Source: Bryobacterales bacterium
GTDB lineage: Bacteria > Acidobacteriota > Terriglobia > Bryobacterales > Bryobacteraceae
Assembly: GCA_020852175.1 (NCBI GenBank)
Contig: JADZBH010000009.1
Coordinates: 1 to 64,000 of the forward strand
Direction of reading: 5' to 3'
DNA length: 64,000 nt
Shown here: positions 1 to 64,000 of the stretch, piece by piece
How positions within the stretch are numbered: position 1 is the stretch's first letter
Layout of the letters: every line of letters starts with the position of its first letter
Made by a program: the position numbers and the translations under genes
Notes under the pieces: generated by a model
The model's input: only the letters and a program-made list of their open reading frames with translations
Databases searched by the model: none
What the model was told of the DNA's origin: nothing

Positions 1-2
1 AG

Positions 3-128
3 CCGGGCGGCATGGGCATCGGTTTGTCGATTGCCCGCAGAAGCGCGCTGTTGTGCGGAGGCGATGTTGTGTTGGCCAGCGGCGTCCTTCCGGGCGCCTG
101 CTTTGAAGTGCGATTGGAGGCGGCCTGA
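3..128 (+). CDS. Sensor histidine kinase, C-terminal end (partial)
   Basis: Only the last 41 codons are present; the gene begins before the window. The visible residues start with a glycine-rich G2-type ATP-lid motif (GGMGIGLSIARR) and run through the final strand of a HATPase_c domain to a TGA. The stop overlaps the ATG of the next gene (TGATG), so the kinase and the NtrC-type regulator are translationally coupled and are almost certainly a cognate two-component pair. The sensing part of the protein cannot be seen, so the signal is unknown. Confidence 0.75.
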   Translation, partial: PGGMGIGLSIARRSALLCGGDVVLASGVLPGACFEVRLEAA

Positions 129-1492
129 TGGCGCGCATACTCGTGGTGGACGACGAGGAGAACATCGGACGCTCGCTGAGGCTGATTCTGGAGCGCGATG
201 GCCACGAGGTGGTCACCGTGCTGACGGCCGCCGCTTCGCGATCCGTAGCGGGCGACCCCGACCTGGTGCTGCTGGATGTGCGCCTGCCCGATGGCAACGG
301 CGTGGACCTGCTGCGCGAGCGTAAACAACGCTGGCCGTCCGTGCCCGTGCTGATCATTTCCGGACAGGCCACCATCGCCGACGCCGTCGAGGCCACGCGT
401 GCCGGAGCTTTCGATTTCCTGGAAAAACCGCTCAGCCGCGACCGCATCCTGGTGGCCGTACGCAATGCCCTCGAACAACGGCAACTGCGCGAGGAAAACG
501 AACGCCTGCGGACCAGGCTGGATGAAACCGCCGCCCCGGCGCGGATGATCGGCGCCCATCCGGCCTTTCTGGCCGTCGTGGAGCAGGCCACCCTGGCGGC
601 GCGCAGCGACGCGCGCGTGCTGATCACCGGCGAATCGGGCACGGGAAAGGAGCTGCTGGCGGCGCATATTCACGCCATGAGCCCCGTGGCCGGAGGTCCC
701 TTCGTGAAGGTGAACTGCGCGGCGATTCCGGAGGAACTTGTGGAAAGCGAGCTGTTCGGCCATGAAAAGGGATCGTTCACCGGCGCTGCATCGGCCCGCC
801 GGGGGAAGTTCGAACAGGCGCACGAAGGGTCCATCTTCCTGGACGAGGTGGGCGACCTGTCCGCGGCGGCGCAGGCGAAGGTGCTGCGTGTGCTGCAGGA
901 GGGCGAGTTGCAACGCGTGGGCGGCGAACGGACGCTGCGGGTGCGCGTGCGCGTGATCGCCGCCACCAACCGCGACCTGGCCGCGATGGCGCGGCGGGGC
1001 CAGTTCCGGGAGGACCTGTATTACCGTCTGTGCGTGGTGCCGCTGCGCCTGCCTGCTCTTCGAGAGCGCTCCAGCGACGTGCCGGAACTGGCCGGTTATT
1101 TTCTCGAGGAGTTCTGCGCCCGGAACAATTTCAGGCAGAAACGATTATTGCCGGAAACGCTGCGGCTTCTGGCCCGCTACTCCTGGCCGGGCAATGCGCG
1201 CGAGTTGCGGAACGCCGTCGAGCGCATGGCGATTCTCACAGCGGATGGCGCGATCGGACCGGAATCGGCGCCGCTGGAACTCAACGCGGTGGAATCGTCT
1301 CCGGCCCGCGGTTCGCTGCACCAGGCGCGGCAGGATGCCGAACGCGAGCAGATCCGGCGCGCTCTGGCGGCCACCGGAGGCAACGTCAGCGCCTCGGCCC
1401 GCATGTTGGGGTTGGAGCGCACGAACCTGCACAAGCGGATCAGAGCCCTGGGACTGGCCCGAGACAAACAGGAGCTTTCTGCCACAAACTAG
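128..1492 (+). CDS. Sigma-54-dependent NtrC-family response regulator
   Basis: A 454-residue activator with the full NtrC layout. The receiver domain (about 1-115) has acidic residues D8/D9, phospho-acceptor D50 and K100. The AAA+ domain (about 140-370) has Walker A GESGTGKE at 168-175, Walker B IFLDE at 236-240 and GSFTGA at 215-220, the loop that contacts sigma-54, with the common Ser variant of GAFTGA. A Fis-type helix-turn-helix closes the protein. It should activate sigma-54 promoters once phosphorylated by the kinase whose end lies just upstream. The transhydrogenase gene starts 4 nt after its stop, so the three may share a transcript. Targets are unknown. Confidence 0.96.
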   Translation: MARILVVDDEENIGRSLRLILERDGHEVVTVLTAAASRSVAGDPDLVLLDVRLPDGNGVDLLRERKQRWPSVPVLIISGQATIADAVEATRAGAFDFLEKPLSRDRILVAVRNALEQRQLREENERLRTRLDETAAPARMIGAHPAFLAVVEQATLAARSDARVLITGESGTGKELLAAHIHAMSPVAGGPFVKVNCAAIPEELVESELFGHEKGSFTGAASARRGKFEQAHEGSIFLDEVGDLSAAAQAKVLRVLQEGELQRVGGERTLRVRVRVIAATNRDLAAMARRGQFREDLYYRLCVVPLRLPALRERSSDVPELAGYFLEEFCARNNFRQKRLLPETLRLLARYSWPGNARELRNAVERMAILTADGAIGPESAPLELNAVESSPARGSLHQARQDAEREQIRRALAATGGNVSASARMLGLERTNLHKRIRALGLARDKQELSATN

Positions 1493-1496
1493 TGGA

Positions 1497-2912
1497 ATGC
1501 CTTCTTACGATTACGACCTGCTGGTAATCGGCTCGGGCCCTGCCGGGCAGCGGGCCGCCATACAGGCGGCCAAACTCAACAAGCGCGTCGGGGTGATCGA
1601 GAAGGAGACCGTCCTTGGAGGCGCCTCGGTGAACCTGGGCACGATTCCCTCGAAAACCCTGCGCGAGGCCGTGCTCTATTTGTCGGGTTACCGCGAACGC
1701 AGCGTCTACGGCGCGTCCTACACGGTGAAGCAGAACATCACCATGGCCGACCTGCTGCTGCGCACCGACCATGTGAAGCGGAACGAACTCGACGTGACGC
1801 GCCACCAACTTCTGCGCAACAAGGTGGAGGTGATCAGCGGCAGGGCGCAGTTCCACGATCCCCACACCCTGCGCGTGGACACCATTGACGGCCACAGCCA
1901 CCTGGAGTTGAGCGCCGCCAGGATCGTCATCGCCATCGGCACGGAAACCACGCGCGATCCGCACATTCCCTTCAACGGACAGACCATTTTCACGAGCGAC
2001 GACATCTTCACGCTGGAACGTCTGCCGCGCACCATGGCCGTGGTGGGCGCGGGCGTCATCGGCTGCGAGTACGCTTCCATGTTCGCCGCGCTGGGCGTGC
2101 GCGTCACCATCATCGACAAGCGGAACGAACTGCTGGCCTTCGTCGACGACGAGATCAGCGACCACCTTGCCTACAACCTGCGCGAAAGCCGCGTGACGCT
2201 GCGCCTGGGCGAGGAGGTGGGCGCCATGGAGGAGGTGGCCGAGGAACAAGGGCGCAAGGTGAAGATCTACCTGAACAGCGGCAAGACGGTGATCTGCGAA
2301 AGCGTACTGTACGCGGTTGGCCGCACGGGCGCCACCTCGCGCATCAACCTGACGGCGGCCGGTTTGGTGGCCGACGACCGGGGCCGCTTGCAGGTCAACG
2401 AGTTTTACCAGACCTCGCAACCGCACATCTACGCCGTGGGCGACATCATCGGCTTCCCCGCGCTGGCTTCCACGTCGATGGAACAGGGCAGGCTGGCTGC
2501 CTGCCATGCCTTCGGAGTCGAGGCCAAGAGCAAGCCCGAACTGCTCCCCTACGGCATCTACACGATTCCGGAAATTTCCATGGTCGGCAAGAGCGAAGAG
2601 GATCTGACCAAGGAAGGCGTGCCGTATGAAGTAGGCAAGGCGCAGTACCGCGAGATCGCCCGCGGGCAGATTGTCGGAGACCAGCACGGCCTGCTAAAGC
2701 TGATTTTCCACTACGAAACGCGAGAACTGCTGGGCGTGCACATCATTGGCGAGGGGGCGACGGAACTGGTACACATTGGACAGGCGGTGTTGAGCTTTCA
2801 CGGCGCCATCGACTACTTCATCCACACGGTGTTCAACTATCCGACCTTCGCCGAATGTTATAAAGTAGCTGCTTTCGATGGCATCAACAGGTTGGGGATC
2901 ACGTTGACATGA
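1497..2912 (+). CDS. sthA: Soluble NAD(P)+ transhydrogenase-like flavoprotein (Sth family)
   Basis: A 471-residue pyridine nucleotide-disulfide oxidoreductase. It has an N-terminal FAD Rossmann motif (GSGPAG, 12-17), a central NAD(P) Rossmann motif (GAGVIGCEYASMF), the second FAD motif (YAVGDIIGFPALAS) and a C-terminal dimerisation domain. The region that carries the redox disulfide in lipoamide dehydrogenase reads GGASVNLGTIPSKT (41-54), with no cysteine. Loss of the disulfide is the mark of Sth enzymes, which pass hydride between NADPH and NAD+ through FAD. The ATG at 1497 fits homolog N-termini (MPSYDYDLLVIGSG); the reading frame is open further upstream. It sits 4 nt after the regulator and overlaps the next start by 4 nt. 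Confidence 0.92.
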   Translation: MPSYDYDLLVIGSGPAGQRAAIQAAKLNKRVGVIEKETVLGGASVNLGTIPSKTLREAVLYLSGYRERSVYGASYTVKQNITMADLLLRTDHVKRNELDVTRHQLLRNKVEVISGRAQFHDPHTLRVDTIDGHSHLELSAARIVIAIGTETTRDPHIPFNGQTIFTSDDIFTLERLPRTMAVVGAGVIGCEYASMFAALGVRVTIIDKRNELLAFVDDEISDHLAYNLRESRVTLRLGEEVGAMEEVAEEQGRKVKIYLNSGKTVICESVLYAVGRTGATSRINLTAAGLVADDRGRLQVNEFYQTSQPHIYAVGDIIGFPALASTSMEQGRLAACHAFGVEAKSKPELLPYGIYTIPEISMVGKSEEDLTKEGVPYEVGKAQYREIARGQIVGDQHGLLKLIFHYETRELLGVHIIGEGATELVHIGQAVLSFHGAIDYFIHTVFNYPTFAECYKVAAFDGINRLGITLT

Positions 2913-3532
2913 GACGGCGGACATTCATGAGCGCCCTGGCCGGGGCGGGTTGGGCCGGCCGCGCATTCGCCCAGCCGGGCTTCCATCCGCTCTGGAACGG
3001 GCGTGATCTTTCGGATTTCCGCGTGGACACGCCTTCGTTGTGGAGCGTGGAAGACGGCATGATCGTGGGACGCTCGCCGGGCATCCGGTACAACGAGTTT
3101 CTCCGCACGAAGAAGAGTTACGGCGACTTCCACCTGAAGGCCGAGTTCCGCATGACCGACCCTACCGGCAAGGCGAACTCCGGCATCCAGTTCCGCAGCA
3201 AGGAAACGGATCCGCCTTCGCACGAAGTGGTGGGCTACCAGGCCGACATGGGCGCCCAATACTGGGGCTGCCTGTATGACGAGTCGCGCCGGAAGAGAGT
3301 GCTCGCCCAGGCGCGTCCGGAAGTGATCGCCAAACTCGACAAGGCGGCCTGGAACCGTTACGACATCGAAGCGCGCGGGCCGCGCATTGTGCTGCGGCTG
3401 AACGGGGAGACGACGGTGGACTACACCGAAACCGAGCCGGGCATCGACGGCAGCGGCTTCCTCGCTCTGCAACTCCATAGCGGGCCGCCTCTGGAAATGC
3501 GCTGGCGCGGACTGCTCATCCGCGAATTCTAG
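2909..3532 (+). CDS. Exported DUF1080 (3-keto-disaccharide hydrolase-type) protein
   Basis: A 207-residue protein with a short export leader carrying arginines (MRRRTFMSALAGAG, then a hydrophobic stretch ending near AFAQ). The mature part has the DUF1080 pattern: LWNGRDLSDF near the N-terminus, WSVEDGMIVG, then the FHLKAEFRM and GIQFRSKE strands of a concanavalin-like beta-sandwich. Members act on 3-keto-glycosides or bind carbohydrate outside the cytoplasm and are abundant in Acidobacteria and Planctomycetes. Its ATG overlaps the stop of the transhydrogenase gene (ATGA), which suggests co-translation although no functional link is obvious. The precise substrate is not known. Confidence 0.88.
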   Translation: MRRRTFMSALAGAGWAGRAFAQPGFHPLWNGRDLSDFRVDTPSLWSVEDGMIVGRSPGIRYNEFLRTKKSYGDFHLKAEFRMTDPTGKANSGIQFRSKETDPPSHEVVGYQADMGAQYWGCLYDESRRKRVLAQARPEVIAKLDKAAWNRYDIEARGPRIVLRLNGETTVDYTETEPGIDGSGFLALQLHSGPPLEMRWRGLLIREF

Positions 3533-3545
3533 CTGGCGGCGGTGA

Positions 3546-3551
3546 TAGCAT
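3546..3551 (+). promoter_or_regulatory. -10-like TAGCAT close to a start codon (possible leaderless promoter)
   Basis: TAGCAT lies 7 nt before the ATG at 3559. A -10 hexamer at this distance would place transcription start at or next to the start codon. No convincing Shine-Dalgarno sequence is visible. It is one of seven such sites in the window. Confidence 0.4.
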
Positions 3552-3558
3552 CGCGTGC

Positions 3559-4107
3559 ATGACGCGACTGGTCCTTCTGCTTGGCGCTCTCGCCTGCGCC
3601 TTCCCTGCCCTGGCTGAAAAGAAGATCACTGAGATCACCAAGGCGACAACGCCCCACGACGACGCCAAGCCCAACAGCGCCGCCGTTCCCGAAGCCTACG
3701 CGATCACGGGCCAGTTCGAGCGCATCGTGGTCTTGCGCTTTAAGTATGAGGCCGATCTGCTGGCGGGCATGCAACGCCTGGTGAACCAGCAGGGCATTCG
3801 CAACGCCGTGATTCTGTCCGGCGTGGGCTCGCTGCGCAACTCCCATGTTCACTCGGTGAGCAACCGCACCTTCCCTTCGAAGAACCGCTTCGTGGAGGAC
3901 CCGGACACGCCCGCCGACATCATCGGCGTGAATGGCTACGTCATCGAGGGCCGCATTCACGCGCACATGACGCTGTCCAACGGCGAACAGGCTTACGGCG
4001 GGCACATCGAGCCCGGTAACCGCGTGTTCACCTTCGCCATCGTCACGCTGGGAGTTTTCGGCCGGGAAGTGAGCCTGGAGAAGACGGACGACAAGACCTA
4101 CCGCTGA
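3559..4107 (+). CDS. Exported DUF296/PPC-domain protein
   Basis: A 182-residue protein with a signal peptide (MTRLVLLLGALACAFPALA, cleavage near residue 20) followed by a DUF296/PPC domain. The domain shows the typical order ERIVVLRFKYEADLLAGM, AVILSGVGSLRN, the histidine motif GRIHAHMTLS and GGHIEPGNRVFTFAI. DUF296/PPC domains are best known from plant AT-hook proteins and from cytoplasmic bacterial proteins, so the signal peptide points to a periplasmic or secreted job, not DNA binding. The function is unknown. A -10-like TAGCAT 7 nt before the ATG suggests its own promoter, separate from the upstream DUF1080 gene. Confidence 0.83.
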   Translation: MTRLVLLLGALACAFPALAEKKITEITKATTPHDDAKPNSAAVPEAYAITGQFERIVVLRFKYEADLLAGMQRLVNQQGIRNAVILSGVGSLRNSHVHSVSNRTFPSKNRFVEDPDTPADIIGVNGYVIEGRIHAHMTLSNGEQAYGGHIEPGNRVFTFAIVTLGVFGREVSLEKTDDKTYR

Positions 4108-4115
4108 GCGCGCCC

Positions 4116-4979
4116 TTAACTCCGCACCAGTTGCTTCAGCCGGTCCAGCACCTTGTTCGGCACGCTGACGTTGTTTTCGCGCCCCGTGCCCAGCTTCAGA
4201 CCGGGCTTGGCATCGCCGTGAAAGTCGGTGCCGCCGGTGACGGCCAATCCATAGCGGCGGGCGAGCAACTGGTAGCGTTCCAGGTCGCGCGGCGCGTGGT
4301 CGGAATGATAGGCCTCGATGGCCAGCAGCCCCATCTTGCTCATCTGGCGGACGAGGTCTTCTTCCTGCTGCGCTGACCGGCGTCCCAGCCGGATGGGGTG
4401 CGCGATGGAGGGCACGCCGCCCCCGTCGGCAATGCGCCGGATGCCCTCGGCCAGCGCCGGTTCCTCACGCTCGACGTATGCTTCCGCCGATTCATCCAGA
4501 TACTTGTCGAACGCCTCCTGCAACGTGGCCACATAGCGTTTCTCCACCAGCACCCGCGCGAAGTGGGGGCGTCCCGCCATCGACCGGCCCACCTCGATCA
4601 CCTCCTCGATCGTGATCTCCAACCCCAACTCCCGCAGCCGCACGGCCAAACGCCGGTTACGGTCGTGGCGCGAGGCCTGGAGCAGACGAATCCATTCACA
4701 AAACTCCTCCGACGGCGGCTTCACGGGAAAGTAACCGAGCAGGTGGACGCTCTTGCCACGCGGCCTTCCCGGCACCGGCATCTTGGTGGACAACTCGATG
4801 CCGCAAATCAGCTCCAGCCCGGCGGCTTGGGCCGCCGGACGCGCCTCTTCATAACCGGCGAACGTGTCGTGATCCGTGATCGCCAGGGCGTCCAGCCGCG
4901 CCTCGACGGCAGCCCGAATCAGTTCTCCGGGAGAATAGGTGCCGTCGGAGGCAGTCGTGTGAGTATGCAGATCGATCAA
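4116..4979 (-). CDS. PHP-domain phosphoesterase (YciV/RNase AM-like)
   Basis: A 287-residue protein that starts directly in the PHP metal-binding signature (MIDLHTHTTASDG) and contains ITDHDTF, GIELST, SIAHPIR and GGTDFHGD, which together supply the usual trinuclear metal site. Relatives hydrolyse 3',5'-nucleoside bisphosphates or act as 5'-3' exonucleases on short RNA. The start is TTG; it is chosen because PHP proteins begin at this motif and GGAG lies about 7 nt upstream. The gene is the last of a same-strand set after the glycosylase and CysH. A link to PAP clearance after sulfate reduction is attractive but is inference only. Confidence 0.88.
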   Translation of the reverse strand: MIDLHTHTTASDGTYSPGELIRAAVEARLDALAITDHDTFAGYEEARPAAQAAGLELICGIELSTKMPVPGRPRGKSVHLLGYFPVKPPSEEFCEWIRLLQASRHDRNRRLAVRLRELGLEITIEEVIEVGRSMAGRPHFARVLVEKRYVATLQEAFDKYLDESAEAYVEREEPALAEGIRRIADGGGVPSIAHPIRLGRRSAQQEEDLVRQMSKMGLLAIEAYHSDHAPRDLERYQLLARRYGLAVTGGTDFHGDAKPGLKLGTGRENNVSVPNKVLDRLKQLVRS

Positions 4980-5041
4980 TGAGAAGCTCCGGTGAAAACC
5001 TTCAGTGTACTGGATGGGCTGCCCGTCACAGGAAACCGGCG

Positions 5042-5812
5042 TCAGCGCCGCGCCGCCGCCAGCACCTCGTCCAGCAGGACGTCAAGTTCCCGCTTCATGC
5101 GCCCCTCGGGCGTCACATGGAGGCCGCATTCCTTGCCGCCGTCCTGCTCCCACCACCACCTCCCGGCGCGCTCGCTCTCGCCGGCGCTTACGGGGCGCGT
5201 GCAGGGAGCGCAGCCGATCGAGGGGTAACCCCGCGATTCCAGTGGATGCCTCGGCACATCGTGCTTCGCCAAATATTCTTCCACCTGCGCCGAAGTCCAA
5301 TCGGCGATGGGTGCGAATTTCCACTTCCCGCTGACGAGTTGAGCCTTGGGCGTGGCCGCGCGTTCGCCGGACTGCTCCCGGCGCAGCCCCACCGCATGCG
5401 CGTCGAATTCAACCATTTTTCGCTCCATCGGCCGCACCTTGCGCACCTGGCAGCACAGCTTTCGTTGCGCGACCGCGGAGCGGAACAGATTGGGGCCGTA
5501 CAGCGTGGTCATCGCCTCCACCTCGGCGGCGTCGGGATAAACCAGTTCGATGCACGCTCCATATCTGGTTCGCACCGCTTCCATCACGGCAAAGGTTTCC
5601 TCGGGAAGCCGCCCGGTATCGAGCGTGAAAATGCGGGTGGCGGGATCGATCCGCAGGGCGAGGTCGATGATCACCATGCCGTCGCGCTGGAACGAAGTGG
5701 AGATGGCGAACCGGCGTCCGAAGTGTCCGATGACGGTGCGCAGAAGTTGCTCCGCGGGCAGGCTCTCCAGGTAGGTTGGGTCGAGCGTGACGGGCATGGT
5801 CCCCATGTCCAT
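5042..5812 (-). CDS. cysH: Adenylyl-sulfate (APS/PAPS) reductase
   Basis: About 256 residues, thioredoxin-dependent reductase of assimilatory sulfate reduction. It shows an N-type PP-loop region (STSFQRDGMVIIDLAL), FTLDTGRLPEET, the [4Fe-4S] ligand pairs CC (in RKLCCQVRK) and CxxC (in GCAPC), and the C-terminal catalytic cysteine motif KECGLH. Both cysteine pairs mark the iron-sulfur type, which usually prefers APS. The frame is open to 5920, but that part overlaps the upstream glycosylase gene. ATGs at 5812, 5806 and 5797 are all possible starts, none with a clear ribosome site. No other cys gene lies in the window. Confidence 0.93.
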   Translation of the reverse strand: MDMGTMPVTLDPTYLESLPAEQLLRTVIGHFGRRFAISTSFQRDGMVIIDLALRIDPATRIFTLDTGRLPEETFAVMEAVRTRYGACIELVYPDAAEVEAMTTLYGPNLFRSAVAQRKLCCQVRKVRPMERKMVEFDAHAVGLRREQSGERAATPKAQLVSGKWKFAPIADWTSAQVEEYLAKHDVPRHPLESRGYPSIGCAPCTRPVSAGESERAGRWWWEQDGGKECGLHVTPEGRMKRELDVLLDEVLAAARR

Positions 5813-5844
5813 CAGTTTAGTGGATAAAGAGGAGGACCAACCGG

Positions 5845-6471
5845 TCACCCCGCCTCGTCCGGTGCGATCTCCAGGCTCCGCCATAAGTACCAACTCGCGA
5901 CGGTGCACCAGGGGCGCCACGGCGCGGCGATGATCTCCATTTCCTTGGCTTTGGGCAGTTCGTCAAGTTCGTACAGCCGTCGCATGGCGGCACGAATGCC
6001 GTAGTCGCCCACCGGGAGCACATCTGGCCGTTGCAGCGAGAACATCAGGAACATATGCGCCGTCCACACGCCGATACCCTTCACCTGGGTGAGATGCTCA
6101 ATCACTTCGGCGTCGCTGAGCCCGGCCAGGCAGGCGAAATTCAGGCGGCGGGAGGCGGTGTGGCCGGCCAGGTCGAGCATATATGATGCCTTCGGGCCGG
6201 AGATGCCCGAAGCGCGCAAGCCCTCCATGCCAAGCCGGAGAACGCTGCGCGGCGTGACTCCCTGCCGTCCGCACGAAGCGGCGAAGCGGGCGTGGATGGT
6301 GGAGGCCGCCTTGCCGTTCAACTGCTGATAAAGGATGGTGCGCAGCAGTTCAGGGAAGGCCGGGTCTGTGAACTCGATGCGGCAGGGCCCCACCTGCCCG
6401 ATGACGGCGGCCAGGCGCGGGTCGGCCCGTTTCAGGTGGGCTGCGGCCTTCCTTAAAGTTTGCGGAGTCAC
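5845..6471 (-). CDS. DNA-3-methyladenine glycosylase II-like (HhH-GPD) base-excision enzyme
   Basis: A 208-residue protein of the AlkA-type HhH-GPD superfamily. The helix-hairpin-helix is seen as LTQVKGIGVWTAHMFLM and the catalytic aspartate follows in PVGDYGIR. The early LRTILYQQLNGKAAS segment is typical of the family. It removes alkylated purines from DNA to start base-excision repair. The short length matches compact bacterial AlkA-like enzymes lacking the E. coli N-terminal domain. The start is GTG at 6471, with GGAGAGG about 10 nt upstream. It is read away from the VWA gene, and cysH begins 32 nt after its stop. Confidence 0.9.
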   Translation of the reverse strand: MTPQTLRKAAAHLKRADPRLAAVIGQVGPCRIEFTDPAFPELLRTILYQQLNGKAASTIHARFAASCGRQGVTPRSVLRLGMEGLRASGISGPKASYMLDLAGHTASRRLNFACLAGLSDAEVIEHLTQVKGIGVWTAHMFLMFSLQRPDVLPVGDYGIRAAMRRLYELDELPKAKEMEIIAAPWRPWCTVASWYLWRSLEIAPDEAG

Positions 6472-6503
6472 GGAAACAGAACCTCTCCAGCGTGCATCTC
6501 AGC

Positions 6504-6509
6504 TATTGT
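6504..6509 (+). promoter_or_regulatory. -10-like TATTGT close to a start codon (possible leaderless promoter)
   Basis: TATTGT lies 7 nt before the ATG at 6517. An in-frame ATG at 6511 would fall inside the spacer, so this site argues for 6517 as the real start if transcription is leaderless. Confidence 0.4.
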
Positions 6510-6516
6510 AATGGTC

Positions 6517-7491
6517 ATGAGTTGCAATCGACGGGAGGCGTTGGCGCTACTGGGCGGAACCGCGGCCGCGGCATGGGGGCGGTTGGGCGCCCAGGACGCC
6601 GGCGGCGTGATCAAGGTCGATGTGGAACTGGTGAACCTGCTCTGTTCCGTGCGCGACAGGAAAGGCGGCTACATCCGCGGTCTGAACAGGGAAGACTTCA
6701 CCGTGTTCGAGGACGGCAAGAAGCAGGATCTCCGCTACTTCGCCCGGGAAACCGATCTGCCGCTCACCCTTGGCCTGCTCGTGGACGTCAGCAAGAGCCA
6801 GGAGCGCCTGCTCGGCATCGAACGCCAGGCCGCCAGCGCTTTCTTTCAAAGCATGCTGCGCCAGAAGGATCTGGCCTTCCTCATCCAGTTCGGCGCCGAG
6901 GCCGAACTGCTGCAGGACCTGACCAACTCCGCCCGGTTGCTCGAAAAGGGACTGAACGACATGAAGCTGAGCGTCGATGTCGGGGCCATGCACACCGGTA
7001 CCATCCCCAGCAGCCGCGGGCCCAAGGGCACCATTCTCTACGACGCCGTGCAACTGGCCTGCACGGAAAAACTGAAGGGCGAGGTGGGGCGCAAGGCTCT
7101 GGTGCTGATCACCGATGGTATGGACTTCGGCAGCCACTATTCCCGGGAGGAGGCCATCGCCGCGGCCCAACGCGCCGACGCGATCCTGTACGGCATCTAT
7201 TACGCCGACATGAGCGCCTACGGTTTCGGCCTGGGCGGTTTCGGCGCCTCCGACGGCGACTTGAAGCGCATGGCCGGGGAGACTGGAGGAAGCGTCTTCC
7301 ACGTCGATCGCAAGAACTCTCTCGACGACGTCTTCCGGCAGTTGCAGGAAGAGATGCGGAGCCAGTATGCGCTTGGCTACGCCCCCACGAACCCGGCGCA
7401 CGACGGCGGCTTCCGCAAGGTCGAAATCAGGATGGCCAACAAGGATCAGCGCGTGCAGGCGCGCAAAGGCTACTTCGCGGCCAAGGGGTAA
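6517..7491 (+). CDS. Acidobacterial-type VWA-domain exported protein
   Basis: About 324 residues. A twin-arginine-like leader (MSCNRREALALLGG then an Ala-rich stretch ending near LGAQ) precedes a short beta segment and a von Willebrand factor A domain. The metal-ion site DxSxS is visible as DVSKS, with ILYDAV and LITDGMDFGS further on. This is the domain arrangement annotated as VWFA-related acidobacterial domain, with about a hundred copies in some genomes. Its role is unknown, probably binding at the cell surface or periplasm. An alternative ATG lies 6 nt upstream (6511). It diverges from the glycosylase gene. Confidence 0.9.
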   Translation: MSCNRREALALLGGTAAAAWGRLGAQDAGGVIKVDVELVNLLCSVRDRKGGYIRGLNREDFTVFEDGKKQDLRYFARETDLPLTLGLLVDVSKSQERLLGIERQAASAFFQSMLRQKDLAFLIQFGAEAELLQDLTNSARLLEKGLNDMKLSVDVGAMHTGTIPSSRGPKGTILYDAVQLACTEKLKGEVGRKALVLITDGMDFGSHYSREEAIAAAQRADAILYGIYYADMSAYGFGLGGFGASDGDLKRMAGETGGSVFHVDRKNSLDDVFRQLQEEMRSQYALGYAPTNPAHDGGFRKVEIRMANKDQRVQARKGYFAAKG

Positions 7492-7504
7492 TGGCCGCCC
7501 GCGT

Positions 7505-8386
7505 TCAGGCGCCCGCGTTGAGATACCGCGTGCGCTGTAGCATGTAGGCTTCCAGCGCGGTCCTCAGCGGCGGCATGGGCGCGATGCCGAGCTCGGCCAG
7601 GCGGTTATTGGCCAGCGCCGAATACTTCGGCCGCCGCGCCGCCGTGCGGTACTCGCGCTCGTTGGTGGCTTTCAACTCCGGCTGCCGTCCCGCGGCCCGG
7701 AAAATCATCTCCGCCCAGTCATACCAGCTCACCGCCACTCCTCCACCCACATGCACCACGCCGCGCACATCGCGCTTCACCAGTTCCAGCGTGCGCTCGG
7801 CGACGGCCGGCGCGAATGACGGCGAAGCCACATGATCCTCCACCACGCGGATCTCCTTGCCCGCATCGGCAAGCCGCAGCATCAGCTCAGGGAAGTTTGA
7901 ACGGGCCGTGCGCACGCCTCCCGGGCCAAATACGCCTGAGACACGAACCACGAGCACCCGGTCCAGATAGGCCTGCGCATAGGCTTCCCCGGCAAGTTTC
8001 GACACGGCATAGGCGCCCAGGGGATGAACCGCGTCGGATTCAGCGTAAGGCCGTCCCGCCGCGCCGTCAAACACATAATCCGTGGAGAAGTGAACGAAGA
8101 AGGCGTCCACCTGGCGGCAGGTGACGGCCATGTGGCGCACGGCGAGCGCATTTACCTGGTAAGCCGCCAGCGGCTCCTGCTCGGCGACATCGACCATGTT
8201 GTAGGCGGCGGAGTTGATGACCAGTTCCGGCTCCGCCGCGGTGATGTGGCGCTCCACGGCCGCCGGATCGGTAATGTCCAGGTGGGCCCGCGTGAGCGCC
8301 TGCACCTGAAACCCGGCGTCTCGAAAAACGGTGGTGAGTTCGATGCCCAACTGGCCGGCGCTACCGAAGATAAGTACCTTGCGCAT
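7505..8386 (-). CDS. rfbD: dTDP-4-dehydrorhamnose reductase
   Basis: A 293-residue extended short-chain dehydrogenase. It begins with the NAD(P) motif FGSAGQLG and contains FSTDYVFDG, the catalytic YAVSKLAGE and VRVSGVFGP, the usual RfbD pattern. It performs the last step of dTDP-L-rhamnose synthesis, reducing the 4-keto group for cell-surface polysaccharide. No rfbA, rfbB or rfbC is present in the window, so the pathway must be completed elsewhere. A 6-bp inverted repeat (CCCAGG/CCTGGG, 8413-8432) sits between this gene and the upstream PilZ gene, without a T-run. Confidence 0.92.
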   Translation of the reverse strand: MRKVLIFGSAGQLGIELTTVFRDAGFQVQALTRAHLDITDPAAVERHITAAEPELVINSAAYNMVDVAEQEPLAAYQVNALAVRHMAVTCRQVDAFFVHFSTDYVFDGAAGRPYAESDAVHPLGAYAVSKLAGEAYAQAYLDRVLVVRVSGVFGPGGVRTARSNFPELMLRLADAGKEIRVVEDHVASPSFAPAVAERTLELVKRDVRGVVHVGGGVAVSWYDWAEMIFRAAGRQPELKATNEREYRTAARRPKYSALANNRLAELGIAPMPPLRTALEAYMLQRTRYLNAGA

Positions 8387-8450
8387 GCAAGATTCAGAGT
8401 ATCGCGGCTTACCCCAGGCGTGGGACCCTGGGTGCCGGTGAACGCCTCCG

Positions 8451-8795
8451 TCAGGCGCGACGCGGCGCGGCCGGCGCCAATTCGCCGCTCCCGGTAAGAA
8501 TCCGATCGCGCATCCGGACTACCTCGGCAAGGTTCATCAACGAATGCTCGAGTAATATGCCCACGCCAAAGCCATCGCCGTCGGTGGCGCAATAGCACAC
8601 CTCGCCCAGCAGCAGCGCGTTGTTCAGATCGATGCGAACCGGCAGATCGCAATCGAGAGGCTGCTCCAGTCGAAGACGGGCCCCGCGACCGCTCACATTC
8701 ACCAGCACCGCGTCATAATGCCTGGGCGGCGATGAGAGCACCGTGATGCGGATGGGCGCGTTCCACGGCAGTCGCGGCTCGGCTCGGCGTTCCAT
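8451..8795 (-). CDS. PilZ-domain protein
   Basis: A 114-residue single-domain protein. It carries the two PilZ c-di-GMP-binding elements: an arginine-rich start (ERRAEPRLPW, equivalent to RxxxR) and, after about 25 residues, NVSGRGARLR in place of the common DxSxxG. The Asp-to-Asn change in the second element is a small deviation but the Ser and Gly are kept. The frame is open far upstream, but the ATG at 8795 places the arginine motif at the N-terminus as in other stand-alone PilZ proteins. The likely role is a c-di-GMP effector for motility, adhesion or polysaccharide; the target is unknown. Confidence 0.85.
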   Translation of the reverse strand: MERRAEPRLPWNAPIRITVLSSPPRHYDAVLVNVSGRGARLRLEQPLDCDLPVRIDLNNALLLGEVCYCATDGDGFGVGILLEHSLMNLAEVVRMRDRILTGSGELAPAAPRRA

Positions 8796-8913
8796 GTGTA
8801 GCTTATCGGACCCGGCACCGGAAATCTTGGTGGATTTAGCGTCAATTGCAGGTTCCGGCCGCGCGTTGTTACGATCGGGATGAGATTGAACCGCCTTCAT
8901 ACTGCATCCGTTC

Positions 8914-10167
8914 ATGCTGTCACGCCGCCATTTTTTGCCAACGTTCGCCAGCCTTGCCTCGCCCCGGCTCGTCCGCGCCCGGAAAACGCCCCACATCGTT
9001 TTGCGCTCCTCCTGGCAAACGGTGAATATCGGCGACATCGGCCATACACCCGGCGTGCTCGCTTTACTGGAGCGCCATGTGCCGGAGGCGAAGGTTTCGC
9101 TCTGGCCCATGGACATTGGAAACGGCGTCGAGGCCATGCTGCGCCGACGCTTCCCGAAGGTGGCGATTCTCAAGACCAGACAGGAAGCCCACGCCTGCGA
9201 TTTCCTGCTGCACGGCTCAGGCCCCTATCTCACCGCGCACAGGGACGTGGCCGAGTGGCGTAAGGAAACCGGCAAGCCTTACGGCGTCTATGGCATCACC
9301 ATGGCGGCGGCGGGCGACCCGGGCCTGCTCCGCATGAGCAATAACGGCCTGGACGGCTATTGCCGCGACCTGCTGGACACGGCCCGCTTCGTCTTTCTCC
9401 GCGACGGCGTCTCGCTCGACGTGGTCCGGAAACACGGCGTGAAGTCGCCGGTCATCGAGTTCTGTCCCGATGGCGCCTTCGCCGCGGACGTGCGCGACGA
9501 CCAGACGGCGCTCGCCTTCCTTTCACAACACGGACTTGAAAAAGGCCGCTTCATCTGCTGCCTGCCCAGGCTGCGCGGCACGCCCTACTGGCGCGTGAAG
9601 CCGGGCTATGCCTTCGACGGGGCCAGGCACCGCCACAACGAGGAGATGAAGGAGCACGACCATGCGCCGGTGCGCGACGGCATTGTCTCCATCGTGCGCG
9701 AAACAGGCATGAAGGTGCTGGTGTGTCCCGAGGATGCCACGCAGATGGAGACCGGCAAGGAGATGCTGGTGGACCCGCTGCCGGCCAGCGTGAAGCCGCA
9801 CGTTGTGTGGCGCGAGAAGTACTGGCTCACCAGCGAGGCGCTGAGCGTCTACGTTCGTTCCGCCGGGCTGCTCAGCATGGAGATGCACAGCCCGATCATG
9901 GCGCTCGGCAACGGGATTCCGGCGATTGTCTGCCGTTTCGCGGAGCAGACGACAAAGGGCTTCATGTGGCGCGACATCGGCCTGAACGGCTGGCTTTTCG
10001 ACCTGGACAAGGAAGAGGAGTCGCGCCGTGTGGCTCCCGCGGCGCTGGTCATGGCCCGCAACCCGCGGGAAGCGCGCAAGAAGGCGGCGCAAGCGCTCGA
10101 GTTCGTGCACAAGCGGCAAGGGGAAACGATGGCGGTGGTGAAACAGGAGGCAATGGCCGCCGTGTGA
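8914..10167 (+). CDS. Polysaccharide pyruvyltransferase-like protein with export-type leader
   Basis: A 417-residue protein resembling the polysaccharide pyruvyl transferase (CsaB-like) family. It has an early NIGDIGHTPG segment matching the family's N-GD start, GSGPYL in the middle, FLRDGVSLDVV, and a late SMEMHSPIMALGNGIPAI segment matching the conserved H-P-A-x-G-P pattern. The N-terminus reads MLSRRHFLPTFASL, like a twin-arginine or start-transfer leader, which is unusual for a family that normally works in the cytoplasm. It faces away from the PilZ gene. I am confident of the fold, less so of pyruvyl transfer as the reaction. Confidence 0.78.
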   Translation: MLSRRHFLPTFASLASPRLVRARKTPHIVLRSSWQTVNIGDIGHTPGVLALLERHVPEAKVSLWPMDIGNGVEAMLRRRFPKVAILKTRQEAHACDFLLHGSGPYLTAHRDVAEWRKETGKPYGVYGITMAAAGDPGLLRMSNNGLDGYCRDLLDTARFVFLRDGVSLDVVRKHGVKSPVIEFCPDGAFAADVRDDQTALAFLSQHGLEKGRFICCLPRLRGTPYWRVKPGYAFDGARHRHNEEMKEHDHAPVRDGIVSIVRETGMKVLVCPEDATQMETGKEMLVDPLPASVKPHVVWREKYWLTSEALSVYVRSAGLLSMEMHSPIMALGNGIPAIVCRFAEQTTKGFMWRDIGLNGWLFDLDKEEESRRVAPAALVMARNPREARKKAAQALEFVHKRQGETMAVVKQEAMAAV

Positions 10168-10186
10168 TGACGAATGCTGGCGCGCG

Positions 10187-10543
10187 CTACCGCCAGGCGG
10201 CCAGCAGCCAGGCAAACACAGCCAGCAGCGACAACACGCCCAACTCAATCCAGCCGCGCGTGGAAAGCCGCCACCGGGGCTGGACCGTCTGCTCCTTCCG
10301 CCGCGTGGCAAGCGCCGAGATGAGCCGCGAATCCAACTCCGACTCCTGCCCTCGCAACGACTTCAGGATCTCCTGCCGGCCGCGTTCATCGGCGATCAGC
10401 AGCGTCGCCGAGTTTTCACCCGACAACGCACGGTCCATCTGTTCCTGCACGGCGGGGGGCATCTCCTCCAACGAGCGGTAGGTGCGCACCGTACTGCCGG
10501 CGCCCACCACGATCGTGGAGACCTTCTGCATCAGCTTGCTCAT
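10187..10543 (-). CDS. Small C-tail-anchored protein of unknown function
   Basis: A 118-residue protein. The first ~90 residues are hydrophilic and predicted soluble (VRTYRSLEEMPPAVQEQMDR, then a helical region rich in E, R and L). A single hydrophobic segment (GVLSLLAVFAWLLAAW) ends the protein, followed by one Arg. This is a tail-anchored topology with the bulk of the protein in the cytoplasm. I do not recognise the family. It lies just downstream of the LysR gene on the same strand (18 nt after its stop) and converges on the pyruvyltransferase-like gene. Confidence 0.7.
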   Translation of the reverse strand: MSKLMQKVSTIVVGAGSTVRTYRSLEEMPPAVQEQMDRALSGENSATLLIADERGRQEILKSLRGQESELDSRLISALATRRKEQTVQPRWRLSTRGWIELGVLSLLAVFAWLLAAWR

Positions 10544-10561
10544 CTGTGTCTCTACTCTACC

Positions 10562-11488
10562 CTATCGGCCGCTCACCGCTCGCGGTACACGAGAACCGGA
10601 CGGCGAGACATCGGAATGTTCCAACATCACCTGGATAAACCCGAGAGCCGCCTTGGAAAGTGACTTATCTTTCCGGTAGACCAACGCTAGGCGGCGGATC
10701 AATGGCTCCGGCCCCAGGGAGACCGCCGCCAGCCGTCCCTGCTCCACCTCCTCGGCGCAGTGCGAGGCGGCCAGGAAACTGATGCCCAGCCGCGCCAGGA
10801 CAAACCTCTTCGTCATCTCGGTGGCGTCGAGTTCCATCGAGATTTGAAGGTCGGGCTCCACCAGTTCCAGCCACTCGTTCAAGCGCGCGCGCGTGGTGCC
10901 GCTCTTGGGCAGCAGGAGGGGCTGGCCAAGAAGGTCGCGCGGCAGGATATGAGGCCTGGACGCCAGAGGGTGGCCAACGGGCGCGATCAGCTTGATCTCA
11001 TCGGAGTGAATCGGCGCCACCTGAAGCCGCTTCTCGGCGACGGGCATCTGCGTCACCCCGAAGTCCGCCTGATTGTTCACGATGGCTTCCACGATGGCCG
11101 AGCCGTAGCTGCGCTCCACCTGAAGCTGGATGTTCGGAAACAACTGTTTGTATTCGGAGAAGACCTCGGGCAGGACGTAGATGCAGGTGGCCTCGTTGGC
11201 GGCGATCACCAGTTCGCCCCTGGGCGTGCGCTCCAGTTCGTTGATCGCATCCTGGGCGCGGCGGCGCAGGTCCAGGAGTTGCTCGGCGTATTCGGCGAAG
11301 ATGCGCCCGGCGGGAGTCAATGCGATGCGCGTGCCCAGCCTCTCGAACAAGGGGGCGTTCAATTCCTGTTCCAGTTGGCGCACCTGGGCGGAGATGGCGG
11401 GTTGCGTGCGAAAGCAGGTCTGCGCAGCCTTGGAAAAACTCTTCAGCCGCACAATTTCTAGAAAGGTGCGCAGTTGGTCTAGGTCCAT
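10562..11488 (-). CDS. LysR-family transcriptional regulator
   Basis: A 308-residue LTTR. The N-terminal winged helix-turn-helix is clear (MDLDQLRTFLEIVRLKSFSK, then TQPAISAQVRQLEQELNAPLFER and LTPAG), and a periplasmic-binding-protein-like effector domain follows from about residue 90. The ligand cannot be read from the sequence. LTTRs usually regulate a divergent neighbour; here the divergent gene is the TIGR03790-family protein, with only about 30-120 nt between starts, so that gene is a candidate target. The segment holds an early stop-free TTG for that gene and no obvious T-N11-A box that I would defend. Confidence 0.94.
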   Translation of the reverse strand: MDLDQLRTFLEIVRLKSFSKAAQTCFRTQPAISAQVRQLEQELNAPLFERLGTRIALTPAGRIFAEYAEQLLDLRRRAQDAINELERTPRGELVIAANEATCIYVLPEVFSEYKQLFPNIQLQVERSYGSAIVEAIVNNQADFGVTQMPVAEKRLQVAPIHSDEIKLIAPVGHPLASRPHILPRDLLGQPLLLPKSGTTRARLNEWLELVEPDLQISMELDATEMTKRFVLARLGISFLAASHCAEEVEQGRLAAVSLGPEPLIRRLALVYRKDKSLSKAALGFIQVMLEHSDVSPSGSRVPRAVSGR

Positions 11489-11518
11489 ACCAGGTACGAC
11501 CGGACGGCGGTTGCGGAC

Positions 11519-12691
11519 TTGATCCCGCGATCATACCATGAGGCATGCCCGCACCGCCTTCCGCCGCTCTCTCCGGTGCAGCCCCCCGCGAAGGATGCCC
11601 CCGCTAAAGTGCGGTCTCGCGGCGCATTCCTGCTGGGTCTGGCCGGATCCGCCCTGTGCGCCGCCTGGTGCCAGGGACCCGAGCGCGTACTTGTCGTGGT
11701 GAACCGGAACAGCCCGGAATCCGGCGCGATCGCCACTTATTATTCCGCGCGGCGTAAAATTCCCGAGCGCCAGGTTTGCCTGATCGCGGCGCCCGCCGCC
11801 GAGGTGATCGGCCGCGACGAGTATGAGCGCACCGTGGAAGCCCCCGTCCGCCGCTGCCTGCAGGAGCGCCGGCTGGTAGAGCAGATCTTCTACCTGGCGA
11901 CCACTCTCGGCGTTCCGCTGCACATCCGCGGCCCGAGAAGCCGCGACTCCACCGGCGCCAGTGTCGACTCCGAACTGGCGCTGCTCTATGCGCGCATGAA
12001 AAAGATGCGCGTGGACATCGCCGGACCGCAGGCCAACCCGATGTTCCAGCAGACCGACACGCCGTTTTCGCACCGCGCCTTTCCCATCTACCTGGTGACG
12101 CGCCTGGCCGCCTATGACGTGGAAACCGTCAAGCGCATGATCGACCGGGGACTGGCCGCGCGCAACCGCGGCATCGTGTATCTCGACATGAAGGAGGGCT
12201 CCGACGTCCCGGGCGAGTCATGGCTGCGCGACGCGCACATCTTTCTCCCGCAAGCACGCTCGCTTCTCGAACAGACAAGCGAGGTTTGGTACGATCGCCG
12301 CGACGCGATCGGCTATGCTTCCTGGGGCTCCAACGACCGCAACCGGAAGCGGCGCGCGCTGGGCTTCCAGTGGCTTCCCGGCGCCATCGCCACCGAATTT
12401 GTCTCCAGCAACGGCCGTACCTTCCGGCGCCCGCCCTCTGGTTGGGACTTCACGCAGGACTTCGCCGGTTCGCCGCAATCGCTCACGGCGGATCTGATCG
12501 CTGAAGGAGCCACCGGCGCTTCGGGACATACGGCCGAGCCTTACCTCGCCTACACGCCCCGGCCGGAACTGCTGTTCCCCGCCTATCTCGGCGGCCGGAA
12601 CCTGGCCGAGAGTTACTACATCGCCATTCCCGCGCTCGGTTGGATGAACATCGTGGCGGGCGATCCGCTGGTGAAACTCGGGCCGCCGTAG
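11519..12691 (+). CDS. TIGR03790-family exported protein
   Basis: Up to 390 residues. The segment RVLVVVNRNSPESGAIATYY is the start of the TIGR03790 domain, followed by YYSARRKIPERQVCLI and, later, IVYLDMKEG and the C-terminal ALGWMNIVAGDPLV, which is also typical. The family is frequent in Acidobacteria, Planctomycetes and Myxococcota and has no assigned function. The longest start is TTG at 11519; a GTG at 11609 would give a cleaner signal peptide (SRGAFLLGLAGSALCAAW) and is equally likely. It diverges from the LysR gene. Confidence 0.85.
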   Translation: MIPRSYHEACPHRLPPLSPVQPPAKDAPAKVRSRGAFLLGLAGSALCAAWCQGPERVLVVVNRNSPESGAIATYYSARRKIPERQVCLIAAPAAEVIGRDEYERTVEAPVRRCLQERRLVEQIFYLATTLGVPLHIRGPRSRDSTGASVDSELALLYARMKKMRVDIAGPQANPMFQQTDTPFSHRAFPIYLVTRLAAYDVETVKRMIDRGLAARNRGIVYLDMKEGSDVPGESWLRDAHIFLPQARSLLEQTSEVWYDRRDAIGYASWGSNDRNRKRRALGFQWLPGAIATEFVSSNGRTFRRPPSGWDFTQDFAGSPQSLTADLIAEGATGASGHTAEPYLAYTPRPELLFPAYLGGRNLAESYYIAIPALGWMNIVAGDPLVKLGPP

Positions 12692-12706
12692 GCCAGCGGG
12701 CGCGCG

Positions 12707-13510
12707 CTACCGCGGCGGCGGCAAAACCTTCGTGTCCTCGGGCAAAGTGAACAACGAGTCCGTCAGATCGCCGTTGATCTTCACGCTCTCGGAATAGAGC
12801 TGAAAGATGCGTTCGCCGTCGCGTTCGCGCTGCATGGTGAAGGGCCACATCACGCCGCCCACATCGCGGTACTTGTCAAAACGGGTCACCTCCTCGCGCC
12901 GCTCGCGCGTCACCGGATCGCGCCGGAAGAATACCTGCCGCACGGGCAGGTGCGTCGAGGTATGGAACTCGGCGGCGACGCTCGTATTGGCCGAATCGGT
13001 GAAGGTGACGCGGTCCACCGGAGCGTTATCGACAATCTCCGATCCGTTGTACTCGACGATCATCTCCGGTTCCTGCAACCGCTGGCGAAGCAGGTAGAAA
13101 ATGTTCCGGAGCGTGGTGTCCTGGAAACGCGCGATGGTCTCCGCGGGCAGCGGCGCGGCGCCGCGGTAGGTGATCGACCAGCCCTTGGTTTCGTCGAACA
13201 GGATCGCGTAGTCCTCTTTCTTGGGATCGCGGTAAAAACTCTGCCGCTCCCGCACATACACCTTGCCTCTTGCCGGACCATCGGGAGGCGTCAGGTAGCG
13301 CGTGTACAGCGTTGCCTTGGCCAGGCCGCGCAATTGCTCGCGATAGAAGGAGTACATCCTACCGGACTCGGTGCGGTCTTCCATGGCCAGAAACTTTTCA
13401 CCGCCCAAGGCCGCCAGCACGAGGTCCACGATTTCACGGCCCCGCCGCATGGCCTGGCTCTGCCCGCGCGCGGCGGCGGGAATCAGCGCGAGCATCTGGC
13501 GCCTGTTCAT
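12707..13510 (-). CDS. LolA/outer-membrane lipoprotein-sorting-like exported protein
   Basis: A 267-residue protein with a short leader (MNRRQMLALIPAAARGQSQA) and a beta-rich body that looks like a LolA/LppX-type half-barrel: ALGGEKFLAMEDR, KGWSITYRG, VDRVTFTDS, LPVRQVFFRRD, DVGGVMWPFTMQ. The same pattern occurs in the C-terminal ~215 residues of the M16-like protein encoded just upstream. The two look paralogous by order and motif. The ATG overlaps the M16 stop (ATGA), so it is translationally coupled and probably forms part of the same envelope complex. The function is unknown. Confidence 0.75.
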   Translation of the reverse strand: MNRRQMLALIPAAARGQSQAMRRGREIVDLVLAALGGEKFLAMEDRTESGRMYSFYREQLRGLAKATLYTRYLTPPDGPARGKVYVRERQSFYRDPKKEDYAILFDETKGWSITYRGAAPLPAETIARFQDTTLRNIFYLLRQRLQEPEMIVEYNGSEIVDNAPVDRVTFTDSANTSVAAEFHTSTHLPVRQVFFRRDPVTRERREEVTRFDKYRDVGGVMWPFTMQRERDGERIFQLYSESVKINGDLTDSLFTLPEDTKVLPPPR

Positions 13511-15765
13511 GGCCGCCTGCCAATCTCTTCTTCCGTCAAACCGGTATTGAAGCGCATCTGCTGCAAGATGAATTCGGCGAACTCACGCCCATTCTGTTTG
13601 ACGGCGATCCGGTGCGGCATGAGTACGCCGGAGACGTCGCGAAAGTCCGAAAACTGCTCCTCCACGCGAATCGGAGCGCCGTCGGTGGGGCGCTGTTCGA
13701 GAAATCGCAAACGTTCGGGCAGTCCGGTGTCGAAGTCGAACGCCATCTCCACCACATAATTTTCAGATGACGTGATCTGCACCAGTCCCGCCCCGGCATA
13801 GGCCACACGGTAGCCCTCCTCGTGGTCCGCGCGCACCAGGCGGAACAGCAGGCGGATCACTTCGTTGCGAAACTGCCGCGCCACCAAAGGCGAGAGACTG
13901 TTCAGGTTGCGGCCGTTGTGCACCCAACCCAGCTTGCCGTCGAAAAAACTGACGCCGCTGCCGATCGACGCCTTTTGCTCCTGCCTGTAGGAGACCGGCT
14001 TGCGCCAGGAATTATGTTGTTCGATCACGATGGCGGGCGAGGAGCGCGTGAGCACGGCCCGGTAGTCCCACACGGCGTCGGTGAGTGAGTCCAGGCGCTG
14101 CTGGCCTCCCATGGCCTTCCGCGCGCGAGCCAGCAGTTCCGCGGCCCGGGCGCGTCCGGCTTCGCTCTCGTCGGCCTTGTAGGCCGGTTCGGCCAGGGGC
14201 GTCAACGTTGCCTTGGCCACGGGCAGCCCCGCGGCGGACGGCGCCGAACGGTAGTCGCGTTCGTCTCCGGTTAAAACATAAAATGCCGATTCCGGTTTTA
14301 CCAGTTCTTCGATCCGCCGGGCGTAACCGGCGGGAGCCATGGCGGCCGCGGCGGCGTGAACGGCGCTCCAGTATCCCGGATCGATGCCCAGCGCCGTAGC
14401 GCGCATCAGCAGGCGGAAGCGCGCGGGCGGCGAACTGGAATCCAAGGCGAGGTTGCGCAGGAAGGCGCGCTTGGCGGACTCCAGCGCCGCCGGAGCAGGC
14501 TTCTCCGCCGCCAGTTGCCGCACCCGCTTTATCAGTGCGATCGTGGCGTCGACGGCTTCCCGGGGGCGCAACGGCATGGCTGATTGGAGGACGGGCAACT
14601 CGGCGGGCCCCAGACCGGTGAGCAGCCGCGGAGCGTCGCTGCCGGAAAGGTAGCGGGACATGAGGGTGTCCAGCTCCGCACCCGGCTGCGACTGCAGCAG
14701 CGCCGCGAAAATTCCCAACGCGGCCAGGTCCTCGGGCGGCCGGCTCGCCCCCATCCGGCCCCAGGGCAATGCCAGCAACAGCCGGGCTTCCAGCGCGTTC
14801 GGCTGGTCGATGGCGATCAACTTTCCATGCGCCAAGGGCAAGGGTGCGGCAGGAGGCGAAGCACTGGCGGCGGCGGTCCATGCGCCCAGCGTCGCGGCGG
14901 CCATACGGCGCGCCTCATCCAGAGTAATGTCGCCGCTCAGCCCGATCCAGGTGCGCCCGGGCGTCACCGTGGCCGCGTACTGTTCCTGAATCGCATCGCG
15001 ATCGATCATCCGGATGTCGTCGTAGGTGAAGCGCCGGCTCCACGGCGACTGCTCGCCGAACCAGGCCGCCTCGGCCTCCTGGATCCCGGTCAGGTCCAGG
15101 TTGCGGGGCCGCGCCTGGATGGCGGCGCGCATCTGTCCGGTGATGTCGTCGATGGCGCTTCGTTGGAAGGCCGGGCGCGCCAGCATCTCCGCCATCAGTT
15201 GCAGCAGGTCCGGCAGGTCCTCTTTCCGGCAGCGGGCGGTCCATTCGGTGAGCACCGGCCCGACGCTGACCTGAAGGCCCAGGTGACGCTCCTCCAGAAA
15301 CTCCTCGACGGCCTTTCCGCCGCGGTCGCGCGTGCCGCCATGGCGCAGGCTATGGGCCACCGCGCGATTTAACCCGCGCTTGCCTGGAGGGTCCTGGCTG
15401 TAGCCGTTGGCGAGCAGCATCGCCACCTCCACCACCGGCAGCGCGGCGTTGCGCGCCACCACGAGTTTCATACCATTGCCCAGAGTTTCCGAGGCCGCAT
15501 CGGGGAGCTTCACGGGCGGCGGCAACACATCGGACAGCCCCAGCGAATAGGACACGGGCGCATCGGCCGGGCGCGACGCGCGTACGGCGGGCTTAGGCGC
15601 AGGGGGTGGAGCTTCCGTCTTCGCCGCGGCCGGGGAAGCCGCCGGACGTGGCGCGGCTCCGGCGGGTTTCGGCGTGCCCGAAGCGGCCGGTTTGGGCGTC
15701 TGTGCCGGGAGCGTTACGGCCAGGCAGAGGGAAATCAGAAGGAAGGCTCGGTACGGGATTCTCAT
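13507..15765 (-). CDS. M16-like protein lacking the zinc motif, with a C-terminal LolA-like domain
   Basis: A 752-residue exported protein. Signal peptide (MRIPYRAFLLISLCLAVTLP), then a Pro/Ala/Lys linker (about 22-70), two M16-type domains (about 90-530) and a C-terminal LolA-like beta domain (about 538-752). Active M16 peptidases need HxxEH; here the aligned segment (131-144) is GLNRAVAHSLRHGG, with R and A in place of the first His and the Glu. It should therefore be inactive, or a non-catalytic partner. The frame stays open to 16740 but the ATG at 15765 overlaps the stop of the other M16 gene (ATGA). The Pro-rich linker suggests a flexible tether. Confidence 0.87.
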   Translation of the reverse strand: MRIPYRAFLLISLCLAVTLPAQTPKPAASGTPKPAGAAPRPAASPAAAKTEAPPPAPKPAVRASRPADAPVSYSLGLSDVLPPPVKLPDAASETLGNGMKLVVARNAALPVVEVAMLLANGYSQDPPGKRGLNRAVAHSLRHGGTRDRGGKAVEEFLEERHLGLQVSVGPVLTEWTARCRKEDLPDLLQLMAEMLARPAFQRSAIDDITGQMRAAIQARPRNLDLTGIQEAEAAWFGEQSPWSRRFTYDDIRMIDRDAIQEQYAATVTPGRTWIGLSGDITLDEARRMAAATLGAWTAAASASPPAAPLPLAHGKLIAIDQPNALEARLLLALPWGRMGASRPPEDLAALGIFAALLQSQPGAELDTLMSRYLSGSDAPRLLTGLGPAELPVLQSAMPLRPREAVDATIALIKRVRQLAAEKPAPAALESAKRAFLRNLALDSSSPPARFRLLMRATALGIDPGYWSAVHAAAAAMAPAGYARRIEELVKPESAFYVLTGDERDYRSAPSAAGLPVAKATLTPLAEPAYKADESEAGRARAAELLARARKAMGGQQRLDSLTDAVWDYRAVLTRSSPAIVIEQHNSWRKPVSYRQEQKASIGSGVSFFDGKLGWVHNGRNLNSLSPLVARQFRNEVIRLLFRLVRADHEEGYRVAYAGAGLVQITSSENYVVEMAFDFDTGLPERLRFLEQRPTDGAPIRVEEQFSDFRDVSGVLMPHRIAVKQNGREFAEFILQQMRFNTGLTEEEIGRRP

Positions 15766-17282
15766 TTCACCTCTCCCGCCGCGGCTGGAAGTCCCGGCTC
15801 CAACACCACCCGCGCTTCCGGCTTGATGAAGCGCGCGGCAGCCGCTCGCAGCGACTCCGGGGTCACGCGCGACCACGCCTCCACCAGCGCGGCCACCGGT
15901 TTCCAGCCACCCATGCTTCCGATGTACTGCGCCGCCGCGGCCGGGTCGGCCAGCATGTTCAGCAGCTTGTCCTCGAGCGAACGCCGCGCGGCGTCCAATT
16001 CGCTTTCGCTCACCGGAGTGCCGCCCAACTCCTCGAAGAACGTCCCCATCATCGCCGTCCACTCCTTCGGCGTGCGCGAGGGGTGATAGGGAATCACGGC
16101 CAGCATCAAGCCGCCCTGCCGCGAGCCGGGCATGGACAGGGAAGGCGCCATACCCGTCAAAAGCGGATTGTTCTTCAGGAACCCTGTGCGGAAGCGGCTC
16201 GACGGACCATCCAGCATCAATTGCGCGATCACGTCGAACACGGGATCGTCGGGATCGCCCTCCGGCGGACGCCGGTAACCGGCGACCATGGCGCCGGGCG
16301 TCTCCTTGGGCGGTGCGGCGCGCACGGCTTGCAGCGGCGGCGCGGGCGGCGCCGTCGCGACAAAGCGCGTACCCGCCGGAATCTTCTCCAGGTAGCGCGA
16401 GGCCAGCGCGCGTGCTTCGGCCTCCGTGATGCCTCCAGCCAGCGTCAGCGTCAGGTTCGCGGCAACCAGCCGCGACTTCAGGTAGGCCTCGGCGTCGGAG
16501 CGCTGCAATCGCTCCAACTCCGCCGGTTCCACCTCCAACAAACCGTAGCCTTGGGGCCCGAAAGCCGCCGCCAGCAGCGTGCGCCGCAAGGCCTGATCGG
16601 CCGTCCCCGCGGCATCGGTGAACTCCCGCATGCGCCTCTCCTTGGCCTGGTACATCAGGCGGGGAAAGGGCGCGCGCAACCATTCGCCGTATAGCAGAAG
16701 GAACGCATCCACGCGGTTGGCAGGCATGCGCACCCACCATTGAATGGCGTCGGCCGAAGCAGTGGCGTGAAACTCGCGCGCGCCGTAGTGCTCCAACGCT
16801 TTCACGGCGAACCGGGGCCTGACGAACGCATCGGCGTTACGAATGGCCACGCGGGCCCGCACGTCGGATTGCATGCGCTCATACAGCCCGCTCGAACCCG
16901 GCTTTGTTTCGGCCGCCCGCGCCTCGGCCACCGCGGCGTTCATCGCCTTCACGGCCAGCCGTTCGCCGGCGATGTCGCGCGAGCCCCGTTCCTCGGGCCC
17001 TTCCTGCAACAGCAGCGGGGCCATGCTGGCCAGTCCGCGCTGGCCCGCGGGGTCGTCGGCATAACCGCCCCGCACGGTGAAACAGGCGGCCACCACGGGC
17101 GAACCCGCATCCTCGATCACGACTACATGCAAGCCGTTGGCGAGCGTGAACTCGCGCACCGCGCCGGCATAGGCATCCAGCCTGAGCGCGCCCGGCAGGC
17201 GTGCGGCCGTCGTAAGAAGTAGGCCCCCGAGCAGGACAGCGGCGAAGGCGCGGCGGCCCCTCTCGCTGCGAATTGAGTCCAT
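15762..17282 (-). CDS. M16-like protein lacking the zinc motif
   Basis: A 506-residue exported protein with a leader or N-terminal anchor (RRAFAAVLLGGLLLTTAA) and two M16 domains. The domain begins in the usual way (FTLANGLHVVVIEDAGSPVV and the GGYADDPAGQRGLAS stretch), but the HxxEH site is replaced: S86, P89 and L90 occupy the His, Glu and His positions. It therefore cannot bind zinc in the normal way. In bacterial M16B pairs one subunit is catalytic and one is not; here both lack the site. It starts 41 nt after the MacB-like permease gene, with a -10-like TACACT and AAGGA before the ATG. Confidence 0.88.
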   Translation of the reverse strand: MDSIRSERGRRAFAAVLLGGLLLTTAARLPGALRLDAYAGAVREFTLANGLHVVVIEDAGSPVVAACFTVRGGYADDPAGQRGLASMAPLLLQEGPEERGSRDIAGERLAVKAMNAAVAEARAAETKPGSSGLYERMQSDVRARVAIRNADAFVRPRFAVKALEHYGAREFHATASADAIQWWVRMPANRVDAFLLLYGEWLRAPFPRLMYQAKERRMREFTDAAGTADQALRRTLLAAAFGPQGYGLLEVEPAELERLQRSDAEAYLKSRLVAANLTLTLAGGITEAEARALASRYLEKIPAGTRFVATAPPAPPLQAVRAAPPKETPGAMVAGYRRPPEGDPDDPVFDVIAQLMLDGPSSRFRTGFLKNNPLLTGMAPSLSMPGSRQGGLMLAVIPYHPSRTPKEWTAMMGTFFEELGGTPVSESELDAARRSLEDKLLNMLADPAAAAQYIGSMGGWKPVAALVEAWSRVTPESLRAAAARFIKPEARVVLEPGLPAAAGEVK

Positions 17283-17289
17283 TCCTTAC

Positions 17290-17295
17290 AGTGTA
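17290..17295 (-). promoter_or_regulatory. -10-like TACACT close to a start codon (possible leaderless promoter)
   Basis: On the minus strand TACACT lies 7 nt before the ATG at 17282. The spacer also contains AAGGA, so ordinary initiation on a transcript read through from the permease genes is possible too. It would allow the M16 pair to be expressed apart from the permeases. Confidence 0.35.
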
Positions 17296-17322
17296 AAGGT
17301 TCCCGGGGCGTTGCCCGCCCGT

Positions 17323-18570
17323 TTATTCATAGCGCAGGGCTTCCACCGGGTCCAACCGCGCCGCCTTGCTCGCCGGCCAGATGCCGAAAAATAAGCCCAC
17401 GCCCGCCGACACCGCCACGCCCAGCGCCACGGCCCACAGCGGCACCTGCGTGGGCAAGGAGGGAAACACCGCCCGCGCCGCCAGCGAGACGCCATAGCCG
17501 GCCAACATCCCCGCCAACCCTCCGGCCAGGGTCAGCACCACGGCTTCGGTAAGAAACTGCACGACAATGTCGATGCGCCGCGCGCCAATCGCCTTGCGCA
17601 CGCCAATCTCGCGCGTCCGTTCGGTGACGCTCACCAACATGATGTTCATCACGCCGATGCCGCCCACCAGCAGGCCGATGGAGCTGAGCGCGATCATCAC
17701 CAGCGCCGTCGTGGAGGTGATCCGGCGGAAGTCCTCGATGATCTGCTCGGGCGTGGAGATATGGAAGTTATCCGGTTCGCTGTGCTTCACGCGCCGCTCC
17801 TGCCGCAGCACGGTGCGCACCTCGTCGGCGGCGGCGGCCTGGCGTCCCGGATAGGCCGCGACGAACAGAAGATGTTCCCTGGCGCCCGGAAACATTTTCC
17901 GCAGCGTGTTGTACGGCAGCAGGACCCGGCGGTCGCTATCGCCGGGCATCGAAGCCGCCGGCCGCTTCATCACGCCCAGCACAACCACCTTGTGCCCGTC
18001 CACCTCGATCTCCTTGCCCACGGCGGGCGCCTCGCCGAACAGCGCCGTCGCCGTGTCGGCTCCGATCACCACCACCGGCAGACGGTGGCTGTCCTCGGCG
18101 CCGGTGAAGAACCGGCCCTGCTCCATCTCGATGTTGTCCACCTCGATGAACCCTTCATCCACGCCGTTCAGGTTCACGCCCGCGATGTCGTTCGAGCGGT
18201 GGCGCACGCGGTGGATCTGCTCCCACGGCGCGAACAGTTGCGGCGCCACGGCGCGTACCGAAGGGCACCTTTCGCGAATCGCCCTGACATTCTCCAGGCT
18301 GAGCGGCTTGCGGTTGCGTTCCTCGGGCGAGAGCCGCCCCATGCGGAAGCCGACCTTGAACTTGAACACCACCAGTTTGTCCGTGCCGAAGCTGTTCATC
18401 ACGTTGGCCACGGCTCCGTCGAAGCCGGCCAGGATCGAACCCACTCCAATGATGGCTCCCGTGCCGATCACCACGCCCAACACGGTCAACGCGGCGCGCA
18501 GCTTGTGCTCCCGCAGCGCCTGCAACGCCAGCGGGATGCCCGAACTGAAACTGGAGGGGCGGAGCTTCAT
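17323..18570 (-). CDS. MacB-type ABC transporter permease
   Basis: A 415-residue FtsX/MacB-like permease. One transmembrane helix near the N-terminus (AALTVLGVVIGTGAIIGVGS) leads to a large periplasmic MacB_PCD domain (about 50-270). Three helices with the FtsX signature follow (IGLLVGGIGVMNIMLVSVTERTREIG is split across helix and loop), then REIGVRKAIGARR and the last helix before WPASKAARLDPVEALRYE. It lacks the ATPase domain of full MacB, and no ABC ATPase gene is nearby. It follows a second permease with TAA and ATG directly adjoining, so the two probably form a heterodimer working with an ATPase encoded elsewhere. Confidence 0.92.
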   Translation of the reverse strand: MKLRPSSFSSGIPLALQALREHKLRAALTVLGVVIGTGAIIGVGSILAGFDGAVANVMNSFGTDKLVVFKFKVGFRMGRLSPEERNRKPLSLENVRAIRERCPSVRAVAPQLFAPWEQIHRVRHRSNDIAGVNLNGVDEGFIEVDNIEMEQGRFFTGAEDSHRLPVVVIGADTATALFGEAPAVGKEIEVDGHKVVVLGVMKRPAASMPGDSDRRVLLPYNTLRKMFPGAREHLLFVAAYPGRQAAAADEVRTVLRQERRVKHSEPDNFHISTPEQIIEDFRRITSTTALVMIALSSIGLLVGGIGVMNIMLVSVTERTREIGVRKAIGARRIDIVVQFLTEAVVLTLAGGLAGMLAGYGVSLAARAVFPSLPTQVPLWAVALGVAVSAGVGLFFGIWPASKAARLDPVEALRYE

Positions 18571-19812
18571 TTAACGCTCCACCTGCAAGGCCCGGATGGG
18601 ATCCAGCTTCGAGGCCCGGTAGGCGGGATAGATGCCGAAAAACAGGCCCACCGCCGCCGAGACAAACACGCCCAGAAACACGCTGATCCACGGCATCGAC
18701 ATCGGCAGCGGCGTGAACAGATTGCCCGCCACCGTCACCAGGAAGGCAAGCAGCACGCCCATCGCGCCGCCCGCCGCCGACAGCGTGGCCGATTCCACCA
18801 GGAACTGCCACAGGATGTCGCGCCGCCGCGCCCCCACCGATTTGCGAATGCCGATCTCCTGGGTACGTTCGGTCACCACGGCCAGCATGATGTTCATGAT
18901 CACAACCCCGCCCACCACCATGAAGATGCTCACCACGGCCATGGCCGTCGCCGCGATCGCGCTGGTCATCTGCCCCCACGCCGACACCAGCGAATCCGAA
19001 CTCACGATCATGAAGTTGTCCTCCACGCCCGGCCGCAGCCGCCGGTAGGCCCGAAGCAGCATCTGAACCTCTTCCTGCGCCTGGAACAGTTCGCCCGTGG
19101 TGCGCGCCTGCAACACATAATTGATGCCCGCGCGCGAGCCATACGTGCGGAAGTAGGCCTCGATGGGAAACTGCGCGAAACTATCCAGCGACTGGCCGAA
19201 GGCGCTGCCCTGTTTGCGCGCCACGCCCACCACCGTGAACGGGCGGCCATCGATCTTCACCTGCTTGCCTATGGGATCGGCCTGCGGGAAAAAAGCGTCC
19301 TTCAAATCGGCCCCGATGATGCACACCGGAACATGGCGGGCGTTTTCCATATCGGTGAAGGCGCGTCCCTGGTCAATCTGCACGTTGGTCATCGCCGCGA
19401 TATTCGCCGTGGCCCCGCGCAGTTGCACGTCCTCCAGCTTGCCGGCTCCAAACACCACCGTGCCCCGCCGCGACGTCATCATGCCCGCCCCGCGCGTCAG
19501 GCGCGATTTCTCACGCAGGAATTCGTATTCGGCGCGCGTCAACTCCGGGTTCTTGCGCTGTAATTCAAGAAACTTCTTCGCATCCCAATTGCCGATGAAC
19601 GCCATCCGGACCACGCGGAAACCATCGGCCCCCATGTCGCTGACGTTCTGTGCGATGTAAATGTCCATGCCGTGGATGATGCTCATCACGGCGATCAGCG
19701 TGGCCGTGGCCAGAATGATGCCCAACAGCGTCAGGAAACTCCTCAGCTTGCTGGAACCGAGCGAAGCCAGCGCCACCCGCGCGGCTTCACCGAACGATGC
19801 TCCTGTGTGCAC
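18571..19812 (-). CDS. MacB-type ABC transporter permease
   Basis: A 413-residue permease with the same plan as its downstream neighbour: a first helix in LGIILATATLIAVMSIIHGM, a periplasmic MacB_PCD domain, three C-terminal helices with VTERTQEIGIRKSVGARR, and a final YPAYRASKLDPIRALQVER. It begins with GTG at 19812; no strong ribosome site is visible, so the exact start is uncertain by a few codons. Two half-permeases encoded side by side with no ATPase within 25 kb is an unusual arrangement for MacB systems, which usually have MacB with its own ATPase domain plus MacA. Confidence 0.91.
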   Translation of the reverse strand: MHTGASFGEAARVALASLGSSKLRSFLTLLGIILATATLIAVMSIIHGMDIYIAQNVSDMGADGFRVVRMAFIGNWDAKKFLELQRKNPELTRAEYEFLREKSRLTRGAGMMTSRRGTVVFGAGKLEDVQLRGATANIAAMTNVQIDQGRAFTDMENARHVPVCIIGADLKDAFFPQADPIGKQVKIDGRPFTVVGVARKQGSAFGQSLDSFAQFPIEAYFRTYGSRAGINYVLQARTTGELFQAQEEVQMLLRAYRRLRPGVEDNFMIVSSDSLVSAWGQMTSAIAATAMAVVSIFMVVGGVVIMNIMLAVVTERTQEIGIRKSVGARRRDILWQFLVESATLSAAGGAMGVLLAFLVTVAGNLFTPLPMSMPWISVFLGVFVSAAVGLFFGIYPAYRASKLDPIRALQVER

Positions 19813-19878
19813 ACCACTCAGACGTGCGCGCGAGGGCGATTGTTCCGTATTCAGGACAGGATAAGGATGAACGCAGTT

Positions 19879-20844
19879 TCAGACGCGCCGCTCGATCCAC
19901 TGCCGCACGGCACGGTCCACCCAGATGGACGGCGAACCGCGATGCAGAAAGCCCAGGTGGCCGCCATGCGGCGTCACGGCCAGGGTCAGGTTCGGATTCT
20001 TTTGAAACGCCTGATGCGCATATACGGCGAAGGGAATCATCGGATCGTCCTGCGCCTGCACCACCAGCGTGGGCACGCGGATGCGCTCCAAATAGGCGAT
20101 GGAGGACTGCGTCGCGTAGTAGTGCTCCGCGCCGGTGAATCCAAACGACGGACCGGTGAAAAGATGGTCGAACTCCCACACCGTGCGCACGCCGTCCAGC
20201 TTTTCATAAGGTAGCGGCACGGAAAGCGCCGGACGGCGCAGGCGCAGGCGTTTCCTCATGCTGGAAAGGAAGCGCCACTGGTAGAGACGGTTCGAGGGCC
20301 GCGCCAGCGCGCCGCAGCAGGCGGCCAGGTCGATGGGCGTCGAGACGGCCACCGTACCCGCCAGCAGGCGTGCCGCATCGCCATGCAACTCGCCGGTAAG
20401 CTTCAACGCCTGGTTTCCGCCCAGGGAGAAGCCAACCAGGAACACCGGCGTACGGCGCTGGCGGTCGAGATCGGCGAGAATGGCGAACAGGTCCTTCGTC
20501 AGCCCTGCGTGGTAGAGCGTCGAACACAGGAACTCCGTGCCCCCGCAACTGCGGATGTTCGTGCGATGTACGGCAAAGCCAGCTTCCAACAGCGTCTGCG
20601 CCATGCTGAGCATGTAGGGCGCCATGGAGGAGCCTTCCAGCCCGTGCACCAGCACCACCTCGCCCCGCGGACGCGGCGGCGTCTGTGAGTGGATCAACAC
20701 CTGCACATCGGGCTCTGTATGAAACAGGCGAGCCTGCACCGGGTAACGCCGCTCATCCAGGCGGCGGGGCCAATAGCTGGTCAGGACCGTGGCCAGGTGC
20801 GGATTGCGGAACACCGGGCGGAACGGCGGGAACGAATCGGTCAA
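19879..20844 (-). CDS. YheT-like alpha/beta hydrolase
   Basis: A 321-residue alpha/beta hydrolase of the YheT/UPF0017 (ABHD1/3) type. The nucleophile elbow is GFSLGGN, preceded by LVHGLEGSS (oxyanion region); the acid is in QAQDDPMIPF and the histidine in TPHGGHLGFL. These enzymes act as esterases or lipases on uncertain substrates. The only in-frame start close to the domain is TTG at 20844; GGAGG lies directly before it with no spacer, so the true start is uncertain. It lies 66 nt before the permease pair on the same strand and may head that operon. Confidence 0.87.
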   Translation of the reverse strand: MTDSFPPFRPVFRNPHLATVLTSYWPRRLDERRYPVQARLFHTEPDVQVLIHSQTPPRPRGEVVLVHGLEGSSMAPYMLSMAQTLLEAGFAVHRTNIRSCGGTEFLCSTLYHAGLTKDLFAILADLDRQRRTPVFLVGFSLGGNQALKLTGELHGDAARLLAGTVAVSTPIDLAACCGALARPSNRLYQWRFLSSMRKRLRLRRPALSVPLPYEKLDGVRTVWEFDHLFTGPSFGFTGAEHYYATQSSIAYLERIRVPTLVVQAQDDPMIPFAVYAHQAFQKNPNLTLAVTPHGGHLGFLHRGSPSIWVDRAVRQWIERRV

Positions 20845-20895
20845 ACCTCCATGGTAGCCGCGCGGCGGGCCGGCAGGCGGGGTGACGGGCTGGGG

Positions 20896-20923
20896 TTGCA
20901 GCCCGCGGACAACCCGCTATAAT
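20896..20923 (+). promoter_or_regulatory. Sigma-70-type promoter with TATAAT 6 nt before the ATG (leaderless)
   Basis: TTGCAG (20896-20901) and a perfect TATAAT (20918-20923) are separated by 16 nt. The ATG of the next gene starts at 20930, 6 nt after the -10 box, so the transcript should begin at or beside the start codon. This is the best-formed of the seven sites. Confidence 0.6.
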
Positions 20924-20929
20924 TCGGCC

Positions 20930-21601
20930 ATGAGATTCCTCGCCGCGTTGCTGCTGGGTTCCGTCATCGCTTGGTGCGCGCCGAAGGGCGGTACGCCGGC
21001 GGGCTCGGCCGCCAACACGAAACTGCGCGTGGAGGCCACGCTCTACCAGGACGCCGCATCGATTCAGAAGCTGATCGGCCAGCCTCTCGATGAGGGGTTT
21101 CTGGTCGTCGCCGTCAAGCTTCAGCCGCTCTCGGAGGACGCCATCCGCCTGGACCGCGATCATTTCTTCCTGCGCTCGGACAAGGACGGGCAGCGCTCGT
21201 CGCCTTATTCGCCTTCGCAACTGGCCGGCGCGGGCACAATGCGCATCTCCAGCCGCGGAGCCTCCAATGGGGGCCTGGCCAGCGAGAATCGCGGACCCGC
21301 CTGGGGCGGGCTAGGCGGCGGACGCATCGGCCGCATGCCCGGGCAGGCGAACGACATCGGCAACTCCGCCACCATCGAGGAGGCGGCGGCCACGATCGAA
21401 ACAGGCAAGGATGGCGAGGCCAAGAGCCCTCTCCTGCTCTCGCTCGAACGTCAGGTGCTCGCCGACAGCAAGGAGACCAGGGAGCCTCTGGAAGGTCTGC
21501 TCTACTTCCTCATGGAAGGCAAGCACAAGGTGAAACAACTCGAATTGCACTACCGGGGCACGGCGGGCAAGCTCGACATCCGTTTCCTTGAGCCAAAATA
21601 G
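20930..21601 (+). CDS. Secreted protein of unknown function
   Basis: A 223-residue protein with a signal peptide (MRFLAALLLGSVIAWCA) and a mature part that I do not recognise. The middle (about 95-145) is low-complexity and glycine-rich, with GGLASENRGPAWGGLGGGR. The flanking halves are predicted beta-rich (LRVEATLYQDAAS near the start, VKQLELHYRGTAGKLDIRFLE at the end). An upstream in-frame GTG at 20882 exists, but the ATG at 20930 places the signal peptide first and has a strong promoter 6 nt away. The next gene starts 5 nt after its stop. Confidence 0.78.
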   Translation: MRFLAALLLGSVIAWCAPKGGTPAGSAANTKLRVEATLYQDAASIQKLIGQPLDEGFLVVAVKLQPLSEDAIRLDRDHFFLRSDKDGQRSSPYSPSQLAGAGTMRISSRGASNGGLASENRGPAWGGLGGGRIGRMPGQANDIGNSATIEEAAATIETGKDGEAKSPLLLSLERQVLADSKETREPLEGLLYFLMEGKHKVKQLELHYRGTAGKLDIRFLEPK

Positions 21602-21606
21602 AGAGC

Positions 21607-22698
21607 ATGAAAATTTCCGAGATCGAGACGCCCGCCGTTCTGGTTGACCTCGACGTGATGGAGCGCAACCTGGAGCGCGTCGCCCGGTATGCACGCGATC
21701 ACGCGTTGCGCCTGCGCCCGCACACGAAAACACATAAAAGTCCGGTCATTGCCCGCCGCCAGCTCGATCTCGGCGCCGCCGGGCTTACGGTGGCCAAGGT
21801 GGGCGAGGCCGAGGTGATGATGCATGCCGCGCCGAAGGACATCCTGGCCGCCTATCCCGTCATCGGCCACAGGAAGCTGGAACGCCTGATGGCATTGGCC
21901 GGATCCACGCGCGTCTCGGTCGCCCTGGACAGCATGGCCGCCGCCCATCAGCTCTCCGATGCCGCCCGGGCCCAGCGCCGCGAGGTTGGCGTTCTGATCG
22001 AAGTGGACATGGGGCTGAAGCGCGTCGGCGTGCAGCCGGAAGAGGCCGCCGCCTTCGCCAGGGAGGTTGCCCGGCTGCCCCACTTGCGCTACGAAGGCAT
22101 CGCCATGTACCCCGGCCACATCAAGATGATGGACGAAACCGGCCTGTCGGCGGTGAAGACGCTGTCGAATTCCGTCGAGGCCCTGGTGGATGCTCTCACC
22201 GCCTCGGGGCTGCGCCCCGAGATCGTCAGCGGCGGCTCCACCCCCGCCCTCTACCATTCCCATCACGTGGCCGGTCTCAATGAAATTCGTCCCGGCACCT
22301 ACGTCTTCAACGACCGCAACACCCTGGCGCTGGGCTCTTGCGCGCGCCAGGAGTGCGCGGCCACGGTTCTTTGCACCGTCGTTTCCACGGCACAGCCTGG
22401 ACAGGTGATTCTGGACGGCGGGTCGAAGACCTTCTCCTCCGACCGCTTGGCCACGGGCGCCGACGCGGGCTTTGGCGAAGTCGTGGAAGCGCCGCAAGCC
22501 GTGTTCACGAAGTTGATGGAGGAGCACGGCTTCCTGGACGTTCGCCGGTGCGATCGCGCGTTCGAGGTAGGCGAGCAGGTGCACGTGCTCATGAACCACG
22601 TCTGCGTCGTGATGAACCTGCACGAACAGGTGTACGGGGTGCGCAACGGCGTGGTGGAGGAGGTATGGAAGGTGGAGGCGCGCGGCAAGCTTCAGTAG
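21607..22698 (+). CDS. D-threonine aldolase-like PLP enzyme (DSD1 family)
   Basis: A 363-residue fold-type III PLP protein. The N-terminal alanine-racemase-like barrel carries the PLP lysine in PHTKTHKSP; the C-terminal domain has the metal-binding pair HxC in LMNHVCVVMNL, which D-threonine aldolase and D-serine dehydratase (DSD1) use to bind Zn or Mn. It should cleave or dehydrate D-beta-hydroxy amino acids; the exact substrate cannot be told. It starts 5 nt after the preceding secreted protein. A D-amino-acid pathway gene set (NSAR-type enolase and GNAT) occurs about 13 kb away, but the two are not linked by position. Confidence 0.9.
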   Translation: MKISEIETPAVLVDLDVMERNLERVARYARDHALRLRPHTKTHKSPVIARRQLDLGAAGLTVAKVGEAEVMMHAAPKDILAAYPVIGHRKLERLMALAGSTRVSVALDSMAAAHQLSDAARAQRREVGVLIEVDMGLKRVGVQPEEAAAFAREVARLPHLRYEGIAMYPGHIKMMDETGLSAVKTLSNSVEALVDALTASGLRPEIVSGGSTPALYHSHHVAGLNEIRPGTYVFNDRNTLALGSCARQECAATVLCTVVSTAQPGQVILDGGSKTFSSDRLATGADAGFGEVVEAPQAVFTKLMEEHGFLDVRRCDRAFEVGEQVHVLMNHVCVVMNLHEQVYGVRNGVVEEVWKVEARGKLQ

Positions 22699-22702
22699 CG
22701 CG

Positions 22703-22747
22703 CAAAAAAAAGAAAACGCCCGGTGGTCCTGTTGACCGGCCGGGCGC
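22703..22747 (-). terminator. Intrinsic terminator of the small secreted-protein gene
   Basis: An inverted repeat (CGCCCGGTGGTC, 22717-22728, with GACCGGCCGGGCG, 22734-22746) is followed on the minus strand by a T-rich run (22703-22716). This is a textbook rho-independent terminator for the gene read leftward from 23069. Its stem can also form on the plus strand, but the T-run serves only the minus strand. Confidence 0.85.
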
Positions 22748-22769
22748 TTCGATGAACCTGTGGTGGCGC

Positions 22770-23069
22770 TTAGTGGCCCATCGACACGGTGTCGATGGTG
22801 AGCGTCTCGCCATCGAGCTTGCCGGTCACCTTCACCTTGTGGCCGAGGTGCTCCATCACTTTGTCCGGGTTGGCGATCTTCACCACTTTGCCGTCGGCGG
22901 TGACAAACACCGGGGCCGCGCCCTTTTTCACGCAACCCTTCACGCACGCGATCGACTTTTCGGAACCATCGGCATGCTTGGCGCCGCAGCCGGCTTCGGA
23001 GATGGCGCCGGTCCACTCACCGGCGAACGCCGAAAGCGCGAATGCAGCCAAGAGAGCAACTTTCTTCAT
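22770..23069 (-). CDS. Small secreted protein (four cysteines)
   Basis: A 99-residue protein with a signal peptide (MKKVALLAAFALSAFAGEW, cut near residue 16). The mature part has three cysteines close together (GCGAKHADGS, IACVKGCVKKG) and then a small OB-like beta segment (VFVTADGKVVKIANP, KVKVTGKLDGETLTID). The arrangement resembles small periplasmic proteins common in Acidobacteria with no assigned role. A strong ribosome site (GGGGAGG) lies 5-6 nt before the ATG and an intrinsic terminator follows the stop, so it is probably a single, well-expressed gene. Confidence 0.85.
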   Translation of the reverse strand: MKKVALLAAFALSAFAGEWTGAISEAGCGAKHADGSEKSIACVKGCVKKGAAPVFVTADGKVVKIANPDKVMEHLGHKVKVTGKLDGETLTIDTVSMGH

Positions 23070-23209
23070 GTAATCCTCCCCTAACGCGCCACCAGCTCTG
23101 CCGGCGGCCGGAATTCAGAGTTCCAATGGGAATCATACCACGAAAGTGAAGTTTGGACCGCGCTTCGTTTGTCCAGTGGCCCAAAGCCTGCATCGGGCCA
23201 TTGCAGCGC

Positions 23210-24511
23210 CTATCGGTATTCGCCGAAAATGTTCCCGCGTCCCAGTAAAAACAACGGATCGAGCCGGCGTTTCACCGCGAGCATGGCCTCAATCGCATCT
23301 GGGGCATACTGCACCGGCAACAGGTTCGCTTTTCGTTTGCCCAGCCCATGTTCGGCGCTTACGGTTCCGCCCAGCGAAACGGCATGCCGCGCCAGTTCCA
23401 GCAACAACGCGCGTCCCGCCGTCTCCTGCTCCTTCGTCTCCGGCAGAATGTTCGCGTGCAGGTGGGCATCGCCGATGTGGCCGAACAGGACGTACCGGCC
23501 CGGAAAATGGCGGCTCAATTCGGCGTGGTACAGCGCGGTCATCGCGGCGCCATGCTCCAGCGGCACCGCATAATCGGAGCCCAGTTTCTGAAAGCCGTTG
23601 CGCCGGACGATTTCGTTCACGCGCTCGGGCAAGGCATGCCGGAAGGCGCGGAAGCGCTCGCGGTCCTGCGCCGACGCGGCCACCCAGGAGTCGTCGCGCA
23701 AGCCGGGCAGGTGGATGGTTTCCAGCCATTCGGCGGACTCGGCTTCGACAATCAGGGCCGCGCCGGCAGTCTCGCCCATCAGCCGCAGCGAGTTCGCGTC
23801 GAGATACTCCAACATGCGCAACGAGGTCTCGCCGCGGCAGAGTGCGGCACTCCGGGCCACATCCTCCTCGTCGTCGAAGAACAGGACGGCGGCGGAGACG
23901 CGGCCAGGCACGGGCAGCAGTTGCAGCTCGGCCTGCGTCACGACGGCGAGCGTGCCTTCCGAACCGGCGATCAGGTCGATCCAGTCCATGCCCGGGCGCA
24001 GCGGATACCCGGCGGTGTTCTTGGTGGTGCGCGGCAGCGGCAGCGCGGGCACGTCGAAATCGATCGCCTCGCCTCTGCGGAAATGCCGCGCCGCGCCATC
24101 GGCGAACAGGACATCGAGAGCCAGGATGTGGCGCCGCGTGGAGCCATAGCGGTAGCTGCGCGAACCGCTGGCGTTGGTGGCGATGGAACCGCCCACGCTG
24201 GCCGTCCATTCGGTGGGATCGGGCGCGTAGAACTGGCCCGTGCGGCCAGCGGCTTCGTTCAACTCGCGCAAGGTGACGGCCGCCCCCGCCATGGCCCGGC
24301 CGCGTTCGACCGCCAGCCGGTTGAGATGTCGCAGCGAGATCAGCCAGCCGCCCCGCGGGCAACAGCCGCCCGTGACGCCGGTGGCCGAACCGGCAATGGT
24401 GACGGGAATTCGCGCGGCGTGCGCTTCGGCAAGAAGGGAGGACGCCTCGGAGTACGTGGCGGGCGCGAACTCGCGCTCCGGCGCGCCTTCGAATCCGGAG
24501 GCGTCGCGCAC
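23210..24511 (-). CDS. FAD-binding oxidase, GlcD/D-lactate dehydrogenase type
   Basis: A 433-residue flavoprotein of the vanillyl-alcohol-oxidase superfamily. The FAD-binding PCMH domain is first (ARIPVTIAGSATGVTGGCC; SVGGSIATNASGSRSYRYGS), followed by the FAD-oxidase C domain with FGHIGDAHLHANILP and VSAEHGLGKRKANLL, both near-diagnostic for GlcD/lactate-type dehydrogenases. It oxidises a 2-hydroxy acid. The start is GTG at 24511, which follows the stop of the RNase J gene with no gap (TAG GTG). It may be translated by termination-reinitiation. Confidence 0.92.
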   Translation of the reverse strand: MRDASGFEGAPEREFAPATYSEASSLLAEAHAARIPVTIAGSATGVTGGCCPRGGWLISLRHLNRLAVERGRAMAGAAVTLRELNEAAGRTGQFYAPDPTEWTASVGGSIATNASGSRSYRYGSTRRHILALDVLFADGAARHFRRGEAIDFDVPALPLPRTTKNTAGYPLRPGMDWIDLIAGSEGTLAVVTQAELQLLPVPGRVSAAVLFFDDEEDVARSAALCRGETSLRMLEYLDANSLRLMGETAGAALIVEAESAEWLETIHLPGLRDDSWVAASAQDRERFRAFRHALPERVNEIVRRNGFQKLGSDYAVPLEHGAAMTALYHAELSRHFPGRYVLFGHIGDAHLHANILPETKEQETAGRALLLELARHAVSLGGTVSAEHGLGKRKANLLPVQYAPDAIEAMLAVKRRLDPLFLLGRGNIFGEYR

Positions 24512-26188
24512 CTAGACCTCGAGGATGACGGGCATGATGAGGGGGCGGCGCGAGGTCTGTTTGGAGATGAACCGCTTCAGGTCGGCGCGGATCTTCTCCT
24601 GCATGACACCCCAGTCGCTGCGTTCCTCCGGCGAGGAGTTCTCCAGCGTCTTGGCCACCACCTGGCGCGCGTTCTGCATCAGGTCGGCGCCGTTTTCCAT
24701 CTTCGACATGAAGCCGCGCGAGACGATCTCTGGCAACCCCTCGGCCTTGCCGCTGTGCTTGTTGATGGCGATGATGGGCAGCACGAAGCCGTCCTCGGAC
24801 AGGTGGCGGCGATCCCGGATCACGATGTCGTCCACGAACTCGTCGATGGAGCCGGAATCGATGCACACGCGGCCCACGGGCACCTTGGCGCCCTTCCGCG
24901 CGCCGTGTTTGTTGATCTCCAGCGTCTCGCCGGTTTCCAGGATGAAGCTCTCCTCCACCCCGTTCATGCGCATGTGCTGCGCATGCGAGGCGTGAATGGA
25001 CATCTGCCGGTATTCGCCGTGAATGGGCAGGAAATACTTGGGCCGCAGCAGGTTCAACAGCAGCTTGCACTCCTCGGCGCTGGCGTGTCCGGAGACGTGC
25101 ACCGGCGGCGTCATGCTGCCGTACACCAGGTGTGCGCCGCGGCGCGCGTAATGGTTGATCATCCGGTAGATGGCTTTTTCGTTGCCGGGAATCATGCGCG
25201 CGCTGAGCACCACGGTATCGCCGGCCGACACCGACAATTGGCGGTGGTTGTCGACGGCCACCCGCGACATGGCCGACATCGGCTCTCCCTGCGTGCCCGA
25301 AAGCAGCACGGTGACCTTGCTGCGCGCGGCCGACATGATGTCCTGAGGGCGCAGCAGCAGGTTGTCGGGAATCGTCAGCAGCCCGAGGTTATGCGCGATT
25401 TCGGTCACCTCCAGCATGCTGCGGCCCAGCAGGCCCACCTTGCGCCCGTACTCCCAGGAAAGGTCGATGATCTGCTGCATCCGGTGGATCGAGGTGGAAA
25501 AGGAACTGACCACCACGCGGTGTTCGGCGCGCGAGATGATCTCCTCCAGGCGCGGCCGCACGGCGCGTTCGCTCGGCGTGTAGCCGGGACGGTCGGCGTT
25601 GGTGGAATCGCTCATCAGCAGCAGCACGCCGCGCTTGCCGTACTCGGCGAAGGAGTGGAGGTCGAAGAGTTCGTTGTCGGTCGGGGTCGGGTCCACCTTG
25701 AAATCGCCGGTATGGATCACGACGCCCGCCGGAGTGGTGATGGCCAGCGCGGCGGCCTGCACGATGGAGTGCGTCACGCGGATGAACTCCACCTGGAACG
25801 GCCCGGCCTCGACCGTCTGGTTGTACTGCACCACGTTCAGCTTGGCCTCGCCCATCAGGTCGTGCTCATCGAGTTTGCGCTCGCAGAGCGCCACCGTGAA
25901 GGCCGTGCCGTAGACGGGAACCGCGGGGAACTCGGAGACAAAGAAGGGAACGGCTCCGATGTGGTCTTCGTGGCCGTGCGTGAGAAACAGGGCGCGCACC
26001 TTTTCGCGGCGCTCCTCCAGCCAGCTCCAGTCGGGAATGACGCTGTCGACGCCCAGGAGTTCGTCCTCGGGGAACATCATGCCGGCATCAAGGACGATGA
26101 TGTCGTCGCCGTAACACAGGGCCATGCAGTTCATGCCGAACTCGCCCAGGCCCCCCAATGGGACCACGCGCAAAGAAACTTCTGCCAT
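24512..26188 (-). CDS. rnj: Ribonuclease J (beta-CASP)
   Basis: A 558-residue metallo-beta-lactamase/beta-CASP RNase. Zinc ligands are seen in HGHEDH, THSIV and GDFKVDPT, and the beta-CASP part in SFSTSIHRMQQII, LSGTQGEPMSAM, HVSGHAS and PIHGEYR. A C-terminal RNase J domain follows. RNase J provides 5'-3' exonuclease and endonuclease activity in mRNA turnover and replaces RNase E in many bacteria. The frame is open to 26338; the ATG at 26188 fits the family N-terminus (MAEVSLRVVPLGGLGE). The FAD-oxidase gene follows immediately. Confidence 0.94.
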   Translation of the reverse strand: MAEVSLRVVPLGGLGEFGMNCMALCYGDDIIVLDAGMMFPEDELLGVDSVIPDWSWLEERREKVRALFLTHGHEDHIGAVPFFVSEFPAVPVYGTAFTVALCERKLDEHDLMGEAKLNVVQYNQTVEAGPFQVEFIRVTHSIVQAAALAITTPAGVVIHTGDFKVDPTPTDNELFDLHSFAEYGKRGVLLLMSDSTNADRPGYTPSERAVRPRLEEIISRAEHRVVVSSFSTSIHRMQQIIDLSWEYGRKVGLLGRSMLEVTEIAHNLGLLTIPDNLLLRPQDIMSAARSKVTVLLSGTQGEPMSAMSRVAVDNHRQLSVSAGDTVVLSARMIPGNEKAIYRMINHYARRGAHLVYGSMTPPVHVSGHASAEECKLLLNLLRPKYFLPIHGEYRQMSIHASHAQHMRMNGVEESFILETGETLEINKHGARKGAKVPVGRVCIDSGSIDEFVDDIVIRDRRHLSEDGFVLPIIAINKHSGKAEGLPEIVSRGFMSKMENGADLMQNARQVVAKTLENSSPEERSDWGVMQEKIRADLKRFISKQTSRRPLIMPVILEV

Positions 26189-26279
26189 AGGAAACCTGAG
26201 GGTAACACAGCGGTTCCGCCGAGTCCTGGCCGCCGGGCGGCGCGGACCGGCCGCTTTCCCGGCGTGCTTATAATTTTCC

Positions 26280-26912
26280 TTGCGCTCCGTAAGAGTCATC
26301 GCCGCGGCGGTGGGCGTGGTCTTCGCCACCGTTCTCACACTGGGCTTTCTCCTGCGCGGCCGCTTCGCTTCCGTGTCCGATCAGGCATTCGGCACGGCCG
26401 CCGGCCTGGCCATCCCGGCTTTGGCCTGCCTGTTCGCATGGGCATTTTCCGGTTTCCCGCTGCCTGGCCGTCGTGCGCGCTTGTATCACACAAAAGAAGG
26501 TAGTTTTGTTTTATCCCCGGAGTTCACCTCCGGGCAGGCCGCCTACGAACGGGACCGCACGCGCACGGCCACCTGTGCTCATCTGCGTCCGGTCGAACGG
26601 GCGATGCGCGCCGCCGGGATCGTGACCAGGCTGGAGGCGCCTTCGCGCCACGGACCGGCCATTACCGCCGAATGCCGCATTCATGAGGATGAGTTGCGAC
26701 GCATGTTCGCGCTCGACGGCCAGGTCAGGTACTGCGAGCGCTATGAATCCCGATGCGATCCGGAGGACACGCCGCTGGCGGATCTCGTCTGCGGGCGATG
26801 CGTGGGCGCCCGGTCCATTCGAGGCGGCATTTCCGTCCGCCATCCCGGCGGCTACTTCCGCGGCGCGCCCTGGTTTCCCCGAACACCGGCGGGAGCTTCT
26901 GAGGCACAATGA
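26280..26912 (+). CDS. Membrane protein of unknown function (TTG start)
   Basis: A 210-residue protein, family not recognised. Two hydrophobic segments come first (VIAAAVGVVFATVLTLGFLL and FGTAAGLAIPALACLFAWAF), giving a helical hairpin. A hydrophilic region of about 130 residues follows, with three cysteines (YCERYESRCDPED and VCGRCVGA) that might bind a metal. It starts with TTG at 26280; a TATAAT (26269-26274) ends 5 nt upstream. It ends 4 nt before the sulfatase ATG. The codon pattern is high-GC like its neighbours. The reading is plausible but has less support than most of the genes here. Confidence 0.55.
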   Translation: MRSVRVIAAAVGVVFATVLTLGFLLRGRFASVSDQAFGTAAGLAIPALACLFAWAFSGFPLPGRRARLYHTKEGSFVLSPEFTSGQAAYERDRTRTATCAHLRPVERAMRAAGIVTRLEAPSRHGPAITAECRIHEDELRRMFALDGQVRYCERYESRCDPEDTPLADLVCGRCVGARSIRGGISVRHPGGYFRGAPWFPRTPAGASEAQ

Positions 26913-26916
26913 GTCC

Positions 26917-28416
26917 ATGGAAATGTCCCGGCGGCAGTTGATGCATGCGTTCGCGGCCAGCGCGGCGGTGGCGCAAACGCCGCGGCGCGCGGTGTCGAAA
27001 CCCAACGTGCTGTTCCTGATGGCAGACCAGCATCGCGGCGATTGCCTTCATGCCGAAGGCAACGCCTCGGCCATCACGCCGAACCTGGACCGCCTGGCGA
27101 AGCAGGGCGCCCGCTTCCGCCACGCCTACTCCTCCACGCCCACCTGTACGCCGGCGCGCGCCTGCCTGCTGACGGGCATGTCGCCCTGGAATCACGGCAT
27201 GTTGGGCTACTCGCGCGTGGCGAAGAAGTATCCCGTCGATCTGCCGCGCATGATGAAGGACGCCGGCTACTTCACGGCGGCCGTAGGCAAACTGCACTAT
27301 ACGCCCCAGCGGAACTTCCATGGCTACGACCTGGCCCTGCTGGACGAGTCGGGCCGCGCCGAGAACGTGGACTTCCGCAGCGATTACCGCGCGTGGTTCT
27401 ATACCGAGGCTCCGAACCTGAATCCCGACGCGACGGGCGTGGGCTGGAACGACTATAAGGGCAAGGCTTACGTCCTGCCCGAGCGTCTGCATCCGACGCG
27501 CTGGACCGCCGACGTGGCCACGCACTTCCTGGAAAGCTATCAACGGCCCGAACCCTTCTTCCTGAAGGTGTCCTTCGCGCGGCCGCATAGCCCGTACGAT
27601 CCTCCCCAACGCTGGATGGACCGTTTCCGCGATGGAGTGCCGGCTCCGGTGGTGGCGCCGTGGGCGAAACGCTTCGAGGAGCGCAACTCGGCGGGCGACG
27701 ATATCTGGCATGGACGCGTAAGCTCCGAAGAGACACGCACGGCCCGCCAGGCCTACTACGGTTCGGTGGGGTTCGTGGACGAGCAGATCGGCCGGATTCT
27801 GGACACTCTGGAAAAGCGCGGCCTGCTGGAGGAGACGCTGATTCTCTACACCAGCGACCACGGCGACATGACGGGCGATCACAATCTGTGGCGCAAATCG
27901 TACGCCTACGAACCCTCGGCCCGCGTGCCGATGATCATGCGCTGGCCGGAGGGATTCCTTGGCGCGCGGCGGGGACAGGTGCGAAACGAACCCGTCGAGT
28001 TGCGAGACATTCCGGCGACGATCATGGCCGCCGGAGGAGCGAACCTGCCGGTTCCCATCGACGGCCGCGGCCTGGCGGACTGCGTGGCGCGCGACGGAGC
28101 CGGATGGCGCGAGTGGATCGACCTGGAGCACGACGTCTGCTACGCCAAGGAAAATCACTGGAACGCGCTGACCGATGGCGGCGAAAAGTACATCTTCCAC
28201 GCGCTGGACGGCGAGGAGATGCTGTTCGACCTGCGCACCGACCCCCACGAGACGCGCAACCTGGCGGGCGATGCTTCGCACGCGGCGCGTTTGCGCGAAT
28301 GGCGCGGCCGTCTGGTGAAGCACTTCGAACCGCGTGGCGAACCGTTTCTGAAAGGCGGCAGTCTGGCGCTGAGGCCGGAGTCGATGAAGCATTCGCCGAA
28401 CTATCCGCGGGCATGA
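26917..28416 (+). CDS. Exported sulfatase (formylglycine-dependent)
   Basis: A 499-residue arylsulfatase-type hydrolase. A twin-arginine-like leader (MEMSRRQLMHAFAASAAVAQ) is followed by metal ligands in LFLMADQHRGD and the modification motif CTPARACLLTG, whose Cys (about residue 77) is converted to formylglycine. The distal DHGD metal motif is also clear (TSDHGDMTGD). It removes sulfate from organic esters outside the cytoplasm, probably from sulfated polysaccharides. An alternative ATG lies 6 nt downstream. The sulfatase-modifying enzyme is not in the window. Its stop overlaps the P1-peptidase start (ATGA). Confidence 0.93.
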   Translation: MEMSRRQLMHAFAASAAVAQTPRRAVSKPNVLFLMADQHRGDCLHAEGNASAITPNLDRLAKQGARFRHAYSSTPTCTPARACLLTGMSPWNHGMLGYSRVAKKYPVDLPRMMKDAGYFTAAVGKLHYTPQRNFHGYDLALLDESGRAENVDFRSDYRAWFYTEAPNLNPDATGVGWNDYKGKAYVLPERLHPTRWTADVATHFLESYQRPEPFFLKVSFARPHSPYDPPQRWMDRFRDGVPAPVVAPWAKRFEERNSAGDDIWHGRVSSEETRTARQAYYGSVGFVDEQIGRILDTLEKRGLLEETLILYTSDHGDMTGDHNLWRKSYAYEPSARVPMIMRWPEGFLGARRGQVRNEPVELRDIPATIMAAGGANLPVPIDGRGLADCVARDGAGWREWIDLEHDVCYAKENHWNALTDGGEKYIFHALDGEEMLFDLRTDPHETRNLAGDASHAARLREWRGRLVKHFEPRGEPFLKGGSLALRPESMKHSPNYPRA

Positions 28417-29480
28417 CACGGCGGACGGCGGCGGCGATGCTCGCGGGCATGGCGTTGCGCGCGCAACCGCGGCGTCCGCGCCTGCGCGAGTTCGGCATCG
28501 CGACGGGCACTTTGCCCCCCGGTCCGTTGAATGCCATCACCGACGTTGCAGGCGTGCGCGTGGGACATTCCACGGTGGTGAGCGGCGCGAATGTACGAAC
28601 CGGCGTCACCGTGGTGCTGCCGCACGAAGGCAACCTGTTCCGGGAGAAAACGCCGGGCGCGGTGTTCACCGGCAACGCCTTCGGCAAGCTGATGGGGTCA
28701 ACCCAGGTGAACGAGCTCGGTGAGATTGAATCGCCCATCGCGCTCACCTCGACGTTGAACGTCGCCCGCGTCGCCGATGCGGTGCTCGACTACATGCTCG
28801 CCCTGCCGGGCAACGAAACCGTGCGTTCGTTGAATGTGCTGGTGGGCGAGACCAACGACGGCGGACTGAACGATATCCGTTCGCGTCCCGTACACCGCGA
28901 ACATGTGTTCGCGGCCCTGCGCGCGGCCCGGGGCGGCGCGGTGGAGGAAGGCTGCGTGGGCGCGGGCACGGGCACCGTGGCGTTTGGCTACAAAGGCGGC
29001 ATCGGCACCGCGTCCAGACGGACGCCGGCCGGGCACACGGTTGGTGTGCTGGCGCAAACGAACTTTGGCGGGGACCTCATGATCGCGGGCGTACCCGTGG
29101 GCCGGGCGTTGCGCGCCGCCGCGCCCCCAGCCGGCGCCGACGGCAGTGTCATCCTGGTAGCCGCCACCGACGCGCCGCTGGAGCATCGCAATCTGCACCG
29201 CCTTGGGCTGAGAGCCATCATGGGCCTGGCGCGCACGGGCGCGGCTGGCTCCAACGGCAGCGGAGATTATGCCATCGCCTTCTCGACGGCGCGCGGACAC
29301 ACGCCGGTGGCCAACGACGCCATGTCGCCTCTCTTCCTGGCCGCCATCGAAGCCGCGGAAGAGGCCATCTTGAACTCACTCTTTCGCGCCACCACGACAA
29401 CGGGCAACGGTCTCACCGTCGAGGCCCTGCCCCTGGACCGCGTGCGGACGATTCTGCGCGAGTACCGCGCATTGCCGTAA
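28413..29480 (+). CDS. P1/S58-family aminopeptidase (DmpA-like)
   Basis: A 355-residue DmpA-type self-processing hydrolase with a twin-arginine-like leader (MTRRTAAAMLAGMALRAQ). The family signature is present: VAGVRVGHSTV near the start, EGCVGAGTGT in the middle and DGSVILVAATDAPLEHRNL, whose serine is the predicted nucleophile and new N-terminus after autocleavage. Family members release N-terminal residues, including D-amino acids and beta-peptides. The leader suggests work outside the cytoplasm, in contrast to many relatives. It overlaps the sulfatase stop by 4 nt, so the two are co-translated. Confidence 0.9.
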   Translation: MTRRTAAAMLAGMALRAQPRRPRLREFGIATGTLPPGPLNAITDVAGVRVGHSTVVSGANVRTGVTVVLPHEGNLFREKTPGAVFTGNAFGKLMGSTQVNELGEIESPIALTSTLNVARVADAVLDYMLALPGNETVRSLNVLVGETNDGGLNDIRSRPVHREHVFAALRAARGGAVEEGCVGAGTGTVAFGYKGGIGTASRRTPAGHTVGVLAQTNFGGDLMIAGVPVGRALRAAAPPAGADGSVILVAATDAPLEHRNLHRLGLRAIMGLARTGAAGSNGSGDYAIAFSTARGHTPVANDAMSPLFLAAIEAAEEAILNSLFRATTTTGNGLTVEALPLDRVRTILREYRALP

Positions 29481-29533
29481 CTCACGCGGCGCGCCGCATC
29501 CCGCCGCGCCGTCTGCACTATCCTCAGAAGGAA

Positions 29534-31021
29534 GTGACAGCGGCCAACCACAGACTGGGGCGTCTGTTCGGCGACCTGAAGGTCCGTCCGAAGCTGATGG
29601 TGCTGCACAACGCGTTCTTCCTGGTGCTGACCTGCGCGGTCTACTTTTCGCTCATGCCCCTGCTGGAACAGCGCGTGCTACAGGCCCGAGCGCGCGAGAT
29701 CAACCTGATCACCCGCCTGTTCTCGCAAGGAACCGCGCACGCCGAACTGGCCGTTTACGGCTACCGGCAGGGCGAGCCCGACCAGATGAACGTGCCTCCT
29801 TCGCTGCGTGCTTTCCTCCTCGCCCATCCCGGCGTGGTACGCCTGGATCCGGCCGATCCTTCCTTCGCGTTTCGCTACTCCTCCTCCACTGGCCAGTATT
29901 CGCGCGTCCGCTTGCCCTATGATTTTTACGCGGGCGTCATGGCACAGGCGCGCTGGACGCTGCTGGCCGTGCTCGGACTGGTGTATGTGTTCGCCGTGCT
30001 CATGCTGGAATTGCTGGTGATGCCGCGCTATCTCTACCGTCCCATCCGCGCCATCGTGCGGGCCGACGAAGCCGTCCGGTTGGGACAGCGGGACGCGGAG
30101 ATGGTGGAGGAAAGCGAAATCCTGGGGGATGAGATCGGCCAAATCATGCGCTCGCGAAACGCAAGCATGGCCGAGTTGCGGCGGCACGAGGATGAATTGC
30201 GGCGGCATGAAGAGGAGTTGAAGACCGCCAACGAGGATTTGACCCGGAAGAATCACATGCTGGAGACGGCGCGGCGGAGCATGGTGGAGCAGGACCGTCT
30301 GGCGAGCCTCGGCATGTTGAGCGCCAGCGTGGCGCACGAAATGAACACGCCCCTGGCCGTGCTGCAGGGCTCCATCGAGCAACTGCTGGAGAAGGCGCGC
30401 GACGCGGCCACTTCCGAGCGGCTGGCCCGGATGTTGCGCGTGGCGGGGCGGCTGAGAAAGATCAGCGAAAGCCTGCTGGACTTCGCGCGCGTACGCAAGG
30501 ACGACTTTTCGCCCATTCCGCTGCGCCACCTGATTGAGGAAAGCTGGGGACTGGTGGGCATCGACGAAAAAGCCATCGGCGTGTGTTTCGAGAACCAGGT
30601 GCCCGAGGACGCGCGCATCCACGGCAACCAGGACCGCCTGGTTCAGGTGTTCGTGAACCTGTTGCGAAACGCGTTGAACGCCGTGTCGAAGCCCGGCAGC
30701 GTACGCGTGCGGACCGAGGCGCGGCACGAGGAAGGGCGCTGCGTGCGTGTGATCGCCGTGGAGGATAATGGTCCTGGAATTCCCGAGGATGTGTTGCCGC
30801 ACATCTTCGATGCCTTTGTCACAACGCGCCTGGACGCGCGGGGAACGGGCCTGGGCCTGACGGTGGCCGAAGGAATCGTGCAGCAGCATCATGGTTCCAT
30901 CACCGCCTCGAACCGGCCCGAGGGAGGCGCACGCCTGGAGGTCCGGCTGCCCATGGCTCCGGAACCCTTGGCGGGTGCTGATACGCTGATACATTCATCG
31001 AAACATTCATCGAAACCATGA
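29534..31021 (+). CDS. Membrane sensor histidine kinase
   Basis: A 495-residue kinase. Two membrane helices (about 22-44 and 140-163) flank an extracytoplasmic sensor of about 95 residues. A HAMP-like segment (about 165-210) and a charged coiled coil (about 212-250) lead to HisKA with H268 in SVAHEMNTPLAVL. The HATPase domain has N (VNLLRNALNAV), G1 (DNGPGIP) and G2 (GTGLGL) boxes. The start is GTG with AAGGA close in front. The last codons are built from two tandem repeats, and the stop overlaps the next gene (ATGA). It pairs with the REC-XRE regulator. Confidence 0.93.
   Translation: MTAANHRLGRLFGDLKVRPKLMVLHNAFFLVLTCAVYFSLMPLLEQRVLQARAREINLITRLFSQGTAHAELAVYGYRQGEPDQMNVPPSLRAFLLAHPGVVRLDPADPSFAFRYSSSTGQYSRVRLPYDFYAGVMAQARWTLLAVLGLVYVFAVLMLELLVMPRYLYRPIRAIVRADEAVRLGQRDAEMVEESEILGDEIGQIMRSRNASMAELRRHEDELRRHEEELKTANEDLTRKNHMLETARRSMVEQDRLASLGMLSASVAHEMNTPLAVLQGSIEQLLEKARDAATSERLARMLRVAGRLRKISESLLDFARVRKDDFSPIPLRHLIEESWGLVGIDEKAIGVCFENQVPEDARIHGNQDRLVQVFVNLLRNALNAVSKPGSVRVRTEARHEEGRCVRVIAVEDNGPGIPEDVLPHIFDAFVTTRLDARGTGLGLTVAEGIVQQHHGSITASNRPEGGARLEVRLPMAPEPLAGADTLIHSSKHSSKP
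30977..31014 (+). repeat. Adjoining short tandem repeats in the kinase 3' end
   Basis: GCTGATAC occurs twice in tandem (30977-30992), and a 12-bp unit ACATTCATCGAA occurs twice in tandem (30991-31014). The 12-bp unit is in phase and gives SSKHSSK; the 8-bp unit is not a multiple of three, so gain or loss of one copy would shift the kinase frame near its end and move its stop relative to the regulator start. Confidence 0.85.
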
Positions 31022-31677
31022 CGCCGACGCCTGGAAGGCCTGAAACGCGCTCCGCGGAAGATGCTCTGGACACCACGCTGGTGGATGTGTCCGTTCTGGA
31101 CGACGACGCCGACTTCCGGCTGTACGTCGAAGACCTGCTGCGCGACGAGGGGCTGTACAACGTGCGCACCTTCGCCCTGCCTTCGGAGTTGTTCGTGGCT
31201 GCCGAGTCTCGGATTCCCGACATCGTGCTCATCGACATGAAGATGGGCGAGTTTCAGGGCGGCGAGGTGATCGACGAACTGCTGGTCCGCTGGCCGAATC
31301 TGTGCGTGGTCGTCATCACGGGCTTTCCGTCGCTGGAGGACATGCGCTCCACCTTCAAGAAGAAGGTGTTCGACTACCTGTCCAAGCCGTTTTCACTCGC
31401 CGAGCTGCGCGCCGTGCTGGCCAATGCCATCGAAGCCTTCGGCTTGGGACGCACGCAACTGGACCGCTTGCGGGAACGGCTGGGACATCGCATCAAGCTG
31501 CTGCGGACCGAGCGCGACTGGTCTCTCAAGGACCTGGCTTCGATCACGAAGCTGAGCGTGTCTCAAATCAGCTCGATCGAACGCGGGGCGCATCTGCCCA
31601 GTATCGAGAGCATGCTGGCTCTATGCCGGGCGTTTGGCCGGAAGCCAAGCGAGATTTTCGCGAACATCGATTTCTAG
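31018..31677 (+). CDS. Response regulator with REC and XRE-type DNA-binding domains
   Basis: A 219-residue protein. The receiver domain (about 22-135) has the acidic cluster at 28-30, phospho-acceptor D73 and K123. The output domain (about 155-212) is a Cro/CI-type (XRE) helix-turn-helix: LGHRIKLLRTERDWSLKDLA, then SVSQISSIERGAHLPSIESM. Receiver domains normally sit with OmpR-, NarL- or NtrC-type output, so this REC-XRE pairing is uncommon. The ATG overlaps the kinase stop. It should bind DNA in response to the kinase, and the target is unknown. Confidence 0.92.
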   Translation: MTPTPGRPETRSAEDALDTTLVDVSVLDDDADFRLYVEDLLRDEGLYNVRTFALPSELFVAAESRIPDIVLIDMKMGEFQGGEVIDELLVRWPNLCVVVITGFPSLEDMRSTFKKKVFDYLSKPFSLAELRAVLANAIEAFGLGRTQLDRLRERLGHRIKLLRTERDWSLKDLASITKLSVSQISSIERGAHLPSIESMLALCRAFGRKPSEIFANIDF

Positions 31678-31684
31678 GGTCGCG

Positions 31685-32437
31685 CTAGCGGATGCTGAGC
31701 CCGCCGTCGACGGCCAGCGTCTGGCCCGTGATGTAATTCGCCGAGCGCAGGAAAAAGAGCACCGCCGAGGCCACCTCCTCCACGCGCCCCGCGCGGCCCG
31801 CGGGCGTCTGGCTCACCGGACCTTCCTGGGTTTGCGCATAATCACGCTCCTCGAAAGGAATGAAGCCCGGCGCGACGGAGTTCACGGTGATGTCCGGGGC
31901 CAGCGCCTTGGCCAGCGCGCGCGTCATGTGAATGACGCCCGCCTTCGAGGCGTTGTAGTGGACGTGCTCGGCCCACGCCTGAAGCCCGCCGAGAGAACTG
32001 AGGTTCACGATACGGCCCGGCACGCCCTCGGCGCGCATGAGCCGCGCGGCATGTTGGGCGCAAAAGAAGACGGCCTTCAGATTCACGTCGAGCACCTCGT
32101 CCCAGTCGGCTTCGGTGATGTCGAATACGTCGCGGCGCGTGAAGCGCGCGGCGTTGTTCACCAGGGCATCGAGTCCGCCCCAGTCTTCACGCACGGCGTC
32201 GAACAGCGCGGCGATTTCCGGGACGCGGTCGAGGCGCGCCCGGTACACCGCCGCCTCCATGCCTGAGAGCCGCGTGCATTCCGCCGCCGCGGACTGGGCT
32301 TCGCCGTGCGAGGTGGAGTAGTGAATCGCCACGCGTGCGCCCTCGGCCGCCAGCGCGAGCGCGATGCCGCGGCCGATACGCCGCGCGGCGCCGGTCACCA
32401 GGATGCGCTTGCCCGCCAAAGGAAAGGGATCAGTCAT
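31685..32437 (-). CDS. SDR-family oxidoreductase (FabG/pteridine-reductase-like)
   Basis: A 250-residue short-chain dehydrogenase with the NAD(P) motif TGAARRIGRG, NNAARF, the catalytic Ser (VNLSSLGG) and YNASK, and a C-terminal ITGQTLAVDGG typical of FabG. The double arginine in the cofactor loop and NNA-x-F also resemble pteridine reductases. The substrate is not clear. The frame is open to 32521; the ATG at 32437 is chosen because it lies just before the Rossmann strand. It overlaps the MFS gene by 8 nt and is the last gene of the run from mazG. Confidence 0.9.
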   Translation of the reverse strand: MTDPFPLAGKRILVTGAARRIGRGIALALAAEGARVAIHYSTSHGEAQSAAAECTRLSGMEAAVYRARLDRVPEIAALFDAVREDWGGLDALVNNAARFTRRDVFDITEADWDEVLDVNLKAVFFCAQHAARLMRAEGVPGRIVNLSSLGGLQAWAEHVHYNASKAGVIHMTRALAKALAPDITVNSVAPGFIPFEERDYAQTQEGPVSQTPAGRAGRVEEVASAVLFFLRSANYITGQTLAVDGGLSIR

Positions 32438-33692
32438 GACGATCGGTGGCGGCCGGCTCGGGAATCTTCCCGCGCCAGGAGGCCAGCGTCCAGAATATCG
32501 AGGTGGAGCCGCTGAGTACACCGGCGATGCCGGCGATGGTGCGAATGGGGTAGTAGTCCGACGCGGCTCCGGCCGCCGTCATGGAGAGCATCATCGTGCC
32601 CCAGTTCAGCGATTCCATGGTGGAAAAGACGCGGCCGCGGTAGGCGTCGTCCACGTGCCGCAGAAGCTTCGCCATGTTCAACACGCTGGTGACGCCGACG
32701 GCGGCGCGCGAAACGCCAATCCAGAAGCAGGCGCCGGCGAAGCCCTGCGCCTGGGAGAAGAGGACGTAGCTCAATCCGTGAATGAAGTAGGCGATGCCGA
32801 TGGCCCGCTTGTAGCCCGGGAAGCTCAGCGTGCGCCCTAGGTAGTGGCCGATGGGCGCGCCGCACAGGAGTCCAACGCCCGCGCAGCTCCAGATAATGCC
32901 GGTGCCCGCCGCGCCCCGGTTGAATACCTTCTCGCCGAACAGGGTGAACATGATTTGCGCCGTGCCGCCGCCGCTGGCCCATCCGACGTTGACCAGCGCC
33001 AGGGCGAACAACAGCGGCACGCCGCGCAGATAACGAAGCCCATCTAGATAGTCGTCCAGGCCCTTGCCGCGCTGCCGCGCACGGTCCACCGCCTGGCGTG
33101 AGACAAACGATCCGCCCTCGATGCGCAGCCGTCCGATGCAATAGGCCGAGATCACGAACGACGCGGCATTGAACACGAACGCCGCCGCATAGCCGAAGCC
33201 CATCACGCTGGTGCCGCCCAGCAACGTGCCCACGGTGAGTGCCGTCCACTGCGTGGTTTGGGTGAGCGAATTGGCGGTGTGGAGTTCGTCCTTGCTGGCG
33301 ATGACGGGAAGGATGGAGGCGCGGCCGCTGGTGAAGAAGGGCGACGCGAACATGAGCAGGGCGCTCAGCAGATACAGCAGCCACACCTCGGGGAAGCGCA
33401 AGGCAAGCAGGAAGCAGACGGAGATGGCGGCGCGGAACAGGTCGCTCCAGATCATCAGGCGGCGGCGGTCCAGACGGTCCAGCAGCACCCCGGCGAGAGG
33501 CCCGGCGGCGACCACGGCAATGGCCCGCGACAGCAGAACGCCGCTCACGACAAAGCCGGAACCGGTCATCTGCAGAGCGAGATGAAAGACGGCGATCGTG
33601 TTGAAGTGGTCGCCAATTTCGCTGACCACCTGGCCCAGCCACGTGAACCGGTAGTTCCGGTTGCGCAGCAGCAGGCGCCAGAAATCCCGCAT
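32430..33692 (-). CDS. MFS transporter
   Basis: A 420-residue major facilitator of the MFS_3/enterobactin-exporter-like type with about 12 hydrophobic helices. The first loop carries the MFS motif region LAGVLLDRLDRRRLMI. The N-terminal sequence NRNYRFTWLGQVVSEIGDHF is common in this subfamily. It is probably an exporter. Its ATG follows the DMT transporter stop with no gap (TAG ATG), and its stop overlaps the SDR start. The substrate is unknown, but the operon suggests small organic acids or amino-acid derivatives. Confidence 0.9.
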   Translation of the reverse strand: MRDFWRLLLRNRNYRFTWLGQVVSEIGDHFNTIAVFHLALQMTGSGFVVSGVLLSRAIAVVAAGPLAGVLLDRLDRRRLMIWSDLFRAAISVCFLLALRFPEVWLLYLLSALLMFASPFFTSGRASILPVIASKDELHTANSLTQTTQWTALTVGTLLGGTSVMGFGYAAAFVFNAASFVISAYCIGRLRIEGGSFVSRQAVDRARQRGKGLDDYLDGLRYLRGVPLLFALALVNVGWASGGGTAQIMFTLFGEKVFNRGAAGTGIIWSCAGVGLLCGAPIGHYLGRTLSFPGYKRAIGIAYFIHGLSYVLFSQAQGFAGACFWIGVSRAAVGVTSVLNMAKLLRHVDDAYRGRVFSTMESLNWGTMMLSMTAAGAASDYYPIRTIAGIAGVLSGSTSIFWTLASWRGKIPEPAATDRHD

Positions 33693-34592
33693 CTACCGCC
33701 GTCCCGCGACGAAGACGCCGCTCAACACAAGGCCGCCGCTGGCCAGCACGCCGCCGGTGACGGGCTCGCCCAGCAGCAGAACGGCCAGCAGCGTGGCCAC
33801 CAGCGGCTGCGCGTAGCTTTGCAGCGAAACACGCGAGGCGGGAATGTACCGCAGCGCGTAGTAGTAGATCGACAGGCCGAGCAGCGAGGGAATCCAGGCC
33901 ATGTAAATCAGGCTGGCCCATGTGGTGGCGCTGACGGAGGAGTAGGCGAAGTCGTGGTGGGCGGCCAGGATGACGGGCGAAACGGTGAGCGCGCTGGCGC
34001 CATAGGCGAAGGTGGTCATGGTGACGGTGTCGAAACGCGAGGTGACGCTTTTGCCCGCCACGGTGAAAAACGCGAAGGTGAAGGCGCAGACGAACATGAA
34101 GAAGTCGCCGAGCAGCGTCGCGCCCTCGAATTTGGCCGGGTTCAATTGCAGGATGCCGACACCGGCGATGGCCAGGCAGAGGCCGCCGGCTTTCCAGCGC
34201 GTCACGCGTTCCAGCCCGGAAAACGAGGCAATCAGGAGCACGAGAGCCGGCGTGAGGGCGATGATGAGTGCGGCATGGGCAACGCTCGTGCGCGAGAGGC
34301 CCGCCAGGAAAGAGAGTTGATTCAGCCCCACGCCGATCACGCCCAGCGCGCCAAGCCGGAGCAGCGTGCGCGGCGGATGAGGTTGTGAATAACCGCGCCG
34401 GCGGGACCAGACGTAGATGGGGATCATGGCCACGGTCGAGAACACGAGCCGCAGCGCGCTGGCGAGCGTGCCGGGCACCTCGCGCAGAATCACCTTGCCG
34501 ATGATGTAGTTCGCCGACCAGAGCACGAGCATTAGCGCGAGCAGCGCGTAGAGCCGCCCGTTGCCGGGGTGTGGATGCGCCGGGTCGCTCAC
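33693..34592 (-). CDS. EamA-family drug/metabolite transporter
   Basis: A 299-residue inner-membrane transporter with two EamA repeats and about ten helices (starting at LYALLALMLVLWSANYIIGK; ending TGGVLASGGLVLSGVFVAG). EamA proteins export amino acids and related small metabolites. The start is GTG at 34592, chosen because it overlaps the stop of the enolase gene (GTGA) and because the helical part begins about 14 residues later; the longer open frame upstream overlaps that gene. It is a plausible exporter for products of the adjoining enzymes. Confidence 0.88.
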   Translation of the reverse strand: MSDPAHPHPGNGRLYALLALMLVLWSANYIIGKVILREVPGTLASALRLVFSTVAMIPIYVWSRRRGYSQPHPPRTLLRLGALGVIGVGLNQLSFLAGLSRTSVAHAALIIALTPALVLLIASFSGLERVTRWKAGGLCLAIAGVGILQLNPAKFEGATLLGDFFMFVCAFTFAFFTVAGKSVTSRFDTVTMTTFAYGASALTVSPVILAAHHDFAYSSVSATTWASLIYMAWIPSLLGLSIYYYALRYIPASRVSLQSYAQPLVATLLAVLLLGEPVTGGVLASGGLVLSGVFVAGRR

Positions 34593-35704
34593 GCGACCGT
34601 TTCCTCGCGCACGGTGATGCTGTTCAGGAAATCGTGGTCGATCGCGTAGCCGAAGCCGGGTTCGTCGCGCAGGGCAATCGTGCCCGCTGGCGTGGTTTCC
34701 ACCCAGGGCTCGATAATGTCGCGCTTCCAGTAGCGTTTGCTCGCCGAGACGTCTCCGGGCAGCGTGAAGTTGGCCATCGAGGCAAGGGCGACGTTGTGGG
34801 CGCGGCCGATGCCCGCCTCCAGCATCCCGCCGCACCATACGGGGATGCCATGCGCCTGGGCCACATCGTGAAGCCGTTTGGCCTCGCCGAAGCCGCCGAC
34901 ACGGCCAAGCTTGATGTTGATGATGCGGCATGCCTTCATGCGGATGGCCTGCCCGGCCTGGTGGGCGTCGCGGAGACACTCGTCCAGGCAAATGGGGGTC
35001 TTCAGCGCGGCCTGCAATTCGGCGTGGTCGATGATTTCGTCGTGCGCGAGCGGCTGTTCGAGCATCATGAGATTGAACTCGTCAAGCGCCTTCAACCGTT
35101 CGATGTCTGCGAGCGTATAGGCCGAGTTGGCGTCGCCCATCAGCAGGATGTTGGGGAATTTCTTGCGCACCTCGCGCATGACATCGATGTCCCAGCCGGG
35201 CTTGATCTTGATCTTGATGCGCTGGTAGCCGGCGTTCAATTCGGTTTCGATCTTGTCGAGAAGCTGCGCGATGCTGTCCTGAATGCCAATGGATACGCCA
35301 CAGGGGATTTCGCGGCGCGCGCCTCCGCCCACCTGCTTCCACAACGGCACGTTGCCGCGGCGGGCTTCGAGATCCCACACGGCGGCTTCCAACCCGCCTC
35401 GCGCCATGTTGTGGCCGCGAATGTGGGCCGTGCGCGCGTTCACTTGAAGCGCCGATTCCAGCCGGTGGCCGGCGATGCGCGGCGCGGCATAGTCCCGGAC
35501 AATGCGCCACGCCGATTCGGTCCACTCCTCGTTATAGAAAGGGTTCTCGCCGGCGGTCACCTCGCCCCAGCCGGAAATCCCTTCCGAACGCACCTCGACG
35601 ATCACCATCTGGCGTTCGTACGTGCGGCCAAAGCTGGTCTCGAAGAAGTGGACAAGCGGCATCTTGATCTGCCGCAGGACAACCTGTTCAACGGTGAATG
35701 ACAT
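34589..35704 (-). CDS. o-Succinylbenzoate synthase/N-succinylamino-acid racemase-type enolase
   Basis: A 371-residue enolase-superfamily enzyme of the OSBS/NSAR subgroup. The capping domain reads MPLVHFFETSFGRTYERQM, near-identical in style to MenC type 2/NAAAR. The barrel has the KxK base (KIKIKPG), the metal ligands D (MGDANSAY), E (MLEQPL) and D (CLDEC), and the second lysine (INIKLGRVGGF). The family can make o-succinylbenzoate for menaquinone or racemise N-succinyl amino acids. The GNAT gene directly upstream favours the second, because NSAR genes are often next to a GNAT N-acyltransferase. The ATG at 35704 is chosen over longer openings. Confidence 0.9.
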   Translation of the reverse strand: MSFTVEQVVLRQIKMPLVHFFETSFGRTYERQMVIVEVRSEGISGWGEVTAGENPFYNEEWTESAWRIVRDYAAPRIAGHRLESALQVNARTAHIRGHNMARGGLEAAVWDLEARRGNVPLWKQVGGGARREIPCGVSIGIQDSIAQLLDKIETELNAGYQRIKIKIKPGWDIDVMREVRKKFPNILLMGDANSAYTLADIERLKALDEFNLMMLEQPLAHDEIIDHAELQAALKTPICLDECLRDAHQAGQAIRMKACRIINIKLGRVGGFGEAKRLHDVAQAHGIPVWCGGMLEAGIGRAHNVALASMANFTLPGDVSASKRYWKRDIIEPWVETTPAGTIALRDEPGFGYAIDHDFLNSITVREETVA

Positions 35705-35714
35705 GTCGGACTCT

Positions 35715-36476
35715 TTACTCCTCCGGCTCCCACCGGCCCAGCAGATAAGTTCCCGATGCCTCGCCGCGCTCCACGCCAACCACGGCAAGCCCTTCGTGAA
35801 AGGCCGATTCCAGACCCTCGCTGATGCGCGCCTGTTCGGCGCGGGCGCGCCCGGGATCCGATACGCGCCACTCGGGAAAGGCGAGCGGCACCTCGACGCG
35901 CCCTTCGATGGACGGCCGCCGCGGCGCTTCGCCCGCCAGCACGCGCCGCACGCGCTCGCTGGCCATCCACCATTCGGCGGTGCAACGGTCCGTCGGCATG
36001 CCGAGGTCGAACTTGTTCGATGTGATGCCGTACTGGTTGCGGACCAGCCGGCGCACCACGCAGCCGAGGCGCTCCATGTTGAAGAACGCGTTTTTCACCT
36101 GCAGCGGATCGAAGGTCCACTCCATCAGATCGACGCCGCGCGCGACCGCATCGCCGCGTTGCGCCAGTTTCAACTGCTTGCCCACGCCGCGGTCGCGGTA
36201 CTCCGGCAGGACGCCTAGCATGTGGCTGTGCAGATACCGGCGGCCGCCGGGCTTCAAGCCGGGTATCGAAAGGCAGTAGCCGGTCATGCGCGCGCCGTCG
36301 TAGGCTCCGAATACCTGGCCGCCGATCCTGGTGGCCACGATGAACAGCCGGGCGGGCAACAGATCGATATCCTCGAAGCCCCAGATGCTTTTCTGCAGCG
36401 CGACGGCTTCGTCCATCTCCCTGGGTTCATGCAGGGCGCGCACGACGATCGCCGCGGAACGGCCCGAATCACTCAT
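35715..36476 (-). CDS. GNAT-family N-acyltransferase
   Basis: A 253-residue acyltransferase. The GNAT fold is recognisable by VRALHEPREMDEAVALQ at the N-terminus, GAYDGARMTGYCLSI, and the CoA-binding strand LGVLPEYRDRGVGKQLK (the R/Q-x-x-G-x-G/A motif). The C-terminal half (about 150-253) is an extension seen in COG3375-type proteins that lie beside OSBS/NSAR enzymes. It probably N-acylates an amino acid. It starts with ATG overlapping the mazG stop (ATGA), and the enolase gene follows 10 nt after its stop. Confidence 0.87.
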   Translation of the reverse strand: MSDSGRSAAIVVRALHEPREMDEAVALQKSIWGFEDIDLLPARLFIVATRIGGQVFGAYDGARMTGYCLSIPGLKPGGRRYLHSHMLGVLPEYRDRGVGKQLKLAQRGDAVARGVDLMEWTFDPLQVKNAFFNMERLGCVVRRLVRNQYGITSNKFDLGMPTDRCTAEWWMASERVRRVLAGEAPRRPSIEGRVEVPLAFPEWRVSDPGRARAEQARISEGLESAFHEGLAVVGVERGEASGTYLLGRWEPEE

Positions 36477-37309
36477 ACACTCTGTTTCGCCTCGGTCCAC
36501 TTCGCTTCCATCTCCTCCAGCGTCGCGCCGGGCAAAGCCTTGCCTTCCGCTGAAAGCGCCTGTTCCACATGCGCGAACCTGCGCCGGAACTTGGCGTTTG
36601 CCTTGCGCAGAGCTTGCTCGGCGTCGATTCCATGGAACCGCGCCAGATTCACGGCGGAAAACAGCAGGTCGCCGAACTCCTCCTCGGCGTGAGCGGCGTC
36701 GCCGGCAGCCCGCGCTTCCTCGAACTCCCCCATCTCCTCGCGGATCTTCTCCACCACCTGGCTCGCCGACGGCCAATCGAAACCAACCTTGGCGGCGCGG
36801 CGTCCGATCTCCTGCGCTTCGATCAGCGCCGGAGTGGAGCGAAGCACGCCGTCCAGCAGGCTTGCTTCCCGGATGCCCCGGGCAGCCTTCTCCTGTTTCT
36901 TGATCTCGTCCCAACGCTGCTTCACCTCGCCAGCCGTGCTGGCCGAGCCATCGCCGAAGATGTGCGGATGGCGGCGGACAAGCTTTTCATTGATGGCGCG
37001 CAGGGAGTCTTCCATGGTGAACAGCCCCTGTTCGGATGCCATCTGCGCGTGAAAGACGGCTTGCAGCAGGAAGTCGCCGAGTTCTTCGCACAGGCCGTCG
37101 AAGTCGCGGCGGTCTATGGCGTCGAGCACCTCGTAGGTCTCTTCCAGCGTGTAGGTCTTGATGGTGTCGAAGGTCTGCTCACGGTCCCAGGGACAACCGT
37201 TTTCCCCGCGCAGGCGCGCCATGATGGCGAGTAGCCGCGCGAAGGCTTCCGCCGCCGGCGCGTACGCGGAGGGCCGCTCTGAGATTGGCGTTGGGGATGA
37301 GTCGCCCAT
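36473..37309 (-). CDS. mazG: Nucleoside triphosphate pyrophosphohydrolase MazG
   Basis: A 278-residue protein with two MazG folds in tandem. The first starts at LRGENGCPWDREQTFDTI and contains EELGDFLLQAVFHAQ, with acidic metal ligands; the second has EEFGDLLFSAVNLARF. It hydrolyses NTPs to NMP and PPi, removing aberrant nucleotides and lowering ppGpp. Full two-domain length is typical. It is the first gene of the leftward run through the GNAT, enolase, DMT, MFS and SDR genes, joined to the next by ATGA. Confidence 0.93.
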   Translation of the reverse strand: MGDSSPTPISERPSAYAPAAEAFARLLAIMARLRGENGCPWDREQTFDTIKTYTLEETYEVLDAIDRRDFDGLCEELGDFLLQAVFHAQMASEQGLFTMEDSLRAINEKLVRRHPHIFGDGSASTAGEVKQRWDEIKKQEKAARGIREASLLDGVLRSTPALIEAQEIGRRAAKVGFDWPSASQVVEKIREEMGEFEEARAAGDAAHAEEEFGDLLFSAVNLARFHGIDAEQALRKANAKFRRRFAHVEQALSAEGKALPGATLEEMEAKWTEAKQSV

Positions 37310-37352
37310 GAACCCTGGGATGGTTTCAGGTTAGCATGGGGATCGTCAGCTC

Positions 37353-37895
37353 ATGCCAATCACCAGACGAGAGGCCGCCGCCGCCGTGGCCACTTTTATT
37401 CTTCCGCTCGAAGCGCAGGGGCCCGCTGAACCGCCGCGGCTCGGCTTTTTCACGCCCAACGGCGCCAAGCTCATCGAGATCATCGCCAACATCCTGATCC
37501 CTCCGGACGAATTCCCAGGCGCGGGCGACGCCGGCGCCGCTTATTACATCGACAAACAGATGCAGGGTCCCTATAAGGACAAGCTCGACATGTGGCGCGC
37601 GGGCCTGTTCACGTTCAGCTCCGTGGTGAAACATCACTACCAGGGCCGCAGCTTCCTGACGCTGTCGCCGGATGAGCAGAAGCAGTTCATCGACAGCATC
37701 GCGCAAGGCTCCGTACCGGCTCTGCGTGGAATTTTCGATTTCATTTACGACCTGACGCTGCAAGGGTATTTCGGCTCGCCGGAACATGGGGGGAATTGGC
37801 AGCGGACGTCGTGGAAGATGCTGCGCATCGAGGATGTGATGGACGGTGATGGTCATGCCGCGCACGGCGGAGCGGTGAAAGGCGGCGCGAAGTGA
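37353..37895 (+). CDS. Gluconate 2-dehydrogenase subunit 3-like protein
   Basis: A 180-residue protein with a short N-terminal RR-containing leader (MPITRREAAAAVATFILPLE), matching the small subunit of membrane GMC-type dehydrogenases. The segment LGFFTPNGAKLIEIIANILIP, then DEFPGAGDAGAAYYIDKQM and FLTLSPDEQKQFID, is characteristic of the family. It partners the GMC flavoprotein that starts inside its stop (GTGA overlap) and helps its export or assembly. The cytochrome subunit often found with this pair is not in the window. Confidence 0.92.
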   Translation: MPITRREAAAAVATFILPLEAQGPAEPPRLGFFTPNGAKLIEIIANILIPPDEFPGAGDAGAAYYIDKQMQGPYKDKLDMWRAGLFTFSSVVKHHYQGRSFLTLSPDEQKQFIDSIAQGSVPALRGIFDFIYDLTLQGYFGSPEHGGNWQRTSWKMLRIEDVMDGDGHAAHGGAVKGGAK

Positions 37896-39538
37896 AGCTC
37901 GATCCGGTGGATGCCGTCGTCGTGGGCGCCGGCGCCGGTGGCGGCGTGGTGGCGTACGTCCTGGCCCGGGCCGGTTTCCGCGTCGTGCTGCTGGAGCGGG
38001 GACGCGAGATCCCGTTCGGCGAAAGCGGCCACGATGAGTTGCGCAGCCAGAGGACCACGGTGCTGGGCAACGCGTTCGGCCCCGATGACGGCTACTATGC
38101 ACGGCAGATTCGAAGCCCTCTGACAGGCCGGTTCTATCGTGTGAAGCCGAGCGAGGGGGCATACAACAACGTGGCCGCCTGCGTGGGCGGCGGCACGGCC
38201 AGCTATGGCGCCATGGCCTGGCGGTTCCATCCCAAGGACTTCCAGATGCTGTCCTCCTACGGGCTGGTGGCGGGTTCGACGTTGGCCGATTGGCCCATCA
38301 CATATGGCGATCTGGAGCCCTACTACGAACGCGCCGAACATGAGATTGGCGTGTCCGGGAAAGCGGGCGCGAATCCATTTGAAGGGCCGCGCAAGAAGGG
38401 CTATCCGATGCCGCCGCTGCCCTACAACCAGGAGGCCGCGCGGCTGGCGGCCGGAGCCAGGAAGCTGGGCTGGCATCCGTTTCCCATCCCCATGGCGATC
38501 AACTCGGTGGAGCGCGACGGGCGCGCCGGATGCATCGCCTGCCCGCACTGCGTGGGCTTCGGCTGCGAAGTGGACGCGAAGAACGGCACGCAAAACACGG
38601 TGATCCCGAGGGCGGTGAAGACGGGCAATTGCACGCTGCTGACCGAAGCCGTGGCCAAGGAGATCCTGACCGATGCGGCGGGCAAGGCGGCGGGCGTGGC
38701 CTACTACCATCAGGGCCGGTTGCAGGAGCAGCCGGCGCGCGTGGTGGTGGTGGCGTGCTCGGCGACCGAGACGCCCCGGCTGCTGTTGAATTCCAAGTCG
38801 AAGGCGCATCCAAGCGGCCTGGGCAACGCGAATGATTGGGTGGGACGCAACCTGCAAGGCCACGCCTATTCGGGAGCGTATGGGCTGTTCGAGGATGAGA
38901 TCTTCGACGGAACCGGACCGGCTGCCCGCGTCGCGCTTTGCGACTTCAATCATGGGAATAAGGGTATTGCGGGCGGTGCGATGCTGGCCAATGAGTTCAT
39001 CCGGCTGCCATATCTGTTCGCCAGAAGCGTACGTCCGCCCCGCATGCCCCGTTACGGGCTCGAATTCAAGAAGTATGTGCGCGACAACTATAAGCGGTCG
39101 GCTGGCGTGAAGGGTCCGGTGCAGGAGATGCCGTTGTGGGACAACCGCGTGGAGGTGGACCCGAAGGTGACCGACCACTGGGGCATTCCCGTGGCGGCCA
39201 TCACGACGCGGCGGCATCCGCGAGACGCCGAAACCGGCCGGTTCATCGCCGAACGGGCGGCCGAGTGGCTGAAGGCCTCGGGCGCGCGCGAGACGTGGCT
39301 ACAGGTGGCGAATTTGAACGGCACGGGCGGACAACATCAGGCGGGCACCTGCCGCATGGGAAAGGACGCCAAGACGAGCGTCACGAACCCTCATGGGCGT
39401 CTGCATGGCGCCGACAACGTGTACGTCGCAGACGGAAGCGTGCTGGTGACCAACGGTGGCTTCAACCCGTCGTTGACCATCATGGCGCTGGCGTTCCGCA
39501 CGGGCGAGCGGATTGTCCGCGACTGGCGCAAGGCCTAA
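37892..39538 (+). CDS. GMC-family oxidoreductase
   Basis: A 548-residue flavoprotein dehydrogenase. The N-terminal FAD motif is VVGAGAGGGVVAYVLARAG, then the GMC strands CVGGGTASYGAMAWRF, and the C-terminal signature QAGTCRMG with NVYVADGSVLVTNGG and NPSLTIMALAFRTGERI. A cysteine-rich stretch is also present (CIACPHCVGFGC) where the family keeps several cysteines. It oxidises sugars or alcohols in the periplasm, feeding electrons to a cytochrome. It starts with GTG and is translationally coupled to its small subunit. Confidence 0.93.
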   Translation: MKLDPVDAVVVGAGAGGGVVAYVLARAGFRVVLLERGREIPFGESGHDELRSQRTTVLGNAFGPDDGYYARQIRSPLTGRFYRVKPSEGAYNNVAACVGGGTASYGAMAWRFHPKDFQMLSSYGLVAGSTLADWPITYGDLEPYYERAEHEIGVSGKAGANPFEGPRKKGYPMPPLPYNQEAARLAAGARKLGWHPFPIPMAINSVERDGRAGCIACPHCVGFGCEVDAKNGTQNTVIPRAVKTGNCTLLTEAVAKEILTDAAGKAAGVAYYHQGRLQEQPARVVVVACSATETPRLLLNSKSKAHPSGLGNANDWVGRNLQGHAYSGAYGLFEDEIFDGTGPAARVALCDFNHGNKGIAGGAMLANEFIRLPYLFARSVRPPRMPRYGLEFKKYVRDNYKRSAGVKGPVQEMPLWDNRVEVDPKVTDHWGIPVAAITTRRHPRDAETGRFIAERAAEWLKASGARETWLQVANLNGTGGQHQAGTCRMGKDAKTSVTNPHGRLHGADNVYVADGSVLVTNGGFNPSLTIMALAFRTGERIVRDWRKA

Positions 39539-39555
39539 AGGAACGGCGGGCGCGC

Positions 39556-40659
39556 CTAGCGCCGGTAAAACTCGCGCACGCGGCCAATCACCTCGGCCAC
39601 GCTGGCATCGCTCAGGTACGGATAGATGGGCAGCGAGAGGATTTCGCGCACGGCGCGCTCGGCATGGGGAAGATCGCCGCGCTTGCATCCGGCTTCGCGG
39701 AACGCGGGCATCAGGTGGAGAGGCGCGGGATAGTGGATGCCCGTGCCGATTCCCTTGCCGGCGAGCCAGGAGCGCAGTTTGTCGCGGCGAGCGGCGCGGA
39801 TCACGAACAGGTGCCGGACGCTTTCGCTGCTGGTGCGCACCGGGCGGATGCCGGGGCAATCGCGCAGGCCCTCTTCATACAGGTGCGCCACGTGGCGGCG
39901 CATGCCGTTCCATTCGCCGAGCCTGGGCAGGAAGGCGCGCAGGTAGCAGGCCTGCATCTCGTCCAGCCGCGAGTTGATACCGGGCAGGTAAGCGATCTGT
40001 CCGCCCCGGCGTCCGCCATCGCGGCGCGAGAGCAGCCGTTTGCCTGCCGCCAGGGAGTTCGTGGTGATGGCTCCGCCGTCGCCGAGGCACCCGAGGTTCT
40101 TCGTCGGGTAGAAACTGTAACAGACGTAGGGGCCGTAAGCGGCAAGGGGCTTGTCTTTGTGCGTGGCGCCGTGAGCCTGGCAGGCATCCTGAATGAGCAC
40201 GGCGCCCAGCGAGCGGGCCAGGGAGCGGAACGGCGCCAGCGGCGCGGGTTGCCCGTAAAGGTGCACGGGCACCAGGGCCGCCGTCCGTTTGCCCGCCCGG
40301 TTGCCGAGATCGGCGGGATCGAGCAGCAGCGTTTCAGGATCCACGTCGGCGAAGCGGACGCGGCAGCCCGCCGCGGCGATTCCCACGCCGGTGAACGGCG
40401 CTGTGAGGGCCGTGGTCCACGCCTCCTGGGAAGGACGCGTGACGCCGGCGTCGCGGAGAACGATTTCGATGGCGGCGGTGCCGGAGCCCACGGTGATCGC
40501 ACATTTTGTTTGAAACGCGGACGCAAGTTCCTGTTCCAACCCGGCCACCTCTTCGCCCAGAATGAAGTGCATCCGGCCGAACATCGCGGCCAGGCGGGCG
40601 CGCCAGGCTGGTTCGGCCGCATCCAGGCACGGCTTCAGGTTCACGGAGGGAATGGGCAT
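39556..40659 (-). CDS. DegT/DnrJ/EryC1/StrS-family aminotransferase
   Basis: A 367-residue PLP enzyme. The internal aldimine lysine is in YSFYPTKNLGCLGDGG, preceded by LIQDACQAHGA, both characteristic of the DegT/StrS sugar aminotransferases. An AAT-like N-terminal (AITVGSGTAAIEIVLR) contacts the phosphate. It transfers an amino group to a nucleotide-linked keto-sugar for surface glycans or a related small molecule. It starts 1 nt after the stop of the membrane-bound PD40 protein and converges on the GMC gene. No sugar-nucleotide partner genes lie next to it. Confidence 0.92.
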   Translation of the reverse strand: MPIPSVNLKPCLDAAEPAWRARLAAMFGRMHFILGEEVAGLEQELASAFQTKCAITVGSGTAAIEIVLRDAGVTRPSQEAWTTALTAPFTGVGIAAAGCRVRFADVDPETLLLDPADLGNRAGKRTAALVPVHLYGQPAPLAPFRSLARSLGAVLIQDACQAHGATHKDKPLAAYGPYVCYSFYPTKNLGCLGDGGAITTNSLAAGKRLLSRRDGGRRGGQIAYLPGINSRLDEMQACYLRAFLPRLGEWNGMRRHVAHLYEEGLRDCPGIRPVRTSSESVRHLFVIRAARRDKLRSWLAGKGIGTGIHYPAPLHLMPAFREAGCKRGDLPHAERAVREILSLPIYPYLSDASVAEVIGRVREFYRR

Positions 40660-40660
40660 G

Positions 40661-42802
40661 TCAGGGCGGATCGAGAAGATACAGGTTGCCGCTCGATTCG
40701 GACCGTTCGTAGACGATCATGTCACCGCGCGGAGACCAACTAGGATAACGCACGAACGTACGCGGCGGTCCTGGCGGCAGCAGCGTTTTCATGCTGCCCG
40801 TGGAAGCCGACACCGCATAGAGCCCCCACACGCCCCCGCGCATGACGGCCACCGCGATGTGGCCGTTGTCCGGCGCCCAGCCATAGGGCCAAAACTGGCC
40901 CCGCTCGCTCGTCAGGCGGCGGAATCCGCGTCCCTGAGAATCCATCACGACCAGGTGGGTGAAATCCTTGTCGAACAACTCGGCCGCGACCATCTTCCCG
41001 TCGCCGGACCAACTGGGATAACCAATGTCCTGGCCTGCGGGCGTGAGGCCCGCGGCTGGCTTGCCGTCAAGCGAGGAAATGGCGACTCCGAGCCGGCCAT
41101 TGGTCCAGGTTTGGAAGAGCATGTGTGTGCCATCGCGAGAGACGCCCGCCATCCGGGGTCCATCTTTCAGCGGAATAACCTCCTGCGTACGGGCATCGCC
41201 TACCTTGACACGCACGAGCGAGGCATGTTCGCCGGGCTTGCGCGTGAATAGGATCGTCCGGCTGTCGGCCAGCCAGTTGGGCATCACCTCGGAGGCGGGG
41301 TTGGTGGTGATCTGCTCCGGTTCGCCTCCCCGGGCGGGGATGACGTAGATATCCGATTGAACACCCACGCGGCGGACATAGTAAGCAACCAAGACGCCGT
41401 CGGGCGAGATCGCGGGCAGGCTGACGCGTGAGGCGGTTTCGTGAGTGAGTTCCTCCGGCGGCCCGGAGGCCTCCAGCGTGCGAGGGTTCATCGGCAACCG
41501 GTACAGGTTGCTCGACGGCATGACCAGCGTGTAGGCAAGCTGGCCGGTGGCCGAGACGGCCAGCGCACGCGGCATCAGAACACCGGTCTGCTGGATGGTT
41601 CGTGGCTTGCCGCCCTCGGGCACAGTCAGGCTGGCGACCGAGAACTCATAATTGGGACTGGCCTCGGAAAGGTACAGTTCCCGGCCTCCCGGAGCGCAAG
41701 CCAGACTCAGCCAGGCATGATCCGCACTCCGGCGAACCGCTTCCGGCCGGGCCCCATCGCCCAGCCGCAGGCGCCACACCGTGCTGGATCCATGGGCGCT
41801 GGCCGAAAGGTAGTACAGAGAATCGCTCCCGGCCGGCCAGCATGGGCTTATCTGGCCGCCACGCGCCATAATCTCCGAAGTCAGTGGACGGGGCGTTCCC
41901 CCCTCCAGATCCGCCAGATAGAGACGCGTGCCATGCAGCGAGCCGAAATCGGCGGCGATCGGTGAAAGGTAGACGCCGGAGCGGAAAACGACCTGGCGCG
42001 AGTCAGGGGACCATGCAGGGTCGAGCCCAAAATCGGAGAGCGTGCGCGGCGTGCCTCCGGTGGCTGGAACAATGCGGAGCGCGTTCTGGACAACGGCGTG
42101 GTAGGCAATCCATTTTCCGTCTGGCGACCAGGCGGGCATGATGTTCTGCTGTCCATCCTCCGTCAGCGGAATTTCGCGCCCGCCGGGCGTCACAGGCTTG
42201 GTATAGAGTTCGAACCGGCCCGTCTTGTCCGATGCATAAACCAGCAGATTTCCGTCGGGTGAAAACGAACTCCACATCTGTAGACCCGGTCCGGAAGTGA
42301 ACTGACGGCTGTGGCCGCCCGTGCCGGTGGCGGGAACCCGCGTCCCCAGTCCGGCCAGATAGGCTGCCCCCGCAAGCAGGAGGGCCGAGCCAGTGAGCAG
42401 CAGCCCCCATCGCCGTCCGGGGAGTGACGTTGAAGGCCCCAGGGTCTGGCTGGCGGGGGGCGAAGGAGGCGCCGCCATCGTCTCCACGGCCGCGACGAAA
42501 CGGTAACCCTGGGTGGGTACGGTTTCGATGTAGCGTGCGCCCTTGGCCGTGTCGCCCAACTCGCGCCGCAGTTGGGCCACTACCCGCGTCAGCGCGTTGT
42601 CGGTGACGAACGCTCCGCCCCAAACCTCCTGAATCAACTCCTCCTTCGTCACCAGCCGTCCGGGATGCTCCACTAGATAGCGCAGCACCTGGAAGGCGCG
42701 CGGCTCCAGTGTGAGTTTTTGCCCTCCGCGGACGGCGCTGAACGTGGCCGTGTCCACCAGGACATCGTCAAACCGGAAACAAGCCGCGGCGGCAGGGTGC
42801 AT
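40661..42802 (-). CDS. CadC-like winged-helix/PD40 membrane protein
   Basis: A 713-residue protein. The N-terminal OmpR/PhoB winged helix is clear (LTLEPRAFQVLRYLVEHPGR, ELIQEVWGGAFVTDNALTR, GARYIETVPTQGYRFVA). A single helix follows (RRWGLLLTGSALLLAGAAYLAG, about 131-152). The remainder is a TolB-type beta-propeller of PD40 repeats, e.g. SFSPDGNLLVYASD, AWSPDGKWIAYHA, SWSPRGDMIVYE. The topology places the DNA-binding domain inside and the propeller outside, like CadC, and is a large family in Acidobacteria. It may sense an envelope ligand directly. The aspartyl-protease gene diverges from it. Confidence 0.92.
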   Translation of the reverse strand: MHPAAAACFRFDDVLVDTATFSAVRGGQKLTLEPRAFQVLRYLVEHPGRLVTKEELIQEVWGGAFVTDNALTRVVAQLRRELGDTAKGARYIETVPTQGYRFVAAVETMAAPPSPPASQTLGPSTSLPGRRWGLLLTGSALLLAGAAYLAGLGTRVPATGTGGHSRQFTSGPGLQMWSSFSPDGNLLVYASDKTGRFELYTKPVTPGGREIPLTEDGQQNIMPAWSPDGKWIAYHAVVQNALRIVPATGGTPRTLSDFGLDPAWSPDSRQVVFRSGVYLSPIAADFGSLHGTRLYLADLEGGTPRPLTSEIMARGGQISPCWPAGSDSLYYLSASAHGSSTVWRLRLGDGARPEAVRRSADHAWLSLACAPGGRELYLSEASPNYEFSVASLTVPEGGKPRTIQQTGVLMPRALAVSATGQLAYTLVMPSSNLYRLPMNPRTLEASGPPEELTHETASRVSLPAISPDGVLVAYYVRRVGVQSDIYVIPARGGEPEQITTNPASEVMPNWLADSRTILFTRKPGEHASLVRVKVGDARTQEVIPLKDGPRMAGVSRDGTHMLFQTWTNGRLGVAISSLDGKPAAGLTPAGQDIGYPSWSGDGKMVAAELFDKDFTHLVVMDSQGRGFRRLTSERGQFWPYGWAPDNGHIAVAVMRGGVWGLYAVSASTGSMKTLLPPGPPRTFVRYPSWSPRGDMIVYERSESSGNLYLLDPP

Positions 42803-42879
42803 GAGGACTCTCTTCGTTATACGCGAAAGCTCACCTTTCCGTCACGATCATCACGAGGCAGCCAGGGCAATCTTGCCTC

Positions 42880-43761
42880 ATGTTCTTCCTACTGGGCAAT
42901 GCCTTGCCCGTCCTGGGGCTTATGGTGAGCACGGCGGCGCTGGAGTTGCAAGCAGGCTACCCCGTGCTGGATGGAGTTCGCGTGAACGGCGCGGGACCCT
43001 ACCGGATGCTGGTGGACACCGGAGCCGAATCCACCTCGCTGCGTCCCTCCCAGGCGGCGAGGATGGGCCTGGTTCCCACGTATGCAGTCGAATTGGAGAG
43101 CGTCGCCGGGGCCGCCGTGACGCCTGCCGCCAAGGCTCGACTGGTGGAAGCCGGGGGGGTAGCCCTGGCAGGCGTCGAGGTTTTACTGGCCGAGCCTCCG
43201 GCGCTACCCGGAGGCAAGCGCTTGGATGGGGTTCTGGGACAAACCTTCCTACGCCGCACAAACTATTGGATCCATTACACAAATAGATTCATCGCCATGG
43301 ATATCGGCGACAGCCTGGATGGCTGCCTGAAGGGGCACGCGCTGCCCATCGCAACCGTGAACGGACGGCCTGCCATTCCCGTAGGGATGGGCGCGGCGGG
43401 CGAGCGGCGGCTGGTGCTGGACACCGGGGCTTCGCATCTGATTCTGACGGGTCCGTTTGAGACACAGAGGCGCGTGATGCCGGCTTCGTTTCGCTCCGCC
43501 ACGGACGGACGCACCGGCGGGATGGTCGCCCTACCCCTGGTGACAGCCGGTAAGCGGTTGTGGCAAAACGTGTTAGCCGGATGGTTGAACGAATCTGAGC
43601 AGATGCCTGGAGGGCTGTTTCCGGCGCATCTGTTACGGAGCTTTTACATTAGCAATCGGAAACAGTCTGTCCTTGTGGAGCCTCGCGCCGCCGCACCGTG
43701 CGCCACCGGCCCAACAGAACCACCTGCCCGTACAGACGGAGCAACTGGAACAGCGTGGTGA
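42880..43761 (+). CDS. Retropepsin-like aspartyl protease with two DTG motifs
   Basis: A 293-residue protein. A hydrophobic N-terminus (MFFLLGNALPVLGLMVSTAA) suggests export or anchoring. Two copies of an aspartic-protease half follow: LVDTGAEST at 44-52 and VLDTGASHL at 179-187. In retroviral-type proteases each monomer supplies one DTG; here a single chain has both, like pepsins. It could therefore be active as a monomer. The last 113 nt of the frame overlap the 3' end of the glycosyltransferase gene on the other strand, so its C-terminal tail (after about residue 256) is low-complexity and may be under weak constraint. Confidence 0.8.
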   Translation: MFFLLGNALPVLGLMVSTAALELQAGYPVLDGVRVNGAGPYRMLVDTGAESTSLRPSQAARMGLVPTYAVELESVAGAAVTPAAKARLVEAGGVALAGVEVLLAEPPALPGGKRLDGVLGQTFLRRTNYWIHYTNRFIAMDIGDSLDGCLKGHALPIATVNGRPAIPVGMGAAGERRLVLDTGASHLILTGPFETQRRVMPASFRSATDGRTGGMVALPLVTAGKRLWQNVLAGWLNESEQMPGGLFPAHLLRSFYISNRKQSVLVEPRAAAPCATGPTEPPARTDGATGTAW

Positions 43762-44449
43762 GCAGGCTCTTCACCCGGAAAAACTGGGAACTGCCATGAA
43801 GGCGCGGCAGGTGGTGGACGCCGACCTCACGCACATCATATGGACTCATCTCGATCTTGCGCACCAGTTCGACACAGATGGTGCCTGAGGTGGAGACTAA
43901 CTCGATGTCTTCCATCACCTTACGGCGGATCAGGCGGAAATCGCAGTCGATGTCGGCCAGTTTCACACCGAACAGAAAGCGTGCAAACCGATTATAAGTT
44001 TTTCCAATCCAAACCCGATGCCAGGGATCGTTGCGCTCCAATTTGAAGCCGTTCACCAGGCCAATGCGTTCGTCCACCTGAGCCAGCAACTTGGGGAGTT
44101 CGGTGACGTCATATTGGCCGTCGCCGTCAGTATAAAAGATGAAGTCGCGGGTTGCCGAGGCGAAACCGGACCGCAGCGCTCCACCATAGCCCCGGTTTAC
44201 ATCGTGCGTGACCACACGAAGATTGGGCTGGTACTGAAGCCGGAGCGCTTCCAACACCTCTGCCGTCGCATCCTGGCTGCCATCGTTCACCACCACAACC
44301 TCGTAGTCGGCGACATGGGCGCGGAGCACTTCAAAGGTGGATGCAATCAGTTGTGGAAGTGACGGCGCATCGTTGTATGCGGGGAAGAATACCGTCAATC
44401 CCCATGGAAACCGCTGCGCGGGCCGGAGTCCCGCGTCCGGAGCAATCAT
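43649..44449 (-). CDS. Family 2 glycosyltransferase
   Basis: A 266-residue GT-A enzyme. Motifs include FFPAYNDAPSLPQLI, VVVNDGSQDATAEVL, NRGYGGALRSGFASA and the DxD-type metal site FYTDGDGQYD; DFRLIRRKV and a C-terminal amphipathic helix follow, as in dolichyl-phosphate or polyprenyl-phosphate hexosyl transferases. The start ATG at 44449 has AAGGGG about 7 nt upstream; an upstream in-frame TTG at 44503 is less likely. The base composition is visibly less GC-rich than the flanking genes. It overlaps the aspartyl protease tail-to-tail. Confidence 0.91.
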   Translation of the reverse strand: MIAPDAGLRPAQRFPWGLTVFFPAYNDAPSLPQLIASTFEVLRAHVADYEVVVVNDGSQDATAEVLEALRLQYQPNLRVVTHDVNRGYGGALRSGFASATRDFIFYTDGDGQYDVTELPKLLAQVDERIGLVNGFKLERNDPWHRVWIGKTYNRFARFLFGVKLADIDCDFRLIRRKVMEDIELVSTSGTICVELVRKIEMSPYDVREVGVHHLPRLHGSSQFFRVKSLLTTLFQLLRLYGQVVLLGRWRTVRRREAPQGQTVSDC

Positions 44450-44718
44450 TGTGTTCCCCTTCACAGCCCACCCGTTACGATCAGCGGGCTGCCCTAAACT
44501 CAAATCCTTACGACTACTTCACAATCACCCGTCGAAACAAGGATGAAGGTATTGTAAGAGGCGGACATCGGGAACGCAAGCGTTCAGCTTAAGAAATCTT
44601 ACAGTTTGTGACGGCTGTGGTACGGGGTACGGCATTTGCCGCGATTCCTGCCCCACGGGGGCGTGGCAGCAGGGCAAAAACTTGCCGAAAAATTCAACAG
44701 ATGCTTTAGAATCAACCC
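44450..44718. other. Intergenic region, relatively AT-rich
   Basis: A 269-nt divergent gap between the glycosyltransferase and the DUF1428 gene. It contains a GC-rich hairpin (CTG..CCACG GGGG CGTGGCAG, about 44649-44670), not followed by a T-run, and the TAGAAT box next to the DUF1428 ATG. I see no small ORF that I would defend. It is more AT-rich than most of the window. Confidence 0.6.
44707..44712 (+). promoter_or_regulatory. -10-like TAGAAT close to a start codon (possible leaderless promoter)
   Basis: TAGAAT ends 6 nt before the ATG at 44719. A -35-like TTGCCG (44682-44687) is 19 nt further upstream, a long spacer. No ribosome site is visible before the ATG. Confidence 0.45.
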
Positions 44719-45078
44719 ATGAAATACGTTGATGGGTTTCTCGTTCCCGTTGCCAGGAAGAATCTGGCCGCCTACGCCAAGGTGTCCAAAGTGGCAGGCA
44801 AGGTGTGGCGCGAACTGGGCGCGTTGGAATATCGCGAGTGCGTGGGGGAGGACATGAACGTTCCTGGGTTGACGGGTTTTCCCGGCACCTTGCAGGTGAA
44901 GCGCGGCGAGGTGGTGGTGTTTTCGTGGATCACCTTCAAGTCGCGAGCCCACCGCGACCGCGTGAACAAGAAGGTGATGGCAGACCCGAGGGTGAAGGCC
45001 CTGTGCAATCCCAAGAAGCCGGTGTTCGACTTCACCCGGATGGTGTATGGGGGCTTCGAGGTGTTCGTCGACGAGTAG
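44719..45078 (+). CDS. DUF1428-family protein (YbaA-like)
   Basis: A 119-residue cytoplasmic protein of the DUF1428 family. The signature MKYVDGFLVPVARKNLAAY, then the YRECVGEDM, SWITFKSRAHRDRVNKKVM and ending FDFTRMVYGGFEVFVD segments match the family throughout. It is a dimeric alpha-beta barrel (ferredoxin-like) of unknown function. Single gene, with its own near-start -10 box, and it converges on the DUF1501 gene with only 2 nt between stops. Confidence 0.9.
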   Translation: MKYVDGFLVPVARKNLAAYAKVSKVAGKVWRELGALEYRECVGEDMNVPGLTGFPGTLQVKRGEVVVFSWITFKSRAHRDRVNKKVMADPRVKALCNPKKPVFDFTRMVYGGFEVFVDE

Positions 45079-45080
45079 GT

Positions 45081-46475
45081 TTAAGCCACCAGGTCGCGAA
45101 TCACGTTGCCACCGACGTCGGTCAGGCGGAAGTCGCGGCCGGAGTGCCTATAGGTGAGCTTGGTGTGGTCAAGGCCCATCTGGTTCAGGACGGTGGCCTG
45201 CAAGTCGTGCGGATGAACGGGCTTTTCAACGGCCTGGAAGCCGAAGTCGTCGGTGGCGCCATAGGCGAATCCACCTTTGAACCCGCCGCCGGCGACGACA
45301 CTGGAGAAGCCGTGATTGTTGTGGTCACGGCCGTTGTGGATGCGTGCGACGGCTGAAACCTCGACGCTCGGCGTGCGGCCGAACTCTCCGCTGATGATGA
45401 CAATGGTCTCCTTCAGCAGTCCGCTCGCCTTCAGATCGTGGAGAAGCGCGCCCATGGGCCCGTCGCTTGTGCCGGCCAGCCGGGCGTGGTCCAGAATGTC
45501 GTCGTGGGAGTCCCAGGGCTGCTGGTTGCCGTAATAGACCTGCACCATGCGCACGCCCCGTTCCACCAGACGGCGGGCAATCAGGCAGCCGCGGGCGAAA
45601 TCGCCCGTGCCGTAGCGTTCCCGCGTGGTTTCGAGCTCCTTGGTCAGGTCGAAGGCGTCGGTGGCTTCGGCCTGCATCCGGTAGGCAACCTCCATGGTGG
45701 CGATCCGGGCTTCCAACTGCGGATCGGCGCCTTCGTGTGCCATGTGCCCTTTGTTGATGGCGTGCATCAGATCGAGCTGGCGGCGCTGCTCGTCACCGGA
45801 AATATCGCGGTTGCGAAGGTGCTGGATCAGCTTCTCCGGCACGCTCTCGTTGTTCGGCAGGTGCACGCCCTGGTGGATGCCGGGCAGGTAGCCGTTGGAC
45901 CACAACTGGGGCCCGATGACGGGCAATCCAGGGCACAGCACGACGTAGCCGGGCAGGTTCTGATTCTCCGTGCCCAGTCCATAGGTGAGCCAGGCGCCCA
46001 TCGACGGGTGGCCGGCGATCTGGTGGCCCGTGTTCAAACGCAGCAGCGAAGGTTCATGGTTAGGCCGCTCGACGTGCATGGAGCGGATCACGCAGAGATC
46101 GTCGGCGTGCTCGCCGAGTTTGGAGAAGATTTCGCTGATTTCCAGCCCCGAAGCTCCGCAACGCTTGAACTCGAAGGGCGACTTGAGCAGCGTGCCCGTC
46201 TTCCGTTCCGTCTTCAGGTTGCCCGACGGCGCCAGCGTGCCGTGATACTTCGTCAGCATGGGCTTGGGATCGAAGGTGTCCACCTGCGATGGGCCGCCAT
46301 TCAGAAACAGAAAAATGACGTGCTTGGCCTTGGCCGGGAAGTGGGGCTGGCGCGGCACCAGCATGCCTTCGCCGCCGGCGGTCTTGGCGGCCGGCGCGGC
46401 CATCAGGGCGTTCATCGACATGGCGCCGAAACCGGCGCCGAGGGTGCGAAGCAGTTCACGTCGATTGGTATTCAT
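45081..46475 (-). CDS. Exported DUF1501 protein
   Basis: A 464-residue protein with a twin-arginine-like leader (MNTNRRELLRTLGAGFGAMS) and the DUF1501 domain, an alkaline-phosphatase/sulfatase-like fold: HVIFLFLNGGPSQVDTFDP, HHGTL-type loops, SGEFGRTPSVE and DHNNHGF near the end. These proteins occur in pairs with DUF1553 cytochromes in Planctomycetes and Acidobacteria, usually adjacent and co-transcribed as here (14 nt after the DUF1553 stop). Function is unproven; degradation of complex carbohydrate has been suggested for some systems. Confidence 0.9.
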   Translation of the reverse strand: MNTNRRELLRTLGAGFGAMSMNALMAAPAAKTAGGEGMLVPRQPHFPAKAKHVIFLFLNGGPSQVDTFDPKPMLTKYHGTLAPSGNLKTERKTGTLLKSPFEFKRCGASGLEISEIFSKLGEHADDLCVIRSMHVERPNHEPSLLRLNTGHQIAGHPSMGAWLTYGLGTENQNLPGYVVLCPGLPVIGPQLWSNGYLPGIHQGVHLPNNESVPEKLIQHLRNRDISGDEQRRQLDLMHAINKGHMAHEGADPQLEARIATMEVAYRMQAEATDAFDLTKELETTRERYGTGDFARGCLIARRLVERGVRMVQVYYGNQQPWDSHDDILDHARLAGTSDGPMGALLHDLKASGLLKETIVIISGEFGRTPSVEVSAVARIHNGRDHNNHGFSSVVAGGGFKGGFAYGATDDFGFQAVEKPVHPHDLQATVLNQMGLDHTKLTYRHSGRDFRLTDVGGNVIRDLVA

Positions 46476-46489
46476 CGTTGCGGTGCCCT

Positions 46490-49093
46490 CTAGTTCACGA
46501 ACAACAGCTCATTGGAGCCCAGCAGCGCCTGGGCGTAGCGGGGCCATGTGCCGCCGGGCGTTTGCAAATACTTCAGCCCCAATTGAATCTCGTCCCTGGC
46601 CGCCTCGCGCTGAAACAAAACGCGGTAGACGGCGCGGATGCGCCCGGCGTCGTCCGGGGCGGCGGCGGAGACGCGCGCCGACAGCGCCTTGGCGCGCGCT
46701 TGAATAAACTCGCTGTTCAGAAAGAACAACTGCTGCAGCGGCGTGGCCGTCTGGATGCGCTGCTCGGTGGTGGCCACCGGGTTCGGAAAGTCAAACAGCG
46801 CCAGCGTGCCGTCCAGCTTCCGGCGGCTGACCGATCCGTACACGGTGCGGCGGCGGCTGGAAGCATCGGCGATCTGTTCCGGCTTGCCGCCAGGGGTTTC
46901 GTCGAGATCGCCCGCGACGTACAGCAGCGTATCGCGCAGGGGCTCCGCGTCCAGGCGGCGGCGCGCCCAGTGCCACACCATGGCGTTGCCCGGGTCTTTT
47001 GTCATGTTCGGTTCCGCGGTTTGCGAACTGAGCCGGTAGGCCGCGCTCAATACGATCTCGCGATGAAGCGCCTTCAGCGACCAGCCTTGCTCCATGAGAC
47101 GGGCGGCGAGATAGTCGAGCAGTTCGGGATTCGTGGGCTTCTCGCCCAGTTGTCCGAAGTTGCTCGGGCTGCCCACCAGGCCGCGTCCGAAATGCTCCAG
47201 CCAGACGCGGTTCGCCATGACGCGGGCCGTGAGCGGATTCGAGCTGCTGGCGATGGCTTCGGCCAGTTCCAGACGTCCGCTGCCCTTGGTGAACGGCGGC
47301 GGCTCGCCATCGCACAACACGGACAGGAAGCGGCGCGGCGCCTCTTCGCCCAGGTTGTCCCGGTTTCCCTTGATCTCGACGCGAATGTCCTTCGGTGTCT
47401 CCACGTCGGAGACCGTCTGATAGAACGGATACATCTCCGGGATGGCTTTCTTCAGACGCTCGGATTCGGCGCGCAACTGGTTGGCGTAGCCGAGATAGGC
47501 GGGGGCAAGCCAGCGGTCGAGCTTGGCGTCCTTGTAATAAAAAACACCGGAGTCCGCCTTGCCCACGCGCGACGGCTGAAAAAAGTCGCGCCACAGGTAG
47601 AAATCGTCGCGCGCGAGCGACTTCACCTCGATCACGCGCACGCTGGTGTCGTCGGTCTTGCCGCCCAGCGCGATCATGTTCTCGCGGTCGATCCGTTTTT
47701 TCTCCTCGAACACTCCGGCCACCTTGGCCTGAAACGCGGCATCGTCAAACGCCGCGCTCTTCCAATCCTTCAAAAACGGGTGTTCCAGTTTCGGCTGGTT
47801 CAGATAGGTCTTCAAACGCTCCAGCGTTTCGGCGTCCAGCGAGGCGCCGGCCGCCCCGCCTCTGGCGGCTTCCAAATACCGTGCCGTCCGGGTGGCGAGA
47901 ATCAGAGCCAGTTGCGAGGCCTGGCCGTCGAGATACTCGTCCAGCTTCTTCTTTTGCTCATCCGAGGCCGCCTTGCGGCGGTCATACTCCTTCACGGTCG
48001 CGGCGGGCGCCAGAGGATAGGTGTCCAGCTTCGTCGAGCGGAACACGCCGAGCAGGGAGTAGTAATCCTTCGTGGGAATGGGGTCGAATTTGTGGTCGTG
48101 ACACTGCGCGCAGGCCACGGTCAGTCCCAGCAATCCGCGGCTCAGAGCGTCCACGCGGTCGTCCTGCTGCTCGGGACTGAGCGAGAAAAAACCAAGCCCG
48201 CCAATGTAACGTTCCTTGTTCTGGGGGTCGAACAGGTCGCCGGCGATTTGCGCTTTCAGAAAGCGGTCATAGGGCATATCCGCGTTCATCGCCTGAATCA
48301 CCCAGTCGCGGTAACGCCAGGCGTTCGGATACGGCGCGTCCTCGGTGGAGCTGTACTTTTCGTCGGCGTAGCGGGCCACGTCCAGCCAGTGCCGGCCCCA
48401 ACGTTCGCCGTAACGAGGCGAGGCGAGCAAACGGTCCACCACCTTGTCATAGGCGTCCGGCGACTTGTCGGCGGTGAACGCCTTCACCTCGGCCTCGGTG
48501 GGCGGCAATCCGGTGAGGTCGAAACTGGCGCGGCGCAGGAGCGTGCGGCGGCTGGCCTCGGCGACGGGCTTCAGACCTTCGCGGTCCATCGCCGCCAGCA
48601 GGAACCGGTCGATGCCGGTCTTGGGCCAGGTTTTGTCCTTCACGGCGGGCGGGGCGGGCTTTTTCACGGGGCGGAAGCTCCACCAGGCGCGCTGCCCGGC
48701 GGTGATCCTGTAGCCGTCGGCTTTCGCCTCGGCCTTGTGCGATGGCCACGCGGCGCCATCCTTCACCCAGTGGGCCAGCAGTTCGATGTCGGCTTCCGGC
48801 ATCTTGCCCGACGGCGGCATTTTCAGATTGCCGTGCGTGTGGCGGATGGCCTGAATCAGAAGGCTCTGGCCGGGATCGCCGGCTTTGATCGCCGGGCCGG
48901 ATTTGCCACCTTTCAGGGCCTCTTCGCGCGAGGTCAGCGACAGTCCGCCCATCTTCGTTTGCGCATGGCAGCCCAAACAATTTTTCGCCAGCAGCGGGCG
49001 CACCTTCATCTCGAAGAATTCGTCACCCTCCCCGGCGGAGAGGATGGAGGCAAAGACAAGGAATCCCAGTACCCAGGAAAATCGGCCAAGCAT
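46490..49093 (-). CDS. Exported cytochrome-like DUF1549/DUF1553 protein
   Basis: An 867-residue protein. A signal peptide (MLGRFSWVLGFLVFASILSA) precedes a PSCyt1-type cytochrome region with one CxxCH heme site (NCLGCHAQ), then DUF1549 (ARYADEKYSSTED region; CAQCHDHKFDPIP holds a second CxxCH) and the C-terminal DUF1553 domain (ARVMANRVWLEHFGRGLVG; NFGQLGEKPTNPELLDYLA). The ATG at 49093 gives the best leader; ATGs up to 72 nt further upstream are in frame. It is the partner of the DUF1501 gene. It diverges from the ATPase-SPFH operon, with a 92-nt gap. Confidence 0.92.
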   Translation of the reverse strand: MLGRFSWVLGFLVFASILSAGEGDEFFEMKVRPLLAKNCLGCHAQTKMGGLSLTSREEALKGGKSGPAIKAGDPGQSLLIQAIRHTHGNLKMPPSGKMPEADIELLAHWVKDGAAWPSHKAEAKADGYRITAGQRAWWSFRPVKKPAPPAVKDKTWPKTGIDRFLLAAMDREGLKPVAEASRRTLLRRASFDLTGLPPTEAEVKAFTADKSPDAYDKVVDRLLASPRYGERWGRHWLDVARYADEKYSSTEDAPYPNAWRYRDWVIQAMNADMPYDRFLKAQIAGDLFDPQNKERYIGGLGFFSLSPEQQDDRVDALSRGLLGLTVACAQCHDHKFDPIPTKDYYSLLGVFRSTKLDTYPLAPAATVKEYDRRKAASDEQKKKLDEYLDGQASQLALILATRTARYLEAARGGAAGASLDAETLERLKTYLNQPKLEHPFLKDWKSAAFDDAAFQAKVAGVFEEKKRIDRENMIALGGKTDDTSVRVIEVKSLARDDFYLWRDFFQPSRVGKADSGVFYYKDAKLDRWLAPAYLGYANQLRAESERLKKAIPEMYPFYQTVSDVETPKDIRVEIKGNRDNLGEEAPRRFLSVLCDGEPPPFTKGSGRLELAEAIASSSNPLTARVMANRVWLEHFGRGLVGSPSNFGQLGEKPTNPELLDYLAARLMEQGWSLKALHREIVLSAAYRLSSQTAEPNMTKDPGNAMVWHWARRRLDAEPLRDTLLYVAGDLDETPGGKPEQIADASSRRRTVYGSVSRRKLDGTLALFDFPNPVATTEQRIQTATPLQQLFFLNSEFIQARAKALSARVSAAAPDDAGRIRAVYRVLFQREAARDEIQLGLKYLQTPGGTWPRYAQALLGSNELLFVN

Positions 49094-49185
49094 AGCGCTA
49101 ACTGCGGGCATTCTATCAAACGGTCCCGCGCGGGGCACGCCGGAGGTCTGGTCATGCGATGGCATAATGAATCGGTCGCGGCATC

Positions 49186-52100
49186 ATGCATCAACACCGC
49201 CTGGAACTGCACACCGTCACAAGCCCTCGCGAGGAGCGGATGGAACGTGTGCGCTATTTCGGCTTTGCCGGCATCGTCGGCCTGCTGCTGCTGTTGAACC
49301 TGACGGGTGTCTATCGCGAAGTGGCCGGCATCGACACGGCGGCCATCCTTACGGTGCTCGCCGGCTACCGGACCTTTTATAACGCCATCGCCGGGTTGCT
49401 GGACCGCACCATCTCGGCCGACCTGGCCATCTGCATCGCCGTGATCGCCGCGCTGAGCATCGGCGAATACCTGGCCGCCGCCGAGGCCATGTTCATCATG
49501 TTGGTGGGCGAGGGGTTGGAAGGCTACGCGGCCAAGCGGACCTCGCGGGCGATTCAACAGTTCGTCGAGCAACTGCCGCGGCGGGCGCGCCTGCTGCGCG
49601 ACGGCGAGGAGACCGAGGTGGACGCGGCGGCGCTGCTGCCCGGAGACCTGATCGTGGTTCGCGCCGGCGAACGGCTGGCCGCCGATGGCGTGATCGGCGA
49701 AGGCACGAGCGCGTTGAACGAGGCCAGCATCACCGGCGAATCGCTGCCCCGCGACAAAAGCGCCGGCGACGAGGTGTTCATGGGCACGCTCAACGGCGAA
49801 GGGCTGTTGAAGGTGCGCGTGACCCGCGCCGGAGAAGACACCACGCTGGCGCGCGTGATCCAGCTTGTCGAGCGCGCCCGCGAGAACAAAGCGCCGGTGG
49901 AACGCCTGGCGGACCGCTTCGCGAAATACTTCGTGCCCGCTCTGCTGCTGGTGGCGGCGGCGACCTTCTACTTCACACGCGACTGGCTGCGGACCGTCTC
50001 CGTGTTGATTGTCGGCTGCCCGTGCGCGCTGATTCTGGCCACTCCCACCGCCATGGTGGCGGCCATCGGCGGACTGGCGCGCCGCGGCATTCTGGTGCGC
50101 GGCGGCAACGTGCTGCAGGAGGCCGCCCGTCTGGACACGATTCTGTTCGACAAGACGGGCACGGTGACCGAAGGGCGGTTCGAGGTGTTGCAACTGCTGC
50201 CGCACGGCGTCAGCGAGGAGGAGTTGCTGCGGTTGGCGGCGGCGGCCGAGCGCGGCTCCGATCATGTGCTGGCGCGCGTGATTGTCGACGCGGCGCGGGA
50301 CCGGGGCATCCTGCCGCCCGAACCCGATTCGGCGCGCATCGCCGCCGGACGCGGGGCTGAGTGCGTGCTCGACGGCCGCGTGATTCGCGCCGGGAATCCC
50401 GCGTTCCTGCAGGAGGCTGGCGTGATCACGCCGCCCGAAGCTCTGGAGGAGGCCGACCGCCTGGGCGCGACGGCCGTCCTGGTGGCCGCCGGGAACCGGT
50501 ACGCCGGCGCCATCCTGCTGCGCGACCGTGTACGTCCGGGCGTGCATGAGGCCGTGCATGCTTTGGAAGACCTGGAGATCGGCCAGATCGTCATGCTCAC
50601 CGGCGACCGCCGCCGCGCCGCCGAGGCCATCGCGCGCGAGGCCGGCATCGTCATCGTCGAAAGCGAACTGCTGCCCGAACAAAAGCTCGACCGCGTCCGG
50701 CTGTGGATGGCCCAGGGCAAGGTGGTGGGCATGGTGGGCGACGGCGTGAACGACGCGCCGGCCCTGGCCGCCGCGCACGTCGGCATCGCCGTGCAGGGCG
50801 CCAGCGACATCAGCGCCGAGGCCGCCGGCGTGGTCTATCTCGGCCACTCGCTCGACCAGTTGCCCAAGCTGATCGAAGTCAGCCGCAAGGCCGTCGCCAT
50901 AGTCTGGCAAAGCATTCTCGTGTTCGCCGTGGGCGTGAACGCACTGGCGATTCTGCTGGCCTCCACGGGACGTCTGGGGCCGCTGGGTGCGGCCTTCACG
51001 CACCAGATCGGTTCGTTTCTGGTGATGTTGAATGCCCTGCGGCTGCTGGAGGTGGAAGACCGCGGCCTGGGCAGGTGGCGGCGGCGGATCGCGGCGGCGC
51101 TGGGGTCCGGCTGGCCGCGCCTGCTGGGCTTTCGCGCCAAACTGTGGATCTCGCGGCTGGAACCGGGGCTGTGGTTCCTCCATCTGCTGGAACACCGCGC
51201 ACGCTATTACAAGCCGGCGGCGTTCGCCGCTGCCGTGCTGGCGCTGGCGAACGGTTTTTACATGCTGAGGCCGGACGAGGTGGGCGTCATCGAGCGCTTC
51301 GGCCGCAAGGTGCTGCCGCATCGCGAACCCGGCCTGCACTACAAGCTGCCGTGGCCCATCGAAACGTTGACGCGCGTACAGGCGCGGCGCGTGCGCGTGG
51401 TCGAGATTGGTTTCCGCTCCACGAACACTTACACCGAACAGTTCGAACCGGCAGCGTATGAATGGAACGTGCAGCACCGTTCGGGACGGTTCCAGCGGCG
51501 GCCCGAGGAATCGCTCATGCTGTCGGGCGACCAGAACATGACGGAGTTAACGGCGGTGGTGCACTACCGGCTGGCGCGCCCAGAGGATTTTCTTTTTTTG
51601 CAACTGGATGGCGAAGCGGTGGTCCGTACGGCATCGGAGAGCGTGCTGCAAGGCGTCATCTCCTCCTCGCCGCTGGACGAGGCGCTGACGGTGAGCCGCC
51701 GCGGGCTGGAGGATCGCGCCCGGCGCGAGTTGCAGCAGCGGCTGGATCGTTACCGGACCGGCGTGGAGGTGTTGCAGGTGAAACTGCTGGATGTGCATCC
51801 GTCGGTGGAGGTGGTGGACGCCTTTCGCGGCGTCTCGGGCGCCTACGAGGAGAAGAACCGCCTGATCAACGAGGCCGAGGGCTACCGCAATGAGCAGGTG
51901 GCGCTGGCTCGCGGCCGCGCGGCGGCAAGCCTGCGTACAGCGCAAGGCTATTCGGCGAGCCGGAAGGCGCGCGCGGCGGGCGACGCCAGCCGGTTCACGC
52001 AATTTGAATCGGCCTACCGCGTTTCGCCCGGCACCACCGGGACCAGGCTCTACCTGGAAACGATGGAACAGATTCTGCCCGGAAAGAAAAAAATGATTGT

Positions 52101-52224
52101 CGATGCCACGAAAGCGCGGCGGCACCTGATGCTGATCGACGACGGCGCTGTGCTCAGTCCGGCGGGCGCGACGCCCGCGCCGTCCGCCGCGCCCGTGCGC
52201 ATTCCGCAGGAGGATGAGCCATGA
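49186..52224 (+). CDS. P1B-type metal ATPase fused to an HflK-like SPFH protein
   Basis: A single 1012-residue frame with two complete halves. Residues 1-625 form a P-type ATPase: two N-terminal helices, a second pair at about 78-113, the A-domain with TGES (183-186), CPC in helix 6 (278-280), DKTGT phosphorylation site (322-326), GDGVNDAP (518-525) and two last helices at about 569-621. No HMA domain precedes it, and the usual HP dipeptide of the N-domain is HV (360-361). After a linker, a helix (about 676-694) leads to the HflK-like SPFH domain (about 695-970), with VDAFRGVSGAYEEKNRLINE and RLYLETMEQIL. An in-frame ATG at 49240 follows a GAGGAG and may be the real start. Confidence 0.93.
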   Translation: MHQHRLELHTVTSPREERMERVRYFGFAGIVGLLLLLNLTGVYREVAGIDTAAILTVLAGYRTFYNAIAGLLDRTISADLAICIAVIAALSIGEYLAAAEAMFIMLVGEGLEGYAAKRTSRAIQQFVEQLPRRARLLRDGEETEVDAAALLPGDLIVVRAGERLAADGVIGEGTSALNEASITGESLPRDKSAGDEVFMGTLNGEGLLKVRVTRAGEDTTLARVIQLVERARENKAPVERLADRFAKYFVPALLLVAAATFYFTRDWLRTVSVLIVGCPCALILATPTAMVAAIGGLARRGILVRGGNVLQEAARLDTILFDKTGTVTEGRFEVLQLLPHGVSEEELLRLAAAAERGSDHVLARVIVDAARDRGILPPEPDSARIAAGRGAECVLDGRVIRAGNPAFLQEAGVITPPEALEEADRLGATAVLVAAGNRYAGAILLRDRVRPGVHEAVHALEDLEIGQIVMLTGDRRRAAEAIAREAGIVIVESELLPEQKLDRVRLWMAQGKVVGMVGDGVNDAPALAAAHVGIAVQGASDISAEAAGVVYLGHSLDQLPKLIEVSRKAVAIVWQSILVFAVGVNALAILLASTGRLGPLGAAFTHQIGSFLVMLNALRLLEVEDRGLGRWRRRIAAALGSGWPRLLGFRAKLWISRLEPGLWFLHLLEHRARYYKPAAFAAAVLALANGFYMLRPDEVGVIERFGRKVLPHREPGLHYKLPWPIETLTRVQARRVRVVEIGFRSTNTYTEQFEPAAYEWNVQHRSGRFQRRPEESLMLSGDQNMTELTAVVHYRLARPEDFLFLQLDGEAVVRTASESVLQGVISSSPLDEALTVSRRGLEDRARRELQQRLDRYRTGVEVLQVKLLDVHPSVEVVDAFRGVSGAYEEKNRLINEAEGYRNEQVALARGRAAASLRTAQGYSASRKARAAGDASRFTQFESAYRVSPGTTGTRLYLETMEQILPGKKKMIVDATKARRHLMLIDDGAVLSPAGATPAPSAAPVRIPQEDEP

Positions 52225-53111
52225 TTCCCGAACGCTTCCATAAATTTATTCCCGCCGGGCTGGGCCTGCTGGTTCTGTTGTTGCTGTGGCAAACCTTCTA
52301 TGCCGTGCGCGAAACCGAGTTCGTGCTGGTGACCCAGTTCGGCCGCCCGGTGTACACGGCGGCCGATGCCGGCCTGCACATGAAGTGGTTCTTCCAGAGC
52401 GCCACCTTTTTCGACAGGCGCCTGCGCGTGTACAACCCAAGGCCGAGCGAGTTCCTGACCCGCGACAAGAAGAACCTGGTGATTGAAAGTTATGTGGCCT
52501 GGCGGATCGACGATCCCAAGCGTTTCGTCGAGACCGTGGGGGATCCGCTGGCGGCCGAGATGCGGCTGCACGACATCGTGTGGAGCGGCTTGAGCGCGGC
52601 GCTTGGCACGCACGATCTGGAGACGATCGTCTCGGCGAATCCGGCGCAAGTGAAGGCGGGCGGAATGCTGGACCAGCTTGCCGCGTCCACCGGACAAAGC
52701 GCGCTCGCCGGATATGGCATCCGCGTGGTGGACGTGCGCATCAAGCGGCTGAACCTGCCGGAACAGAACAAGCAGAGCGTCTACGCCCGCATGCGGGCCG
52801 AACGGGAGCGGATCGCGCGGCAGTACCGCGCCGAGGGAGAGGAACAGGCTCTGAGCATCCGCGCCGATGCCGACCGGCAGCGCGACGAGATCGTTTCGGC
52901 CGCCTACAAGGAAGCCGAAAAGACCAAGGGCGAAGGCGACGCCGAGGCGACACGCGTCTACTCACAGGCATACGCGAAGAACCCGCGCTTCTACAAACTG
53001 CTGCGCACGCTGGAGAGCTACAAGAAGATTTTCGACGATAAGACCACGGCCATCCTCGGTTCGGATAGCGAACTGATGAAGGTGCTGATGCGGGGAGAGT
53101 CGGCGCAGTGA
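52221..53111 (+). CDS. HflC-like SPFH protein
   Basis: A 296-residue membrane protein. One N-terminal helix (IPAGLGLLVLLLLWQTFYAV) is followed by the SPFH/Band 7 domain: ETEFVLVTQFGRPV, DAGLHMKW, VIESYVAWRIDDPKRFVETV, GIRVVDVRIKRLNLPEQNKQSVYARMRAERERIA and the coiled coil to YKKIFDDKTTAILGSDSEL. This matches HflC, partner of HflK in the membrane complex that encloses FtsH. ATG overlaps the ATPase-HflK stop (ATGA). No ftsH gene is in the window. It most likely assembles with the two HflK-like domains encoded on either side. Confidence 0.93.
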   Translation: MIPERFHKFIPAGLGLLVLLLLWQTFYAVRETEFVLVTQFGRPVYTAADAGLHMKWFFQSATFFDRRLRVYNPRPSEFLTRDKKNLVIESYVAWRIDDPKRFVETVGDPLAAEMRLHDIVWSGLSAALGTHDLETIVSANPAQVKAGGMLDQLAASTGQSALAGYGIRVVDVRIKRLNLPEQNKQSVYARMRAERERIARQYRAEGEEQALSIRADADRQRDEIVSAAYKEAEKTKGEGDAEATRVYSQAYAKNPRFYKLLRTLESYKKIFDDKTTAILGSDSELMKVLMRGESAQ

Positions 53112-54142
53112 ATCCGCCGGACAGACCGCACGGGCATTCGCACGGCCCCTGGCGCGGGCTGAGCCATGGCCACTCGCACGGGTTGCCGTCGATTTCCCTG
53201 CCCCGTTTGAATTGGAACTGGCTGCGCGAGGGCGGACGGCGGCGGTGGCTCGCGGCGGCGCTGGCCGTGTGGGTGTTGAGCGGTCTCTACATCGTGAGCG
53301 CCGACCAGCAGGCCGTGGTGACGCGCTTTGGCGCGGTGGTGGAGGCGCGCGTGATGCCGGGCATTCACTATGCCCTGCCCTGGCCAGTGGACTCGGTGAC
53401 GAAGCTGAAGGTCCGGCAGTACCAGCGTGCCGTGATCGGCGGCGAGGCGCCGGATGCGGTTCTGGGCCGGTTGCAGCCGCTGGCCTCGCAGTTCCTGACG
53501 GGCGACCAGAATATTCTTCATTTGCGCGTGGTGGCGCAGTACTCGGTGGCCGTCCCCGCCGACTATCTGTACCGCAGCGCCGCCGTGGCGCAGTTGACCG
53601 GCGCCGCCGTGGAAAGCGAACTGGCGCGGCGCGTGGCGCGGCGCACGGTGGATAGCGTGCTGACGACGGAGAAGGCGGCGATTCAGGAGGAGGTGCGCGC
53701 GGGCGCGCAGAAGGTGCTGAACGGCTACGCGGCGGGCGTGCAACTGGCGAGCGTGAATATCGAGAGCGCCACGCCTCCGCCCGAGGCGGCCGATGCCTTC
53801 CGCGACGTGGCCAGCGCGCGCGCCGACTCGGCCCGCATCGTGAACGAAGCGCAGGGTTACGCGAACGATGTCATTCCCAAGGCGCGCGGCGAGGCGCGGC
53901 AACTGCTGGAAGCGGCGGCGGCATACCGGTTGCGGAAAGCGAACGAGGCCGCCGGCGACGCGGCGCGCTTCTCGCAGGTGGCCGCCGAGTATGGCCGTGC
54001 GCCCGAGGTGAACGGGCGGCGTCTTTATGCCGAAGCCATGGAGGAGATTCTGCCCCGCATCCGGAAACTGATTGTCGACAGCCGCGGCAATCTGGATTTG
54101 ACGATCATCCGCAACTCCGATGAGCGCAAGACCAAACCGTAA
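53108..54142 (+). CDS. HflK-like SPFH protein with a His-rich N-terminus
   Basis: A 344-residue protein. The N-terminus has two copies of HGHSHG (residues 9-14 and 21-26 approximately), six histidines plus others in under 20 residues. A helix follows (WLAAALAVWVLSGLYIVSA, about 48-66), then SPFH (QQAVVTRFGAVVEARVMPG; PPEAADAFRDVASARADSARIVNEAQGYAN) and an HflK-type tail (RRLYAEAMEEILPRI). Canonical HflK has a Gly-rich cytoplasmic N-tail, so a His-rich tail is odd; it resembles the metal-binding stretches of CDF and ZIP transporters. GTG start overlaps the HflC stop (GTGA). Confidence 0.92.
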   Translation: MNPPDRPHGHSHGPWRGLSHGHSHGLPSISLPRLNWNWLREGGRRRWLAAALAVWVLSGLYIVSADQQAVVTRFGAVVEARVMPGIHYALPWPVDSVTKLKVRQYQRAVIGGEAPDAVLGRLQPLASQFLTGDQNILHLRVVAQYSVAVPADYLYRSAAVAQLTGAAVESELARRVARRTVDSVLTTEKAAIQEEVRAGAQKVLNGYAAGVQLASVNIESATPPPEAADAFRDVASARADSARIVNEAQGYANDVIPKARGEARQLLEAAAAYRLRKANEAAGDAARFSQVAAEYGRAPEVNGRRLYAEAMEEILPRIRKLIVDSRGNLDLTIIRNSDERKTKP

Positions 54143-54629
54143 GGCGCAACTGCTCACCGGCGCGTTGATCGCCGCCATCGCCGTGTGGCTGTGGACACGG
54201 CCGCGCGGAGCCGCGCCGGAACCCGCCACCGAAGCTTCCGCGCCTACGCCGGTCCGGCGGGAGCCGTCGCCGCAGGATGCCATCTACGCCATGATCGACG
54301 CGGCGCGCGCCGGCGACGTGAAAACCTACCTGGCCTGCTTCACCGGTGCAATGCGGCCCCGCCTGGAGCAGGCGCTCGCCGAAAGCGGTGAAGCGAAGTT
54401 CGGAGATTATCTGAAACGCACCAATGCGGAGTTGAAAGGAGTGGCCATCGATGAGCCCGCGGCGGTGGGAAACGGCGAGGTGAAGGCGCGCGTGGAATAC
54501 GTCTACGCGGGCCGCAACGAGGTGCAGGTGATGACGGTGCTGCGCACCGGCGCCGGATGGAAGATCGCCCGCCTTGACGAGGCCGAACGCGTGAAGACGC
54601 AGGTCCCCTACGGTACGCCTGTGCGGTAG
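54120..54629 (+). CDS. Membrane-anchored protein of unknown function, probable NTF2/DUF4878-like fold
   Basis: A 169-residue protein with one N-terminal helix (LLTGALIAAIAVWLW), a proline-rich linker and a C-terminal domain of about 110 residues. The pattern DAIYAMIDAARAGDVKTYLACF, then FGDYLKRTNAELKGVAID, VEYVYAGRNEVQVMTVLR and TGAGWKIARLD resembles a cystatin/NTF2-like (lumazine-binding or DUF4878) fold, without catalytic residues that I can name. The ATG lies 23 nt inside the HflK-like gene, so it is coupled to it and is the last gene of the operon. It might be an accessory subunit on the periplasmic face. Family not confirmed. Confidence 0.75.
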   Translation: MSARPNRKAQLLTGALIAAIAVWLWTRPRGAAPEPATEASAPTPVRREPSPQDAIYAMIDAARAGDVKTYLACFTGAMRPRLEQALAESGEAKFGDYLKRTNAELKGVAIDEPAAVGNGEVKARVEYVYAGRNEVQVMTVLRTGAGWKIARLDEAERVKTQVPYGTPVR

Positions 54630-54639
54630 CAGGCGTGGC

Positions 54640-55221
54640 TCAGCCGGCTTGCGGGCGCTTCGTGGCGACGTAAAGATCGCGTGCGCTGACAATGGCGCGG
54701 CGGGCTTCGATCGGGCCTTCCCAACCGTCCATGCGCGTCTTCTTCCCCTCGAGTTCCTTGTAGATGGTGAAGAAGTGCTCGATCTCGCGGCGCACGTGGT
54801 GGAACACCTGGTCCATGGTGTGAATCTGGTCGTAACGCGGATTCCGGTTGGGCACGGCGAGAATTTTCTGGTCGCGCTCGTCCGAGTCGGTCATGTTCAG
54901 GATGCCGACCGGGCGGACTTCAATCATGCAACCGGAAAAGCTGGGCTCCTGCACCAGGGCCAGCACGTCGAGCGGATCGTGATCCTCGGCCAGGGTACCG
55001 GGAATGAAACCGTAATCGCCAGGATAGTGCATGGGCGAATACAGCGCGCGGTCAAGCCGGAAAACGCCGAGCTTGCCATCGTACTCGTATTTGTTCGTGG
55101 AGTTCTTGGGAATCTCCACAATCATGCGGATGATCTCGGGCGAATTGGGGCCCGGATCGAGGTCATAGAGGTTCTCGGACACTTTTTCGAGAGTAGCAGA
55201 GTTGAGCCGGAGCCCGGCCAT
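54640..55221 (-). CDS. ppa: Inorganic pyrophosphatase
   Basis: A 193-residue family I pyrophosphatase. The family signature EDHDPLDVL is intact, preceded by HYPGDYGFIPGT and followed by KILAVPNRNP. It hydrolyses PPi to phosphate, pulling biosynthesis forward. Length is slightly longer than E. coli Ppa. It converges with the SPFH operon; the two stops are 10 nt apart. The divergent gene at 55310 has its own promoter-like box. Confidence 0.95.
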   Translation of the reverse strand: MAGLRLNSATLEKVSENLYDLDPGPNSPEIIRMIVEIPKNSTNKYEYDGKLGVFRLDRALYSPMHYPGDYGFIPGTLAEDHDPLDVLALVQEPSFSGCMIEVRPVGILNMTDSDERDQKILAVPNRNPRYDQIHTMDQVFHHVRREIEHFFTIYKELEGKKTRMDGWEGPIEARRAIVSARDLYVATKRPQAG

Positions 55222-55297
55222 GGCGTGGCTCGCGGTTCGCGCCCAAGCGTCCCGGTATCACCCACCCCGCGTCGGCGGTCGCACATACGTTCGGCGA

Positions 55298-55303
55298 TAA
55301 GAT
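55298..55303 (+). promoter_or_regulatory. -10-like TAAGAT close to a start codon (possible leaderless promoter)
   Basis: TAAGAT ends 6 nt before the ATG at 55310. No ribosome site is visible in between, and no good -35 is seen. Confidence 0.4.
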
Positions 55304-55309
55304 GGTCGC

Positions 55310-55903
55310 ATGCGCACAATCATTTTTATACTTTTTCTCACCCTGACGGCGGGCGCCGCCGCGCAAACCATGCCCATTCCGCACGCGCCTTTCCCGCCGG
55401 CGGTGAAGAGCTATGTGGGGCTGACGGATGAGCAAACGGTCAGGATTCTTCGGCTGAACTCGGAACTCGCGCAGTTCATGACGTCGAAGCTGCGACGGCA
55501 GATTCAGGTGCTGGTCGAGATCGGACAGGAGACGCGGAAGGAGGCGCTGGACGCAACGGCGCTCGGGCTGCGTTACCTGGAGTTGGAAGTGATTCGGCGC
55601 GAACTGGCGGACGAGCGCAAGAAGACGGTGCGCGCCGTTCAGGCGCTGCTCACCGAGCCGCAGAAGGCCAAGGTCGCGGCGCTCGAACAGGCGCTGCGCG
55701 ATCGGTCCACGGCGTGCGCGGCGGTTGCGTTGCAGTTGTTGGAGGAGCCGGAGGCGGCGCCTGCCTCGCGTGTGGCTCTGCCACAGTGGATCGAGACGGA
55801 CCAATTCAGCCAAACCAGCGGCGTAATGCTGGGCGCGTCCGGCGCCTGCCCGCAGGTGCCGGTAGGGGTGATCCTGAGCGGGGACTTCAGCACGCAGCCG
55901 TAG
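55310..55903 (+). CDS. Secreted protein with an LTxxQ-like motif
   Basis: A 197-residue protein with a signal peptide (MRTIIFILFLTLTAGAAA, cut near residue 19). The mature part is helical, with YVGLTDEQTVRILRLNSEL and ALLTEPQKAKVAALEQAL; paired LT-x-x-Q stretches recall Spy/CpxP-type periplasmic chaperones, though the overall match is loose. The last 50 residues are not helical and include one Cys near the end (ASGACPQVP). No function can be assigned. It diverges from ppa and ends 9 nt before the NlpC/P60 gene stop on the other strand. Confidence 0.78.
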   Translation: MRTIIFILFLTLTAGAAAQTMPIPHAPFPPAVKSYVGLTDEQTVRILRLNSELAQFMTSKLRRQIQVLVEIGQETRKEALDATALGLRYLELEVIRRELADERKKTVRAVQALLTEPQKAKVAALEQALRDRSTACAAVALQLLEEPEAAPASRVALPQWIETDQFSQTSGVMLGASGACPQVPVGVILSGDFSTQP

Positions 55904-55912
55904 GCGGCCCGG

Positions 55913-56839
55913 CTAGTCCAAACCGCCATTGCCGTTGTTGGCGCCGGAGGCGGCTTCGTTCTCTTCGCCGTCCTCGCCGTCGCCGGGCACGGCCGTATCG
56001 GGCAGGGATTCAATGGCCGCCGGAGACTGGATGGAAAGCGGTTCGATCAGGTTCTGCGTCAAACGGCGGGCGCCAAGGTAGGCCTTCTTGTAGTAGGAGC
56101 TGTTCAGGGAGGAGATCTTGACGGAACTGCGGCGGTTGGGGGAGTGAATGAAATTACCGTCGCCGGTATAGATGCCCACGTGCCAGCCGCGCCGCGATTT
56201 GAAGAAAACCAGGTCGCCGCGAAGCAGGTCGTCCTTCTCCGCGGGCTGGCCCACCTCGAACTGCTGGCTGGCCGAGCGGGGCAGTTCCAGGTTGCACGAC
56301 CGCCGGTAGACGTGTTGTGTGAAGCCCGAGCAGTCCATGCCGGTTTCCTGCGATGTGCCGCCGCGCCGGTATTTCAGGCCGATGAGCGCGTAGGCCTCCG
56401 ACAGGGCGTGATCCGGACAATCCGTGCACAGCGCCACCGAATCGGGTGCGGTCTCCTTCGTGGCGCAGGAAATGGGGGAGAGCGTGCGCTCGCCGGGGGT
56501 GAACTTCACGGGAACGGCCTGTACCCGCGAACCGCGCCGGCGGGCCGTGCGGCGCTTGGGCGCTATCCGCTTCGGCGTCACTTTCCTGGCGGTAATCTTG
56601 CGGGAGACGGATTTGCCGGTTTTGCTCTTGGCGGCTACGCGCCGGACGGAATTCACTCGTTTGGGAGCGGCTTTTCGCTTTGGAGCAATACGTTTCGCGC
56701 TGATTTTCCGGGCGGCCGGCTTGACGGATCGTTTCGCCGCGGTCTTCTTGGGTGCGGGGCTCTGAACCGCGCTTGGGGCGGCTCGGAGACCTGCCGCCAG
56801 GAGGACAAGCAGGGTCAGGATGAAGGACGTGGTCCGCAT
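55913..56839 (-). CDS. NlpC/P60-family hydrolase with a Lys/Arg-rich linker
   Basis: A 308-residue exported protein. After a signal peptide (MRTTSFILTLLVLLAAGLRA), residues about 30-120 are a low-complexity stretch of K, R, A, P and S that repeats short blocks such as RIAPKR. The NlpC/P60 domain follows (about 150-265), with catalytic Cys in GMDCSGF, His in GWHVGIYTGDG and a second polar residue downstream in FIHSPNRRS. It should cleave peptide bonds in peptidoglycan. The acidic tail GDGEDGEENE contrasts with the basic linker. The linker probably binds anionic cell-wall or surface polymers. Confidence 0.9.
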   Translation of the reverse strand: MRTTSFILTLLVLLAAGLRAAPSAVQSPAPKKTAAKRSVKPAARKISAKRIAPKRKAAPKRVNSVRRVAAKSKTGKSVSRKITARKVTPKRIAPKRRTARRRGSRVQAVPVKFTPGERTLSPISCATKETAPDSVALCTDCPDHALSEAYALIGLKYRRGGTSQETGMDCSGFTQHVYRRSCNLELPRSASQQFEVGQPAEKDDLLRGDLVFFKSRRGWHVGIYTGDGNFIHSPNRRSSVKISSLNSSYYKKAYLGARRLTQNLIEPLSIQSPAAIESLPDTAVPGDGEDGEENEAASGANNGNGGLD

Positions 56840-56995
56840 CGTGACGGTTCCGTTAGAGTACCCCGGTATGGGGCGGCTTGTCTAGTGCAAAATACCCAGA
56901 ACTTTTCGCACACCGCGTAGACCGGCAGGGGAAGGATCCGCGCATGAAAGTGGATCGAAATGTATAACTTGGAGTGAACAGGGCGGGCCTCATGG

Positions 56996-57001
56996 TAGTC
57001 T
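56996..57001 (+). promoter_or_regulatory. -10-like TAGTCT close to a start codon (possible leaderless promoter)
   Basis: TAGTCT ends 7 nt before the ATG at 57009. Of the seven sites this is among the weaker matches to TATAAT. Confidence 0.35.
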
Positions 57002-57008
57002 CAAGTCG

Positions 57009-58856
57009 ATGGATCGTCCTGGTTTGGGGGAGATCGCGGCCCTGGTGGTGGTGGGCGCGGCCGGGTTGGGCGGATTTGCCTGGCGAATGCGGCGGGTTCT
57101 GCGCATAGTGCTCACTTCCAAGAAAGATGCCGATTTCCGGCTGGCGCCGTTGGGACGCCGCGTCTGGGAGTTTGTGCGGGACGTGGCGCTACAGGGCAAG
57201 GTGATTCGCGAACGGCCCCTGCCCGGGTTGGCTCATGCCTTCGTTTTCTGGGGTTTCTGCGCCTTCGCGCTGGTGACGCTGAACCATGTCGCCCAAGGGT
57301 TCGGGCTGGAATTGATCGCCCGTCATTCACCGTTCGGCACGGTGTATTTCGGCTTGGCGGCGCTGTTCGCCGTGGCTGTGTCGGTGTCGATCACCGGCCT
57401 GGCTTTGCGCCGGTTCGTGGCGCGTCCGAAATGGCTGGGCGAGGTAAAGGCGGAAAGCGGCGTGATCGCGCTGCTCATTTTGGTCCTGATGGTCACCTAC
57501 CTGCTGGAATACGATCCGTTTGGCGCGGGAACGGGCGGGCGGGCCGTCTGGTGGCTGCACACCCTGTCCTTGGCGGCGTTCCTGCCTTTAATCCCCCACA
57601 CAAAGCACCTGCACCTGGCGTTAAGCCCGGCGACGGTGTTTCTGTCGCGTGGCGGCTTCAGCCGGATTCCTCCCCTGCAGGGCGACGACGATTTCGGACT
57701 GGACACGGGCAAGGACGTGACGCAACTGGCCGCGCTGCAAGCCTACACCTGCGTGGAGTGCGGACGCTGCACGGAGCACTGCCCGGCGGCGAACACGGGA
57801 AAGCTGCTGAATCCAAAGGAGATTATTCTCGGGTTGCGCGGCTATCTGAACGAACATGGTGCGGCGGCCGAGGCTCCTCTGTTGGGTGTGCATTTGCAGC
57901 AGGAGGCGGTGTTTCAGTGCACCACATGCGGGGCCTGCGAGTACCAATGCCCCGTTGGCGTGGAGCACCTGCCGGTGATCGTCGGACTGCGCCGCGGCAG
58001 CGTGAATACGGGCAAGTGGGAGGACACCCACGGAACCAGGTTGTTCTTGAACCTGGAGCGCAACAGCAACCCGTTGGGCCTGCCCGCCAGCCAGCGGGAC
58101 CAGTTCATCGCCAAGGCGGGACTGCCCGTGTACGACGGTTCGCAGGAGTACCTGCTGTGGCTGGGCTGCATGGGCTCCTACGATCCCCGTGGACGCCAGA
58201 TCGTGGAGTCTCTGGCGCGCGTGCTGCGGCATCTGGGGGTAAGCTTCGGCGTGTTGAAGAAGGAGCGCTGCACGGGCGATTCCGCGCGGCGCCTGGGAAA
58301 CGATCTGCTGTTCGGCGACCTGGCGCAGCAGAATCTGACGGCCATGGAGCAGGCTGGCGTGAAGAAGATCCTCTCCATTTGTCCGCATTGCGTGCGAACG
58401 ATGAAGGAGGACTGGCGCGAGGTAGGCGCACCGGCGTTCGCCGTGGAGCACCACAGCGAGTTTCTGGCGCGGCACGCGGCGAAACTGCCAGGCGAGCCGG
58501 GCGCCGAAAAAGTGGTGCTGCACGACCCGTGCTACCTGGGCCGGTATCAGGGCGTCTACGAGGCGCCGCGCACCGTGGCGGGCCTGGCGGGCAGCCTGGT
58601 GGAGGCGGACCTCAGCCGCGAACGTAGCTTCTGTTGTGGCGCGGGTGGCGGCCTGGTCTTCCTGGGCGAAGAAACGGGCAAGCGCATCAACGTGGAGCGG
58701 GCCGAACAGTTGGCGGCGACGGGTGCGGACGTGGTGGCGGCGGCCTGCCCGTTCTGCAACACGATGTTCCGCGACGCCCTGGCCACCGGCGGCATCGCCA
58801 ACGCACCGCGGCTGGTGGATATCGCCGAGATCGCGGCTGCGCGTCTGCCGCGGTAG
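57009..58856 (+). CDS. Membrane (Fe-S) oxidoreductase, EtfD/HdrD-like
   Basis: A 615-residue protein. The first ~220 residues carry about five hydrophobic helices (first at IAALVVVGAAGLGGFAW), likely binding heme b like NarI-type domains. Two [4Fe-4S] sites follow: TCVECGRCTEHCP and CTTCGACEYQCP. Two CCG cysteine-rich domains close the protein (HDPCYLGR, FCCGAGGG, ACPFCNTMF and others). This arrangement is typical of menaquinone-linked partners of electron-transfer flavoprotein, or heterodisulfide-reductase-like proteins. No etfAB lies here. It likely passes electrons to quinone. Start ATG has a -10-like box 7 nt away. Confidence 0.9.
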   Translation: MDRPGLGEIAALVVVGAAGLGGFAWRMRRVLRIVLTSKKDADFRLAPLGRRVWEFVRDVALQGKVIRERPLPGLAHAFVFWGFCAFALVTLNHVAQGFGLELIARHSPFGTVYFGLAALFAVAVSVSITGLALRRFVARPKWLGEVKAESGVIALLILVLMVTYLLEYDPFGAGTGGRAVWWLHTLSLAAFLPLIPHTKHLHLALSPATVFLSRGGFSRIPPLQGDDDFGLDTGKDVTQLAALQAYTCVECGRCTEHCPAANTGKLLNPKEIILGLRGYLNEHGAAAEAPLLGVHLQQEAVFQCTTCGACEYQCPVGVEHLPVIVGLRRGSVNTGKWEDTHGTRLFLNLERNSNPLGLPASQRDQFIAKAGLPVYDGSQEYLLWLGCMGSYDPRGRQIVESLARVLRHLGVSFGVLKKERCTGDSARRLGNDLLFGDLAQQNLTAMEQAGVKKILSICPHCVRTMKEDWREVGAPAFAVEHHSEFLARHAAKLPGEPGAEKVVLHDPCYLGRYQGVYEAPRTVAGLAGSLVEADLSRERSFCCGAGGGLVFLGEETGKRINVERAEQLAATGADVVAAACPFCNTMFRDALATGGIANAPRLVDIAEIAAARLPR

Positions 58857-58869
58857 GCGAAGCGCCCGT

Positions 58870-60786
58870 TTATCTGTAGAAGGGCTGCCAGGTGATCCAG
58901 CGCGGCCCGTAATGGGGCTCGGGCCGGCCCGCTTCCAGCGCGCCGAGGTCCGGGGCGCGGCCTGTGAAATTGTCATTGACAGTGGGCAGCAAGACGCCTG
59001 CGTCCACGGCCTTCGAACCCGGCTTCAGCCGGAAATTCAGGTCCATCGCGTGATACACCAGGTAGCGTTTGGCCGGGGCGGGATCGTCGGGAACAAGATT
59101 CTCGAAAGCGTCGTAGTCGAGTTCCACGCCGTGAGCCTCCTGGCCCGTGGCCTTCTGAAATTCGGCCAGCGTGGCGAAATGCCGAGGGGCGGTTTGGCCG
59201 GGAGCGATCCAGGTGTACTGCGCCCGCTCGCCGCGATTGGGGCGGAAGCCGTTATAGTCGCTCGAATAGTCGTTGGTGGCGTTGCCCCAGGTCATGACGC
59301 CCCGGCCGGGCGTGCCGCGGCCGAGGAACAGGTTGTTGCGGAAATGCATGTTGGCGTAAGGGCCCGCGGCGGTCTGTTCGCCGATCATCGTGTTGTGATA
59401 AGCGAGGATGCCTGCCGGTTCGGCGCTGAGTTTGAACGCGCTGCCGCCCGGCACGTGGTAAAGAATATTGCGGAAGAAGTAGACCGGCCCGCCAAAGACG
59501 GGTTGTGAACTGTAGCCGTTGTGCGCCGCGTTCACGCCCCGGTTCCCGTAGACGCGAATGTTGTGCACGCCGCCGTCGGATTCGATGAAGTCATCGCCGG
59601 TCAGGTGAATGTCGTTGTTGTAGATGTCGATGGCGGAGGCCTGGCGCTCCACATCGTCCTCGGGCGGGCCATAGGTGGAGACGCAAATGCCGTCGTGGAA
59701 GTAGGCGATCGCGTTATGCGCGATCACGTGGCCTGGGCCGTAGACCTTGACGGCGAAGAAACTGCGGACATGGTGGGAAGGATAGATGCCGGCGGCCCGC
59801 GAACCGGCCTGGTTCCAGCCGATCAGGCGCATCTGATCGTCACGGCCGAGAAACAGGTTGTGGGCGATGTAGAAGTCACGCGAACCGGCATATTCGGTCC
59901 AGACGCCCACGCCAATGTCTTCAAAGCGGCAGTCGCGGATGGTGAGGTTTTGCGCGCCCATCACCTCCTTTTCGCCGGCGAAGAAGGCGACTTCGGTGTT
60001 GCGGAAGGTGAGACCTTCGAAAATGTGATGCGCGCTGGCCATCACCTCGAACAGGCGTGCGTTACCGCCGCCGTCGAAGATGGCCTCGCCGTCGCCCGCG
60101 CCTTTGATCGTGATGGGCCTTTCCGCCGTGCCTCTCAGCGAGAGGGACCATGTGCCAGTGAACGGAGCGCTGAGTGGATCGACATAGTTAAGACGCTCGG
60201 GCCGGTAGAGTCCGGCGTGAACCAGGATGGTGTCTCCCGGTTGGGCCTTGCGCATGCGGACGGCGGTCCAGTCGCCCCGGCCCTCGCCATAGTAGGCGGC
60301 CTTCAGTCCGATGTAGCTGGGTTCCTGCTTCGGGCCTTCGTGATCGGCCGGGTAGACGTGGAGGGTGCGGCCCCCGGCGAAGGGCCGGGGCTCGGCGCGC
60401 GTGGTGACGGTGACACGCTGGCTGGCCGTGCCGCTGATGCCGTCCGGATCGCGCATGGTGAACTCGCACTCATAGGCCGTAGCGGGTTCCAGGTCGAGGA
60501 TACTGCCGGCGAAACCGTGAGGAACGGTATAGGTCATGGCTTCGCGGTCGCGGTGCGGGCGTTCTCCGCCGATGCGGAGCAGGGGCAGCGCCGGACGCCA
60601 CGCCGGGGTTCCCGCCTTGCGGAACCGGACCTCGACGGCGGCATTGCGGTTGGCGTCGCCCGCGATGGCCCATTCAAAGCCGAGGTTGTGCAGCGTCGGG
60701 TGTTCGACGTGAAAGCGGCCGGGCGTAACGGCATTCTGCGCGGCAAGCGAGACGGCGAAAAGCAGGAGCAACGTAGGAGTGCGCAT
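58870..60786 (-). CDS. Secreted right-handed beta-helix protein (pectate-lyase-like)
   Basis: A 638-residue protein with a signal peptide (MRTPTLLLLFAVSLAAQNA). An early Ig/fibronectin-like part (about 20-130) contains VTTRAEPRPF near its end; a parallel beta-helix follows (about 170-520), seen in runs like FEGLTFRNTEVAFFAG, LTIRDCRFEDIGVGVW and NDIHLTGDDFIESDGGVHN. Such proteins are lyases, hydrolases or adhesins on polysaccharide. I see no catalytic signature that fixes the class. It converges on the Fe-S oxidoreductase gene and is read away from the small sequence described at 60828. Confidence 0.85.
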   Translation of the reverse strand: MRTPTLLLLFAVSLAAQNAVTPGRFHVEHPTLHNLGFEWAIAGDANRNAAVEVRFRKAGTPAWRPALPLLRIGGERPHRDREAMTYTVPHGFAGSILDLEPATAYECEFTMRDPDGISGTASQRVTVTTRAEPRPFAGGRTLHVYPADHEGPKQEPSYIGLKAAYYGEGRGDWTAVRMRKAQPGDTILVHAGLYRPERLNYVDPLSAPFTGTWSLSLRGTAERPITIKGAGDGEAIFDGGGNARLFEVMASAHHIFEGLTFRNTEVAFFAGEKEVMGAQNLTIRDCRFEDIGVGVWTEYAGSRDFYIAHNLFLGRDDQMRLIGWNQAGSRAAGIYPSHHVRSFFAVKVYGPGHVIAHNAIAYFHDGICVSTYGPPEDDVERQASAIDIYNNDIHLTGDDFIESDGGVHNIRVYGNRGVNAAHNGYSSQPVFGGPVYFFRNILYHVPGGSAFKLSAEPAGILAYHNTMIGEQTAAGPYANMHFRNNLFLGRGTPGRGVMTWGNATNDYSSDYNGFRPNRGERAQYTWIAPGQTAPRHFATLAEFQKATGQEAHGVELDYDAFENLVPDDPAPAKRYLVYHAMDLNFRLKPGSKAVDAGVLLPTVNDNFTGRAPDLGALEAGRPEPHYGPRWITWQPFYR

Positions 60787-60827
60787 GGCTGGGTGTTGAC
60801 GATCTTATAGCAGCCGGGGGGGGAAAT

Positions 60828-60923
60828 GGGGCCGGAGTTCGTACGGATTCGACGGCTTGCTAGTGGCTGGATGCAGCCCGGCGGCGACGCTGAGCAGGCA
60901 GCAACGCGGCGGCGTGCGCGGGG
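60828..60923 (+). other. tmRNA-5'-end-like sequence (unconfirmed)
   Basis: In the 137-nt gap between the beta-helix and amidase genes, an 11-nt GGATTCGACGG (60845-60855) matches the strongly conserved sequence near the 5' end of tmRNA, and GGGGCC lies 17 nt before it, against 12 nt in E. coli. I find neither a tag ORF nor a 3' acceptor with CCA before the amidase gene, so this is not a complete tmRNA. It may be a remnant or chance. Confidence 0.2.
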
Positions 60924-62537
60924 TCAGCGGGGTGATGGCCTGACGAAGCCATCGTGCAAGGGCTCGATCATGCGGGCGAACTCGATCAGGCGCCGCTCTG
61001 AGTGCAACGGGCCCACCACCTGCAAGGCGATTGGAAGCCCGTCGCGATTGAGCCCCATGGGCATGGTCAATGCAGGATGGCCCGTCACGTTAAAGCAAAT
61101 CGGATAGTAGAAATAGTCCCAATAGTCGATCGAATGCCCGTCCAGCACAATCGCCTCATGGGTCGGATTGTGCGCAATGGCCGGCCCAGGTGTCACAGGC
61201 AGGATGAGAAGGTCGTACTTACGAAAAAATGCCTCCAGCCCGTCGGTCAGTTGTTGACGGCGGTGGAGGATGTCCTCGTATTTTTCCGGGTCCATGTCGG
61301 AAAAACGCGCCAGCACTTCGGCAAAGTGAAAACGGTGGTTATCGGCCTTCCTGAACTCGCGGGCCATGAACTGGCGAATCAGCCATGGGACCTTCTCAAA
61401 CATCAGGTAGGCCGACAACATCCGGTGCATCAGTATCATTTCCTCGAAGGCCGGCGGCTGGTCACGGTGAACGGCTACGCGCCTGGATTCGAGAGTAGCG
61501 GCCAACGATGACAGACGCGCCTTGACGTCCTGCCCAACGAACATCCTGTCGTCGCGGAATGTCCACTCGTCGAAGTAGGCGACGGAATAATCTTCGAGCT
61601 TCGCTTTGGGCTCCAGCATCCGCTGCTTCCGGCCAGGCCATTTAGCCATGAGCGCGTTCCACGCCAATTCAAGGTCGCCTACGGTGCGCGCGAGCGGACC
61701 CGGCACCATCATCCGCCGGTACTTGGGGTTGCCGGGTTCGCCGGGGAATTCGGGGGCATCACTTCGGAGAGCGCCCTCCGTCGTTTTCAGACCGTACACG
61801 CCATTGAACGCCGCCGGAACCCGTATGCTGCCCCCCATGTCACCGCCCAACGCGATGGGGACCATGCCCGCCGCCACCGAGACCGCGCCCCCTCCCGTAC
61901 TTCCACCGGGGGTCCGCCGCGTGTCGTAGGGATTATTGGCCGTGGGATAGATTTCGCCGAAGGTCTGTAAATCGGCAAGCATTGTCGGAACATTGGTTGC
62001 CCCCAGGATGATGGCTCCCTGCTCGAGCAAGGCATCCACAACCTGCGAATTCCGGGGGGCCTTGAACCCCTGAAACATCTCCGCATTCCGCGTGCTCGGC
62101 TTGCCCTTGATCCAAAATTCCTCCTTAATGCTCACAGGCACGCCGTGCAGCATACCGGTTGGCTCTCCACGCGTGATTTTCCTGTCGGCGGCCTTCGCGG
62201 CCTCCAGCGCCTCCGCCTCGAACAGCCAGACAAACGCGTTGGTCTGGTGGTTGGTGTTCTTGATGTAGTTGATATGCGTCTGGACAATATCCTGGGAGGC
62301 CGCCTGCCGGTTCCGGATCATCGCGGCCAACTCGCCGGCGGATGCGTGGATAAACCGCCGCTCGACAGGCAATTGGCGCACCGGCGGCTTGAAAAGACCG
62401 GTTTGCAGGACCGGAGGCTTTCCGATGGGTTTCGGTTTTTGGCTGTACAAGTAGGCCGCAAGCCCGCCCGCCACGAGCGCCACGAGGCCAACCGCGAGTC
62501 CGGTCCACTTAAGGATGCGCTTCACAAGTTTCGCCAT
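60924..62537 (-). CDS. Membrane-anchored amidase (amidase-signature family)
   Basis: A 537-residue protein. A helix after the N-terminus (LAVGLVALVAGGLAAYLY, about 15-32) anchors the enzyme. The amidase-signature triad is present: Lys in VSIKEEF, cis-Ser in PGGSTGGGA, and nucleophile Ser in GDMGGSIRVP. Members hydrolyse a wide range of amides. A GGAGG lies about 7 nt before the ATG at 62537; longer in-frame starts are therefore less likely. The base composition is distinctly less GC-rich than the surrounding genes, which may reflect recent acquisition. It lies beside the tmRNA-like sequence. Confidence 0.92.
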   Translation of the reverse strand: MAKLVKRILKWTGLAVGLVALVAGGLAAYLYSQKPKPIGKPPVLQTGLFKPPVRQLPVERRFIHASAGELAAMIRNRQAASQDIVQTHINYIKNTNHQTNAFVWLFEAEALEAAKAADRKITRGEPTGMLHGVPVSIKEEFWIKGKPSTRNAEMFQGFKAPRNSQVVDALLEQGAIILGATNVPTMLADLQTFGEIYPTANNPYDTRRTPGGSTGGGAVSVAAGMVPIALGGDMGGSIRVPAAFNGVYGLKTTEGALRSDAPEFPGEPGNPKYRRMMVPGPLARTVGDLELAWNALMAKWPGRKQRMLEPKAKLEDYSVAYFDEWTFRDDRMFVGQDVKARLSSLAATLESRRVAVHRDQPPAFEEMILMHRMLSAYLMFEKVPWLIRQFMAREFRKADNHRFHFAEVLARFSDMDPEKYEDILHRRQQLTDGLEAFFRKYDLLILPVTPGPAIAHNPTHEAIVLDGHSIDYWDYFYYPICFNVTGHPALTMPMGLNRDGLPIALQVVGPLHSERRLIEFARMIEPLHDGFVRPSPR

Positions 62538-62757
62538 GATGCCCTCCGGCTTGCTTCGCTTCGGTCGGTTTGCTGAGAAATCGTACACATACGGAGGGTT
62601 GGATTCAACCGGGATGTGCGAATTGTCAAGGCAAAATGGGAATGTCACCCATTCGAGCCGCCTGATCCGGCCACGCAGGCGGTACTGACCCCGTACCCCA
62701 GGGGTTTCACCGGGATCATCGCGCGGTGGAATCGTCTATAGTGGAGACAGAGGGTAC

Positions 62758-62985
62758 ATGAAGCGGAAACCAAATCGTGACGTGGCGCCGGTCGTTCCAG
62801 ACCAGATGCTGGAGCAGGCGCTTGCTGCCGCGGAAACCGACAAGTGTGCCGCACAACCCGCCAAATGTGTCGTGTGCGGCAGCGATACCGCCCCCACCTC
62901 CAACGAAGGGCTCTGCTGGGTTTGCCGCCGGTTGAAGATCTCCGCCTGGCGCGATAACGATTTCCAGATGGGCGCTCAGGAGTAG
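62758..62985 (+). CDS. Small zinc-ribbon protein of unknown function
   Basis: A 75-residue protein. Its second half has CVVCGSDTAPTSNEGLCWVC, four cysteines in two CxxC pairs that make a treble-clef or zinc-ribbon knuckle; an extra Cys precedes. The first half is helical and hydrophilic. The ATG at 62758 has AGAGGG about 4-5 nt upstream and a TATAGT further up (62737-62742). Its stop overlaps the end of the ornithine cyclodeaminase gene by 10 nt, tail to tail. The function is not known; the size and motif resemble regulators or ribosome-linked factors only loosely. Confidence 0.65.
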   Translation: MKRKPNRDVAPVVPDQMLEQALAAAETDKCAAQPAKCVVCGSDTAPTSNEGLCWVCRRLKISAWRDNDFQMGAQE

Positions 62986-63929
62986 AGGAACTCGAACCCG
63001 GTTCCCCCGCCGCGCTGTGTCACACGTTCATAGACGTAGGCTCCCGCGGCCACATCCTGCACCCCAAGCCCGTTTGACTTGAATACGGTGGCGCGCGGCG
63101 CACCCCGCTCGTACCCATCCCGTACCATCGCGCCCAACTCCCGCAGCCGCGGCGTCGCCCAGTCCGCATCCGACCATGCCAGCAACAGGTCGCCCGACTC
63201 CAGCCGCGCCTGCTCGATTGAGTCCACGGCGATCACCCCGGCGGCGTCAATGAGTTCTTTCGGTCCTTCCCGCCGCATCGGATTGTTCGACCCGATCAGG
63301 TTCACATGCGCTCCTTCGGCCAGCCAGCCGAACTCGAAGACAGGCTCCTTGGCATATGTCGCCGTGATCACGATGCCTGCCCCTTCCACGGCTTCCCGGG
63401 CCGAGGCCACCGCCCGCACCGGCAGCCCCAGGCGCTTGGCTTCACCCCGCGCGAAGGCCTCCCTGCCGTCCGTATGGCGGCTCCACACGCGGACATCGCT
63501 CAACTTCCGCACGCAGGCCACGGCTTCCAGTTGCGTCCTGGCCTGAAAGCCCGAGCCGATCACGCACACAATGCTGGCATCCCGCGCCGCCAGCAAATCC
63601 GTCGCCACTCCCGTCGCCGCTCCCGTACGGATCTGTCCCAGACGGTTCGCCTCGAACAGCGCCACCGGCTTTCCCGTCGCCGCCTCATACAGCAACAGCG
63701 CGAAATGCGCCCCATGTTGCGGGTGCGTGGAATATACCTTTGTTCCGAAGTAGCCGCCGTACGCTCCGGCCAGTGAGTGCAGCACGGCTCCCGTTTCCAT
63801 GTGCAGCCGCCGGCGGGGCTGGTTCGCCGCCGTCCCGCGCCCCAACGCGAGCATCGCCTCGCGCACCACGCGCACGGCTTCGTCCATGGGCAAATGCTTC
63901 ACGACGTCCTGTTCCCGGATAAGGATCAT
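62976..63929 (-). CDS. Ornithine cyclodeaminase/mu-crystallin-family protein
   Basis: A 317-residue NAD(P)-binding protein. It has the N-terminal substrate lid (MILIREQDVVKHLPMDEAV) and a Rossmann domain (CVIGSGFQARTQLEAV), with the RTGAATGVATDLLA segment that lies beside the active site. The family includes ornithine cyclodeaminase, alanine dehydrogenases and ketimine reductases; which applies cannot be read from sequence. The usual proline/acid pair in the active site is kept. It is complete, with ATG at 63929. Upstream, 63930-64000 holds no gene that I can see. Confidence 0.88.
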   Translation of the reverse strand: MILIREQDVVKHLPMDEAVRVVREAMLALGRGTAANQPRRRLHMETGAVLHSLAGAYGGYFGTKVYSTHPQHGAHFALLLYEAATGKPVALFEANRLGQIRTGAATGVATDLLAARDASIVCVIGSGFQARTQLEAVACVRKLSDVRVWSRHTDGREAFARGEAKRLGLPVRAVASAREAVEGAGIVITATYAKEPVFEFGWLAEGAHVNLIGSNNPMRREGPKELIDAAGVIAVDSIEQARLESGDLLLAWSDADWATPRLRELGAMVRDGYERGAPRATVFKSNGLGVQDVAAGAYVYERVTQRGGGTGFEFLYS

Positions 63930-64000
63930 GTCTCTTCCATTATCCCGCGAGGCCCCGCGGCAGCCGCGCTGTAGTTTCCTGCAACCTGCACCGGCCCGCG

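Follow-up and report, generated by a model that had tools for sequence, protein, structure and literature searches.

At positions 49,186 to 54,629 of the window (the whole 64,000-nucleotide stretch analysed, from contig JADZBH010000009.1 of a Bryobacterales bacterium), we found four overlapping genes on the forward strand (Table 1), the first of which encodes a P1B-type ATPase and an HflK-type SPFH protein in one open frame that begins with ATG and is not interrupted by a stop. Profile searches assigned residues 79-620 to heavy-metal P-type ATPases (TIGR01525, 543.8 bits against a cut-off of 346.25) and residues 691-983 to hflK (TIGR01933, 196.3 bits against 159.4), and the Pfam domains of the frame are E1-E2_ATPase, Hydrolase, and Band_7. 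The hflK cut-off is exceeded a second time by the third gene (209.3 bits), the second gene likewise exceeds that of hflC, and the predicted helix at residues 671-688 of the fusion model precedes the SPFH domain. A sequence-only reading of the same DNA had proposed an uninterrupted ATPase-transmembrane-HflK frame, which is borne out by the open frame and by both profile scores, and a four-gene operon with overlaps of 4-23 nt, which agrees with the 4, 4, and 23 nt seen along the order fusion, HflC, HflK2, and NTF2-like protein.

Table 1. Features of the fused operon, with positions in the window
Feature	Position	Strand	Description
P1B-ATPase::HflK fusion gene	49186..52224	+	1012 aa; whole in 67 of the best 80 relatives
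P1B ATPase module	49186..51051	+	residues 1-622; MA, MB, M1-M6; without a CxxC metal-binding domain
CPC motif of M4	50017..50025	+	residues 278-280; 67/67 fusions
DKTGT phosphorylation motif	50149..50163	+	residues 322-326; 66/67 fusions
HQ pair of M6	51001..51006	+	residues 606-607; takes the place of Asp in ZntA or Met-Ser-Ser in CopA; invariant in fusions
Basic linker	51052..51195	+	residues 623-670; length variable, frame always kept; low pLDDT in model
HflK transmembrane helix	51196..51249	+	residues 671-688; model helix and hydrophobic stretch
HflK-type SPFH domain with long C-terminal helix	51256..52134	+	residues 691-983; TIGR01933 above cut-off, Band_7
YEWN-QHR-GR insertion in HflK part	51457..51489	+	residues 758-768
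hflC-like gene	52221..53111	+	296 aa; TIGR01932 221.5 bits, cut-off 134.4
Second hflK-like gene (HflK2)	53108..54142	+	344 aa; TIGR01933 209.3 bits, cut-off 159.4
His-rich cytosolic tail of HflK2	53129..53182	+	HGHSHGPWRGLSHGHSHG
Membrane-anchored periplasmic NTF2/SnoaL-like protein, fourth gene	54120..54629	+	169 aa; conserved

The ATPase half carries TGES, CPC, DKTGT, and GDGVNDAP, and with its TIGR01525 score the TGE, DKTGT, and GDGxND motifs and a CPx motif in M4 place it among the P1B ATPases. The single exception to DKTGT among the 67 fusions has DKTGS, and none of the 67 has a CxxC within its N-terminal 110 residues. The motifs match no named P1B subclass. P1B-2 ATPases (ZntA) are marked by a Lys in M5, an Asp in M6, and CPC, whereas the fusion has Asn in M5 and His-Gln in M6; P1B-1 ATPases (CopA) are marked by Met-x-x-Ser-Ser in M6, whereas the fusion has HQxxS and lies on a separate branch from CopA. 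P1B-4 ATPases (CoaT) have SPC in M4 and HEGxT in M6, and with its CPC and HQxxS the fusion has only the position of the His in common with them. In comparisons with PDB structures, the model of the ATPase is closest to the PIB-4 ATPase sCoaT (7qbz, Z 33.9 over residues 20-627), which likewise lacks a classical HMBD and whose His657 aligns with the M6 His of the fusion, but which is a stand-alone protein. As judged from its motifs, the CPC plus HQ site is one from which the metal cannot be read; Zn2+ would be the most likely substrate, and Cu is possible.

The topology fits: with an even number of helices, the ATPase would finish on the cytosolic side, from which the HflK helix would cross to a periplasmic SPFH domain. 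The structural second look at the fusion covered residues 14-626, so the assignment of the SPFH half rests on sequence. The YEWN-QHR-GR stretch of the HflK part is a Trp(-His) insertion of the kind seen in most HflKs linked to transporters (none was found in L138); neither conventional HflKs nor the K2 proteins in operons with a fused transporter have it.

A genome database search for the fused architecture, a check that the sequence-only reading had called for, recovered relatives in three phyla (Acidobacteriota, Armatimonadota, and Planctomycetota). Among the best 80, 67 keep the whole fusion in a single frame, 11 are cut off by a contig edge, and two (L094 and L103) have broken frames. Those two broken frames, and the draft state of the window genome (71 contigs), are what might be said for an assembly artefact or for two genes joined by a read-through error. 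The segment between ATPase M6 and SPFH, linker plus transmembrane helix, however, takes 19 different lengths (57-93 aa) among 57 measurable fusions, every one of them in frame, and whole fusions also occur in genomes assembled into one or a few contigs, G184, G108, and G300 among them. With 67 unbroken fusions in three phyla, we reject a sequencing, assembly, or frameshift artefact, which has hardly any probability left and is excluded at the level of the gene; the fusion protein may still be cleaved after translation. We counted 15 full-length fusions among 297 genomes of the phylum, and many soil and freshwater bacteria make such a protein. Around the fused operons, no recurrent flanking genes of evident metal function were seen.

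At the junctions of the downstream genes, the overlaps and gaps differ freely between the operons of relatives. Where the contig extends far enough, almost every fused operon has the NTF2-like fourth gene, whose modelled product (pLDDT 91) has SnoaL/NTF2-like proteins as best PDB matches (E about 5e-4). The His-rich tail of HflK2 was considered as a general metal handle and rejected, as only close relatives and a few others have it.

HflK-HflC-HflK2 trios are also associated with other transporters. In other trio operons, HflK is fused to the SO_0444 Cu/Zn efflux transporter (NF033936, 385 and 321 bits, cut-off 300) or to a CDF carrier (TIGR01297, 89.4 bits, cut-off 82.35). In a tree of SPFH proteins, those of K and C type from the P1B operons, the SO_0444 operons, and one CDF operon group jointly (SH-aLRT 95 and 95), as do their K2 proteins (support 90), and these transporter-linked groups stand apart from the conventional HflK-HflC pairs, which form separate branches and have no transporters nearby. 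Read from the trees, the joint groups would be a shared cage on which the transporter has been swapped. Trio operons in which the P1B ATPase is unfused also exist; some of them contain ZnuC/ZnuB-type ABC genes, and in Armatimonadota some of the P1B N-termini are His-rich. By contrast, among 23 acidobacterial two-gene hflK-hflC loci used as a control, we found no third SPFH gene and no metal transporter. The trio operons were collected mainly via extended HflK frames, so that trios free of a transporter could have been missed. Two long conventional HflK frames (1203 aa in G168 and 477 aa in G160) were considered as a second kind of fusion and proved to be plain two-gene loci.

Overall, the fusion, its intact motifs, the conservation of the operon over three phyla, and the exchange of transporters on related SPFH trios lead us to propose, with moderate confidence, a metal-transport cage as the product of the operon. 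Its HflK and HflC SPFH proteins would assemble into a dome over the inner membrane, on the periplasmic side, as E. coli HflKC does, and one of the two HflK-type subunits would bear an N-terminal P1B pump, so that pumps are anchored at the membrane rim of the dome. Cytosolic ATP use would then move a transition metal across the membrane at the dome, which may group and stabilise the pumps and provide a protected space that retains the metal, passes it on, or shields the remaining periplasm from it; the NTF2-like protein might act in or beside this space. Eight extra helices per HflK might fit poorly into a 24-subunit ring, and the pumps may be located outside the dome. Transport could run in either direction: most members of the P1B, SO_0444, and CDF families export their substrate, but HmtA, from the Pseudomonas operon, reportedly works as an importer. 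That three unrelated kinds of transporter are joined to the same cage protein suggests that the cage organises membrane metal traffic. The coupling of metal transport to a scaffold, as the sequence-only reading had put it, thus gains strong comparative support from two unrelated transporter families fused to HflK and from the unfused trio-plus-P1B operons. A broader generalisation, whose chances we put slightly below even, is that HflK-HflC-HflK2 operons encode a modular SPFH membrane compartment in a class of its own, dedicated to transition-metal traffic, with at least three unrelated transporter superfamilies (P1B ATPase, SO_0444 permease, and CDF carrier) on one chassis and a periplasmic vestibule for metal on its way in or out.

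The same reading had also suggested that metal status controls proteolysis. In the corresponding rival explanation, the proteins are a normal FtsH-regulating HflKC made metal-responsive by its fused pump, the metal setting the state of the ATPase, which gates the dome and thereby proteolysis by FtsH. In its favour, the HflK and HflC proteins pass the curated thresholds for FtsH modulator families, each of the 12 genomes tested has FtsH, and in E. coli the opening of the HflKC dome governs access to FtsH (PMC13220708). The E. coli dome around FtsH is built from the same families, in HflK-then-HflC order, with a predicted N-terminal transmembrane helix and a periplasmic SPFH domain, but from two genes, with neither the transporter nor the third SPFH protein of the trio operon. 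In the 12 genomes, moreover, ftsH lies away from the fused operon rather than as the conserved neighbour that was looked for, which leaves the link to proteolysis as an analogy with E. coli. HflK/HflC occur in just 41 of the 150 genomes of the order, each time inside such an operon, and two other acidobacterial families (f20 and f47) have the fusion and a separate conventional hflKC, so that the trio is not a general FtsH modulator there, nor is the fusion a general replacement of conventional HflKC. The same slot is also taken by mechanistically unrelated transporters, including CDF carriers without ATPase activity. We consider metal-responsive FtsH modulation unlikely.

The SPFH part could instead be a mere chaperone or anchor that stabilises and clusters the transporter in a membrane patch without an enclosed compartment. 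Joining the two parts in one chain would set their stoichiometry and stability, and in Mycobacterium tuberculosis the levels of the P1B ATPase CtpC depend on the scaffold PacL1, which is encoded with CtpC, gathers it into large complexes, and builds metal efflux platforms of high molecular weight (PMC9374683). PacL1 is a small disordered DUF1490 protein, neither SPFH nor fused, and its foci are flotillin-independent. Against a simple anchor, the operon retains an HflK-type and an HflC-type partner, always in the same order, as a hetero-oligomeric dome would need, and a third SPFH protein and a periplasmic NTF2-like protein would be superfluous for a simple anchor, to which we assign a low probability. 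Lower still is that of an ATPase acting as a motor, or as a transporter of lipid or another ion, that drives dome opening instead of pumping metal: HQxxS in M6 departs from the ZntA and CopA sites, and the substrate is not assured, but CPC is present in every fusion, the best structural match is a PIB-4 pump, and the partners that take its place on related cages transport metal.

SPFH cages occur in all domains of life, and to our knowledge the cargo of bacterial ones is mostly unknown, FtsH excepted. That HflK has repeatedly been joined to different kinds of metal transporter identifies such a cargo directly, and it offers a covalent handle for structural study of a cage with its client; if true, the metal-transport cage would allow a toxic yet essential metal to be confined at the membrane. 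A dome with associated transporters is known from stomatin, whose SPFH domes enclose AQP1 and UT-B, but this is a eukaryotic, cytosolic homo-oligomer, its transporters are enclosed rather than covalently joined, and they do not carry metal (PMC12407830).

The claim that no system like this had been described stands for the fusion, as we found no paper on an HflK fused to a transporter among openly licensed PMC papers, but not for its unfused counterpart: the unfused trio-plus-P1B arrangement is known from the PA2439-PA2435 (hmtA) locus of Pseudomonas aeruginosa. This locus encodes PaFlo5-PaFlo7 and HmtA and is induced by zinc depletion (PMC4542158, PMC11761036), under which expression of PA2434-PA2439 rises (PMC4542158). 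Zur with Zn binds the promoter of the first gene, PA2439, and in one study hmtA mRNA was not repressed by Zn (PMC8531726). The SPFH trio has been studied without reference to HmtA, and deletion of its genes gave no pronounced phenotype among the traits tested (PMC13086221). In both systems, a single locus combines one P1B ATPase with three SPFH genes of HflK/HflC type, the trio being HflK-HflC-HflK-like, but the ATPase is separate there and fused here. The ATPases of unfused trio operons have HN in M6, compared with HQ in the fusions, and the ATPase tree places fused and unfused trio ATPases in two separate clades (support 99/97 and 100/99). A single clade was not rejected (AU p 0.18); as common descent is thus neither shown nor rejected, we set the P. 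aeruginosa locus alongside, from the literature, as an analogy by operon and not as proven orthology. Upstream of 82 fused operons, boxes matching a proteobacterial-type Zur consensus showed no excess over a shuffled control. The repeated fusion of HflK to transporters gives a testable role to the zinc-responsive SPFH genes of the hmtA locus. In plasmid counterparts of this locus (L150-L153), HflK has a different, multi-TM N-terminal extension and no NTF2-like fourth protein was seen; the genes there run in the order HflK, HflC, SPFH, and P1B, with 4-nt overlaps at several junctions.

The fusion gene (P1B-ATPase::HflK) is open for 1012 codons and, as the sequence-only reading had proposed, carries both parts in a single uninterrupted frame, with both profiles over their cut-offs; the 4-23 nt overlaps it described were also borne out, at 4, 4 and 23 nt for the successive operon junctions. 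The operon unit is bounded by opposite-strand neighbours, PSD1/DUF1501 genes upstream and an inorganic pyrophosphatase downstream, and such flanking genes are not common to the relatives' loci compared, one locus excepted. A pair similar to the DUF1501 and PSCyt1-PSCyt2-PSD1 genes also precedes the fusion at one relative's locus, L039, and is absent from the other L037-L053 loci checked.

Coordinates of the fusion operon and of related transporter-linked loci (window positions unless a locus handle, L, is given)
Feature	Location	Remarks
Fusion gene	49186-52224 (+)	1012 aa
P1B heavy-metal ATPase module	fusion residues 79-620	TIGR01525, 543.8 bits (cut-off 346)
HflK module	fusion residues 691-983	TIGR01933, 196.3 bits (cut-off 159.4)
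Trp-containing SPFH insertion, YEWN.QHR.GR	fusion residues 758-768; 51457-51489	recurs as W or W..H
HflC	52221-53111	downstream of fusion
Second HflK (HflK2)	53108-54142	after HflC
Fourth gene, 169-aa membrane protein	54120-54629	after HflK2
DUF1501 and PSCyt1-PSCyt2-PSD1 genes	45081-49165 (-)	adjoining fusion
PF03773 permease-HflK, then HflC and HflK2	L138:1036-5722; L143:6614-11141 (-); L165:5438-9450 (-); L166:5257-10942 (-); L167:5135-9187; L168:5623-10417 (-)	
CDF-HflK, then HflC and HflK2	L161:5029-8678; L162:3356-7004; L163:5296-8949; L164:15-3537; L171:6009-8770	
Multi-TM-extended HflK with separate P1B ATPase	L140:1385-9370	
Trio-linked P1B ATPases, Armatimonadota	L173:7516-9645; L178:1989-4151	extremely His-rich N-termini (HHHGPHCQHEHE...)

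Among 297 genomes searched across the phylum, four families contain full-length fusions, 15 in all; members from other genomes share 43-46 percent identity with the window fusion. When the SPFH half was scanned against roughly 85,000 species genomes, 381 relatives emerged; of the best 80, 67 encode the ATPase and HflK whole and in a single frame, 11 run off the contig and two are split by frame breaks. HflC and HflK2 follow wherever the contig allows, as does the small fourth gene with few exceptions, and the downstream junctions differ in overlap and gap. The fused architecture, suggested for a database check, is found with conserved neighbours. From M6 of the ATPase to the SPFH domain, the 57 measurable fusions have 19 different lengths (57-93 aa), in frame every time, which together with the 67 in-frame relatives argues against a sequencing error that masks separate ATPase and SPFH genes.

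The comparison draws on draft genomes, some mislabelled, and by record title the members are Bryobacterales/Solibacteraceae, other Acidobacteriota, Armatimonadota, and Brocadiia (Planctomycetota). Fusion loci labelled Cytophagales (L056, paired with L055), Acidimicrobiia (L059) and Nevskia (L098) look like mislabelled or contaminated genomes; L056 agrees with L055, which is acidobacterial, in both hit coordinates and identity. In Armatimonadota, 13 of 201 genomes have a strong HflK match, ten in frames of 998-1143 aa and three in shorter frames (455, 567 and 730 aa), at least two of them cut off by the end of a contig. Within the window's order, HflK is present in 41 of 150 genomes, and HflC exceeds its curated cut-off in the same 41. 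Because these HflKs are nearly all in frames of at least 991 aa (exceptions: genomes G398 and G437, near contig starts; G338, an 843-aa frame; G420, a broken locus) and the sole further above-cut-off HflCs adjoin a permease-HflK fusion, no conventional HflKC was found among these 150 genomes. In the window genome, a 5.0-Mb draft of 71 contigs, a profile search gave no second HflC over the curated cut-off, so that within the draft the operon is its sole HflK and HflC; judged by eye, its three further Band_7 genes encode one stomatin-like protein and two SPFH proteins, of which one is short and the other ends in a zinc-ribbon-like C-terminus.

The pump appears intact, with TGE and CPC in all 67 whole fusions, DKTGT in 66 (DKTGS in L085), and a hinge motif that is mostly GDG[VIL]ND; no CxxC metal-binding motif occurs in the first 110 residues of any of the 67. 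P1B pumps have eight helices with both ends cytosolic, and HflK has a cytosolic N-terminus and a periplasmic SPFH domain; therefore, the two can be joined with neither half inverted. The membrane site is unusual: M4 has CPC, M5 has Asn and M6 has an invariant His-Gln (H606, Q607), with neither ZntA's Lys/Asp pair nor CopA's Met-Ser-Ser. His606 aligns with M6 His657 of the PIB-4 pump sCoaT, a residue described as lying sandwiched by the SPC residues and as critical to function (PMC8880997), and sCoaT (7qbz) is also the best match to the predicted fold (Z 33.9, rmsd 4.5, 490 residues).

HflK-HflC-HflK2 trios also occur in other transporter-linked forms. A PF03773 permease is fused to HflK at six loci, and both permeases tested exceed the cut-off of NF033936 (SO_0444-family Cu/Zn efflux transporter); this is a second, independent metal-transporter fusion. 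Neighbouring genes include ZIP (L138, L143) and ZnuC/ZnuB types (L166); the L143 operon is also adjoined by genes that look like those of a tripartite efflux system. Fusions of a cation diffusion facilitator (CDF) to HflK, recognized by Pfam (L161, L163, L164; L161 also over the TIGR01297 cut-off) or similarity (L162, L171), represent a third kind, apparently made at least twice, since the tree does not place L164 with L161/L163. Trios, found mostly via extended HflK frames, also combine a multi-TM-extended HflK with a separate P1B ATPase (L140, L142, L174-L176, L178), including on plasmids of Burkholderia, Klebsiella, Rhizobium and Paraburkholderia (L150-L153, L159, L160), and some unfused operons run on into ZnuC/ZnuB-type ABC genes. 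In L173, which also has a separate P1B ATPase with a His-rich N-terminus, the HflK extension is CDF-type (PF01545, 34.9 versus 26.6). The 23 conventional hflK-hflC loci of Acidobacteriota that served as a control have neither a third SPFH gene nor any such transporter in the few kb (mostly 5-6 kb) covered on each side.

In a tree of 88 SPFH sequences, the HflKs from the P1B and SO_0444 operons and from one CDF operon group together, as do the HflCs (support 95 each) and, less firmly, the HflK2s (90), all separate from conventional pairs; trios with an unfused ATPase (hmtA-type) branch more deeply, as do the remaining CDF operons. Most transporter-linked HflKs have in common an insertion with a conserved Trp, often then His (the permease-linked L138 lacks it), which is absent from conventional HflKs. 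Fused and unfused trio ATPases may belong to a single clade or to two (AU p 0.18). Read most simply, the trio is a shared chassis whose transporter has been exchanged, with at least one additional independent fusion.

In a partial literature search, no description of a transporter fused to HflK was found. Going by published descriptions, a Pseudomonas aeruginosa locus is similar, with the trio PA2437-PA2439 located alongside hmtA (PA2435). Zinc depletion raises PA2437-PA2439 and hmtA transcripts (PMC4542158) and, with varying significance, the proteins (PMC11761036). Zur binding to the PA2439 promoter is complete only with zinc, and in the same study hmtA mRNA was not zinc-repressed (PMC8531726). 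HmtA overexpression increases the zinc and copper content of cells, which has been interpreted as import, pending confirmation (PMC10393844); work published in 2026 on this SPFH trio, as PaFlo5-7, leaves HmtA unmentioned (PMC13086221).

The sequences show one reading frame, intact motifs, a conserved operon and exchangeable metal transporters. In the most likely scheme, HflK, HflC and HflK2 would co-assemble into a periplasmic dome, with the fused HflK carrying the pump to its rim; the pump would move a transition metal into or out of the cytosol, zinc being favoured because of the genes found alongside the trio, and the dome may stabilise pumps and confine metal. Functional parallels are the PacL1-CtpC platforms (PMC9374683) and the domes that stomatin forms around transporters (PMC12407830). 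The metal-controlled proteolysis via FtsH proposed in the sequence-only reading was not borne out; homology makes a trio-FtsH link possible. In the fourth protein, whose sequence is conserved throughout the family, a TM helix precedes a domain (pLDDT 91 in the model) with weak but consistent likeness to SnoaL/NTF2-like folds in a structure search (best E 4.4e-4).
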